A stretch of 64,000 nucleotides of DNA from Proales similis (lineage: Eukaryota > Rotifera > Eurotatoria > Ploima > Proalidae), in assembly GCA_019059635.1 (NCBI GenBank), contig JAGVRJ010000007.1, positions 496,001 through 560,000 on the forward strand, in the 5' to 3' direction. The notes below the pieces were generated by a model. It searched no databases and had not been told where the DNA came from. It saw nothing but the letters and a program-made list of their open reading frames with translations. Positions 1 to 64,000 of this stretch are shown here, piece by piece (the stretch's first letter is position 1; every line of letters starts with the position of its first letter). Both the position numbers and the translations under genes were made by a program.

Positions 1-1226
1 CAGAAAACCGCACAAGAGTGCACATACGGCGCAAACGCTTCATTAAGCGACATTTGCTTGGCGGCCAAGGACTCGCCAGTCGGCCTCATGTCAAACTTGA
101 GCTTTAAATTCATCGAGTCGCTGATACTTGATCACGACGTGGTTAAGAAACTGAGAGAAAAATGCGAGCCCGGAGAATGGTGTCTGGACGAGTTTCTTAC
201 CCTGCGACCCAAATATGTGCAAAACGCGCCGCTCTTGTGCCTTCACTCTAAATGCTACGAACAAACAAAGCACTACATTTCGAATTGTGTACAGGCCAAC
301 ATCAGTCGAAGTTTGCTGCACGTGGCTGCCGATCTGTGCGAGCCAGAGAGCACCACCGGCTCGCATTTCTGCTTCGAAGACCGTCTACGACTTGTCCATG
401 TGGCAATGGCAGCCATGATCAGGGACAAAGACGGTCACATTGTCGATCACGTCAGTCAAGTCTTCTTTCGATTTCTTTCCCTTTTCTTGTATTTGAATCG
501 ACACATTTTCAGCCATGCAAAGGAAAAATAACTCCGCACTACTGTCCCAAAGAGTGCAGACTGATGGCAGCTGAACTCAAAAGGTTCGAGCTGTGCTGCG
601 CTCCATTGGATCATTCAAAAAGGCAACAGATACATTTATCGAAAACTTGGAAAAAATTATTTAATTTTCAGTTTTATTTAGCTTCATGCCGCTCACCTGG
701 TACCTCGACGAGAAGGAGAACGTGAACACTTATTGCGATATGCCTGTGGCCGGTCTTTGTCTCTTCGACGGAGTAAGGCAACAAGCATTTCCGACTTGAA
801 TGAACGAATTAACAAAAAATGATCTGCTCTCAAGAAATACTATTTCGGCATAAGTCCTGGCCTCTTGGTTCTGTCAGTTTGTCTGGCCATTCTCATCACT
901 GCCTTTCTTAGTCTCTTTCTCTATTTCCTGTGCTGCCCCAGACTGTACAAAGTGAAGCAGCCGTTCATAGACTCGTTTCATTACTCGGAGCTCAATCAAA
1001 TGGGTAAGTTGGCCTATTTCGCACGCCATCCGTGCACCGATCTAACAGGCTGATAGTTGAGGACGATGGAGAGGCAGAGTTTGAAGACAGCTGGAATGAG
1101 CCGATGCCGAAGAAAGCAACCGACGCCAATAACAACAAAGGCGAGAGCGGAGAGGTGTTGAATGAGAGCTCACTGTCACGATTTATTAATCAGAATGCCA
1201 ATGACGATGAAATATTGCTCAAATGA
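1..1226 (+). CDS. Partial Cys-rich single-pass membrane protein, function unknown (5' end outside window)
   Basis: The reading frame is open from base 1, so the start and any signal peptide lie upstream. Exons are read as about 1-450, 513-583, 682-772, 835-1003 and 1057-1226, with GT-AG joins and matching phases; the second exon's 3' limit is the least certain. The extracellular part has many cysteines (several spaced singles, then a CPKEC and possibly a CC pair). It is followed by one hydrophobic segment (roughly 858-935) ending in Cys-Cys-Pro and a basic stop-transfer, then an acidic cytoplasmic tail of about 70 residues. The tail begins with YSEL, which fits the YxxPhi endocytic sorting motif. 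I do not recognise the family. The topology (Cys-rich ectodomain, one TM, short tail) suggests a type I surface protein or receptor-like protein, but this is inference. Confidence 0.6.
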
Positions 1227-1950
1227 TTTGCCATTTATTTTTCTACACTCGAATCTAATTCGTATATTTCCATTCTAGTTTGCTCATTAGCATCCTCTCG
1301 TTTTGATGATTTCTCGTTTCATTCAGTCGCTTCGCCACTTTTTTTTTTTTGCGCTCATTATGTTTTTTCTTCTCACTCTCGTCTATCCACGTTCAATTTT
1401 AAGAGTAATTCTTCCCAACTTCATACCTGAACAAATTTCTTGCCTCTTTTTCAAATAATCTTCTTCTCCTCCACAAAATAAAGCACTGTCACAATTATCT
1501 GCTTCTCGATTTCAAGGGTCGAACCTTAGTGAATTTGAACTGCAGGCAGGCAGACCTTTGTCTAGAACAGATTGAATAGGCCTCATTCTCGTCGGCTGTC
1601 GAATAATTAAAGATTTCACTTGACAGTTCATGCAGCCAGTGTTGCGTTAATTTCTCTTTTCAACATTTGTCGCGCTTTTTTGCTTCGCGCTTTGATGCGA
1701 AAAAGGAAAAGTTGTTTGAATAAACGCATCTCTCAGTTTGTCTGACTGGCGTGATATTCGTCGTGGCAATTCAACTCAGGTGAGCGTTCAAATCGGAGTT
1801 CTAGATGATTGCACAAGTTGAATAGCAATTCTAGCATAAGACTAATTTAAAGTAGGAAAAAAAGCGAATATTTTTGAGCGATGAATCGAATTTCTCCTCT
1901 TCAAACACTTACAGCTCAGTGTCAAGGCGAATTGTAAACGCAGATAGACA
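1227..1950. other. Intergenic, no gene seen
   Basis: AT-rich spacer between the orphan membrane protein and the glycosyltransferase. It has T-rich runs and an AATAAA-type signal near 1476-1483 that could serve the upstream gene. The last part presumably carries the promoter and 5' UTR of the next gene. I see no coding region. Confidence 0.5.
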
Positions 1951-3207
1951 ATGAGGCAAAATTTAAGTTTCGCAGAAATACTCACCGTGATTCTAATAAT
2001 GTTTGTGATCACGTTTACGTTTTCATTGAATGCAATTTACTCGAGTAAAAATGCCGAGATTCGACGAATATTAAAACTGTCAGGTGATTCGGCGCCGACT
2101 ATTAGACTTGCCTCGCAGACCCTATCGGACGAGAACGGTCTCAAGGTGCGCGTTCAAGAAGATATGCAGGCGATCATCGACCCGCCAGAAAAGATCTGCA
2201 GCTCTAAAGATCAGGTGCAGTTGATTGTGCTCGTACTTACCAGCGCCGAATACTCTTACAAACGAAATCTGATCCGGCACACTTGGGGCAGGCACGGCCA
2301 GAGTGAATATCAGTTCCGAACAATCTTTTTGCTCGGTCTCTCGCAGAGTAATCAAATAAATTTTAACATGATGCGGGAAGCGAGAGAGCACGGCGACATA
2401 TTGCAATTCGACTTGCTGGAGTCGCGTAATCATTTGGCCTCCAAACTTTTGTACGGATTTAGGTGGGTGAGAATGCGCTGTCCGCAGGCTCGCTTTATCT
2501 TGCGCATAAACGATGACCAGATTCCGATCATGAACTCGATCATGCTCGCTCTGCCTGTTTGGATTCCGGAAAATCGTCACTACATGCTCGGTAATCTAGT
2601 CGTGAATAGAACAGTGGAGAGAAAGCATGACGATAAGATGTATATGCCGCGCTTTTGCTACAACGAAGCTCTATACCCAATGTATGCGGACGGCTCGGCC
2701 ATTATTCTGGACACGGCACTGGCCTACAAGCTTTACGAGAAATCGCTGACGGTCAGCAGTTGCTTGTGGATTGAGGACGTCTTTATCGGTTGGCTAGCCC
2801 AAGATTTTGAGGTTCGTTTCTTCAACGTCAGAAACAGGTTCATTCCTCCTCAAAAGTACGAGAATTTCACGTGGCGAGATAAGCTGCGATGGATTCGAAA
2901 GAACAACATTGACAACTTCTTCTACGTCCAATTCGAGTACGAGGAGATTTTCATAATCTGGGAGAAGCTGCTCTTAAAACTAGAAGGGGGCGACTCAGTC
3001 TCAACGACTGCAAAAGCCGAGATGGTATCAATTACAGAAAAGCAGCCGGCCAACAATCAGATTGAGCAGCTCGCACAAGTGCCATCTACTAAAGACTCGT
3101 CCAATCTAACCAACTCGGTGGTTAGCCCTTCTAGTTCAACCTTTGCTCAGTTGATGGCGACATCGAAGACTGCAGACAAAGAGAATATAAACAAAACCCT
3201 CGCCTGA
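1951..3207 (+). CDS. Beta-1,3-galactosyltransferase-family (GT31) type II Golgi enzyme
   Basis: Single-exon protein of 418 residues. A short cytoplasmic N-terminus is followed by a signal anchor at about residues 8-29, as in Golgi type II glycosyltransferases. The GT31 core follows: the arginine-rich start 'RNLIRHTWG' (about residue 107), the region 'ARFILRINDDQ' (about 180-190) where the metal-binding DDD/EDD normally sits, and 'IEDVFIGWLA' (about 273), the counterpart of the family's EDVYxG motif. The family transfers galactose or GlcNAc in beta-1,3 linkage from UDP-sugars in the Golgi lumen. The acidic motif is N-D-D, so the first Asp is Asn. The last 80 residues are a Ser/Thr/Asn-rich low-complexity tail not usual for the family. 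Acceptor specificity cannot be told from sequence. Confidence 0.85.
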   Translation: MRQNLSFAEILTVILIMFVITFTFSLNAIYSSKNAEIRRILKLSGDSAPTIRLASQTLSDENGLKVRVQEDMQAIIDPPEKICSSKDQVQLIVLVLTSAEYSYKRNLIRHTWGRHGQSEYQFRTIFLLGLSQSNQINFNMMREAREHGDILQFDLLESRNHLASKLLYGFRWVRMRCPQARFILRINDDQIPIMNSIMLALPVWIPENRHYMLGNLVVNRTVERKHDDKMYMPRFCYNEALYPMYADGSAIILDTALAYKLYEKSLTVSSCLWIEDVFIGWLAQDFEVRFFNVRNRFIPPQKYENFTWRDKLRWIRKNNIDNFFYVQFEYEEIFIIWEKLLLKLEGGDSVSTTAKAEMVSITEKQPANNQIEQLAQVPSTKDSSNLTNSVVSPSSSTFAQLMATSKTADKENINKTLA

Positions 3208-5336
3208 AATCCAGCCTATCTAAGCCTGTCAGTAACAAGCATTTAAGCTGCTTTATTGGTCAAGAATAAAGAATATATTCAAACTCTACTGCTTCCGTTT
3301 TCTTTTCAGACTACGCCTTTTCAGATTGATTTGCACGAACTAGAACCAGAGCTGTCAAAGCGGCATTCGTCGATCGATTTAATAAGGAGCAACTGTTCAT
3401 CTTGGACTAGGCTCATGGTTGCGAGGCTTTTGAAAATTGTTGAAAAAAAAGAGAAGCTAATTCGTAGGGACAGGAATGCGTGCGCCTGGCCGCCTGGTTC
3501 GGTCACCTGTCTAATTTGTATGAGCGCGACAATTGAGCGCACACTCATCAAAGGAGAGAAGCGACATGAAAAGTAGTTCACGAATGTGATATGGATGAAC
3601 AACAATGGCAAGATGTTTGATGTGAGCAATTCACGAAAATAGAAAACAAAAAGGCGAAAAGCGTCAGTCAGTCAGTCAAACAGGCAGGTAGGCAGATTTT
3701 ATCTTTAGAGCAAATCGAGCGGCCCTAAGAGGCAGCTCGGACCCACTCACACGCACGTTCGCACACAGTCAAGCACACACACACACACGATGAAAAAGCC
3801 GCGAGCGATTTAAGACAGACGCGGCCGCCAAATGCTTTAAATCAACTTCTAATTGAATTTGATATGTGATTGCAAAGTAAATAGGGAACGAGTTGGGCAA
3901 GAGACGCGCAGATTAGCCGCTTGTGATGAATGCGCGATGGACAACGCCTGTACGCGGCCTGTCCACCAACTATCGAGCTTTAGTCTTCGAATACTACAAG
4001 CCTTTTTGGCTGCTCAAATATTTGACGAGTTGAGCGGCGTATTGGCGGCGGCTCGCTTTGGTTGCGTTCTGCGCTGCCTGTGCTCGCATGTTATCAAATC
4101 GATAAATTAATTAGTTAAACACCGATCCCCTATTTACACGGTATCTTATGTCCGCGCACATCACGAAGCGAATAGCGTCCGCTTGCCAAACGGAATGCCA
4201 CGAATGCGCCCGGTAAGCTGGTGGCCAAACGAAGAAACTGGATACTGGCCGCACACTTCAGCGCAGCGTCCGTAATCCACTCGTTCTATCGCGCTCGAGC
4301 TAAAAAGTCCGCAGACGTCGTCGTCGTCGTCGTCGCGTTCTCTAATCTGCCCGACACGTTGTGTCGCGCACAGCCTCCAGCTTGTTTACGTTTTGTTTCA
4401 ACGCTCATCTCTCGCTCTACGGATTCAAGTTATTTCGCGCACAATTGACGAGCAGCGCACGGTGAAATCTCACAACCGCTTTCATCTTGCTCATTCTAAT
4501 TGACCTGTTCGGCGCTCTCCCGCCGCCTTCCCTTCTAGCTCGCTTCCCTATTATTAGTCGCTGAAATTAAGCTTAAGGACTAAAAGACCTTGAAAAGAAA
4601 AAGTGAGAGCGGCCGATTGAAAGGTGTTCTCGCGCAAGGTCACTGAGTTTTTAGGCGATCCGCGGCCCGTGTGTTTGCGCGCGCATGTGTGGCTCTTGTC
4701 AGAGCTTTCTTTTTTTTTCCACTCATTTGCTCTCGGGCGCCGCAAGTGGACACTCGCCGAAATTAATCATCAGAGGGCCACTGAGCACCGACGTAGACAA
4801 AACAAAAGATTTGGAGCCAAATCTCTGGTGCGATCCGAGCGCACAGATTGAGCACACATACGAAAACATTGGCAGAGTTGGCCGAGATAAGGCACAAGTG
4901 GATAAACGAAGCGTGTAAATGCACACAGCAGCAGCAGCATCAACGTCGGACAAGGCAGGCAGGCAAGCAACCGGACGGACAGACGGTCGGTCAGACACGG
5001 GCGAGGCGGGGAGTGAAGAGAGTGCGAGGCAGCGAGAGAGAACTCGCGAATTTTATCCAATCGGCTTAGAGCCTGCTTAATCTCGATTGGGCCTTTCATT
5101 CCTCATATGCAGTGAGCGTGCCTTATGAGGCGTTTATCTCGCGCGAGCGTTTATTCTTCGCCAACAAAAATCAGCACGGTCGTCATTAAGCTAATAAACA
5201 CTTGATCGACGATCAGAATAGCAACAACCTAAACAAACTACGAAGAGATACACTGAAGCGAGTTCGAAAGTGAAAGTAGACGCAATTCATCTGATATCTG
5301 AGAGCCAGCCGTCTACAGAGGTGTAGCAAGCAGTGT

Positions 5337-5389
<53 letters not shown>

Positions 5390-5467
5390 ATTCAGATTCA
5401 GATTTAGTATTGAGGCTGCTCATCGCTATTTAACATAAATTTCAATTCACCAATTTAGACGAACCAA
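3208..5467. other. Intergenic, upstream of the HES gene; simple repeats
   Basis: No convincing gene in 2.3 kb. Open frames here are short, lack homology and overlap on both strands. The stretch holds a CA run near 3774-3788, a GTC/GTCGTC run near 4316-4335, a CAG run near 4928-4940 and the long GA microsatellite listed separately. Given that HES genes are heavily regulated and this is the largest nearby spacer, enhancers are likely, but no specific site is claimed. Confidence 0.5.
5340..5387. repeat. (GA)n microsatellite
   Basis: About 24 uninterrupted GA units, roughly 80 bp upstream of the HES start codon and therefore probably in its 5' UTR or core promoter. Pure repeats of this length are usually length-polymorphic. 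Long GA runs next to promoters can bind GAGA-type factors in some animals, but that is only a possibility here. Confidence 0.95.
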
Positions 5468-6635
5468 ATGGCCCATTCGACTCAAGTAAATTGCGAAATC
5501 AGCTCGGACATTGGCGGCAGCAAACTTCACAAGCGAGCCAAGTTCGCCAAGTCTTACATGAACGTGTCGACTAGAGTGAGCGAATATCGAAAGGTTGCTT
5601 CCAAGTTTATTTCAAACCACTCGTCACAGTTTGCTAAATTCAAATTGATGCGTAGAATACCAAGCCATTGATGGAGAAAAAACGCCGAGAGAGGATAAAT
5701 CGAAGTCTAGAGGAGTTGAAGAGCATCATTTTGGAGCAGACAAATCATAACGTAAGTTGCCCCAGGTGCTGCTAAGCCATGTCCTCGAATTATCAATCGC
5801 GCCGCCAAATTATCTGCTCAGTGGTCTCTTGACGCCTGTGATTTGCATATTTTCCTCAGCAAATTGCATTTCACAGGCGAAGCCGAACTCATCGCCTTAG
5901 GCCTCAAGTCTCATGCGTCTCACTCTTTGCGATCTAAAGCGGCCCTAAGTCAAAGAGAGAGAGACAGCCAGACGGAGGCTAATTAGCTTCACTTATTCTC
6001 AAAGTGAAATTTCTCTCTAATCACTTTTATCTTTAAGCCTGTGCGCAACCACAAGCTCGAAAAGGCTGACATACTGGAGTTGACCGTGAAGCATTTAAAA
6101 AGCATTCAGAAGCAGAAGCTGGCCGGTAAGGGCGCTTATCTCTCTCAGAAATTCAAGCACGTCTGTTTCTAAATTTCGGTCAAAATGTTCAGTGACCTCT
6201 CACTTGGACCCGTCGGCATTTGCCAAATACAAAACAGGATACACCGAATGTTTGCAGGAATCGGTTAAATTCATCGGCAGCAGTGCTAGCTCTCAGCTCG
6301 ACCCGGCGGCGCGTCAGCGACTATTCTGCAGTCTAGTCCGCCAGTACCAGCATTTAAATGCGCCCCAGGACCATTTACCATCAGACATGTTAAAAATGGC
6401 CACAGCAGTCAGTCAAAGAGAGGAGTGGAATGGCACGCTTTCAGACGGCGAACTCAGCTTAAAGCGACCACGATCGGCGGGCTCAGCTTCGACAGCTAAA
6501 AACAACGTAGAGAGCAATTATCGCAGATCTTCCGTCTCGCCTATTAGCGCCTCCTCTTCGTGCTCTTCTCACATTCAGCAGTGCAATCAGCTCGATTCGA
6601 CAGAGGATGGATCACAAGTGTGGCGGCCATGGTAA
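5468..6635 (+). CDS. Hairy/Enhancer-of-split bHLH-Orange transcriptional repressor (HES family)
   Basis: Four exons (about 5468-5575, 5656-5751, 6038-6125, 6193-6635) join in phase to give about 244 residues. The basic region and helix 1 read 'KPLMEKKRRERINRSLEEL', with the proline in the basic domain that marks hairy-type repressors. Helix 2 is 'KLEKADILELTVKHL'. The Orange domain follows ('YKTGYTECLQESVKFI'). The protein ends exactly in WRPW, the C-terminal Groucho/TLE-recruiting tetrapeptide. The intron splitting the bHLH between loop and helix 2 is a usual HES position. Such proteins act in the nucleus as Notch-pathway or segmentation repressors. The middle is Ser-rich and likely disordered. 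Orthology to one particular HES or hairy gene cannot be settled without a tree. Confidence 0.95.
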
Positions 6636-7849
6636 TCATGGGTCGAGTCAATTAAAGTTAAATTTTGTAAATTCTTCTCCTTCTTTTTATTATTCGTTTG
6701 CGTCGGGACAGCTTCAGTCAATTAGCTGAGCCTCGTTTTTTTCGTTTTATGAGTTAATTGCGTGCTTGCCATTACTAATTTAAAAAATAAAAACCAGCAA
6801 AACTTCAAAATAAAAAAGTAAAAGATAAAGCCAAGTGTCAGGAATAATCTAACTATCCACAGGCTGGAAAAATTTGAGTTTTTCTCACTTGATTGAGCAG
6901 ACAAACGATCAAAGAAAATACTGGAGATGATTAATTTCATTTTTTTTCACAACAGATCGAGCAAGCGAATCGAGCTCATTCAACTCTCGTCAAGAGAGCC
7001 ACCTATGAGTGGTGCATGTTAAAACTTTTGCAGGTCAATCAATTCTTCTGAAGAACAGTGAATGTGAGAACTAGACGAAAAAGAGCAGGACGCGGATTAG
7101 TCAAGGCGTTTTCATGCTAGATTTAAATCCAGAGCGTGCTGGCTGATTCGAATTAGAAATCAAAACATCGAGGAGCTGGACGCAAATTAATTATCTGTTA
7201 ATTAATCTCTCGGTCAGGGCGAATGATAGAGCGAGCAAGTGAGAGTCAATTGATATTGACGAGCAGCTGAGCTGATAAAGAGCCACTGAATGCCTAAACA
7301 AACAGGCGAGAGTGTTTATGGCGCCAGTAGAATAACAATAAAGCATGGAGAGGTTGAGATCCCCGCAATTAAGCACGGACACTTTGCGCTAGGCTGACAC
7401 TGAAGGACCAAGTCGCTTCATAAATCATTCAGTTCCAAGCTGTCCAATCAACAGTGTAAAGGTCAAATTCGCCCTATTTGTTTACCGTCAATCTGGCCTA
7501 AAGCAACCACGGACACGGAATAAGAAATGGAGAGAAATCGATCGAAATTCAAGTCGATCAAATGAAACTAGACATCAAGTGAATTATGCTTCTCTTGTAA
7601 AAGCAAGTGTTTGTCGAAAACTGGGACGTTGTTACGCTTCGTTGCCTAATTTTCGAATGCGAGTGACACGCCACCATTCATCTGTTTCTTGACGAAGAAA
7701 ACCAATTAAATGAAAGCTTGGGTGCCTTCTGACTAACGTATGTCACGATTAAGGGCAAGTTTGATAGCGGTCGTCAAGTGATCAAAGAAACATGGGGCAA
7801 ATACATGCAGATTGAGCAATTGAAGTATATTTATTTACAAATTGGCGCT
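6636..7849. other. Intergenic between HES and a minus-strand gene (tail to tail)
   Basis: About 1.2 kb with no recognisable gene. It should contain the 3' UTRs and polyadenylation sites of both convergent genes: AATAAA-like sequence near 6786 on the plus strand is compatible with HES mRNA ends. AT-rich, otherwise featureless to my reading. Confidence 0.4.
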
Positions 7850-9082
7850 TCATATTCGTAGTATTTCACCATCACTGTTGTCGTCGTCATCGTCGTTCTC
7901 CTCAGCAGACTTTGGAAGAATTGAATCAACCACGTGGATAACTGTGCATTGAGACTCGCTTGAACTATCCAAAATACTTGCCGCATCCAGCAGGTCTCTC
8001 TCCGAGTCCTGACTGCCTTTTCTGCTTGGCTGGTTGAACGCGGTTCGGATGACTGCTGGAAGAGACTCGGACGTGACAGAGATTTGTTTGCCGGTCTGCG
8101 GCTTTATTTGCACAATGCGTCGCACGGGCGGAGGCTTGATCAGACGCTTCGACTCCCGCTTGGGCCCTTCGGCCTCAACCGAGGACGTGGGCGGTATAAA
8201 TCGATAGACCTGATTTTGCTGCTCGTCGTCTTCTTCGAGCGAGAAATTAAACGAATAGTTGACTGCTTGCTCTAAAAGATCTTTCGAAGAAATCACTGCG
8301 TTTGGCCAATTTGAATCGAACGAATTGGATGACTGATTTTGAAGTGCGGCTCGTCTTTTGATGCGGTCTTCCAGCAAGTCTATGCTCATCACTTGCACCT
8401 TATCCGTGAACTGAACCTTCGAAGATCGTCTGTATTGGCTGCCATGCGCGTTGCTATCCGGCGCTTGTCCAAATATGAACCGGATTCTGACTCGATCGGC
8501 TGACTGCAGCTTTTCCATTTGCTCGAGCTTTATTTCGACACGAATCGGCGCCACTACTCGCTTATCCTTGCCGCCAAGTTCATTCAGCTTCTGCTCGGCA
8601 ATGCCCACGTGACGTCTATGCCTTGAATAAAAAAAAACACCTTATTCCCGCCGTCTTACTATTGCCGAGCGTCTGATAAAAAACATTAAAACGAAATGAA
8701 GCAGGTTTATGTCATGTGAGTGTGGAAAGGTTTCATGGATGCGTCAAGATAAGCGTCAAGCAGCCTACTTTGGTCTTGGACGAGATGCAATTCGGTTATC
8801 GCTTTGCTTTGCTCCTGTTGAATCCGGGCGAACTTGGGCTCGATTGCTCGTCTTGCGACGTCTCGCCGATGATCTGCGATGAGATGAGCTCACGCTCGTA
8901 GCGTAAATGCCCGACATGTTTGAACACGAGCTTGATATAGAATAGGAGCGTTTTATTGCTGCGCTCTGAGAACAGCTGGCCGCTGAGGCAAGCTGGTTGC
9001 CGACTTTTCGTTGCCACTTTGAATTCGACCACGCTTTTCTTGAACTGCGACTTGCATTGAGCAAAGCGTTCAACTCTTGCAT
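7850..9082 (-). CDS. Unrecognised minus-strand gene, at least two exons, C-terminal half well supported
   Basis: The 3' exon (about 7850-8615) is a clean open frame of about 250 residues with acidic low complexity at its end ('ENDDDDDNSDGEILRI'). Its upstream boundary is a good acceptor near 8616-8618. A second coding-like stretch lies at about 8893-9060 (contains 'TLLFYIKLVFKHVGHLRYE') and ends in a GTGAGC donor. A direct join of the two is out of phase, and a candidate 13-nt micro-exon near 8657-8669 restores phase but makes a stop at the joint. The exact splicing is therefore unresolved, and the first exon may be missing. The hydrophilic C-terminal half ('RVRIRFIFGQ', 'KVQVMSIDLLEDRIKRR') has no motif I recognise. 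Confidence 0.5.
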
Positions 9083-9433
9083 GGCTGGTTCAGCTCAGGC
9101 CAATCTTGGCAAGTTTAGTTTTATTTTCTAAAGCAATCTGCCAGATTGGAAATCGCCCTCACCCGACCCTTTATAAGTTGCAGGTGCGCTGTCATTACGC
9201 GACAATAAGTCGAATGTTTGACAATGCGAAATTAGACAAGCAAGCGAGATTGGGATCGAGAGAGAAAGGGAAGGAGAGAGCGAGAGAGGGAGGGCGGGAA
9301 AAGGGAGAGAGCCAGAGACGAGGGCAAGAACGACCAAAGAAACAAATTTCGAAAACACTTGGCGCAAAACAAGTCAATTGCATTTAAGTCTACGCTAATT
9401 TAAAATAGTTAATTGAGTATCATCTAATTGTGG

Positions 9434-10159
9434 TCATCGCTTCATGAGAAATTGAAGAGAAAAAAGTGCCTCGCGCAACACTTGACTGTAGTAGAACTGG
9501 TAGACATAGCCGAGCGTGTACTTCAAGTAGATCGGACATAAACGATCAAATTTAGATTTGGGCCATTTGACTTTTAGGACTTGTTTACCTTAAATAGAAG
9601 ACTACGACGTCGCGAGTGAACGCTCCACGTGACCATTGTCTTTCCGCCGTCAAGCTCGGCAAATTCGAGTCTTGTGCGTTCGAGCAGGAAGTTTTCGCAG
9701 AAGAACTCAAACAACTGTGGCCTCTGAATGTTGAACAATACCAGTTTGGACTCCGATTGACCTTGCATTCTAAGCTTGCTTTTGGTTTTGACTTGAACGC
9801 AGAGTTAGGATACTGACCTATGCCGAACAAGTAGGTTTTGCGCATCTTGTATCGTTTGCCGACCGCGTTCTGAGCGTTTGAGTCATAAGGCTCAATTGAA
9901 ATTATGTTGGGAAACCACTTTGGACGACTCAAGTGCCGAGAGAAGTTGCTTTCGATTTTCTAAGGTCACGCCAGCTTACCGTGGCGTATTCTTCCAGACT
10001 TGAAAGGAAATTGTAAGTTTCGACGCGATCTTTGGACAGCATCACACGCTTGCTGGTCACCAATAGATCGTCCGGACTCTCCAATTGGTACAGCGAGGCT
10101 ACGAGAGCGATCAGCACCGACAGCAAAAACTTAAGCTTCATGTTTGAAAACAACGCCAT
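9434..10159 (-). CDS. Small membrane-anchored or secreted START/SRPBCC-like protein
   Basis: Four exons on the minus strand, about 9980-10159, 9818-9959, 9589-9761 and 9434-9520. Phases 0, 1 and 0 agree, giving 193 residues. The first 30 residues are a strong hydrophobic signal peptide or anchor ('FLLSVLIALVASLYQL'). The rest looks like a compact SRPBCC/polyketide-cyclase fold: N-terminal helix and strand ('YNFLSSLEEYATV'), 'RPKWFPNIISIEPYD', a long strand pair ('KRYKMRKTYLF', 'KTMVTWSVHSRRRSLLFK') and an amphipathic C-terminal helix. In that fold the strands and last helix enclose a hydrophobic ligand. The fold call rests on pattern only and no ligand can be inferred. Transcribed away from the ankyrin/SOCS gene, about 480 bp between the starts. 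Confidence 0.6.
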
Positions 10160-10635
10160 GGCTGCTTTTCAGTTTGTCAGTGTGCGTGTGTGTGTGTGGC
10201 CGGGTATGTGTGTTAGTTTTAGTGAGCTGCAAAGTTGATCGATGATTGCTATAGTATTCAACGGGGAGGGAAGTAAAAGTAGAAAAAGCAGAGAACTCAA
10301 TTATGAACGCTTGATTTATGTGCTGGGTTGGGAATTGGGCCTGGTCTTCGAAACTGGCGCAATTTGTGTGCCACAGGTAGAAACATAAAAACTAATCGAT
10401 AGGGAAAATATCGCAGACGATCGGCAAGTCGACCTGCAAGCTTAGTTCTGACAAGATGCATTGGGCGACTAAACGCGAGATTTCATAAATGAACGAAATT
10501 AGGAGTCTACTCGGCTGCTGCTGCTTTTGTAATGAGAAGCACTTGGACTAGAACGGAAACGAGCCTGCACAAGTGAAAGAGAGAAATAGAAACTGTACGA
10601 GCTGGCAGCAGTGGAGATCAGCGCACTGCGAGAGA

Positions 10636-12148
10636 ATGGATGGCAGAAAATGCCCCAAATGCAGCGACACGTCTGTCAGTCAAATCTCCAGCAGACGTCA
10701 ATTGAAGAGCGCGTTTAAACAATGTATTGAGATGAATCAGCAGGAGAGATTGAGACAGCTGCTGGCCGACGAGAGCAATCTGAAGCTGCTCAAACGAGAA
10801 AAGTACCTCGATCCATATTTGATGGCGATCAAAGCGAACAACTTGTCTGTGTTCGATTTGCTTATTGAAAGAGGCTTTAGCCTTCTGGGTTCAGAAGCGA
10901 GATCTTCTTCTACCACCGACGACGAACAGCATCAAGTAGAGTCAGATTCGGAGTCTAAGCTGCAGAGCAATTCCAAAACAACTCGAGTGCTAATCGGGGC
11001 CATAAAATGCGCCAATTTGAAAGCGGTTCAAACTCTGATCAACATGAAGGTCAATGTAAACTCGACCAACTACAAGTTCGTTCCTCTTCAAGTCGCCTAC
11101 AACGTCTACAGCTGCGAGCGTGAGAAGTGCATCTGCAATCACTCGTACGATCGTGCCCGACTCGAAGTAAGCAGCTCTCGTTCTTTTTCTGGTACCTGTT
11201 GCCTTTTAATTCCGAACTGGCTTTACAGAACAGCTTCAAAATCTTCGAGCTGCTGTTGGAGCAGAAGGCCAACACAAACATCTACAACAGCAAGGGCCTC
11301 AGGCTACTCCACCAGGTCGTTCTGGACAAAGACGTGGCAGTGCTAGAGCTTCTTGTGAACAAATGTGTCTCAAGTGAGCAATCTCGCTTACCGTCAAACG
11401 CTGAGCCTTAATTCTAACACTTGAACATCAAGGCCTTCGAATAAACACACTAACTTACGGAAAGATGCAAAACGCTCTGCACTTGATCAGCGAGCCGAGG
11501 AAGCTGCGTCACAACTCGAGCACTGAGAGCACTCGTCTGCCGAGCGAAGCGAGCGAGATTAATCTTAGGATGGCTCGACTGCTGATCGATGCGGGCTGCG
11601 CAATGAATCACAAAGACGCGCATTTACACGAGACGCCCATATTCAAAGCGATCGTGGCCAACGACTATCAACTGGTCAAGTTGTTTGTTAGCGAAGGACT
11701 TGACATGTCGCTGCGCAACTCGTTCGGCAACGACGTTCTTAGTCGAAGCATTCAACTCGGCCGCTTTAAAATTGCGCGGCTGTTGATCGCCGCCGACTCG
11801 CCCATTCGTGTCTATTCTTGCTTTTACAAAATACCCAACATGGACGAACTGCATCGACCTGATGTGCGCGATGCGAACACAATCGAGTACGGCGACCAAG
11901 AGACTGAGAATGGAGTGAGCGCGCAAAGAAGCGACAGCTTTCTGCAGTTCACTCTCAGCAAATACGAACAGTTCTTGCTATTCATCCAGCGATATACTCA
12001 ACAGCCCAGACGACTGATCGATCTCAGTCGACTGAGTGTGCGCAGTGCGCTCAAGAAACCGATAAGTCGCAATCTCAGCTCGCTCGGATCTCTGCCTTCA
12101 AACATGGCCAGCTTAATTCTATTGTCCGATATAGAGCAAATGATTTGA
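10636..12148 (+). CDS. Ankyrin-repeat and SOCS-box protein (ASB-like E3 substrate receptor)
   Basis: Three exons (about 10636-11166, 11229-11373, 11433-12148) give 463 residues in continuous phase. Ankyrin-type helices run through most of the protein ('DPYLMAIKANNLSVFDLLIERG', 'IGAIKCANLKAVQTLINMK', 'LLHQVVLDKDVAVLELLVNK', 'ETPIFKAIVANDYQLVKLF'). Residues of about 415-463 form a SOCS box: 'PRRLIDLSRLSVRSALK' matches the BC-box helix (normally LCR; here LSR, so the Cys is Ser), followed by an 'LPSNMASLIL' Cul5-box-like helix. ASB proteins bring substrates to Elongin B/C-Cul5 ubiquitin ligases. An N-terminal Cys pair (RKCPKC) precedes the repeats. A poorly conserved Ser/Gln-rich insert lies between repeats. 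The specific ASB orthologue is unclear. Confidence 0.8.
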
Positions 12149-12553
12149 AAATGTCTTCCAGGTTGCATCCAATACAGATCACATGATCTGATCCGGCCCA
12201 TTTGGCCTACAATGCATTCAAGAGCTATTTGTTCGAGATGCTTCGCACGGCCAGCTGGTCTTTTGACCTGATCGAATCTCTATCGGATGCATCAAGTGAC
12301 CAATTTGTGAAGTGAATTTTTGTTTTTGTATAAAAGCAACTCGAAACCGAAAAGTTCCAGCGATTGATTATGACCATTTGTGACATTGACGCTTTATTAA
12401 TTGAGGGCAGAATTGATTTGAGTTTTGGGTAATGAGAGAGTTTGAACTATGAACAGCAGTTTAGTTGAACGAGGAAAGCAGATGCGAGGAGGGAGAGGGG
12501 GACACGAACATGAGAACAAGAGAGTTGAGGGACCAAGTCCACTCTGAGGCTGT

Positions 12554-12978
12554 CTAGAAACCGTGAATTTTGAGTTGATCCTGTTTGGCGATGCCGATCT
12601 TTGTCAGGAAGAGACAAACGTTGTTGCGCTGGTCGCCTTGCAGTTGAATGACCTCGCCGTACTCTGGGTGCTCGACCACAGTGCCGTTGCATGCGAACTC
12701 TTTCTTGAACGCTCTGACGAGCTTTTTCTTGTCGAACTGGTCAGCCAGACCTTGAACAGTGGTCAGCGTTTTGCGTCCATTTCTTTGCTGAATGCGAATG
12801 TGAATCAGGCCCCCGCCAAAGCTCACGTCGTTGTCAAACGTGTTCAGTTCAGTTGAACCACCGGCATCATTGAATGGATCTAGATCAACAACGCATTTAG
12901 ACTGCGCCATGCACATTAGTATTTGTTCTACTCACCAGCTCTGTTTAAATTGATGATTTGTGCTTCTGAGTCGCTCAT
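12554..12978 (-). CDS. EIF1: Translation initiation factor eIF1 (SUI1)
   Basis: Two exons on the minus strand: 12936-12978 (starts MSDSEAQIINLNRA) and 12554-12879. The phase-1 join produces 'LNRADPFNDA', which lines up with the DPFADA start of animal eIF1 proteins. The open frame running further upstream from 12916 is intronic. The 122-residue product carries the hallmark SUI1 core 'HIRIQQRNGRKTLTTVQG', 'KKLVRAFKKEFACNGTV', 'EHPEYGEVIQLQGDQR' and the C-terminal 'DQLKIHGF'. eIF1 binds the 40S P-site region and enforces start-codon choice in the 43S complex. Length and sequence are typical; nothing unusual apart from the short 56-nt intron. Confidence 0.97.
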
Positions 12979-13470
12979 TAAAGGCAAGTGTTGTTTAAGC
13001 TTGTCGCTTGTACGCTTTACTTGTGCAATAAAGGTTTTTGTGAAATTAACAATAGAAAGAAAATTTCTCTAGGTGCCCGAGCGCTTCGTAATGAACTCGT
13101 ATTTATAGCACGAGCGGCTTTGCATTCAAGTACATGAATACATCGTTTATGCTCGCTCTCTTTATGCTTGCATTAAGAGCAAATATTGCCCGAGCTCATC
13201 CCCTCCCGATTAGCATAATTCGCTCTCTTATGCCCGTAATAAAGCTGAAACGTAGGGAATCGGCAACAGTCTTCCAGCGATTCAAGTGCGTTAGTTTTTT
13301 TTTTTATTTGTCTCGAAGCGAAATGAACGCCGCCTGAAAGAGAACTTAACAGAATGACACCAAACGGTCGAATCAGAATGCAAGCAAGTTTATTCAAAGG
13401 GAAAAGAAACAGGGCCCTAGTGAGCGCCTGCTCTTGCTCAATGAGGTCTGTTTTTGTTTTAGTTTGTTGG
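12979..13470. other. Intergenic between eIF1 and the kinase gene
   Basis: About 490 bp. It contains the eIF1 promoter and 5' UTR (minus strand) and the 3' UTR of the kinase gene. No coding region seen. Confidence 0.4.
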
Positions 13471-14574
13471 TTAGCAGGAAGCGAGAGCGCGATTGGCAAG
13501 GCCACTTTGCAGGATCTGGTCGATGCTTATGCGCTCTTTCCACTCTTTTCTCAGCGCTTGCTTAATCAACTCGACCAAATCGGCCATCTGCTCGCTGAAC
13601 TCGGCTTGCTCGTCGAGCTCATAGCAAGCATTGCGTATTTTCTTCCTCATCTCGGCCGAGTTGGGCAGTGAATTGGTGCTGAAAAACGGCTCGCGCTTGA
13701 AGCATAGAATGAACAATATCACTCCGATGGACCAAACGTCGCATGGATAAGCGAACCACTCTGGCTGCTTCTTAGCCATAAGCATCTCTGGCGCCATGAA
13801 CAGAGGCGTGTGGCTGCGCATTTGCACAAAAATACGGTCAACTGTGTGCTGGATGGATCAGACTGCTGGCTCTACTTACCATTTCTTGACTAGCTTTGGG
13901 TCGTAGGTAGCTTCCAGATGATAGTGCGCCATGCCAAAGTCAGTGATCTTGATTTCACTGCGCTTGTCATCTTTTGTTTTGAGCAGCACATTTTCCAGTG
14001 AGAGATCTGCAAACAATGTCGATCAGACATCTAATCAGCTGGGCACACTCGGCCACTTACCACCGTGCACAATCCCAATCTCGTGCAGTTCTTTGACCGC
14101 CTGGCAAATTTCGGTCAAAATGTATTTGATGTCTTTTGGAAATCAAACAATTCGAAATAAACCAAATTTTTTTTGGGGCATATTCACCTTCCGTGTTGAG
14201 CTTTTTGACTGCCAGTCGGCTTAGGTTGCCTCCTTCCATCCTGAAAAATATTTCAAAATTAAAGACGAGAGAAGAGAGCGAACGGTGGACGCATATTCAT
14301 ACAGCTCCATGACACACAAGTAGTACTTGGCCGAGTCGATCAGGTTCTCGTAAATCGAATGGATGCGCACTACCCGCCCTGAGTGCTTTTGCGCTTTCAA
14401 GTGCATTTCAAGCTCGCGCAGAGAGGCGCTGCTGTGGCGAAGCGGTTTCAGAGCGAACTTCCTCTGCGAATGCTTGTCGACGATAAGTGCCACATTGCCG
14501 CTCTCTCCTCTGCCGAGGATCTTATCTTCGATCACGTAATCGTCGAATATGGAGTTGACTTTCAAGCGCACCAT
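13471..14574 (-). CDS. MAPKAPK2/3-like Ser/Thr kinase with an unusual catalytic loop
   Basis: Five coding exons on the minus strand (about 14303-14574, 14188-14240, 14061-14132, 13880-14006, 13471-13813) join in phase to 288 residues. N-lobe: glycine loop 'LGRGESGNVALI', VAIK-type lysine in 'FALKPL', 'VVRIHSIYENL' and 'VMEL MEGGNL' at the hinge, all closely like MK2. The C-lobe has DFG ('ITDFGMA'), an activation segment ending 'HTPLFMAPEM', and 'DVWSIGVILFI'. The catalytic loop reads HGDLSLEN where MK2 has HRDVKPEN: the Asp and Asn remain, but the Arg and the catalytic-loop Lys are replaced. The protein ends right after the kinase fold, so the autoinhibitory helix, nuclear export signal and p38-docking tail of MK2 are missing. 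It may be a weak kinase or pseudokinase. Confidence 0.85.
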
Positions 14575-14694
14575 TCCGCTTGTGTCTGCGTTGTTTTTCC
14601 TCTCGGCTGCTTTTGCTTCTATTTCTTTGTTTGTTGCAACTTTACTCACCTGAATGTGAGCGCGTGTGTGTGCCAGTGTAGGCTGGTCGCATAC

Positions 14695-14702
14695 TTTTAT
14701 AC
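14695..14702 (-). promoter_or_regulatory. Probable TATA box of the kinase gene
   Basis: On the minus strand this reads TATAAAAG. About 30 bp downstream a CA-rich stretch leads into a good donor (GTGAGT near 14644-14649), which would make a short non-coding first exon upstream of the start codon at 14574. Spacing fits a TATA promoter, but no transcript evidence is available. Confidence 0.5.
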
Positions 14703-14742
14703 AGCCGCGTAATTTCCCTTCAAAACGAATCAATTTCAGCAT

Positions 14743-22894
<8,152 letters not shown>

Positions 22895-24415
22895 GCATCA
22901 TCGCCCACTTTGAGAGAATGTCGTCACTAATTTTCAATTAATTTTGTCTAAGCAGCAATGGTAGCCGCGATTGTGCTAAATGCCGACTTCAAACGCAAAA
23001 CAGTTGAATTGGACAAGAGAAAAAGCAAAATATAAAAAGAAGAGAGAAACACTTGAACGGCTGAGTAGGGCTGATCTAACAGGCAGCCGGCTCACTCTGG
23101 TTTCGTGCATAACAGTTTGCAACAAGCATTTCTACTTTCAATTGAGCATTTAAAGGCAGCCGTCGACCGTGCTCGTTCGCACACCGTTCTGTTGTTCATG
23201 TACATACTAGAAGGCGAATTAAAAGAAAAATCGAAACAAAAACAATCCAAGCCAGGCGTCTTGACAAGTCTTTGCATAAAAGCGAGTCCGGCTTCAATCA
23301 GGGCCCTTATTTAACCAGTTGTTTATTATCACCTTGTTGTCTTTTATTTATTTGATGGCGTTCAACTCTGGCACGAGACGAGTCGTTTGTCTCTTCTCTG
23401 TCTATCTGGTTTCTTATTTTAAAACGTTCTCGCGCTCTTGTTCAATATCGATTCTTTCTTCATTTGCAGACACGTTCACCCTTAATGGCAGCTGCTAGAC
23501 AATCTGTCTATTTGTTTAGTCGCCTCTTTTTCACTCTCTTCGGTTTTCTCTAGTTCTAATTTCTCAAGTTCCTTTTTGCCTATTTTATGAATAATGATTT
23601 TAATTCCAACACTCGGCAGCTTCCTTTTGTGGCTTTTGTCCTTTAAACCTTCTAATTGGCAAATTGTTTCTCTTGCTGTCCTCACTCTGCGCAAGTTTTT
23701 GCAACTTGCGTCAGTCAAACGTTTGCTTGAGAAAAATCACGTGTACGCACCATAAAACGGATATGAGAACCGGATCTATCCGATTCTGGCGCATTTCATA
23801 ACTTGCTTAATTAGATTGCGTGATCGACGAGAAGCGAAATGGAGCTCGTACCTGCAAAACAGTTTCATTTTTGGCGCTGCTAATTAGGCAGCTCGCTGAC
23901 AAGAAATCGTAGGCAGTCACTCAATATAAAAAGGGAAAGAGAAAAAGACGAAGCGAGAGAGAGAAAGAGAGAAATGTAGAAAATGAGGCGAGGGTCTGTG
24001 CACACGTCAAATAAGGAAGAGAAAAAGGGGGGAGGCAGAGAGCGTTTGCGAAGAAAGGCAGCAACGGAGGCGTATTGAAAGCGAAATGTAAATTCGTTAC
24101 TCGCACGAGGATCAGTTTGTTCCGAGCAAAAGCGAAAAGAAATAGACGCACCAGGCAAATCGATTCTTTCAGCTTATTTATGTTCAAACGAATATTCTCC
24201 TCGCACAGTCTCACTTTCATAATGCCTGGCACCAATTTCAACGCTATTTATTCAAGTGCGACCATTATTAATCTAATTATTTTGAAAGCAGCAGCAGCAG
24301 CCACAAAGCGCAATTGTCTAATCGAACTGTCGTCATTCGTCATCGTTTAGCTTTTATAGCGAACAAAAGGTCGAGGAGCGGTTGCGTATTTTTTTCCCGT
24401 TTATTATTTTCTGTT
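22895..24415. other. Non-coding region after Pitx
   Basis: About 1.5 kb with no recognised gene. It should contain the Pitx 3' UTR. GA-rich tracts near 23940-24040 produce spurious open frames on the opposite strand. I searched for a missing Pitx OAR exon here and did not find one. Confidence 0.4.
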
Positions 24416-24667
24416 TTATTTTCGATTTGAGCCCGCTTGCTGCTGCTTGAGCCAGTCAACGTCGTCCTGTTTCATTTGCTTATCGATCAATTGCAATCGC
24501 AGCGGCGTCTTGAGCACCTTTTCAGACAAATTCTGGTGATTATTCTTACTGTCTTGGGTTCTTATCGAATCACGTTCACCGAATCTGGTCATCTGCAATC
24601 TTGATTCCACGGCGCGTTGAAATTCTCCTTCTCTTTGCTTGTTATTCGTATTCACGCTGTTTTTCAT
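24416..24667 (-). CDS. Small hydrophilic protein, 83 residues, unknown
   Basis: An ATG-initiated open frame on the minus strand, Gln/Asn/Lys-rich with a likely helical C-terminal part ('EKVLKTPLRLQLIDKQMKQ'). Two AATAAA-type signals follow shortly after the stop (minus strand, around 24400-24415), which supports a real transcript end. Its start lies only about 105 bp from the start of the divergent claudin-like gene. I recognise no family. It could instead be the last exon of a longer gene or a chance frame. Confidence 0.35.
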   Translation of the reverse strand: MKNSVNTNNKQREGEFQRAVESRLQMTRFGERDSIRTQDSKNNHQNLSEKVLKTPLRLQLIDKQMKQDDVDWLKQQQAGSNRK

Positions 24668-24772
24668 TTGATATTTTTTATTACCTTACCACGCAACGAA
24701 CGCTTCCTGCAGTTTATTATTTCCATTTTTTTTTTCCTCATATTTAGTTGACGCGTTCATGATCAGGGCGAA

Positions 24773-26166
24773 ATGCGACTTGTGTCTACCGAGAGAAAGT
24801 GGAGTCGCGGCCGACAAACAATTCCTTGCGGCGTGGACGACTTGAACGACTCCGATCACGACACCAACATGGACCTGAAAGCGACCGAGGAAGCAATCGC
24901 GGCCAATCTGAGGATGCTGAAAAAGCAAAAGTCACGTCTACTTCATCTGCAAAAGATTCTGTCGCGCAACATTTTCCTCATACCGTTGTGCGCCATATTG
25001 TCGTTCTTAACGGTCGGCTCAATACTCACGTGCACAATGACCGACTTTTTCGAGTTCACCACGTTCGACATGGGCAAACTGGAGCTGCTTGTGCGCGATC
25101 ATAATCGACAAGCAACTCAGCAGATCAGCCAACTGCTGGGTCAGAATTACTCGATCGCCGCTCTTGTTCAGCAGAGAGAAACTATAATCGCAAGAGTGCG
25201 CGTTCAGGCACGACTGCATGACAGGGCGACCACAACCCGGAGTCAGTTTGCCCGGTCAGAATACGGCGCCTCTGACAATTCCCGACCGTCGCCTGCCGAA
25301 ATTCTCCAAAGACTCGGCTCGATTCGCATTTACGAGCTAATTAAAAAGCGTCCCGACTACTACGCCATGATGATCTACTCAATGTCAGACAGCAACCAAT
25401 CAACAGCAGTAAACTATATCTACGAGACGTACGCCGGCATATGGAAGACTTGCAATTACTTAAGCGGTAAGTTTCTGCGCAATTCTCGCCGCAGTTCAAC
25501 TTGTCTGCCTATCTCCTCTTTTCTTAATTACTCTTTGTTCGGTCGCCGCACCTAACTCACCCTGAGCCATTTCAGAATCGCTAACTCTAGACATTTGCTT
25601 TTTTCAGCTGAATCGCAACTCGAGCTCAAACGCGACAAGTGTGTCTACTATCGCACTCTTACCGGACAGAAGAACATCATCAAAACGTTTGACCTCATGA
25701 ATTTGTACTCAAAGAGCCGGGACCTTCAACAAAGTAAGCAGCTCGGTTGCATGACGTTCTTGGATTTTTACTAAGCGAAATTTGAAAAGACTTGAGCAAC
25801 GCAGCCGCGTGCTGTTCAATTGTTAGCTACTTTCTCCTCTTCTTCGCCTGCATAAACGCTTGCATGGCGGCAATCACCAAGAAAGTGCCAATCTCTTTGG
25901 CTACTTGTGTGCTCAACTGGCTGATTGTTGTATTCCTCGTACTTTTGATCGCCATATTCTATCGCAAACTCCTAATCAAGCAACGCGTCGACGAATGCGC
26001 CATGCTCGAGAGCTCGTTGAAACTTGTCTGCCTCGCACGAGCCGACGGCATAGGCTACTCATTTTGGTTCACTCTGATTGCCATCATAATAACGGTAGCC
26101 AACGCCACCTGTTGGCTTCAAATAACCAAAATGCAAAAGTTTCTCTTTGTCCACGGTTTTAGCTGA
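24773..26166 (+). CDS. Four-TM protein of the PMP22/claudin superfamily with a very large first extracellular loop
   Basis: Three exons (about 24773-25466, 25608-25733, 25790-26166) give 398 residues in phase. TM1 is about residues 63-90 ('FLIPLCAILSFLTVGSI'). Three more helices lie in the last exon ('IVSYFLLFFACINACMAA', 'LATCVLNWLIVVFLVLLI', 'FWFTLIAIIITVANATC'). Just before TM2 the extracellular loop has 'AGIWKTC' followed 20 residues later by a second Cys, which fits the GLWxxC...C signature of claudins, PMP22, stargazins and clarins. Loop 1 is about 190 residues, far longer than the usual 40-70, and carries Arg-rich and Ser-rich stretches. The N-terminal cytoplasmic segment is also long and basic. 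Likely a cell-junction or channel-accessory protein; the subfamily is unclear. Confidence 0.7.
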
Positions 26167-27083
26167 AAACAAATAAACAGAATCGAGCACTAAACCCAGA
26201 TCGTCTTTTAATCGGCGCCAAGCCAGTCTTAATCGCCGCAATCACTCTCGCCCCTTTGTTGCCTTGATTCCTGCACTTGGTAGCTGGGTCGCTCAGTCGG
26301 GGGGCGGACGGGTGTGTGCATGATCGATGTAGTTCATAATTGCCGGTGTGTCGCTAGCAACCGAGTGGACTTGCATTTGTTCAGCTCAAGGCGGTTTTAT
26401 GTCAAAAATATTTGCTGCTTAATCTATTACGCGAGTGGCTTGATCGTTGAGCCAAGCTGGTTTTAATTAAAGCAAGTGAGAGCAATAGAAAGTGATAACC
26501 GAGTAAAATAGAAGGCTTAATAGAAGGCGGTTGTTGTGGGCGGCTTAATTAGACAAGTGCGTAGAGCATTCGCAGGCCCAAACAGGATTTTTGTGGGCGC
26601 GTATACGTCAACTCGAACGTTGGCTCAGACCACGAACGAATCTGAAACTTGAGACCTGACTAAGTACAGTCGGTCGACTGTTTTTTTCTTTCCAGGTTTC
26701 CTCCTTTCATTTGACGTGCGAGCGCTGCTTTCTCTCTTTTTCGGCTTTTAGTTTTCCCCTCTCTCTCTCTCTTTCTAACTCTTTCTGCGATTGCTTGGTT
26801 TCTTTCGGCATTTTTCTATTTTTAAGTTCACAAAAGAAATTGCGGCGTATTTATTTAAACTGCGCAGCTTGTTCTAAACGAGCACTTGTCGAGCAAGAAG
26901 GGTCCGCCCCTCACTGAACTGTTGTGAACTTTCTTAAATTTTGAGAGCCTTAGCAGATTGCAAAGAATAAATTATTGTCAAAATCAGCAAACAAACCTTG
27001 TCTTGCTTGAAACAACCAAACAGAGACCTTGAGTCAAAGTTGCCACCTAAAATAGTTTTGAACGGTTTAGAATTAATATTTGA
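26167..27083. other. Intergenic, no gene seen
   Basis: About 0.9 kb between two plus-strand genes. Holds the 3' UTR of the claudin-like gene and the promoter of the phosphatase gene. CT-rich tract near 26757-26772. No gene seen. Confidence 0.4.
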
Positions 27084-29464
27084 ATGCCGCTCCTAGTCAG
27101 GACGGCAAAAGCGAGCGTCAATATTGAGGAGAGGATGGTCGGAGCAAATTCGGAAGAGCGATCAGAGCGAGAGAGAAAATTTCGCCAACTTGGAGCAGTT
27201 AATCAACGCAAATATTCTTCAAACGAGTACTTAAATCCGTTAATGGTCGACCTGATTGGAGAAAAGGATGCAAAGAAGCAGAGTAATTTGGCGCCATCCG
27301 ACAGAGGGCAACGCCAACAATGGAAGCATCGTAACTCTCTTAATTTGCCATCATCCAACTGCTTACTTCCGGAAGAGCGCAATGTTTTGGCTCAAATGAA
27401 AGAAAGACGAAGTGGAAGCATAGTCTCGTACCTACCGCTCAAAGGGAGCGAAGCACGCCAAAGAAATTCCATTGACTACGGCCACAACGACAAAGAGCTA
27501 AACTACCACGGTGCCAATAAACTTAGTAAACGCGATCTCAGCAACGGCCCAAACAGGAACGAACACATCCAAATAGAACGATTCCGGCCATATTTAGACT
27601 TAAATGATTCGGACTTGTCGGCGGCCGACGACGACGACAACGACTCTGACTATGATTTTATGGAAGAATTTGAGAGCAAGGATGGCGCTGAATTTCTAAG
27701 CCTAAAACTAAAGCCAAAAGAGCATCACAATCAAAAACAGCTACATACCCAGCAGCAGCAACAGCAAAATCATCGAAAGGCGATGCTCGACGGTCTAAGA
27801 GCCAAAATGAGTCCCAAACACAAACCAATAATAAAACCGAAACGGTGCAAGGCAAGCTCACTGACTGCGAGCGATTACCTCAATTTGATTGATTTGAACA
27901 CAAATTATCAAGTTTTGGCCAACTATCACGATCCGTTCGAGTGGGCCAGAACGAGCGATGCGGCGTCCAAGAGCCGCGTCTCATTGACGGGTCGTAACGC
28001 CAACATTGAAAGGCAAGCGGCTCTTGCCGAGCAGATCGCCGATCTGCTTGGCTCGGCCTCATGCACTTGCAACATGTGCAAATTGAAATCAATTGACGTC
28101 AAACGTTCATTTCATTTGGCATATGAAATTGTGCCGAGTAGAGAGGAGCCGACCTATTCGCTTCTCAAATACACCTATTCGACGCCCTTTTCCCAATTGA
28201 GTCCGCTCAAGCTGTTCAACATTCTCAACACAGACTGCTCGATAAACTTTGATTCGATCACCAAGCTGTCACGGTCGTCGGGTGAGTTGCATTGCTGACT
28301 CAAGTCTCAAGGTTTCTAAACCAGAAACTGTTTTCTCTTTTTGCAGGCACCAGCGACTCGATCGGCAAGAACTTCTTGTCGTCGTCATTGAGCTCTTTGG
28401 TTACAGAGCGAACTGTTCTGCCGCCCATAAAATCAAACTACTTGCCCTCCTCTTCGGTCACATTCGCCTCCGGTCAAGCGAGCAGTCTAATAAACGGAAA
28501 CTATCTGCAAAATTTCATGCACTCGAACAGCAACAATCCGGCCATATTCGACTCGCGCTATTTGTACTTGATCGACTGCCGGCTCGACAAGCGTCTGTTT
28601 GAGCGCAGTCACATAAACACCGCAGTTCACTACTCGGACATTTTAAACGAGTCGATCTATCTATCGCCTCCGGCCGAGAACTACACGCTAATTGTCTTGT
28701 ACGACCAGGACGGCATGTACTTGTCCTCGAGCGATCCGTCCGACAGATGCAGTCGAATGCCAAGCGATCGTGTTATTGAACTCTTAAAAGCGAAAATAAA
28801 GTGCAGCTCGTCGAAAACAATCTACCTGCTGTCGGGCGGCTTCGAGCAGTTCAGCGCCAAGTTTGCGTTCATGTGTTCGCCGATAGAAATTCGATCGACT
28901 GTTGATCGCCACAAATACCTGACCATCTATCCGAATTGTGTGATCGAGAACCAAATCTACTTGGGCAGCGGCATACAGGCCAAAAATAGCAAAATAATTC
29001 GCGACCTTCAAATCACTCACATAATAAACTGTTCGATAGAGCACGAGTGCATGTTCGAGGACACGGTCAGGTACTTGCACTTTCCGATCGAGGACAACCA
29101 CACGGAGAACATTGGCAAGCTGTTGAACAAAGCGGTCAGATTCATGCGAAAAGCGTTCGATCAATATTACAAACTGCAATCGGCCCAGTCGAGCAGCGTC
29201 AATTCAAGCGTACCGAGCGCAATTCAGAGCCGGACGAGTCAAGATGAGATGAGCCGCTTGCCTTCAATGCGGCCGCCTGTCATCTTGATTCATTGCAACC
29301 TGGGCATCAGCCGAAGCAGCACGGTCGCTATTGCCTACCTAATCTCCAAGTACAAGTTCTGTCTCTACGCTGCGTTTAAATACGTCAAAGACAAACGTGT
29401 TCAGATTGCGCCCAATTACAGTTTTTTGAAACAATTGAAAAAATTTGAGGAGAATTTGATTTAA
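27084..29464 (+). CDS. MAP-kinase-phosphatase-like dual-specificity phosphatase with a rhodanese domain and long N-terminal extension
   Basis: Two exons (27084-28281 and 28347-29464) give about 771 residues. The first 400 are hydrophilic, charged and Gln-rich (acidic 'DDDDNDSDYDFMEEFE') and look disordered apart from a more ordered end. A rhodanese/CH2-like domain starts near residue 465 ('YLYLIDCRLDKRLFERSHI'), as in DUSP/MKP proteins, where it binds MAP kinases. The C-terminal DSP domain (about 600-771) has 'FPIEDNHTENI' with the general-acid Asp, and the active site 'IHCNLGISRSS' with Cys and Arg intact (HCX5R), then 'IAPNYSFLKQL'. It should be a catalytically competent phosphatase dephosphorylating MAP kinases on Thr/Tyr. 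The N-terminal half is not seen in vertebrate MKPs. The exact start could be a later Met. Confidence 0.85.
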
Positions 29465-29605
29465 AGTTTCTTTGAGTCCATCGTTTGTTCTCATTTTCTT
29501 TACTTAATTCGAACAAAAATTTAAGTTATTCAATGTTTCCTCTCTAGTGTTTATTTCTTTATCAATTGGGCTTTAACAAGTCACTTGGGTTCAAGCACTT
29601 GTGCT

Positions 29606-30574
29606 TTAGCTGCTGCTGCTGCTCATGCATGCATCATACAGTTTGGCCGTGTCGAATATCTTGCAATTCTCCAGCACGCTCACTTTCTCGGCCTGGTCAA
29701 CTAGAGCGCTGGCAATCATCGATTTGGCCAGCGTGTCTATCGGGGTGCTGATCAAGGTCGGCGTGAGAACCTGAAACGGCAAAGACAATACACGGGCGAT
29801 TTTTTCACCAAAACGAGACTCTTCTCGGTCCACTATCAGCAGCCTGTTTGATTGACAAGCGGTTTAGATCTGTGCTCATTGATGAGATTCTACTTGACGC
29901 TGCTTACTTGGGCCGATAGATGACAGTTCGTTCGAATCCGAGCGAGCTGACCGCCTCTTCGGCCTCGCCCTTTGTCTTGGGGTAGAGCATAAACGAGTTC
30001 TTGTTGGCACCTGCACTGCTCACCAAGTGAAATTGTTTGCAGCCGCTTTCTTTTGCCAGTTTGGCGCACTCTTGAACGTAGGTCAAGTCGACTTTGCGGA
30101 AGCCCTCCTTGAGATCATTTAAAATGATCATAGCCATATCGCACCTCGGTCGAATCTACTAACCACGCCCGACTTGCCCCTAGTTGTGCCCAGACAGCAG
30201 TACACTACGTCAATGCCTTCAAAAACCTGTGCATGTTCATTGAGCTTGTCATAGTCGATGACCTTTTGAATCTGTTTTTTGTGTGTCAGTTTTTTTTAAC
30301 AACAAGTGCGCAATGTCTGGTCCAAGTTTTACCCCTTTCTGATAGAAATCTTCGCTATAGTCGACTTTGCGCCGCCCGATCAGGGTCGTTGATTTGAAGA
30401 TGTCTCTTTGCAAGACCTCTTTGGTCAAGGCCTTGCCAGTCTCGCCTGAACAAGCAATCTTAAGGTGAAATTGAGTTAAAATGAAACAAAGGGAGGCAAA
30501 CTCATGCCTGTGAAGCCAATGATGCCGATATTCAGGCTTTTAGGATCAAGGCTGAATGATTTTGGTTGAGTCAT
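29606..30574 (-). CDS. HTATIP2: HTATIP2/TIP30-like NAD(P)-binding oxidoreductase (atypical SDR)
   Basis: Five minus-strand exons (about 30502-30574, 30333-30445, 30164-30271, 29908-30107, 29606-29843) join to 243 residues, matching the 242 of human HTATIP2. The N-terminal Rossmann motif reads 'NIGIIGFTGMSGETGKAL', then 'TTLIGRRKVDYSEDF', 'VVYCCLGTTRGKSG', 'FRKVDLTYVQECAKLAKE' and 'FMLYPKTKGEAEEAV' (the YxxxK pair of SDR enzymes). All are close to the human protein. Known family role: an NADPH-binding cytosolic/nuclear protein affecting nuclear import and transcription in vertebrates; its enzymatic substrate is not firmly established. The start codon lies 323 bp from the start of divergent PSMB3, so the promoter is probably shared. 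Confidence 0.93.
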
Positions 30575-30897
30575 TTTGATCTGTCCGCTTCGGCTCTTTT
30601 GATTCGCAGCTATTTTATACCGAGTGACTTGGCTAATTTATGAACAAGACAAATAAACTTTCAACGTTCGCTTTTCTTAAATTTGCATCGTCAATCTCTT
30701 ACCCGCTTGCGCTCGAGTTTGAAAATCACTCAATTCAGTGCGGTTTCTTCAACTCAACTTTTTAATCTCCTCTTGCAAAGCAGCTCGTTAGACTTAATTC
30801 TTGTTCATCCCCGTCCCGTCCAAGCAAAGATGGTAACCTTGGGCCCAATTGTTCTCAGTCGATCGCGAATCTAAACTTATTTACACTCAAGAGTATA
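30575..30897. promoter_or_regulatory. Shared divergent promoter region, HTATIP2 / PSMB3
   Basis: The 323 bp between the two divergent start codons must hold both 5' UTRs and promoters. On the minus strand a TATTTTATAC-like AT-rich stretch (about 30611-30619) may be the HTATIP2 core promoter. No clear TATA is seen on the PSMB3 side. Confidence 0.45.
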
Positions 30898-31745
30898 ATG
30901 GCATATAACGGCGGCTCTGTAGTAGCCATGGCTGGAAAGGACTGTGTGGCGATTGCTTGCGACAAGCGATTCGGCATTCAGTTCTCGACTGTTTCAATGG
31001 ACTTTCCAAAAATATTCGAAATGGGCCCACACCTCTTCCTGGGCCTGGCCGGTCTCGCCACCGACGTTCAGACAGTGTAAGCCGAGCATAGGCCTTAGCT
31101 GTTCTTTTAAATCTCAATGAATTTGGTGCGGTTCGCTTTTATTTCAGGAGCCAGCGACTCAAATTCCGCTTGAACCTCTACGAACTGCAAGAGCACAGAC
31201 ACATTAAGCCCAAGAGCTTCACCAGCATGGTTTCTAATCTCCTCTACGAGCGAAGGTAATAAATCAAAGAAGCGCGATAAAATCGACAACTGACAACTGA
31301 TCCGATTAGATTTGGTCCTTACTTTGTAGAGCCGATTGTGGCCGGACTTGAGCCCGGCACCTTCAAGCCCTACATAAGTGTGAGCGATCTCATCGGACAG
31401 CCGTGCTATTGCGAGGATTTCGCGGTGATCGGAACTGCCAACGAACAGCTCTATGGCATGTGCGAGGCCCTCTGGCAACCAAATTTGGTAAATTTCGCGC
31501 CCGATTAGTTAAAGAAGAGAAGCCAGTTTTTGATTGGAAATCAGGAAGCGGACGACTTGTTTGAGACCATCTCACAGGCTCTGATGAACGCTTTTGACCG
31601 AGATGCCTACAGTGGCTGGGGCGCGTTGGTCTACATCATGTAAGCTGAGATTAACCGTTTCGCTTTCGACAATCAATTCCTAAACGTGAGCCAAAGTGAG
31701 AAAAACAAGGTGACAGTCAAGGAGCTCAAAGCACGAATGGACTAA
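30898..31745 (+). CDS. PSMB3: Proteasome 20S core subunit beta-3
   Basis: Five exons (30898-31076, 31148-31255, 31310-31487, 31545-31639, 31697-31745) give 202 residues (human 205). It starts '[19 protein letters not shown]' without the catalytic N-terminal threonine, as expected for the inactive beta-3 subunit. It continues '[19 protein letters not shown]', '[11 protein letters not shown]', '[17 protein letters not shown]', '[11 protein letters not shown]' and ends '[12 protein letters not shown]', all family hallmarks. Function: structural subunit of the outer surface of the beta ring in the 20S/26S proteasome. Introns are 54-71 nt. Nothing abnormal in the sequence. Confidence 0.97.
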
Positions 31746-32754
31746 GCCAAACGCCCTTCTAACTCTTGTCTACAGCAACAACAGCATCTTTTCAGCTTTT
31801 ATTTTCGACGACTGTAAAATGCCAACTAGTCGGCGCACTGGTTTAAACGGCGGCTCTACACATTAAATATACACATTTATATATATAAAAAATGTCTTCT
31901 CCTTCTACTCACACTCTTTAGCTCTAAATTAATAAATGAGATCAGCGGCCGTCAAAGAGCTTGTCTCTAGTGCATTTAGGGCTTCAATTTGACTTGAACA
32001 GAGTAGACAATCGAAGACAATCGGTGCAAAGAGAAAGAGAGAAAAGTGAGAGAAAGAATAAAGAGTAGAGTGGGCACGAACTGATTGCGACCAAGACAAT
32101 AAATATTGAGCAACGCTTTGACTTGAAGCATAAATCGCAAATCAGTCTAAAGAAGTAGAACTGAGCAAACATGTGGGTAGGAATTTAAAAAAAATAAAAG
32201 CATAAAGAAATGTGCGAGACATGTGCATGTGCATGCACGAGTCTCGCCGCTCGCACTCGCGCATATAAAACGCGAACGGATTTTATCAGGCTGAAGCAGA
32301 GTGGCGACACCCATCTTCACAGCGTAAGCAACCACATCAAAATGATGAGTTGAAAATCAAGTTGTTTACCGAGGACTCATCAGTTTTTCTCTCTTGCTCT
32401 ATTTCATTTATCGTCGCCCAACGCCGATCTTATCTTTGCTCGGCCACAAACGCTTGGCCAGCAACGCTCTTTCTTTACCTGGTTTTAGTTCAAATTTATT
32501 CAAATTTATGCTTATTGAAACACTTTGGCCACGTTTCGTCAGATTTGATCGAGCAAAAAAAAAATTTTTTTTGCTTTTTTGCCTCGTTATGCTATATATC
32601 GCTGGAAAACTCCTCATAAGCATTTTGGGCCGCGTCTATTTAAGTCAGGCCATTCTGCTCGCTTGCCTCAAATTAAATTCACTTGAATTGGTGAAACTAG
32701 AAACTCGCATTTCGCAAAGCCGGTTATTTTCATCGTTTTAACTCAACATTCAAC
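31746..32754. other. Intergenic between PSMB3 and AHCY
   Basis: About 1 kb. It starts with the PSMB3 3' end (AATAAA near 31930) and ends with the AHCY promoter and 5' UTR. A TATAAAA element lies at about 32264-32270, with another AT-rich element TATATA near 32593. Open frames here are AT-rich and unconserved. No gene seen. Confidence 0.45.
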
Positions 32755-34973
32755 ATGTCGTCCAAGCCTTCCTACAAAGTTGGTAAGTTCTAGTCGACTG
32801 CTACTGGGCCAAGAATTCGCTTTAATTCAAATCTCTTGTGTTTTTCTAAGCCGATATCAGCCTGGCTGAATGGGGCCGTCGTGAGATTGAGCTCGCCGAG
32901 TACGAAATGCCCGGTTTGATGCATATGCGTCGAGTTTATGGCCAGAGCAAGCCGCTCAAGGGCGCTCGCATTGCTGGCTGCCTCCACATGACCATCCAGA
33001 CCGCCGTTCTCATCGAGACTCTCACCGAGCTCGGCGCTGAGGTCCAATGGTCGAGCTGCAACATTTTCTCCACTCAAGATCATGCTGCCGCCGCCATTGC
33101 CAAGACCGGTGTTCCCGTCTATGCCTGGAAGGGCGAGACCGAAGAGGAGTACCAGTGGTGCATTGACCAGACCATCGTCTTCCCTGACGGTCAGCCACTC
33201 AACATGATCCTCGACGACGGTGGCGATCTCACCTCGCTCGTCTACGAGAAATACCCGCAGTACTTGCCCGGTAAGTGTTGGATTCCAAGAGGCTCCGACT
33301 GCTCTCTGCATTGATGATGATTGTGTCTTCATGCACCACTATCTGAGTTGATAAGCGTGCTGAGAAATCATCCACAATCAATACGATCTGAAATGTAAAT
33401 CGAGAGAGAAAATGCTGTTTACTAGATGATGATGAACACTCGTTAATGCCTCTGAGACCCAAATTAATGATGATCTCCTGGCTAGAGTACTGAAGGGAAT
33501 ATCTTTTAAACAGAGCGACCGATATGATGATAACTTCCTGAAACCTGACTATCAATGACGATATCCTTGTTTCAGACTAGAGTCGCTGAGCCGGTTCGCA
33601 TTCTCTCGTTTAGTCCAGAGCCTCTTGACTTGAGCCCTCAAGTTTATTCGTATTTCAATCTTATTCACGAACCATTAAAGGTATCCGAGGTATCTCGGAG
33701 GAGACCACCACCGGTGTTCATCACTTGTACAAGATGATGAAGGAAGGTCGACTCAAGACCCCCGCCATCAACGTCAACGACTCGGTCACCAAGGTACGCA
33801 TTGAGGCACAAGTTGCGTTCACTTGATAAAATGATGAAACATCATGCACCACTCTGAGCAATCGATGCTGAGAGTTAACTCAAATGATAATCTGATTGAT
33901 CTCAAGTGCACACGCAATCCTTGTTGAATTGGATGAGAAACTAATTTTGGATCTAATTTTTAGAGCAAGTTCGACAACTTGTACGGCTGCCGCGAGTCGC
34001 TCGTTGACGGTATCAAGCGAGCCACCGACATTATGTTGGCCGGTAAGGTCGCTGTCGTCGCCGGCTACGGTGATGTCGGCAAGGGCTGTGCTCAGGCTCT
34101 GCGAGCTTTCGGCGCCCGAGTGATCATCACCGAGATCGATCCGATCAACGCTCTCCAGGCGGCTATGGAAGGTTACGAAGTGACCACCATGGAGGATGCT
34201 GCTCCTCGAGGCCGAATCTTTGTAACCACCACCGGCTGCAGCTCCATCATCCGACCTGAGCACTTCCAAGTCATGCACGACAACGCCATTGTCTGCAACA
34301 TTGGTCACTTTGATGTCGAGCTCGACGTTGCTTGGCTTAACCAGAACTCGACAGAGCGAGTCACCATCAAGCCACAGGTAACTAAACTTGAAGCTCTTTT
34401 GCTGGTCGAAATGCGCGCCAAAAGATGCTACTCTCTGTCACCACACTTGGTTGCCTGGTATCGTACCATGGTTTCATAGATTATGACAGAGATAGGAAAT
34501 TGGATCGAGATCCACCGGTTAGGATGCCCATCACTCTAACTGATCTAAATCGTCCATACAAATTGCTCAGTGCTCTTTTGGCCACGCATTTCACTCGAGC
34601 AAATCTGACTCCGAGTGATGAATGCTAAAAACTTATTCAATTCTAGGTCGATCGTTATACCCTGCCTGATGGCCGTCACGTGATCGTATTGGCTGAGGGT
34701 CGATTGGTGAACTTGGGCTGTGCCCACGGCCACCCTTCGTTCGTCATGAGCAACTCGTTCACCAACCAGGTGTTGGCTCAGATCGAATTGTGGACTCGTG
34801 GCGACCAGTACGCCGTCGGTGTGCACATGCTGCCCAAGAAGCTCGATGAGGAGGTCGCCGCTGCTCATCTTGGTCACTTGGATGTCCAGCTCACCAAGTT
34901 GAGCTCTGAACAGTCCAAATACTTGGGCATCCCACAGGAGGGCCCGTTCAAGCCTGAGCACTACCGATACTAA
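32755..34973 (+). CDS. AHCY: S-adenosylhomocysteine hydrolase; introns host snoRNAs
   Basis: Five exons (32755-32782, 32851-33270, 33681-33793, 33964-34377, 34647-34973) give 433 residues (human 432). Signatures are '[22 protein letters not shown]'-type N-terminus, '[16 protein letters not shown]', '[17 protein letters not shown]', '[12 protein letters not shown]', the NAD site '[19 protein letters not shown]', and the C-terminus ending 'FKPEHYRY', whose Lys and Tyr close the NAD site. The enzyme reversibly cleaves S-adenosylhomocysteine to adenosine and homocysteine with bound NAD+, removing the product inhibitor of methyltransferases. Codon use in the exons is more biased than in neighbours, fitting high expression. 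Introns 2, 3 and 4 are longer than elsewhere in the window because they carry snoRNA sequences. Confidence 0.98.
33302..33408 (+). ncRNA. Box C/D snoRNA in AHCY intron 2, SNORD33-like guide
   Basis: C box ATGATGA 33314-33320, D' CTGA 33343-33346, C' TGATAA 33349-33354, D CTGA 33388-33391. A closing stem is formed by GCATT (33308-33312) with AATGT (33392-33396), with a further CTCTCT/AGAGAG pairing outside. The 13 nt before D' (33330-33342, CATGCACCACTAT) pair with the conserved 18S rRNA segment GTGGTGGTGCATG. By the D-box-plus-five rule the fifth base pairs with the U that corresponds to human 18S Um1326, the SNORD33 target. The guide in human SNORD33 is nearly the same sequence, but sits before its D box. 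The guide before D is unassigned. Confidence 0.8.
33415..33513 (+). ncRNA. Box C/D snoRNA in AHCY intron 2, target uncertain
   Basis: Perfect 7-bp closing stem CTGTTTA (33415-33421) / TAAACAG (33507-33513). C box within ATGATGATGA 33426-33435, D' CTGA 33452-33455, C' TGATGA 33468-33473, D CTGA 33490-33493. The guide before D' contains CTCGTTAAT, complementary over nine bases to a conserved 28S segment ATTAACGAG, which is suggestive but weak. The guide before D (ends TGGCTAGAGTA) I cannot assign. Confidence 0.75.
33516..33598 (+). ncRNA. Box C/D snoRNA in AHCY intron 2, 28S rRNA guide
   Basis: C box ATGATGA 33524-33530, D' CTGA 33538-33541 (or 33545-33548), C' TGACGA about 33556-33561, D CTGA 33586-33589. 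Closing stem CGACCG (33516-33521) with CGGTTCG (33592-33598), one bulge. The bases before D (33573-33584, CAGACTAGAGTC) are complementary over 12 nt to the highly conserved 28S segment GACTCTAGTCTG. The fifth base upstream of D predicts methylation of the U in GACU of that segment. Confidence 0.75.
33820..33908 (+). ncRNA. Box C/D snoRNA in AHCY intron 3, SNORD32-like guide
   Basis: Perfect 7-bp closing stem CACTTGA (33820-33826) / TCAAGTG (33902-33908). C box ATGATGA 33831-33837, D' CTGA 33854-33857, D CTGA 33892-33895; the C' box is degenerate. The guide before D' (33843-33853, CATGCACCACT) pairs with the same 18S segment as the intron-2 RNA. Here D' is two bases closer, so the fifth base pairs with the G corresponding to human 18S Gm1328, the SNORD32 target. 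Confidence 0.82.
34410..34563 (+). ncRNA. Possible H/ACA snoRNA in AHCY intron 4
   Basis: The 3' hairpin is readable: outer stem GGATCGA (34502-34508) with TCGTCC (34550-34555), an internal loop on both sides (candidate pseudouridylation pocket), and inner stem GTTAG (34518-34522) / CTAAC (34536-34540). An H-box-like ATAGGA (34492-34497) precedes it and ACA (34558-34560) follows three bases before the proposed end. The 5' hairpin is less clear, so the 5' limit is a guess. Confidence 0.4.
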
Positions 34974-35641
34974 GCAGCATCAGCAACAGCCCCGTATCTT
35001 ATTCGCTGGACCAGCTCTTCTACTGGACCACTCCGAGCCCTTCTCAAAAATAATTCATTTCTAAAAGCAGTTTAGCATGTGAACGTCGAGTCAAATTTTC
35101 TGCGTTCCATTCTTCATTTAGGCAGATCTTGTTTTAGTTATAAATGATTTTCCAAAAAATATATATATTTCAATTGAGCACAATTAAAAATATTCAAGTT
35201 GCAACCTGAAAAATAAAAAAAAGAGAAAAAAAAAGTTATTTAAATACCGAGTCTGGGTTGTCTTACGAGGGTTTGTGGAGCTTGTGCTCGGCAGATGTGA
35301 AGCGAATCATTCAAAGCTCGGTTTTTAGTTTTATTTTTCAAATTGGCGCTTTGTCAATTTTAATGGGAACAAGCACCAACAATACTTTGGACTCATTGGT
35401 GACATGCTTTTAAACTTTTTATTCGGTCAGCTGCGGTCTGCAAACAGCCAGAGTGGGTTAATGTCAAGTTTATGTGAAGTCAAATAAAGGACATTTCCAT
35501 CATAAAAAAGGTTCGTGTTTAGTCTAGACTGTTTTAAGTTTATTATTTGCTTCTTGGTTGAGAACTTAATAATTTTGTTTTGTTGTTGAACGTGAATCGT
35601 CGACGGCGTTAGCAGCTTCTTGAATAAAAGGACTGAGCTCA
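34974..35641. other. Convergent 3' UTR region, AHCY / COX4
   Basis: About 670 bp between converging stops. AT-rich with ATATATAT near 35160, and AATAAA signals for AHCY on the plus strand near 35210. No gene seen. Confidence 0.5.
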
Positions 35642-36353
35642 TTAGTTCTTCCATTGTCCCTTTTCGTAGTCCCAGTGAGACGACGGGCCGAAGATCTTGC
35701 CTTGACCCTCAGCGATCATGCGTTCCAACATCTTGCCCTGGTGCTCAAGCGATGAGTTGTGCAGACGCGGGTAATTGTAAACTGAAATTTCAAATCAGTC
35801 AGGGTGCTAAAAGATAAAATCGGGCAATTGCTTACTGGACTTTGCCATGAAATAGTAGAGCCAAATCGACACTCCCAAGAAGAGCAAGGTGCCTCCGACA
35901 GAGAATTTCCATTCACCAGTTGGTGCCTCACTCTCGGCCAAAGTGGAGCAAAAGTCAGCTCGGTAGACTAACAAATTTGAATAGTATGAAGAAAAACGAG
36001 GGCGAGTCTGTTGACCACATACGAGCTTTCTTTTCGGCAACGGTCAAGTTGGCCCAGTCTCCCTTGGCCTTCTCTCGCAGAGCCTTGATCTCAGCAGTGT
36101 CCTCCCTCCATCGGACGGCCGGCAAAGGGCAGTCAGGAGCGTCCTGGTAGTTTGGGTCTCCGTTTCGACCGTAGGCGACTATCTCTCGCTGGCCAATACG
36201 AGGGTAGGCTTCCTCACGAACAAACACCTCGTGGCCGGCATGGGTAGTGCTCGGCGCGCTTGACAACGCGGCGCACACACTCTTGATCGGGCTGCTAACA
36301 GTGAATCGCACCAGGCTACCTTTGGTAGCTCCGAGTTGAATAACTTTGAACAT
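35642..36353 (-). CDS. COX4: Cytochrome c oxidase subunit 4
   Basis: Three minus-strand exons (about 36023-36353, 35836-35968, 35642-35781) give about 195 residues. The N-terminus ('MFKVIQLGATKGSLVRF') is a basic amphipathic mitochondrial targeting sequence. The mature part has 'EAYPRIGQREIVAYG', 'LREKAKGDWANLTVAEKKA', the family's 'LYRADFCSTLAE', one TM helix ('FSVGGTLLFLGVSIWLYYF') and the matrix/IMS tail ending 'SSHWDYEKGQWKN', matching WDYDKNEWKK in other animals. It is the largest nuclear-encoded subunit of complex IV in the inner mitochondrial membrane. Convergent with AHCY. Confidence 0.93.
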
Positions 36354-36869
36354 GTTCGCTATTAAAAATAGAACGAAGCAGTCGAATGGTTCTAAATGCA
36401 AACGTCAGTCAGTTAAATCGACTTGTTGTCAGTCAATTCAACGAGATGGGCCGGCCTGAGAACATTGCCGGTTTCTGTGCATGAGATTGAATAGATGATT
36501 CGCCGCGCTCTCGCCTCAATCGTTTCGCTGCTCAGTTGCAGTCTAAAGCAGCAGAACGATGCGTATATTGTGGCGTATGCCGCTCGGGCTGCAAGTCAAA
36601 AGTAAATTTGCAATCTGAACAGGGAATAATTAAGCGATCGGCAAGCGATGCTAAATTTGTCCGAGCAGAAAGAAAAAAAGAAATAGAAAATCGATTTCAG
36701 CCAATCTTGGTCCGTGCAGCTTCTTCAACTAGGCAATCAAGACCCAAGATGGACAGTGAACAGACCACTGGTTGAATAATTTACAATTTATTTTTGAATG
36801 TTTACAATTAAACCGGTCTAGTTGTTTCTCCGTAAGAGTGTTGTTACAAGTAATCAGTTGCAATAAATG

Positions 36870-37480
36870 CAGTCGAGCATTGACTAGTCGGACCGTGACG
36901 AGTTAGGACGAACAAGATTAAACTAAACGTAGATGTGGTGACGAGGCCGTAGAGAATATGCAAATGGGTCTCTTACCTGGATGGTTTCATCATCGATCGA
37001 GTACTGGGTGAACGAGACGTCTTGAGACTGGATGTCGAGAAAAGGGTCGTCAAAGTCGTAGTGATGTTCCACTTTGAACGGTTTGCTCGATCGCAGTTTA
37101 GAATAAAATGGCCCATAAGATCTGAAGTATTTGAGAAGCGCAATTATGATTAGGACCAGAAAAAAGCCGGCAAATAGCCTAATTTGGCCGAAATATCAAA
37201 ATTGATGATCAGTACAGGCAAAGTGAAAGATTAACTTTACCACAAGTACCAGAATGACCAGACGTCGTTGCAGCATTCGTTCTCGCCGCAGCAGTACTGG
37301 TCCGGCTTCTGGCACAAATCGTGATCGCAGTAGTTCGTGCCAGTCTATTAATTGCGCATAAGAAAATCTCAAGCAAAACTGAATAATCAATTGCGAGCAG
37401 GCTGTTGTCTTTACCATGTTCAGACGAGTAGATGTTGGCCGGTTGAAGAATGCTTCCGACTCGAGGGCTCGACTTAGGCC
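36870..37480 (-). CDS. WBP1/VOPP1-like Cys-rich single-pass membrane protein
   Basis: Several minus-strand exons. The readable core joins 'NRPTSTRLNM' (exon about 37417-37499) to 'TGTNYCDHDLCQKPDQYCCG' and 'ENECCNDVWSFWYLW' (exon about 37240-37345), then a TM segment ('LFAGFFLVLIIIALLKYF') and a cytoplasmic tail ending near 36978. A further short last exon is likely. The YCCG...CC-WxxWYLW block directly before the TM helix is the hallmark of the WBP1/WBP1L/VOPP1 family, whose tails normally carry PPxY motifs for NEDD4-type ligases and whose members act in endosomal membranes. No PPxY is visible in the part I can read. The N-terminus (a TATAAAA element lies near 37648 on the minus strand) is not resolved. 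Confidence 0.6.
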
Positions 37481-37499
37481 GACATAACAGTTCAAGTCT

Positions 37500-37982
37500 A
37501 AAGAGAAAAAAAGCAAGTTTAGAGCGTCTGCTTGCTGCCAGCTAACACTCGTCTGCTCGAGCGCTTTTCTTTTGTTCCCATAAATATTCAAATTATGCAC
37601 AATCTTTGTCTACTCTGCGGTACACAATTCAAAAGTCGTACGACTTTTATACTAACAAAAGGAAACGTGATTGTTTGAGTTAGGCTGAAGGCACAATAAC
37701 AATAATCGTTTGTTCGTGCGGCTGCCCTAAGCTCAAGTCTGCCGGCTCGATGCCAAGCCTTAAGCTCAAAACTCTGATCTATCTTGAACTTGAACGCACA
37801 CAGTTAAGACATAACTAACCTGACACATAAACAACTCAATGGCCGGCATGGCAAAATTTGAGTAAATTTTTCGGTAATTTAACCAGCTCGTGTTGGAAGG
37901 TTGTGAGAATAAGAAGAAAGGTGAAAGAAGGTGAACAATCGAAAGAGTTGAAAAGGTCCGGACAGTAGAAAGTAAAAATAAA
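37500..37982. promoter_or_regulatory. Divergent 5' region, WBP1-like gene / TYW4
   Basis: About 480 bp between the first recognisable coding exon of the minus-strand gene and the TYW4 start at 37983. It includes the TATAAAA-like element on the minus strand (near 37648) and probably the unresolved first exon of the WBP1-like gene. No other gene seen. Confidence 0.4.
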
Positions 37983-40553
37983 ATGGAAGAGGCGTTCAAG
38001 ATAGCGCAAAAGTCGAGCCGGGTGAGAAACGACACGGCCGTTCAGGGCACCAATGACTCGTCTGTGCTCAGCAAAATATCCACCATTGAGTACGGCTACT
38101 TCAGCGATGACTACCTCAAATACTTTGGCTGCAAACTGGTTCGTCGCTCGCCTCTAGTCAATCGGTCAGTGTCTAAAGCGTCGATTAGTTGAATCGGCAA
38201 TTAACCAACGCCATCAACGTAGAGGCTATTACATGCGCGCCAAGCTCATCGAGTTTGCGCTCAAGAATTACTTGCAAAGTGTTGACCAGCAGCATCAGTT
38301 AGTGAATCTAGGCGCCGGCTTCGACGCCTCCTTTTTCCGACTCAAGGGACAAGGTCTGCTCAAGGCCAGCACGCTGTTTATTGAAATCGACTTTCCAGAT
38401 GTGATTAATCGAAAATTCAATTTGATCAAATCCAATCCCAAGCTGATTGGCTGCTGTCCCGATCTGGTCAAAGTGAACGACGTCAACGGCAATCCTGGTA
38501 ATTCGTAGGATTAGACTACACTTGGCCTTGTTGACCAGAAACGCTCTTTTCACAGTCTATCAGAGCGTCAGCTCGCGCTATGTTCTGGTCGGAATGGATT
38601 TGAGAAAGACAAAGCTTCTGGAGGCATTTTTGCGCTCAATAGACGGCTTCGACGAGTCCGCTCCTACTCTCCTTCTGTCCGAGGTTGTTCTCACTTACAT
38701 GGGCTACAAGAGGTAAACTAACTGACAAGTGCCCGTCACTTTTCGCCTCTTGGTCTTAAAATGTTCCTATCGGCGACAATTCTAGCTGCAACACGGTCAT
38801 CAAGTGGATTTCAGAAATGTTCGCCAACTGTGCCTTGGTGGTCTACGAACAAGTAAATCCGTTCGATGGCTTCGGCCAAGTAATGCAGGCACATTTCAAG
38901 AAACTGGGCTCCCCGCTCAAATGCATTCTCAAATATCCAAGTACCGATCACCAAACTGCTCGGTACAAGCAGCTGGTGAGTTGTGATCGCTACTTGTTTG
39001 AAACATTTCGCTGAAAAGAGAGATCGTTGGCACTTGAAGGGTTTCGGTCAGAGCTGGGCGATCAAGGCTAGTGATTTCTATCAGAACTACATTGACGCCG
39101 ATGAAAAGAAAAGAATCGATCGTCTCGAGCTGTTTGACGAGTACGAGCCGTGGCATTTGAAATGCTCGCATTACGTGTTGGTGACGAGTACCAAAGGCGA
39201 ATTCTGCACCAGTTTGTTCAGAGAGCTCTACGCCAAACTGCCCAAGAGTGAATTGCCTGAGCCCGAGCAGCAGACCATGATCAAAGCGAGCAAGTATTCG
39301 TTCAAGTTCGGAGTTCGAGTTGGCCACAAAATGGTCAGCATCGGCTCTCAGCTGCTAATTCTGGGAGGCTTTGGAGAGCTTTGCACTGAGAACATTGGCA
39401 AGCATCTCAGACTCAATCAGATTGAAGTGCTCGATCTGGCCGACATGCAAGTCAGAGTTTTAGACGTGGACAAGTCAGTGCTTGGTACGAGCCTTTCTTC
39501 TGCCTATTGTTGCATTCGAAGCTAATCAAAAAGGTCACCTTAAGAGGACAGGGTGGCGCACGAATGTACTCGTTTAAACGAAACCGAGTTCATTCTATCT
39601 TTCGGTCGGAGCAATCCCAGCAAATTGTTCGACACTATATTCAAGCTGAGCATTCAGCCAGGTTTTAAACCGCACTCTCCGAGCATCACTCGTCAAATGC
39701 TGAAGCAAGAAGCGGTCGGCTTGGCTCGGTTTAGACACGCCGCGTGTCTATCACAAGACTCGCGTCTTTTCGTTCACGGCGGCAAACATTACGATCAAAG
39801 TTCGGCAACAGGCAGTGTCTTGGACGATTTCTATGTTCTGGACGTGGACGGAAAAAGCCGATCTCTCAAGGTGAGTTTGAATCGAACCTGAAAGCTGAGG
39901 TGACGAGGCAAGGCGAAAGCAATCATAACCTCGAGCAGATCGAAGGAATTCCAGCGCGACATTCACACACCATGGTTAACTGGAACGAGTACTTGGTGCT
40001 GGCCGGTGGCTGCGACTCGCTCGAAAGCCCGCTCAATGAGATTATCCTCGTCGATTCCGGCACACTTGAGGCTAGGCGGCTGGAAATCAGCAAAGGACAC
40101 GTCCTGCCGAGGTATTCATTCTTCCTCTCGTCCGCTTTTGCTCCAAAAGGGAAATTGAAGATTTCGACAACAATCGCAGATACTCGCACACGTGTCATGT
40201 GATCGAAGACACGTTGCTTCTTATCGGCGGAGTGAATTACGAGCGAATTCCGCCCGGCGTGTGCATGATCGACTTGAGAACAGGCAGAGCGCAGGAGTAC
40301 AGACTACCGGTAAGCGGAATTGTAGCACTGCTGCCTCGCGATTGCGATCACCGAGTCATTTGTCTAGGACTCGCTCGACGACTCGACTCCGTTCATAGCC
40401 ATCAACCATCAGAGTCACTTGTTGAGCAAAGAGAGAATTCTTTTGGTCGGCGGTGGTGCCATTTGTTTCACGTTCGGCACTCACATGAACAAACATCCGG
40501 TCGAGCTCGATCTAACCGAGTGTTGGACGCAATTTCAAGCATTTGCCATTTGA
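37983..40553 (+). CDS. LCMT2: tRNA wybutosine-synthesising protein 4 (LCMT2/TYW4)
   Basis: About nine exons (37983-38164, 38223-38497, 38556-38712, 38786-38975, 39019-39484, 39545-39868, then three more to the stop at 40551-40553). The first third is a leucine-carboxyl-methyltransferase-type SAM-binding fold: 'QGTNDSSVLSKISTIEYGYF', 'QHQLVNLGAGFDASFFRL', 'LSEVVLTYMGY'. Then comes a conserved linker ('SHYVLVTSTKGEF') and a Kelch-type beta propeller ('HGGKHYDQ', 'HSHTMVNWNEYLVLAGGCD', 'LLIGGVNYERIPPGV', 'ILLVGGGAICFTFGTHMNKH'). That order is diagnostic of TYW4, which methylates and methoxycarbonylates yW-72 on tRNA-Phe position 37 in the cytosol. Introns are 43-100 nt. Full length, no obvious break. 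Confidence 0.92.
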
Positions 40554-40642
40554 TTTGCAAGTCTGCTCAGAACGTAAATATTTGCGCAAGAAAAATAAAC
40601 GTCCCACGAGTGGCGACTGCTTCGTTTATGGGCGGGCGCTTG

Positions 40643-40741
40643 GGGCCAGAATGAAAGCGTCTTTATATCTATTTGAGAGTAGTAATGGAATGTGTCTGGT
40701 CGGCTCGGCTTTTAACCGTCTATTAGATCGCCTCGCTCCCT
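40643..40741 (+). repeat. 99-bp direct repeat, left copy
   Basis: Matches 42060-42158 in the same orientation at 97 of 99 positions by my count (differences near 40689 and 40716). It begins GGGCCAGAATG and ends CGCTCCCT. It lies 90 bp past the TYW4 stop. Confidence 0.95.
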
Positions 40742-40957
40742 ATAATTGACAACGATCCACCATTAAAAAAACTCCCCACAGACGTTTCAAGCCTATATAC
40801 GTTCAACTTTGAGCTAGTTGGGCCAGATAACAAAGTTTTGATTGACTCTAAGAAACCTCGGCTTTCTTATGTTGGCTTTTATTTGCAATTTGAATCCTGA
40901 AATATTCAAAATATTTATCATAATTTCGATATTTGATTCGTACTTTCATGTACTCTT

Positions 40958-41311
40958 GTGAAATTGGCAGCATCGAGTGATGTGCTATCCAAAAAAGAAT
41001 ATCATGCAGATATGATGCATTTCAAAAGCGACTTGGACCTAATCTACTCAGAATCAAAGAAAAAACAAGAAGAAGTTGATTCCCGACTCTCAAAAATCGA
41101 CGAAAAGCTCTATGGGATTGACTCGCGGATTGAAGGAATAGAAAATGTATTAAATGCTTTTATACCGAGTGTGGAAAATCGGTTCTCAAGCTTGGAAAAT
41201 CGGTTCTCAAGCTTGGAAAATCGGTTCTCAAGCTTGGAAAAAGCTGTGTCTGAAACCTCAATTAAGCTCGATACACTCATTCAGTTAATGAGCTGCAAGT
41301 TGAATAACTGA
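40958..41311 (+). CDS. Small coiled-coil protein or exon with tandem heptad repeats
   Basis: Open frame of about 117 codons. The first in-frame ATG pair is near 41013, and a possible splice acceptor (TTGGCAG) precedes the frame at 40970, so this may be the last exon of a gene or a free small ORF. The protein is charged and heptad-patterned ('EEVDSRLSKIDEKLYGIDSR') with three identical copies of the heptad NRFSSLE encoded by three identical 21-bp units. It lies inside the repeat-bounded segment. Base composition is more AT-rich than the host genes. I recognise no family. Confidence 0.4.
   Translation: MKLAASSDVLSKKEYHADMMHFKSDLDLIYSESKKKQEEVDSRLSKIDEKLYGIDSRIEGIENVLNAFIPSVENRFSSLENRFSSLENRFSSLEKAVSETSIKLDTLIQLMSCKLNN
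41173..41235 (+). repeat. Perfect 21-bp tandem repeat, three copies, in coding sequence
   Basis: The unit GAAAATCGGTTCTCAAGCTTG is repeated three times without a change and keeps frame, each unit encoding one coiled-coil heptad. No synonymous differences, so the expansion is recent or homogenised. Confidence 0.93.
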
Positions 41312-42059
41312 ATCAAGTATCGAGTAGTTGAAGTTATTATTTGAAAACTATTTTCTAAGTGGCAATACAGTGCTTAAGGTCGAGACAACTAGAAACTTTT
41401 TTAATTGATGTGTGGGAAAATTTTTTTAAAAGCGTCAAGGCCGTGTGAGAATTTCTTTTTCACTTAGAATCGAATACCCAGGCCATTGACCAAGTCAATG
41501 CTGAGGCAGTTGATGAAATGAATTCAAACTCTCAACTATGACCTTGCACAACCCGTCCTATGCTTCAATAGCAAGTGCAAAAGAACTAAGCCATAGGAAC
41601 AGACAAGGAGAGAGAGTTAAATAACACAAACACCGAACGCACAAACGCTAAATAAGTCGACTTCAAAGAATGAAAAACGCCAATTCGTTCAAGATAGCCC
41701 AGTAAAAAGATCATTTAAGGGCATTTAAGCAAAAAGAGTGAGCGCCAAATGAATAAAACACTAATTTCGCTTTATTTAAGAGTTTCGAACGGTTCAAGTG
41801 GAGGAAAGCCGACCCGGTGTTTGTTGTTGACTAAAATTCATTTCTATTCTAGTTTATTGGGGGTTTTTGGAACAAACGAAAAAGAAAAAGCAGCGACCAG
41901 ACGATTGAAGGTAAAAAAGTAAGAAAAACAGAGTAGAATTGCGTCGATTTTGAAACTCGGGAGCTAGAGAAAGCTAAGGGAGCGGAAGGTGAATATTGTC
42001 AAAGGCTCGATAAAAATTCTGCTGCGCTAGCTCATGATTGTGCCTTAAACTCCACCAAT

Positions 42060-42158
42060 GGGCCAGAATGAAAGCGTCTTTATATCTATTTGAGAGTAGT
42101 AATGGCATGTGTCTGGTCGGCTCGGCTTTTAATCGTCTATTAGATCGCCTCGCTCCCT
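42060..42158 (+). repeat. 99-bp direct repeat, right copy
   Basis: Right-hand copy of the repeat at 40643-40741; see that entry. The flanks of the two copies are unrelated. Confidence 0.95.
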
Positions 42159-45100
42159 TGTTTACTTAATCGATGACTTCTTTTTCATTTTGCTCTTTAG
42201 CGCAAACATTCGGACGCGACATGTGAGCAGGCGTCACAAGAGTCGGTCTCGCTCTGTTCAGTTCAATCATGTCACCAACGCCCGGTTGTGGGAGAACACG
42301 CGGGCACGCGCTTCTCCCACACACGAGAGACATTGTAGATTTGTCAAATAATGAATTGGCTGCTCTCCTTTCTCTCCGTCCCTTTGAGCGTCCGAGCAGC
42401 ATGTTTCGCTCTTTCATGTGCCCGTGGGCGGCCTGAATCAATATTTTTCTACTCTAACTGTTCTCGCTTGTTCATTTTTCCCTTCCTGCCTCTCTCTCTC
42501 TCTGTGCTGGTCGCTAGATCAAGCAGTCGGTCCACAATACGCAAATCAAATTTGATATTTGCAATTTCCGCCACTCTCCCTCTCTCTCTGTGCCAACATT
42601 TAACTCATGATGGTCAGGCGATCAAATTATTGCCGTCGCTATGTACACACAGGCGCGTCGAAAGAATGCTGGCCAAAAGCAAGCCGCTAAAAACGTGAGC
42701 CGAAACGCTCCCATCTGCGAATCGATATAAAGTCCGCACACGTCCTGGTGGTGCGGATTAGTTAAATAGATTGCATTTGAATCGATTTAGGGCGAATAAG
42801 CGGTTCTAGAATAAACATTAGCGGGCGAACGTTGGAGTCAATTACGCCGCTCGTTGTTTGGGTTTTGTTTCTCGTTCATTTGATTGTATTATTTTAAGGC
42901 ATCACGTGCTCAGAAAGTGAATCAGGAAGGGGCGGGAGGGAGAGGCTCGTTAATAGCCTGGTGATTTATCCAGCTAACCAACCAATCAAGCGACCACGTA
43001 GACGCTTGAGCGAGCTCGTTCTTAATAAAAAAAAGAAGAAAATCGCCAATGGCGTGTAATTATCAGGCCCAATACCAGAGAATGTGCTGCTTCGATCGGT
43101 CACTCTTGACCACATCCTCTTTAATATTTTCTTCTCAAGTAAAGCCCAATGAAGATGATGTAGGCCAGCGTTGATTCAGGCAAGCAGGCTTGAATCTGTG
43201 CATTCTCTCGCTCTCTAATTAATTACAGTTAGCTGCGAGCCCATGCGAGCACGACAGTGGCGGCGGACTGTGGTGGAGGCAGCGACCGCCTCCACCATGA
43301 TTTATGGCTTGACACGAAATTCGATTTAAGCTAATTAGCCGAGGCGAGGCGCAGATGCAAATTATTTTTACATGAGTTAACTTGAAATGTGCGCCTGGCC
43401 GAGCTAATTACTCAACGTCAAAACTAATAATCTAAACGAAGGCCCACCTCAAGCCCAAACGAAAACACCGTACACACGCGTGCTCACTGTCGATGACTGT
43501 GGATCTCCTTTATTCAAGTTAAATCATTCATAAATATTTGATCAACTCTCGATTGTTTACCTAAATTATATCAATTAACTTGGTCCCGGCTTAAGTGCTG
43601 CTGCTGCTGCTGCCAGAAGGCGATGTGAAGGCGAATGGCCGCACAGAATTGCCGGTGGTGATGCCATCAAACCTGGTGGCCAACGCTCGGACTATTGTGC
43701 TCATCGGGACATCGAACTAATAGAGCACGCAAGCAGCTCGTGTACGTGTGCGAACAAAACCGGATTACGTGAACGGTCGCCGAGTGCGACTCGTCCAAAT
43801 CGCTCAGCTCAATCTCTTGTCACATCTAATTGTGTTTAATTAGCTATTCAACAGTTAGCAGCAGCAGAGAGCACCTTAAAGAGTGGTGACATGGGTTGAA
43901 AATCAAGAGGCAATTTAATCAACAGTCAGCCTGATTAACGCGATTTGCGCCCATTCAAGCATTCAGGCATTGACGAGCAGTTGAGCCAAGCGTCCATATG
44001 CCTTCACTTCCGACGCCGGTTTTGTGCTCTGCTTTCATTCACTCGTTTATCTCTTAGTCGCTTGACAACTGCCGGAATCGGACCACTTCCGGCTTAATCA
44101 GCATTTTTTATGAGTTTCTCGCTCTTTACTTGCTCTTGCAAGCAGCAGTTGTCATTCGTCGAGTGGACATTATTCGTCCAGGCAGCTCGCACTTGATTGG
44201 CTGAAGACATCCGGCAGCGAATGAATGGGCCGCGTCTCTGAACAATCTTTGTAAGCAAATAGGCTAATCGGTCCCAGGGGATTTTAAATAAAAGAATTCA
44301 CGCTACTCAGCCCATTTCCCTTCTCCAAGCGGCAGATTCGTGTCTTATTCGGTCCTTATAGAGCCCAGGCTAATTCAATAATAAATTTTATTTTTTTGAT
44401 CATAAGTGTCAATCGTAAGACCTTAACTTAGTTTTACTTTGAGATTTAAGAAACGATAAAAAAAAAGAAAAAAAGAGAAAAACAGGGCCAAGTAGAAGCA
44501 GAAAAAATCAACAACACAATAATGAGTAAACGAAGATTATTTTGTTTTGTGTGGGTTCGAAAAAGTGAGCCAAATGCGACGAAGAGAGAGAGAGCGTAAG
44601 GAAAAAAAGAGCCAAGTAATGAGAACAAGGGACAGCAGAACTCAACAGCAAGCGAATGCATATTTGGGGAACAGAAAGACTGGAATAAATAAGTTAAGCG
44701 CATTTAAGGGGCAATCCAGCGAGACAGATAGCCAGAGAAGGACAAACAAAGCGAACGCACAAGCATTGGTTTCAATCATGAAATGACTTTCTAGCGCCGA
44801 TCGTTGTCGATTTTAAAGCCGCCAAGACATCGCCGCCAGATCTGCACAGCCACTGCCCGTCATTGTTGAAATTTTGTACAGCGCACGGTTCAAGTTAAAG
44901 CGTTTTGTTGTAAGCCAGTAGAGCGAGCAACAAGCGTCTTGGCTGTGGCCTTTGCTTGCTGATTGCTGTCGTGTAAAATTGAGTTCAATTTACAATCTGG
45001 GTTGAACCTGGAATAGGATTGTAAGGACGTTTGCAAGTACATGCTTGACTCACTGTTCGAGCTAGAATCGAGCTCAACGTCCTCTCGCAGTCGGGCGAAA

Positions 45101-45236
45101 ACAGGCATAAACGACACATAGAGAAATCACGTTCGAATTAAAGCGTTACTTTAAAGGGACTAAATAGAATTAGGTGCAAAGAAGAGGAGAGCATGAGGGA
45201 GAGGAGGAGGGGGGGGCTAGTTTGACGTGGGAGGGT
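42159..45236. other. Gene-poor region downstream of the ETS gene
   Basis: About 3 kb without a gene I can support. CT-rich tracts near 42490-42510 and 42580-42592, a short inverted sequence TGGTGGAGGC(N)GCCTCCACCA near 43271-43300, and GCTGCT runs near 43598. An open frame at 44890-45117 (minus) is short and unconserved. The ETS gene 3' UTR lies at the right end. Possible regulatory DNA. Confidence 0.45.
43270..43300. other. Inverted repeat (hairpin) near 43271-43300
   Basis: TGGTGGAGGCAG is followed within a few bases by CCGCCTCCACCA, giving a stem of about ten pairs with a very short loop. Isolated in non-coding DNA; role unknown. Confidence 0.6.
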
Positions 45237-46885
45237 CTAGTATGGCGTGAGCGGCGCTTGGTGGTTATGGTGACTCATAAGCTGACTGTGATGGGCCGCG
45301 CTGGGCACAGAGCTAGACGGCCAGTAAGCGGCATGCTGAAGGTATGAACTGGCAGCAGCGGCCGCGTTATTGGCCGATCCAAAGTAGTTGTCATAGTTGA
45401 CGGCGGCAGCGGCGGCTGCGGCCGGATGATGGACAATCGAATGGTTCTGCGAAGGAGTGGGCGTCGGCGGGCTAGGCCAGTATGGCGTGGCTGTTTGGTA
45501 GCTGTGCGGTGAGGGCGACGACTCGGCTGCAGCCGCCGCAGCCTGGGCCGCAAATTTGCTTGCGACCGCCGCTGGCGAGTAGGGGAAACCGGCGTAACTT
45601 CTCATCAGCAAATCTGACTGATACTTATAGACTGCGGCGGCGCTATTGTCGACCATGGAGGCAGCTGCAGTAGCGGCCGCGGCCACCGATGACGGCTGGT
45701 TGAGTTGGGCTAGACCGTGAAAGTCGAACTTGTAAGCGTATCGCTTGCCGTGCACCTTGGTCATTATGTTCTTGTCGTAGTAGTACCTCAGAGCGCGACT
45801 CAGCTTGTCGTAGTTCATGTTCGGCTTGCTCTTGCGTTCACCCCATTTCCGGGCCACCTCGTCCGGGTCGATGAGTTTGAACTCGCCGTTGGTGCCCTCC
45901 CATCCGATAATGGACGAGTTGCTGGAGTCAGAGAGCAGCTCGAGAAGGAACTGCCACAATTGAATCTGGCCTGTTCCGGGCGAGCCGAAGCGTGGGCTCG
46001 GTGCGTTCGAGGCGAATAGGTGGTATGCGTCTTGCATGCTATTGCGAATGGCGTGATGGTGGTGGTGATAATGCTGATGTGACGGCTCTGGCTTGACACA
46101 CCAGGGAGCCGGATCAAATTCGGATTTGACTAGTCGCGACAGCGCGTTCTGGTGGTGCAGTTGGTGGTGATGATGATGACTGCCGAATACTACAAAAAAA
46201 AAAGAGAACAATATTAGTCTTGATTGAATCGCATCCATTTCAAATGTTCCGCTCATTACAATGGGCGACTAATTAGAGGGATAGAGAATAGAGAGTAAAA
46301 AAGATGTAGAGCGAGAGAGAGAGAGAGAGAGAGAACAGGAGACAATGGCTGAAGAGCAAAGACATTTGCGCCGTATGCTTGAACTTGACTTGTGGCTGAA
46401 TGGCGCTCATTCAGTTCAAAAATGCCGCTCCAAATCATCAAAGTTCGTGCAAGCAAATCAAGTAAAAATCTCGATTGCTTAAATGGCGCCCATGCGCGCC
46501 AATCGACTGCGGAGGCATTTTTTTTTATGCGTTCATGCAAGCAGAAACGATTACTTGACTTGATTCTGTCTCGAACAAGATAATAACGCAGCGTTGCTTG
46601 TAATCAAGCATCGAATCAGGCGATCGTGAATAATTCAAAATAGCTAATTACAGAGAATTTGCTCTCCATCTGACTTCCGAGCGACCAATCGGCCAAGAAC
46701 ATACAAGAACATATTTGGATACTTACAGTGAGAAGAGGATGAGACGCCTTCATTATTGCTGCTCGTATTGTTTGGGCTTCCATTTGAACAGTTAGAGCTG
46801 GCGCTGCTGCTGCTGTTGCTCACAGTGCTTCCGCTGCTGATGGGTGTCCACGGTATTTTGGTCCCACTGCTGTTTGTGCTGCACT
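45237..46885 (-). CDS. ETS-domain transcription factor, ERG/FLI1/FEV subfamily
   Basis: Two minus-strand exons are supported, 46727-46885 and 45237-46189, joining in phase; an earlier exon is needed because the first begins within a codon. The ETS domain (about 45720-46000) reads '[19 protein letters not shown]', '[20 protein letters not shown]', '[19 protein letters not shown]' and '[18 protein letters not shown]', nearly identical to ERG, FLI1 and FEV. The flanks differ: the N-terminal side is Ser/Asn-rich and His-rich, and the C-terminal side is poly-Ala-rich with an 'APLTPY' end. No pointed (PNT/SAM) domain is visible in the exons found. Absence of PNT plus an Ala-rich C-terminus recalls FEV/Pet1. 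ERG-class factors control endothelial, blood-like and serotonergic-neuron programmes in other animals. Confidence 0.88.
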
Positions 46886-49800
46886 CTAAACATTGCCGAG
46901 CGTTCGGTCAAAGATCTGTTTCGAACGTTGCCTTACTGGTGCGCAAACTAACCTGTTAACATCATTGAGTTGACTTGGGTTGGCAAGAATCTAGTGCTTT
47001 TAAACCTGTTTGCTCTTCTAAAGTAAAAAATGACAACACTGTTAGAAGACGCGCACGATTCAAAATCACAGAAAGGCCGATAAGGAACAGAATGTGAATA
47101 GAGTTCTGGTTGAGGAAGGAAATCAAGTTTGAGGGCAAACGAGACCAGAAGCACTCGATTCTGACTTGGCAATAGAGTCGGATATTGAAGGAAAGAGCGT
47201 TCGTTCGCCAACAGGCATCCTCAGCCTGAGGATGTGAATCCGGTTGAAATGACTTAAATGACTGACGGCCAAACGTATGAACGATTCAGCACGATTTGTG
47301 AACGTATCATTAGGAAATTTAAACGCAATGTAGTCGACGTTGCCGCCGCCGCCGTCGCCATCCTCTCCGCTCATCACATCTTCCACCTTGATGACAATTA
47401 AGCGCAACAGCTCTGCGCAGGGCCGGCAAGGCGTCAGAAAATAATTTTTAGAAAGAGAAGGAAAGTAGAGAGAAGAGCGGCAACTTGTTGAGGAAGAGGC
47501 ATCGAATACGAACGGACGGACGAGCGGACGCTACACGAGTTCGTCTGCTCGTCGATCGGAAAATAGAGGCAAATAATAAAAGGCAAGAGCGCAACTTCGC
47601 CTCTTTCCTTCTAATATTTCATGTGAAACTGCAAACTAAATAAAGAAATATAATTATTATAGGCGAGCGTCGAAAATGGCTGGAGCATTATTAGTCGATC
47701 GCAATGATTGTCGCGCAGCATTCTGATTGGCCCAGACTCACTGAGCCCACAGCCAATAGCAATTATGGCCTCGACACAAGCCGATTGTGATTGGCCGCGC
47801 TCAGCCGTCAAGACAACTAAACGCATTGCGAGTCAAAGATTAAAATAATATCAAACAGATACGAGCAGGCGACCATAATAAATCGAAATCAATGATCAAG
47901 TGTCTGAATTATGTGCCTGGCGGTTATTATGTCAAGCCAATGCAAACTCGGCCATTTCAAAAACAATTTCAATCAAATCGCTATTTGACTTGCTCGCTAA
48001 ACTCGCCTGCTTGCTTGATTGCTCTCTCACTAATATTCGCCCTGCTCCCCATTCTTTCGTGTGTGTGTGTCTCTCGTGCCCATTCCTGTTCGTTTTCTCT
48101 CGATCGTGCTTGGTCTCCTCTTGACTCAGGCTCAGCAATAATCACACTTCCGTCCGTCCGCTTCATCGTTCTTTCGCTCAGTCAGCCAGTCAGTCACTTG
48201 CAAAGCAATTCTGTCGCTCTCGATGAATGCTTGTTATTTAAACAATTCGACGCTTGATGGATCGTGCGCTTTGCCAACCGAATATTGAATCAAGATTGAC
48301 GCAAGTACACAACTCAAACATACATCGCGCCGATCGAACCAAAGAGAACGAGTGCGTGAGAGAGAAGGAGAAAAGAGAGAAGCAGAGAATTAAATGGATC
48401 GCCGAAATCGTTCGCGCCCTGAATGAATTGAGAAAATGCCAAATGAATCAAGTCAAGACCGATTTCTCGAGACCGTTTGTCGGTCAGCTGCGTCTCAGAG
48501 CCGCGTATTCAAGCAGCCAACCGAATTTGCTATTTGTCTACTGGCACCCGTTTCTCTAGCCCTGCCCAAAATAGACTCACACTGCCAGGCCCAGTTGGCA
48601 AATGGAATTTCAATATTTGCAGTTTAACGACCGGCCGAGGCGTTTTGTTTACGCTCGCCTGATAGATAGCGCACTATGCTCGCAGACAAGGTTTCAGCGA
48701 GTCAAAAATGGAGAGAAAAATTTCTTATGCACACACACACCCACCCAGACCATCAACGCTTGTGATGTTTGTCAATTTGATCACTAGGTGCGTATGGCTC
48801 AATATTTACAAATAAAATTCGCTCGCAGTCGAGAAATGCGCTTCTGCGTGTATGTGTGTGCCCAGAGACGACGACGAGTCAATCTGATTGATGGACAATC
48901 TGAAATGGAAATAGTCGAAACGACTGCAGGAACTGGGAGGGGGCATATGCATCCCGGCCCTTGTAGAAAGATAAAAAAAAATAGAAACGAAAGAATCGAA
49001 CAGGACGCCTTTTTGCGCTCTAATAGGCCTCGGACCGGTTTCAAATGCGTAGATATTCGCGGGCCGCCTTGTTTAAATGGCCAGTAGTTTTTGTCTCTTT
49101 TACTAATGGAACGTACTAATGGATTTTGACTCCAAACAAAAATAGGCAGCGATTTGAAAAAAAAAAATAGAGAAAATACACAATGGCAAACGAAGCGATG
49201 GCTTAGCCACTCGCAGGTATTTCCGATCCGCTATTTCACATTCGGTTGAAGCCAAAATTTTAAGTGAATGAGAACTAATGAAAACAAATCTCATTCAAGA
49301 ACCAATCGCGTGCTATTCATTCATTTATCCGATTCATTCGCTCCAGGCCCAACATGATCCTCAATAAGCCGTGTGATAGGGGAATGTAGTCGCCTCGTTC
49401 GACGCTCGTGCAGTTAATTCTCTTTCTATTCTCTCGTCATCGCACGTCGCCGATTGAATTTTAAATTACGGCTCGGCGGAAGTCGTCCTATTCATTGAGA
49501 GCCAGCAGAAGCCAAATATAGCTATTGAATGACGTACTGATTTCATTTTGTTCTCTTATGTTTCCATGCCCTTCTCCGTCTCTCTCTCTCTCTCTTTAAA
49601 TTCATGAGCGCACAGTGGTGCCTGTCTAAGTCTGGACAATGCTGGCGGCCTCTCATTCGCAAACATACACACGCTGGCGTTGAGAGGCAGCCGTCTCTCT
49701 TCTGCTCTTTGCTCAACTCAATGAGGAGCCCACTTGAGCATCGATTAATTGTCAACCCTGCCTGTCCGCCTGCTCGTTGGTCGCTCCAATAGCCGATCAG

Positions 49801-51545
49801 CAGACGGCTCATTCGATGCGTGAATTATTAATTTGATTTGAGCTCTTTCGCTCATCGACCAGATCGAAGGTGAATTTCAACTTGAATTAGAATCAATCCT
49901 CTTTATTCGCTTTGCATCCTACGCTGCCTGTCTGTGTTGGTTCCTTTAGGGCGTCTATCTGCTCGACCGTGCCTGCCAAGACTCTAATTAGCCAATGAGC
50001 GTACAAGCGTCTGTCGAGGAGCAATCTTCTTCCGCCAACTAATCAAAAGCCAATTGGCGCTCATGTCATTTGAATTACGAGCGTGCCGCGTCTTAAATTT
50101 CAGGGCAGCCAACTCATCAGAACCGTTTGACCGCTCCCCTCTCAAAGCGACACCTTAAATCGTGCTTAGCACCAGTGTCGGCATTTGACTGCGATCGCTT
50201 TCATTCGGTCTATTGTTACTCTGTGTGCCTCATGCTCTAAAAGAGGCTAATTTGAAATTCAAATCCGCTCTGGCCGTTGTTCTTTTCTGTTTAGCTCGCC
50301 ACTGTCGTTGTTTGTCAGATTTTTTCTTTTTCATGTTTCGACCGTTTATTTCAACAGGCGCGACGATAATGATCACGATGTTGATGACAAGCCCAAGTTC
50401 ACGAACCGTTGAGAAGGCCAATTAGCGTTCCAATCGAAACAATCAACTACACCAACATCAACATCTAGAGCTAACAAGCAGCCACTTGATTGTCAACGTT
50501 TATCTAGCCTTATCTTACAACTTCCTGGGTCCATTAGTGACCGATTCAAATCCATACCGGCGTATTGTCGAGTCGAACAGGCCGTAGGTTTAGGCCGACG
50601 CAAGTCGAAGGTATTCAAGCGAAGCGGCCAATTAGACAGGCGGTAAGAAAATATTTAGAGTCGGATTAGCGCCACTGATTATTCAACCAAAAAGGAAACA
50701 CTGCATTGCAGCAGCAGCAGCGCCCTCCTATTCAATTAGAGGCCATTTGTTGACTATAAACGAGCCCTTGCTATGAACACGAGCGAATGCCAACTCTCTC
50801 TCTCTCTCTTCATTTATTTTCCTCCAGTGTCACTAGGGCTAATTATAAGTTTGCGCTCCACATGTGCAAAGTATTGGAGGATTTGTGTGCACATGCGCGA
50901 GCAAAATTGTAGCCGCTTCAGTGCTCTAAGCTCTTCTTGAGAGGCAGCCTGATGAGTGCAGCGAGACGAGCGCGGCGTTTGATGATAAGTAAAAGGCGAT
51001 TAACAGACGCGTTCGAGTCTCAATCTTCCCATACACGGCGTGTAGAGGGCGACTTTTTCTAGTCGAATGAACACTGCGATTAACAGCCGCTGCTTCCTTA
51101 TTTCGCTTTAAACACCTTCAGACGCTCACTCTGCGCACTCTTCTTTTTGCTCCGCTTTTAATAAGCCAAGTGGCTTAATGTTACCCGCCACATGTGTGAA
51201 TGGAATTCTCCTCTCAATTTTCTTTCCAATAAAGCAGAGCGAAGAGCGATAGAAATTCTAAAAAGGAAAGAAAGCGAGAGCCAAAGAGCCCAGCTTAATA
51301 AAGATGAAAAGAGTCGGCGCATGCCTCTTGCTCTTAATGCCAATTAAAACCGCAACCGTTTCAACCAAAATTGTGGCTTTATTTGGTCTGCTTTATTTGC
51401 GATCAAAATTGCCTCTATTATTTTACCTTTCGTCGCTTAATGCATACCAGAGAGCTACTTAAATAAACACAAACTAAACCGCAGAAGCGTGCGAGAGCGC
51501 GGGCCGATGGTAGACTGAGAGAGAAAAGAAGCAAGAAGAGTCTAT
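46886..51545. other. 4.6-kb gene-poor region 5' of the ETS gene
   Basis: No gene supported with confidence. A minus-strand open frame at 47123-47407 (contains 'IVIKVEDVMSGEDGDGGGG'), preceded by a TGCGCAG acceptor-like site, might be an upstream ETS exon. The rest has CT/GA tracts (near 49576, 50790), CAG runs (near 50708) and conserved-looking AT-rich TAAT motifs. Probably regulatory DNA of the ETS gene. Confidence 0.4.
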
Positions 51546-54500
51546 TTAGCCCGCGCCATCGTTGCCACCACGATGTATGATTGAGAGCACAGCATCGTGA
51601 GTGGTTCCAAATATATTCCGATACTCGAACTCTTTCTGGAATTGGTGGTGATTGAACGAGCGGAGCAAACTCACTGAAAGCAAGCGAATGAATAAAGAGA
51701 AGCTGATCGCTTAAAATAAATTCGAGACGGGCCTACTTTTAGCGTGAGTGAGATAGACGGTCACTCCCAGTCGTTTGTAGGCGCCGTTTAGCTAAAAACC
51801 AATTCGTTCAAGTCGTTCTGACATGAGTAAGTGACGAGAAAGGAAATGCGAACCAATAAGAGCTCTTCCAAGCCCTGGGTGTCAATGTGATTGGCACTGC
51901 TCAAATCGATTATGATGTGTCTGATAGGCAGCTTTTCAGTCACTTGGCGTTTCTCTTGCTCCAGCTTCATCATCGTGTCCTGGCGCTCGTTTAAAAACTT
52001 TGAAAATAAAATATCTCAAATGATTGTGCGCTTGCAAGTTCGAACAAAGTCTAACAAACCTCGTCCAACTTTGAGCTCGTCATCTCCTTTTTCTTTTTGC
52101 TTCTCTTCTCCTCTCTGTTCTAAAAAGAATTGAATTCATGTTGAAAATAAAGCGTTGCTCGTTTGCACAGCTCCAGCAACTCACGATTTTTCGATTCACC
52201 TCCGCCAGTCTACGCTCGTATTTCGATTCGATATAATTCAAATACTCAATGTAGTTGTTGTAGTCGACGCCCGACAGTCGTCTGATCATTCGAGAGAAAT
52301 GCTTTGAATTCACATAGAATATCGACGCTTCGAAGCGAATGATTTTCACGCCCGAGATCTCGGTGGCCTGTTCAATCAAGACTTGAGTTAAACAACAACA
52401 GCAACCAAAATAGATGAACTGAAGCAGAATTACATCTTCGGAAGTCTTCACCGGCTCGTAAACGTCTGTGTCGGGTATGTTGCCCATCACCGAGCCGGCC
52501 GCACTATTTCAGGTTCAGAATTCAAGAACTAAAGCAAAGAGCTGAATTTCGAGCGAACCTCTGGTCGTAGATGATGATTATGAGCAGGTTGAAGCCGATG
52601 CCGATGTAGAGACCAATGTCAATGTTCAAGAGCATCACCGAGAGCCAAGTGACCGCGAAACCGAGCTGTTTTGTTTTGAATAATCAAACTCTGAGCTGAA
52701 CTATTATCGAGAGTGTCATCTATCTACCCCTTCGAGCCGACTCTGGTTCAAATAGCGTCGGAAATATCTAACTTTGCGGCACATGCTCATGAGAGAGACA
52801 GCTGTGATGGAGGCCAGCGCTGCCTGGTAAACGAGTCAGAAGAATGGACAAGCGTTTTGAGTTGAATTAGGCGACTCACACTCGGAAGTGGCTCGAACAA
52901 GTGTCCAATTCTAAGGATTGCGGCCAGAACAAAGATCGATGAGAAAATTGAGTAAATCAGACTCTTGGCTCCCGTGTCTTCCAGAATGGTGGCTCGTGAC
53001 AAATTTCCACTCGACGGATAGCCGAGGAAAAATGACGAGATAAAGTTGCCGGCTCCGTAGGCGAACGCTTCCTGTGTTCAACTCTGTGATTAGAAATCGT
53101 CACACAGCTCGTCTCTCTTTTCATTCACTCACATTGTTCGGTCGGAATTTGTACGTGTACTTTTTGGCGTACAAATCAGCAATTGAAATGTTCAAAATGA
53201 ACGAGACCAAAGCGATGTTTAGAGAAGGCAAGATGATTTTGCTAAAGTAGCCAATCTGCGGCGCTTGTGGAGTCAAGAATCTGATTGCCGCATTCTGTTA
53301 GTTGCAATTCAATTGAGTTTTTAGCGCACTTGGCCGGACTACTTACCCCGACGGAAATTCGTCGATGATCTTAACGCCGAAGCGCTTCTTAAAGTCCCAG
53401 ATGTCAGAGAACAGAGTGCTCAGAATGATCTTGTATGAATCTTGCCGTTTTATGAAAGGACTTGATTATCAGAATGAGGCACTTACAATTATGATTTCGA
53501 TTGGAATCGGAGTGATCAGTTTGTCTTTGAACTTTTCGTTAATAAAATGCTTGGTCAAGTAGTAGACCAGCATGCAAATGAGGCCGATGATAACCGAGGC
53601 CAAATTGACCTTGTTCAGCTTGCTGAATATGTCGGTGAAGAGCTGCAAACGTAGAATTAGGGCTTATTCAAGTTTCGCTAACACGCAATAAAGTATTGAC
53701 CCACTTGAATGAGCACAAACTGGGAAGTCTGATTTGTTGCCGATATGCCCAGAAGGGAATAGAGCTGATTCAGAAGAATGATTGTGGCCGTTGCTGAAAT
53801 GAACGAAATGGCCACCGCGTCCGATATGTACTTGGATATGAACGAGCCGAGCCGAGTGAGGCCGAGCAGGATCTAAAAACGAGGCGAGAATTAGAAATTA
53901 GAAAATTTCCCAACGACAAACGCTCACCTGAATGATTCCGACCCAGAAGGCAATGTTGGCCGCAATTAATATCCGAGCGAAGTTTGGATCGTTGGATATG
54001 AAGTCAGGGCTCATTTCTCCGGAGGATGAGAACACGTCGCCGTCAAGATCGTTTGTTACTTTCTCGATTAAGAGGGTGATGCCGGCAAACACGCCTTTAA
54101 AAGAGGTGATGATTTAGAATCGAAAATAAGCTGATGGTCAAATAGAGAACCTTGAGATACATGAAGACTGGTGCCAACAAATAAATACACAATGGCAGAA
54201 ATAAATGCGGTGTAGAGTCCTTGAAACGGTGGCAAGCTGCCCACCATCGAATAGCTAAGTGCTAAGTGCAACGTGAGCAAAAATTAAAGGCAAATAAGGT
54301 GATTTGACTTGATTTACTTTGAGCAAATTGAATGAATCCCATGGTCACTCCGCTCAGTATGTCGTTGAGCAGATTCGCCTTCACTCGGTATTTGGGCAGC
54401 CATTCGACTATGGGAAAGAAATGGTAGATGATTCGTTTTGTGTTGTACTTTTTTATGTTCAAATATTTGCGCAAGTAAAACACGACATCGTATGTTTCTT

Positions 54501-54564
54501 TTTCGTAGTTCTCAAACTCGGACGTCTTCGGGGTGTCTTCGCTGAGCTTAAGCCGTTTGCTCAT
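51546..54564 (-). CDS. SLC26-family anion transporter (sulfate permease type) with STAS domain
   Basis: About a dozen minus-strand exons; the first starts at 54564, the last ends at 51546. The N-terminal 'YNTKRIIYHFFPIVEWLPKY' and 'LLNDILSGVTMGFIQFAQ' match the SLC26 sulfate-transporter signature region, followed by 'LPPFQGLYTAFISAIVYLF'. About a dozen hydrophobic helices follow, with 'AFAYGAGNFISSFFLGYPSS' (family GxxN...P..G.. motif) and 'VMGNIPDTDVYEPV' leading into the C-terminal STAS domain ('IRHIIIDLSSANHIDTQGLEELL'). STAS is interrupted by a basic charged insert ('RREAKRKRR' region), as is common in SLC26 proteins. The last exon contains 'GTTHDAVLSII', matching the terminal STAS helix. 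Family members exchange chloride, bicarbonate, sulfate, oxalate or iodide across plasma membranes; substrate not predictable. Confidence 0.9.
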
Positions 54565-54953
54565 ATTTCTTCCTCAACTGATTGTCTCGGTCGCTTTTGG
54601 TGTTTCTCTTTATTTGAGATTTTCCAAGTTTTTATTGCTTTTAAACAACAAAATTGTCGGTTGCGTTCGCATTTAAAACGTGTCTGAGCATTGAATGCAA
54701 CGCCAATTATCTACGCATCATCTTTGTTCATCAGAGCGTTCAAGTTTTCTTTTTCTTACCTGAAAGCTTTTTTTGGCATCTAAAAATAGCAGTGCTCCAC
54801 CTTTTCCTTACAGACCTTTTTCCTTTCAACTCAGGCATTCTCGCCAGCAAGCCAACAAGCAAGGACAATGTTTTGTGCATTGCAAACTTCACCGACCAAT
54901 TCCAACTCGATATTTCTGAATAATTGGTTTTCATTTCGCTTGCAAATAAAAAG
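54565..54953. promoter_or_regulatory. Divergent promoter region, SLC26 / NOA1
   Basis: About 390 bp between two divergent start codons, so both core promoters and 5' UTRs must lie here. AT-rich, no clear TATA box on either strand. Confidence 0.5.
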
Positions 54954-57042
54954 ATGCTGGCCGGTCGTAGATGCCCGAAATGGACCCAAATACCCTTGAC
55001 ACTGGTCAGGAATTTGAGGCGAAACGGCGCCAGAGATAAGGATCTCAAAAAGCGATCGCTTGAGTCGACGTCATTTCCTTTAGAATCGGATAAGTTGAAT
55101 AATGAGAAGATTTTGCGTAAGGAAAACGTGACCAGTCACCTAAAGAATGCCGAGTTACCTAAAGCACCCGCTCTAAACATCGATGAGATAATCAAGACGC
55201 TGAGCCAAGCCAAGCTCGAGATCGAAGCAATAGTTGAAAACGAAGCTCTCGTCGAAGATCCAAATGAGCCTGTTCGAAAAGTGCGATGCCCTGGCTGTGG
55301 CGCACAGCTGCACTGCAAAGACCGAAATCGAGCCGGCTTCGTTTCCGCTCCTCTGCTCAAGTCGTTGAGTCGCCAAGAGCTGCAGTTTACCGAATGCTAC
55401 AGATGCGAGCGGCTCAAGACCGGCGAGTTTCTCTCAAGTCCAGATTTAGATCATTATGACTACGATCGGCTTATAATCGACAAAATTTGCAAAGAGAGCA
55501 AGGCTCATGTGATTATTCTTGTCGATCTGCTCGACTTGCCCAATTCGATCTACGAAGGCTGGAGCAAATTGGTCGAGTCGCCGAGTGCTAAGAAAGCAGT
55601 CGATATATGCATATTGGGCAACAAAATCGATTTGCTTCCGCATACGGGCGCTCAATTCGAAGAGTCAGTGGTTGAATGCTTGGCAAAGAGTTTGGCTGCC
55701 AAGGGAATTAAAGGGCCCCAAATCAAGCATTTAGAGTTGATCAGCGCCAAGACGGGCTACAACATTGAGAAAGTGATCTCAAAGCTATTCGAGCTCTGGA
55801 ACGACGAGGGCGATGTCTACTTGCTAGGCACCACAAATGCGGGCAAGTCGGTGCTATTCAATCAGCTGCTGAGATCCGACTATTGTAGAACGATTGCTTC
55901 GGATGCAATAAATCAGGCGACCACGTCGTTCTGGCCGGGCACCACTCTCAACGAGTTGAAATTTCCGATCACTTTCTTGACTGAAAACAAACTGAGATTG
56001 AGAAGAAAGCGACTGGCAAAAGATCAAGAGACCGTTGAGCTCACAGAACAGAAGCGAGCCGATAAATATAAGAAATCAATGAATTTAAAACACGCCGAGC
56101 TCATCGGTCATGTGGGCAGTTCGTTTAAGCCGCATTCTATGGCCGGAGACGAGCTAAATGTTCGAGTAGACGCTGCCTACGAGATTTCAAACATTACCGG
56201 CCAAATAAGCGAGGGTGAGTCTTTCCTCCGGCCCGAGGAAATTGTTCGAAAGCGCATTGCCGATGCACGCAAAATGTACCAACCGAAATACTTCGAAAGC
56301 CGAGCCACGTGGTTTCACGACACACCTGGAGTGGTCGGTGGCAAGGAACTGCTTCGTTTATTCACCCTCAAGGAATTGGAAATAATTACACCAAGAGGCC
56401 TGCTCATGCCTCGCGTCTACTGGCTTTTGCCCGGCCAAACCATTTTCGTTGGCGGTTTGATTCGAGTCGATTTGGTCGAGGTAAGAGAGAGCGAGCTCAT
56501 TTCTGCTCTGCGTATTAAAAACATTCGTGAGTAAACTTAGAGCACAGACAATGAACGAGTGCTGCTCTCGATTATGGCCAGTCCAGCCCTGCCAATAGTC
56601 AATCCCATGCCAACTGAAGAGGCCGAGTCAACTTATCAAGAGCTCTATGAAAAGGGCAATGCTCTCAGAGTAAGCGATAAAAGTTCGAATCTGACTCCGT
56701 TTGCTGATAGGACACTTTTTTTTTTTCAAGGTTCCTTATTCGGGCGCTGTGCGCGAAAAACCAATTCCGCAGCTGGAAATGAAACAGTTCAATGTTGAGT
56801 GTGTAGGAAATTACAAATCAACGGCCGATCTGGTTTTCTCCTGCTTCGGCTGGGCGGCCGTGACAAGTAGACCGGGCGTGGTTGCCAAGCTAAACGCTTA
56901 CACTCCTGGGGGAGTTGGCGTGTGCTTAAGAGAGCCAAGTCTCATTCCTAATGTTGTCAATTTGCGCCAAAAATGGAGTAGACGTGATCAAAGTCAATCA
57001 TTCAAGAGCATAATATACCGAAAACCGAAAATTGCTCTTTAA
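54954..57042 (+). CDS. NOA1: NOA1 circularly permuted mitochondrial GTPase
   Basis: One long exon (54954 to about 56480), then about 56540-56670 and about 56730-57042, around 650 residues (human 698). A basic N-terminus is consistent with mitochondrial import. A zinc-finger-like 'VRCPGCGAQLHC...CYRCERL' block precedes the GTPase. The G motifs are in permuted order G4-G5-G1-G3: 'ILGNKIDLLP', then 'ISAKTGYNIEKVI', then the P-loop 'LGTTNAGKSVLFN', then 'DTPGVV'. That order defines the YqeH/NOA1 class. The C-terminal part ('KADLVFSCFGWAAVT' type) matches the RNA-binding TRAP-like domain. Needed for mitochondrial small-ribosome assembly and translation. Divergent from SLC26; first of a head-to-tail plus-strand run. 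Confidence 0.93.
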
Positions 57043-57858
57043 AGGCTTTTTTACTTGCTCGTATATTAAAATAAAAATAGAAAATTAAAGCAAATAATAC
57101 ACCCCTTAAATGTGCGCCTTATATGCACATGCACAAAAAGGAACGAGCCAATGCGATAGTGAACATTCAGATATGTATAAATTCGGTCTTATCGGCATTG
57201 AATCACACCAAGTTTTTGCGATCAGATTGTTATTTATTTCATCGACAAGAGTCAACTCAAATATAAGCAGCAGATAGGAGCGGGTGGGCTGGATTTATCA
57301 CAAGATTAACTTTTTGATTAGTTATCGCTCGCTATTTTCCACCAGCTCCAGGCAGACTTGAAGTTTATTGAATTACTCTGAGCTTTAAAATAAATAACAA
57401 AAACCATGACAGCCATACACAGCCAAAGCGTTCTCTGCAATTAAAATCGTATAAAGATGCATGAGCAGGTTGCCCTTGGGAGCTCTTCTACATTTAGTTA
57501 ACACCAACAAGCAAAAGCGGGTGCAAACAATTTTTATGAAATTCTACTGCTCAATTTCTCAAGCACAAACAAGTTCTGAATCCCGTTTGTGTGTCAGTTT
57601 TTTTATCAAACTCGCGTGCATGTCTTTGTGCTGAGAGTAAAGAGAGATTAGAGTGAGTTGATTTGATGATGATTCATCGCTCCTGACTCACTTAACTTTC
57701 GAATTATGCTTGCAAGTTGCGAATTATAAATAGCATCGAGAGTTTTCAACTGTCAAATAGCCTGAATTCTCTCATCGGAATAGATTTAGAACAATAGAAA
57801 CAAAAGCGAGCATTCCTAGTCAGAGAAGAGCCACTTGAGACCAAGCTGATACGACGGA
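57043..57858. other. Intergenic between NOA1 and the glycosyltransferase
   Basis: About 815 bp, AT-rich, with AATAAA-like signals near 57070-57095 for NOA1. A short hairpin AGTGAGT...ACTCACT with TGATGATGA inside lies near 57652-57692. No gene seen. Confidence 0.45.
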
Positions 57859-59436
57859 ATGATGATGAAACGCCGCTGCATATTTGTGTGGAGTGTGCCC
57901 GCAAATGGCCACCTAAACCCGACGCTGTGCTTCACCAATCAGCTTCTACTCAAATTGGATGAAATGCAGGTGGACAAGATCGTCTTTTACAGCGACCGTC
58001 AGTTTGCTGACGCAATTCTCAACCTGCCCAACAATGTGGGCAAAGAATTGATCGAGTTCCGCGACTACGACCTCGAGAAACGCATCGGCTCAAGCAATTT
58101 ACTTAAAGCATTGATGGACTTTGACACAAGGCCGGGCTCTCTGTTCAGAGTGTTTAAATGCTACGAGAACGGAATGAACATTGGCGTTCAGCATTTGTTC
58201 GAACCACTGCTCAAGGACATCAATCGAGACAAGCCCGATCTCATTCTGTACGACCAGGCGCTCTTTTTTCCCAAACTTGCTCTCGATCTGTACGCCAAAC
58301 GCTATGATTGTGAGAAGCCGCTCCACGTCTGCTACATAACCACATTTGTGTGCGCCCAAGGCATTTACCCACGCTGGAATGAGTTGAAGAAAATGGGCCT
58401 GCTGGGAAAAAACCGATCGGTTGTGCACAAGGCGCAGAACATGTCCATTACTGTGATGGACCTATTGCGATACGTGTTCGCCTACTACAAGACGCTGTGG
58501 TGGGATTTGCATTTTAGCGTGCACGATCTCGCCAGTCGAATTGAGTATCCGCTTGGCAGCAAGCAGCTGCTGGACGATCAGCTCAACTTGGTCTTTGTTC
58601 TGCCTGAAGTTCAGCCCCGCTACGAAGAGTTCAAGTCGGAGCGAATTAAATTTGTCGGCCCGTGTGTGGACGAGGCCGTCAGATTCAAGCTTTCAAGGAC
58701 CAAGCTCAACATGGAAAAGTACATTCAGTTGATCGACGAGTTTCTCATCAGCCGAGTTGATAATGAACAAGCTTCACAATTGCTTGACGATTTCTACGAG
58801 TCAACTGACGGTTCGAACATCGCTCCGAGGCATACCAGGTCGCTTCTCATGCGCTGTGACTCGACGGGCGAGAATTTCAAGCGCTTGTTCAAGCCAATCA
58901 TATACGTGTCGATGGGCACTGTATTCAACAATGAGAACGCCGGTCTATTCGAAACACTGGTGAGCGCCTGCAAATTCTTCAGTCAAAACTACAACGTGAT
59001 TGTGTCAACCGGCGACGAGCGTACTTACCAAAAGTACATGAACAGCCCGCTCAATTCGGGCGACATCCTTTTCATACCTCACACGCCTCAGGTCGAGCTT
59101 CTCAAACGAGCTTGCTTGTTTATAACCCATGCCGGAATGAATTCTGTGAGCGAGGCCATCAATTACGGAGTGCCAATCATCTGTCTGCCGTTGAGTGGCG
59201 ATCAGCCGTTCGTCGCATGGCGTTTAGCCGACGAGCTCGGCATGGGCATTCGTCTCCAACCTGACTCGTCGCTCACTATTCAAAAAGTAAAAGAGAGCAT
59301 TGAACGAATTCTACAGGACGAGTCGTATACCAATAAGGCTCGTCAGTTAGCGAACATTTCACAACAGCAGAGCGGTCACAAAAAGGCCGCTTGCATAGTG
59401 TCTGATCTAGTCCGAGAGAATAAGAAAATCCTTTGA
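57859..59436 (+). CDS. Intronless MGT-type UDP-glycosyltransferase, bacterial-like
   Basis: A single open frame of 525 residues with no intron. N-terminus 'CIFVWSVPANGHLNPTLCF' fits the GHxNP donor-side start of macrolide/flavonoid-type GT1 enzymes. C-terminal domain has 'IYVSMGTVFNN', 'IVSTGDERTY' and the nucleotide-sugar motif 'HTPQVELLKRACLFITHAGM', 'NSVSEAINYGVPIICLPLS', 'GDQPFVAWRLADELGMGI', with His, Glu and the DQ pair in place. Unlike animal UGT1/UGT2 enzymes it lacks a signal peptide and C-terminal TM anchor, so it should be cytosolic. Known activity of the family: transfer of a sugar from UDP-sugar to small lipophilic acceptors, often detoxification. Intronless structure among multi-exon neighbours and the MGT-like sequence make horizontal acquisition possible. 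Codon use looks like that of its neighbours. Confidence 0.85.
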   Translation: MMMKRRCIFVWSVPANGHLNPTLCFTNQLLLKLDEMQVDKIVFYSDRQFADAILNLPNNVGKELIEFRDYDLEKRIGSSNLLKALMDFDTRPGSLFRVFKCYENGMNIGVQHLFEPLLKDINRDKPDLILYDQALFFPKLALDLYAKRYDCEKPLHVCYITTFVCAQGIYPRWNELKKMGLLGKNRSVVHKAQNMSITVMDLLRYVFAYYKTLWWDLHFSVHDLASRIEYPLGSKQLLDDQLNLVFVLPEVQPRYEEFKSERIKFVGPCVDEAVRFKLSRTKLNMEKYIQLIDEFLISRVDNEQASQLLDDFYESTDGSNIAPRHTRSLLMRCDSTGENFKRLFKPIIYVSMGTVFNNENAGLFETLVSACKFFSQNYNVIVSTGDERTYQKYMNSPLNSGDILFIPHTPQVELLKRACLFITHAGMNSVSEAINYGVPIICLPLSGDQPFVAWRLADELGMGIRLQPDSSLTIQKVKESIERILQDESYTNKARQLANISQQQSGHKKAACIVSDLVRENKKIL

Positions 59437-59698
59437 GCTATTTAAACAGGATTTCGACCGACCAGACCATTTGCTTTTCGCCTTTTTATTATCTTACATC
59501 GTTCTCAAGTCAATTTTGTTTTCACCCAAGCCACTTAAATGAAGACTGGTTTAGTCGGAAGCGCTTGAATCTTTTCACTTTTGTTTATCAATTTAATTTT
59601 TTATATCAATGCTCTAGCTGGAGAATGCGGTATTTTAATTCGAGTATTATCTAAATCGACGAAAATAATAAATTGGGATTGAAAAACAGCGCCTTTGA

Positions 59699-61776
59699 AT
59701 GGGAGTTTATAAACGGTTGCCATGGCAACATTGTGGAACGGGAAAGTACGAAAATGTTAATTGGCCCCAGAGCCGACTTGGACATGAGGGTATGGATTCA
59801 AGAAGAACAACGTTTGGAAAACCCCCAGCCAATCGGGTAGATGATCATGATGATCATCATCATCTTTTATCTCGTGTACTCAGCGAGATCGGCTCAAAAC
59901 GTCTCGTAAAATACAAAGCGCTTAACTATGACGCAGTCAAAGTCTACTTGAATGGCAAGCGCGCTGTGGGCGAAGAGTCACTGGACAAAGTCAAGCAGCT
60001 GGAGCGGAACAATAAAGCGAAAAGAGAGAATCAACTGCTCACCGAGCACAGGAATCTCTGGCTCAAAGAATGGAACCGATTGGCAGAGTCATATGCGAGC
60101 CAGGAAACGGTACTGGCCGATTTCTCTCGACTGTTTGCGCTCAATTCAGTTGACTATTACAATTTATCGATCAATCAAACGGATTGCATCAATCAGACAG
60201 ACGATGACCAACTCGATTTCAGGCAGCTGAAAGAAATCGACGCTCTGGAGGGATTCGCTCAAAGTCTCGACGAGCAAAGAGTCGAGTTCAAGGTTAAAAC
60301 TGTCTGTCCTGTGCTCGATCTGGTCGAAGATCTCCGCCATTGGCTGAGGGCAAAGCAAAGAGACAATGGACTTGAAGTGAAACAAATACTTGAAACGGTC
60401 AAAAAGCAGCAGTCGCGCGTTCTGGACAAACTCGAGTGGGAGCAGAATGTGCTGGAGGGCGATCTAGAAGAGATGCGTGAAAAACTCGAGCTCAATGAAT
60501 TCAAGATTGAAAAAGGAGTCGACGAGCGAGCATATGATCTATTGTGTCCGGATGAGGAACTTCGACTTTCAGTTCTGCAGGAGTTCTTCATTGTCGATCA
60601 TAAATACGAGCAAAAGCTTGTTCAGCTCGATGAGCAAAGCGGCTGGATTCGAGCTCGCATGTACGTTGGCTTTAATCGACATGAGCACGAGCTGATCCGA
60701 CACGTGACTGACTATTATCAGTTTCACAGGCTGGCCGACAGCGTACCCAGTGCGCGGGAGCTCATTTTCGATCGTCTGAGGCGAACTTTTGACCAGCTGT
60801 TTGAAAAAGAGTTTAGCCGACGTGATTTCATCGACCACGAAAACTGGTGGAGTGCGTTCAAGTACGAGCAAAAGATGCGGCGCCTCATTCTCAGCGAGTG
60901 GAAAGAGGCGCGACAAGCGCTGCTCGTAAGAGCCGAGGCGGTTTTCGCCGAAGCTTTCGATTTAATCCAAGCGGCTCGCATGAGACAAGAAGCAATCGAA
61001 AGTCAGAGGCGCTTGTGCAATCAGCTTTACGAACAGGTGGCCAAATGGCGTCAGCGAAAACTGGAAGCACTCGAAATACAGCAAAAGATCGATGAAATAA
61101 GGAGACGCGAAGAAGCGGAAAAACTGCGCCTAGAAGAAGAGAGAGCGAGCAAGAAGCGGACAGCCGAAAAGCGAGCGGTAAGCAGCGTGAATGTTGGCCA
61201 CTCGGGCCTCTTTCTCAAACAGCAGCAGGTAATTATTGTTCGTTTTAGATTCAAGAATACCATGAGCGGATGGCAGAGCAACGACGCCAAGCAGAGGAAA
61301 AAGAACAAACTCGTCTGGAAAAGTTAAACAAAGAACTGCGAGGACAAGCAGCCAAAGATCGTGAACGTGTCGAGCTGAGAGCAAAAATGTGGCTGGAACG
61401 TAGAGAACAGCTTCAACAAAAAAGAGGCGAGCAAGCCGAGGAAAGGGAAAGGCAAAACGAACGTCTGCGCAAGTTTTTCACATCTGTTCAGCCTCAAGTG
61501 GAACGAGACCCTGCCCGGATGGTTAGCTTCACTCAGGCGGAGCTTAATCGGCGCTTGGGCGATTCGGACTCGACCAGTCAAGGGCAAACAACTCAAGCAT
61601 TCGGCTTTACTGATGATCTGATAAATTCAGATGCACGATACAGAATCGAGCAGCGGCTGAGGCAAGCTGGTCTAATTAGCAGCGACTACGCTCGTGTGCT
61701 GGTCAAGTCAATTGCCCAACAGAATCGAAATGGACATCGACGAAATCTAAACGACAACTTTAAAATTGGAACCTGA
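59699..61776 (+). CDS. CCDC148: Coiled-coil protein CCDC148
   Basis: Two exons (59699-61177 and 61249-61776) joined in phase 0 give about 668 residues (human about 590). Colinear resemblance to vertebrate CCDC148: 'LVKYKALNYDAVKVYL', 'LLTEHRNLWLKEWNRL', 'VCPVLDLVEDLRHWLRAKQR', 'CNQLYEQVAKWRQRKLEALE', 'AAKDRERVELRAK', then 'RDPARMVSFTQAELNRRLG' and 'DARYRIEQRLRQAGLISSDY' near the end. Long coiled coils dominate. Found in genomes of ciliated organisms and expressed with ciliary genes; molecular role not established. The true start may be a downstream Met, as the first 40 residues are not conserved. Confidence 0.88.
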
Positions 61777-62090
61777 TGAAAATTATCCCAAATTTTTTTG
61801 ACAATTCTTTTTCCCTCTCTAAGCCGGACTGTAATTAGTTTTGCAAATTTAATATTTCCGCTTAATGGTGAATAAAGCGATCAACAGCCTCGATCACAGT
61901 GGATCGGCAGATGAGCTGTCAAGCGGCCTCCTGGTTTAATTTCTACGGGGTGTCTGCGGTGTGCGCTGAGTTTAGCCGAGCTAAAGTAAAAAGATTTTTG
62001 CATGTGTGCACCAGTCCTATGCATACGGTGGAAAGCTACTCGTACTGGAATGGGATGAAAATCAACCAGTAGAGTGAGGCAACTAGAGAA

Positions 62091-62877
62091 ATGGCCCAGA
62101 GCAGATTTGACAAAGCTGCCTCCATATTCAATCGGTGAGCTTGGACACAGATGGTAGCCCCTGGCGCCCTGAGTAACATTCAATTTCGAAGAGTGAACGG
62201 CCTACTTAGAGCCAAACTGATCAAATGGGAAGAGAGGCCACTTTGGTACGACGTCTATCGTGCGTTTCCACCCGACCGTGATCCAACATATCGAACCGTG
62301 CTGGGTAAAGAGGCTGTGCCGCCTCCTCCGCGCCGCATTTTCTACCCCGAGGATGAGCTGAGGGCGTAAGTCTGCCGACCTGTGCAACTTTGTTCGCAAA
62401 TGGGAGTGAATTATTTGAATTCAAAAAAAAGCTTTCTACAAATGAAACTGGTTGCCATCGAGCCAGTTGTGATGACTGCAAATTTTGTCAAGCCTTCCTG
62501 GGAAGTGTAAGACAACAAGTCCTGTCGACTTTTTTGAAGCGCTTGAATCTCTAGCCTTGTCAAGTTTCATTGACGTGTACAAAGAGCTGAGTAAGAAGGA
62601 AATATCCAAAGAGAATCTGATCAAGGCCACGATCGAGGAGATGCAGGCCCGCGGCTACAGAATAAGCTTTAAAGAGGCAAGTAGAGCCTGTATGAGAGTT
62701 GGCTGGCTGAGTCATAATTTGCTTTGAAAGAATAATCAGCTTTCTTCCTCATCAGTGAGCTCTTCCTCCAAAACGGCGAGCGAAATGCGCCAGACTCTGG
62801 AGGAGAGCATCAAAGAAATATTGAATAGAAGCAACAATCAGAGCAAGCCGACTGGAGAGGAGCCAGCCAACACCTGA
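62091..62877 (+). CDS. MRPS23: Mitochondrial small-subunit ribosomal protein mS23
   Basis: Exons 62091-62134 ('MAQSRFDKAASIFNRV') and 62192-62365 ('WEERPLWYDVYRAFPPDRD', 'IFYPEDELRA') match the N-terminal half of MRPS23, including the LWYDVYxAFPP motif. Further exons from about 62432 to 62877 contain 'LSSFIDVYKELSKKEISKEN' and end 'GEEPANT'. The joint between the third and fourth exons (about 62490-62540) is not resolved by simple GT-AG phase matching. Component of the mitochondrial ribosome. It lies 314 bp after CCDC148 and ends about 35-180 bp before ANKRD49, a tight head-to-tail spacing. Confidence 0.82.
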
Positions 62878-63056
62878 ATGATTTGATTGTTGAATTCAAG
62901 TTAATAAAACAAATGCAAAAGAGAAGGAGCGTGACGGCGGCTCTTTGCCAGCCATTTTTTTCTCTGGCAACAAGCTTTTGCCCAAGTTTGTTTCTAATTG
63001 ATATCTACACTGGCACTCACTTCGCAAGTAATTTTCACAATCTGTGTGTCAGAAGC

Positions 63057-63875
63057 ATGTCGTTTAGTGACAAGAATAAAAAGTTCGACCAGCTCGTAAA
63101 AGAGCTCGAGGACGAGGAAGGAGAGCAGCAAGCGCAACATGACGATCCGTCCAATTTGCTGAGCGAGGCCACTATGCTCAAAGTGCTTGAGGCGAAGAAA
63201 GCCAATGCGAATCAATTTCAGAGCTACTGGGAGTACGACGAAAACGATATAAATGCGTGGACTGAGGTGAATACTGAAGCCTCTTTGCCCTTGTTAATTT
63301 GGTTCGATTTAATTGAAGGACAGGAAGAGATCGACAGAGATCCGATCAAGCTTTTCATTGTGTACGCAGAGCATGGCAATGTAAACGGAATGAAGAAATG
63401 CATTGAAAACGGAGCTGATCCAATCGAGCTGCTCAGAGCCAAGGACGAGGATGGTTACACGGCCATGCATCGCGCCGCCTACTCAAACGAACTGGACGCG
63501 GTCAAGTATTTGATGGCGTTAGAGCGCCAACTCAAGTCGGACGCGATCAAGCAAGTGGACTCGAAAACCGAGATGGGCTGGACGCCGTTGCACTCGGCTG
63601 TCCAATGGAACAATTTAGAAGTTGTTGAGTATCTTCTCAACTACGCTGACGCCGATCCGAACGCGCAGACGAACAGCGGCCAAACTTGCTTGCACTTGGC
63701 GGCGGAGAATTCGGCTCGGCGCGAAATTCTTCTTTTGCTCCTATTTCATCCGTTCATTGACTTTGGAATAAAAAACAATCAGAACGAAACGGCGCAAGAG
63801 ATTGCGGTCAGAAAGTGCGAGCACCATTATCTCTTTAAAATAGCCGAGCCGAATTTGAACCAACTCTGGCCATGA
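63057..63875 (+). CDS. ANKRD49: Ankyrin repeat domain protein 49
   Basis: From the Met at 63057 the frame gives 272 residues. The frame stays open upstream to about 62883, so a start at 62913 is possible but its translation is not conserved. An acidic N-terminal region ('VKELEDEEGEQQAQ') is followed by four ankyrin repeats. Hallmark segments are 'RDPIKLFIVYAEHGNVNGMK', 'DEDGYTAMHRAAYSNELDAV', 'EMGWTPLHSAVQWNNLEVVE', 'QTNSGQTCLHLAAENSARRE' and 'FGIKNNQNETAQEIA', then 'EHHYLFKIAEP'. They align in order with vertebrate ANKRD49, a small nuclear ankyrin protein expressed strongly in testis. An in-frame stretch at 63267-63318 has GT...AG ends but is not a multiple of three, so it is kept as coding. 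Last gene of the plus-strand run. Confidence 0.9.
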   Translation: MSFSDKNKKFDQLVKELEDEEGEQQAQHDDPSNLLSEATMLKVLEAKKANANQFQSYWEYDENDINAWTEVNTEASLPLLIWFDLIEGQEEIDRDPIKLFIVYAEHGNVNGMKKCIENGADPIELLRAKDEDGYTAMHRAAYSNELDAVKYLMALERQLKSDAIKQVDSKTEMGWTPLHSAVQWNNLEVVEYLLNYADADPNAQTNSGQTCLHLAAENSARREILLLLLFHPFIDFGIKNNQNETAQEIAVRKCEHHYLFKIAEPNLNQLWP

Positions 63876-64000
63876 ACACAAACGCGCACTTTGAATCAAA
63901 GCTGTTGTTTGAGTTTGAAAATTTGTCTTGTTTTTGATTGCACCGAATGCCGTAGAACGCATCTAGATCGCATATTCGATCAAATTGTGAAATTGATTTC
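63876..64000. other. ANKRD49 3' flank to window end
   Basis: 125 bp of 3' flank. Nothing recognised. Confidence 0.4.

Follow-up and report, generated by a model that had tools for sequence, protein, structure and literature searches.

Candidate Box C/D snoRNAs, Three of Four with Predicted rRNA Targets, in Two Adjacent Introns of an AHCY Gene That Groups with Rotifers

Results and Discussion

The AHCY gene and its introns

The stretch of DNA analysed here (64 kb, in the following called the window) carries on its + strand, at positions 32755–34973, a gene for adenosylhomocysteinase (AHCY). It consists of five coding exons, stop codon included (32755–32782, 32851–33270, 33681–33793, 33964–34377 and 34647–34973), which are spliced in frame to a protein of 433 amino acids. 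The gene is intact: all exons join in frame and every intron is bounded by GT..AG. The protein matches AHCY proteins over its full length, with 85% to Brachionus calyciflorus, and also solved AHCY structures, e.g., 9pdh. Of the 120 matches listed, 118 (all except P0001 and P0002) were combined with the protein of the window in a phylogenetic tree, which was constructed by a quick method with midpoint root; the protein was found in a set of 52 rows together with both Brachionus rows (SH-aLRT 97), and the animal is therefore likely to be rotifer-like.

Upstream of the gene a TATA-like sequence, CTATTTAAG, is present at 32636–32644; a clear TOP/TCT start just 3' of it was not seen by eye. Relatives of AHCY were also detected in 205 stretches of viral contigs, which may be phage-borne or mis-binned; the best 80 of the 205 (L005–L084) showed at most 71% identity to the piece of the window's AHCY that exon 4 encodes.

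Two adjacent introns of the gene are of interest. Intron 2 (33271–33680, + strand, 410 nt, ends GTAAGT..TTAAAG) contains units 1 to 3, and intron 3 (33794–33963, + strand, 170 nt, ends GTACGC..TTTTTAG) contains unit 4, as described below. All four units are in sense orientation within introns of this conserved and intact gene, which is the situation of intron-hosted snoRNAs. Intron 1 possesses no CTGA; in intron 4, CTGA occurs twice (34540 and 34605), both times upstream of the sole exact C box of that intron (34615).

Anatomy of the four units

Boxes were read as RTGATGA for C and as CTGA for both D' and D. Unit 1 (33302–33408, + strand) has its C box at 33314, D' at 33343 and D at 33388; its closing stems are CTCTCT/AGAGAG and TGCATT/AATGTA, the latter with one G-U pair. 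Unit 2 (33415–33513, + strand; C 33426, D' 33452, D 33490) is enclosed by an external stem of seven perfect base pairs, CTGTTTA (33415–33421) with TAAACAG (33507–33513). In unit 3 (33515–33599, + strand) the C box is at 33524, D' at 33545 or 33538, and D at 33586; the closing stem, GCGACCG/CGGTTCGC, is bulged. Unit 4 (33812–33918, + strand; C 33831, D' 33854, D 33892) has an inner closing stem of seven perfect base pairs, CACTTGA (33820–33826) with TCAAGTG (33902–33908), and outside of it a second stem of 7 bp, GTTGCGT/ACGCAAT, with one G-U pair.

Thus, C and D boxes joined by a stem were present in four of four units (external in unit 2, bulged in unit 3), and an internal D' box CTGA was likewise found in all of them. 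The C' box, judged by eye, is clear and exact in unit 2 (AATGATGA) and degenerate in the other three units, with TGCTGAG in units 1 and 4 and AATGACGA in unit 3. An earlier note on this DNA had described four C/D'/D units with closing stems in two adjacent AHCY introns, two of the stems being perfect over 7 bp. This anatomy was confirmed, at the same positions, and the two perfect stems are those of units 2 and 4; the claim of C' boxes in all four units holds clearly for unit 2, those of units 1, 3 and 4 being degenerate. The closing stems were also present in the minimum-energy folds of all four units. Compared with shuffled sequences, only the fold of unit 4 was clearly better (z −4.04; units 1, 2 and 3: −1.49, −0.92 and −1.81, respectively). 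A multiple alignment of all four units was uninformative, since the sequences are too divergent.

Comparison with Rfam

At the curated cut-offs, no Rfam match was obtained in the whole window. When matches with E values up to 1 were admitted (whole window, both strands, 4227 families), there were two, and these coincided with units 1 and 4. Both concerned RF00300 (snoZ221/snoR21b), with 31.1 bits for unit 1 (window-wide E 0.012) and 29.6 bits for unit 4 (window-wide E 0.033), below the cut-off of 44. A local scan of 761 bases gave E values of 1.5e-4 (unit 1) and 3.9e-4 (unit 4) for the same family, besides weaker matches to Me18S-Gm1358, Me18S-Um1356 and SNORD33; among these were unit 1 with RF00133 (SNORD33) at 25.3 bits and unit 4 with Me18S-Gm1358 at 24.1 bits. 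With E up to 10, the local scan listed 23 matches, every one of them to a C/D-box family and 21 on the + strand. Unit 3, in a scan of 101 bases, matched RF00276 (SNORD52) with 15.6 bits (E 0.32; cut-off 45, which was not reached). A covariance search had been suggested in the earlier note as a check; it gave matches to RF00300 at units 1 and 4 and no unit at or above a curated cut-off. Units 1 and 4 are likely to be functional counterparts of RF00300 that score below the threshold for members.

Elsewhere in the window a weak match to SNORD12 was noticed at 6920–6990 (+ strand; 19.6 bits, the cut-off being 43; a search of 301 bases gave E 0.17).

Predicted targets in ribosomal RNA

Incomplete rRNA sequences of other eukaryotes were used in place of the animal's own. 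The 18S sequence was from an IMG/VR contig (L001) and comprised about the last two fifths of the molecule; the 28S sequences were from two contigs of contaminated MAGs (L003 and L004), which together comprise most of it. All of them are eukaryotic according to Rfam. The records of contigs L001–L004 class them as viral (IMG/VR) or as MAGs of prokaryotes, and their rRNA is eukaryotic; apparently they are contaminants or mislabelled. The base to be methylated was taken as the fifth upstream of box D or D', following the rule given in PMC5199042.

The D' guide of unit 1, CATGCACCACTAT, forms 14 contiguous pairs with 18S rRNA (L001; score 11.9) and places a U at position 5. The D' guide of unit 4, CATGCACCACT, forms 12 contiguous pairs with the same molecule (L001; score 10.6) and places a G at position 5; this G is located two bases beyond the target U of unit 1. 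The D guide of unit 3, CAGACTAGAGTCG, showed 14 contiguous pairs with 28S rRNA in L004 (score 13.3) and 11 in L003 (score 10.3), with a U at position 5. From sequence context and shared Rfam guides, and without an alignment for numbering, the predicted targets would be 18S U 1269/1326 (yeast/human) for unit 1, 18S G 1271/1328 for unit 4 and 28S U 2421/3904 for unit 3. According to PMC8817022, Um1269/Um1326, Gm1271/Gm1328 and Um2421/Um3904 (yeast/human) are guided by snR55/U33, snR40/U32A and snR78/U52, respectively, and the same sites (human 18S U1326, 18S G1328 and 28S U3904) are methylated in Arabidopsis too. The two 18S sites (human Um1326 and Gm1328) appear also in PMC3511168, with yeast numbers lower by two, and yeast methylation at all three sites is mentioned in PMC5199042.

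Background values were obtained in two ways. Among 127,246 20-mers from the window (which for this purpose excluded the two AHCY introns), a score of at least 10.3 was reached by only 1 to 3 at each of the four segments with these sites. The share of 6000 random 20-mers which paired equally well anywhere in the rRNA was 0.003 for the D guide of unit 3, 0.014 for the D' guide of unit 1, 0.062 for the D' guide of unit 4 and 0.086 for the D guide of unit 2. Pairing to some position in rRNA is thus only moderately unusual, and it was only when the pairing had been seen that the known sites were assigned. The remaining guides (unit 1 D, unit 2 D', unit 3 D', unit 4 D) were at background, with shares of 0.11 to 0.79, for the last two fifths or so of 18S and most of 28S rRNA; targets in the remaining rRNA could be missed. 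Units 1, 3 and 4 pair over about ten or more bases, on rRNA of other eukaryotes, with a base known to be methylated at the fifth position from the box, and one target, not named in the earlier note, can be predicted with confidence for each of them.

Relation to known guide families

Unit 4 resembles the SNORD32/snR40/AtsnoR21 group, which acts on 18S Gm1328 (human; Gm1271 in yeast): it has the same guide and D' box, CAUGCACCACU-CUGA, and the same predicted G. Its C' box, UGCUGA, resembles that of RF00300 (snoZ221/snoR21b), and guide plus box are common to unit 4 and the consensus sequences of RF00300 and Me18S-Gm1358. The name snoMe18S-Gm1358 comes from Drosophila. The hosts differ; the human relatives of unit 4 are located in RPL13A. 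In chicken, the relatives are contained in KPNB1 (PMC2653536), an unrelated host.

Unit 1 shares its predicted U with the SNORD33/snR55/AtsnoR34 group (18S Um1326 in human, Um1269 in yeast; RF00133), to which it is weakly matched. The consensus of SNORD33 carries CAUGCACUACCAUCUGA at the 3' D box, whereas the guide of unit 1 is at D', and by its sequence unit 1 is nearer to RF00300 with two added bases than to SNORD33. Units 1 and 4 have an 11-base guide, CATGCACCACT, in common, and unit 1 has two extra bases between this guide and box D'. According to the rule of the fifth base, these two bases alone would shift the methylated position by two, so that the neighbouring U takes the place of the G. 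An origin of the two units by duplication within AHCY would be a guess. A third exact CATGCACCACT at 7008–7018 (− strand) was considered as a further copy; it lacks C and D boxes in its surroundings and was read as a chance occurrence.

Unit 3 corresponds to the SNORD52/snR78/AtsnoR37 group (28S Um3904 in human, Um2421 in yeast; RF00276), with an identical guide, CAGACUAGAGUC, followed by one base and then CUGA. In the SNORD52 model, this guide is read as the D' guide of a unit starting 27 bases past the C box of unit 3, whereas in unit 3 it is located at D. Units 1, 3 and 4 would represent known guide families, and guides of a familiar kind, in a new host.

As in other intronic clusters of snoRNAs in protein-coding hosts, the units are intronic and in sense orientation, and their gene is conserved and presumably of broad expression. 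Unlike the usual intronic clusters, three units share a single intron of 410 nt, and the host encodes a metabolic enzyme.

Working guides, decayed copies or chance

C and D boxes are short, none of the units exceeds an Rfam cut-off, and a fortuitous arrangement of boxes and stems in two introns had to be considered. A scan for exact triplets of C, D' and D boxes, with spacing limits that were fixed post hoc, i.e., when the units were known, returned these four units alone from the + strand of the 64-kb window, and one triplet from the − strand. In 2000 shufflings of both introns the mean number of units was 0.047 and the maximum 2, compared with 4 observed; in 40 shuffled windows (both strands) the mean was 0.45 and the maximum 3, compared with 5 in the real window (the four of AHCY and the one on the − strand). 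The latter triplet (16956–16871, − strand) matched no Rfam family with an E value of 1 or less and is within the expectation from shuffled windows; it was discarded. A looser scan carried out earlier (C, D and a nearby stem; D' not required) pointed to seven places in the window, of which those touching units 1, 3 and 4 were correct and that at unit 2 joined the C box to a wrong D box; the other three were at 34615 (+ strand), 47377 (− strand) and 16956 (− strand). On the strength of the shuffled introns, chance was rejected as the origin of the arrangement. Moreover, three of the guides are directed precisely at conserved methylation sites, and the sole two Rfam matches with E up to 1 in 64 kb are units 1 and 4; that the units are accidental is very improbable.

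A different question is whether some of the units, unit 2 foremost, are decayed or unexpressed copies from duplication inside AHCY and not working guides. In the local scan of 761 bases, no Rfam family matched unit 2 even when E values up to 10 were admitted. It lacks a stem next to the boxes, its external stem beginning 13 bases past box D, and its guides are close to background: the D guide forms 9 (L004) or 11 (L003) pairs with 28S rRNA (score 10.3, random share as given above), and the D' guide forms 9 pairs with 28S rRNA (L003; score 9.0, share 0.30), in which positions 1 to 4 next to the box are unpaired. In addition, the D guide points, as a weak prediction, to a 28S C one base 3' of the target U of unit 3, which is where a drifting copy might be directed. 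On the other hand, the C, D', C' and D boxes of unit 2 are all intact, and its external stem is perfect over 7 bp. We regard decay as possible, although rather unlikely. Unit 2 has no safe target, and a 28S site beside that of unit 3 would be less certain than the other three predictions.

The explanation which we prefer, and hold to be very probable as a whole, is that the four units are box C/D snoRNAs guiding methylation of rRNA, with AHCY as host by virtue of broad expression. Observed features of the units are boxes, stems, sense orientation within introns and, with the fifth base before D or D' as reference, complementarity of guides to rRNA from other eukaryotes; expression, processing and methylation by the four predicted guides we infer. 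The core proteins of box C/D particles are fibrillarin, NOP56, NOP58 and SNU13. The four units would likely be released as snoRNAs from spliced AHCY introns, and the released RNAs would direct fibrillarin to 2'-O-methylate rRNA at 18S U1326 (unit 1), 18S G1328 (unit 4) and 28S U3904 (unit 3; all in human numbering), whereas unit 2 would guide a less certain 28S site.

AHCY as a probable host gene

In searches of open-licence full-text literature, AHCY was not reported as a snoRNA host, as judged by titles and the beginnings of abstracts, with supplementary tables outside the scope; an earlier mention is possible. This is in agreement with the earlier note, whose author knew of no such description. 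A search joining snoRNA, rotifer and host gene yielded no paper on rotifer snoRNAs by its title, and in a search linking the methionine cycle to snoRNA hosts the term snoRNA host was absent among the matches listed, i.e., 12 of 1,623.

The earlier note had seen a functional reason in the choice of host: production of the guides from AHCY transcripts would tie their supply to the clearance of SAH, which arises in the reaction of fibrillarin and is inhibitory. AHCY and box C/D guides do act on two sides of one reaction, as is established biochemistry, and four units in one gene are a strong local concentration. The abundances of snoRNAs and their hosts, as summarised in PMC8176728, can be cited in both directions, since 60% of expressed human snoRNAs correlate positively with the host and 40% are uncorrelated or negatively correlated. 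Promoters with dual starts can also separate the output of host and snoRNA (PMC6954239). According to PMC3511168, the placement of snoRNAs can shift, the main constraint being broad expression of the host; their location drifts among such genes, and evolved co-expression was not considered adequate by those authors to explain the pattern. The occurrence of relatives of unit 4 in the unrelated KPNB1 of chicken speaks likewise against coupling, and selection for a pairing of AHCY with guides cannot be shown from the gene of one animal. A functional choice of host thus appears very unlikely.

A more far-reaching version would make AHCY a dedicated host in this lineage: each transcript would yield four guides which spend SAM together with the enzyme which removes SAH, so that methylation of rRNA and flux through the methyl cycle would rise together, and the cluster would have grown by duplication in the gene, with shifts of one or two bases between guide and box leading to neighbouring rRNA targets, one of them a new site in 28S rRNA next to Um3904. 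This we consider equally improbable. From the published comparisons, i.e., drift, mixed correlation with the host and the location in KPNB1, drift from one broadly expressed host to another is, on present evidence, the best reading of the placement in AHCY. AHCY would then serve as host most likely by its steady and broad expression, as suggested by known host genes, and not by its role in clearing SAH.

Conclusions

The four units, if they are the snoRNAs which they appear to be, would add the gene of a metabolic enzyme to the hosts of intronic snoRNAs, and three of them are predicted to guide methylation at rRNA sites of ancient origin, shared from yeast to human, in an animal with an AHCY gene which groups with rotifers. 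Units 1 and 4 illustrate, in compact and natural form, how a change of two bases between guide and box could exchange one conserved target for its neighbour. Should the pairing of AHCY with guides recur in other lineages, the coupling of rRNA methylation to the methyl cycle would become testable.
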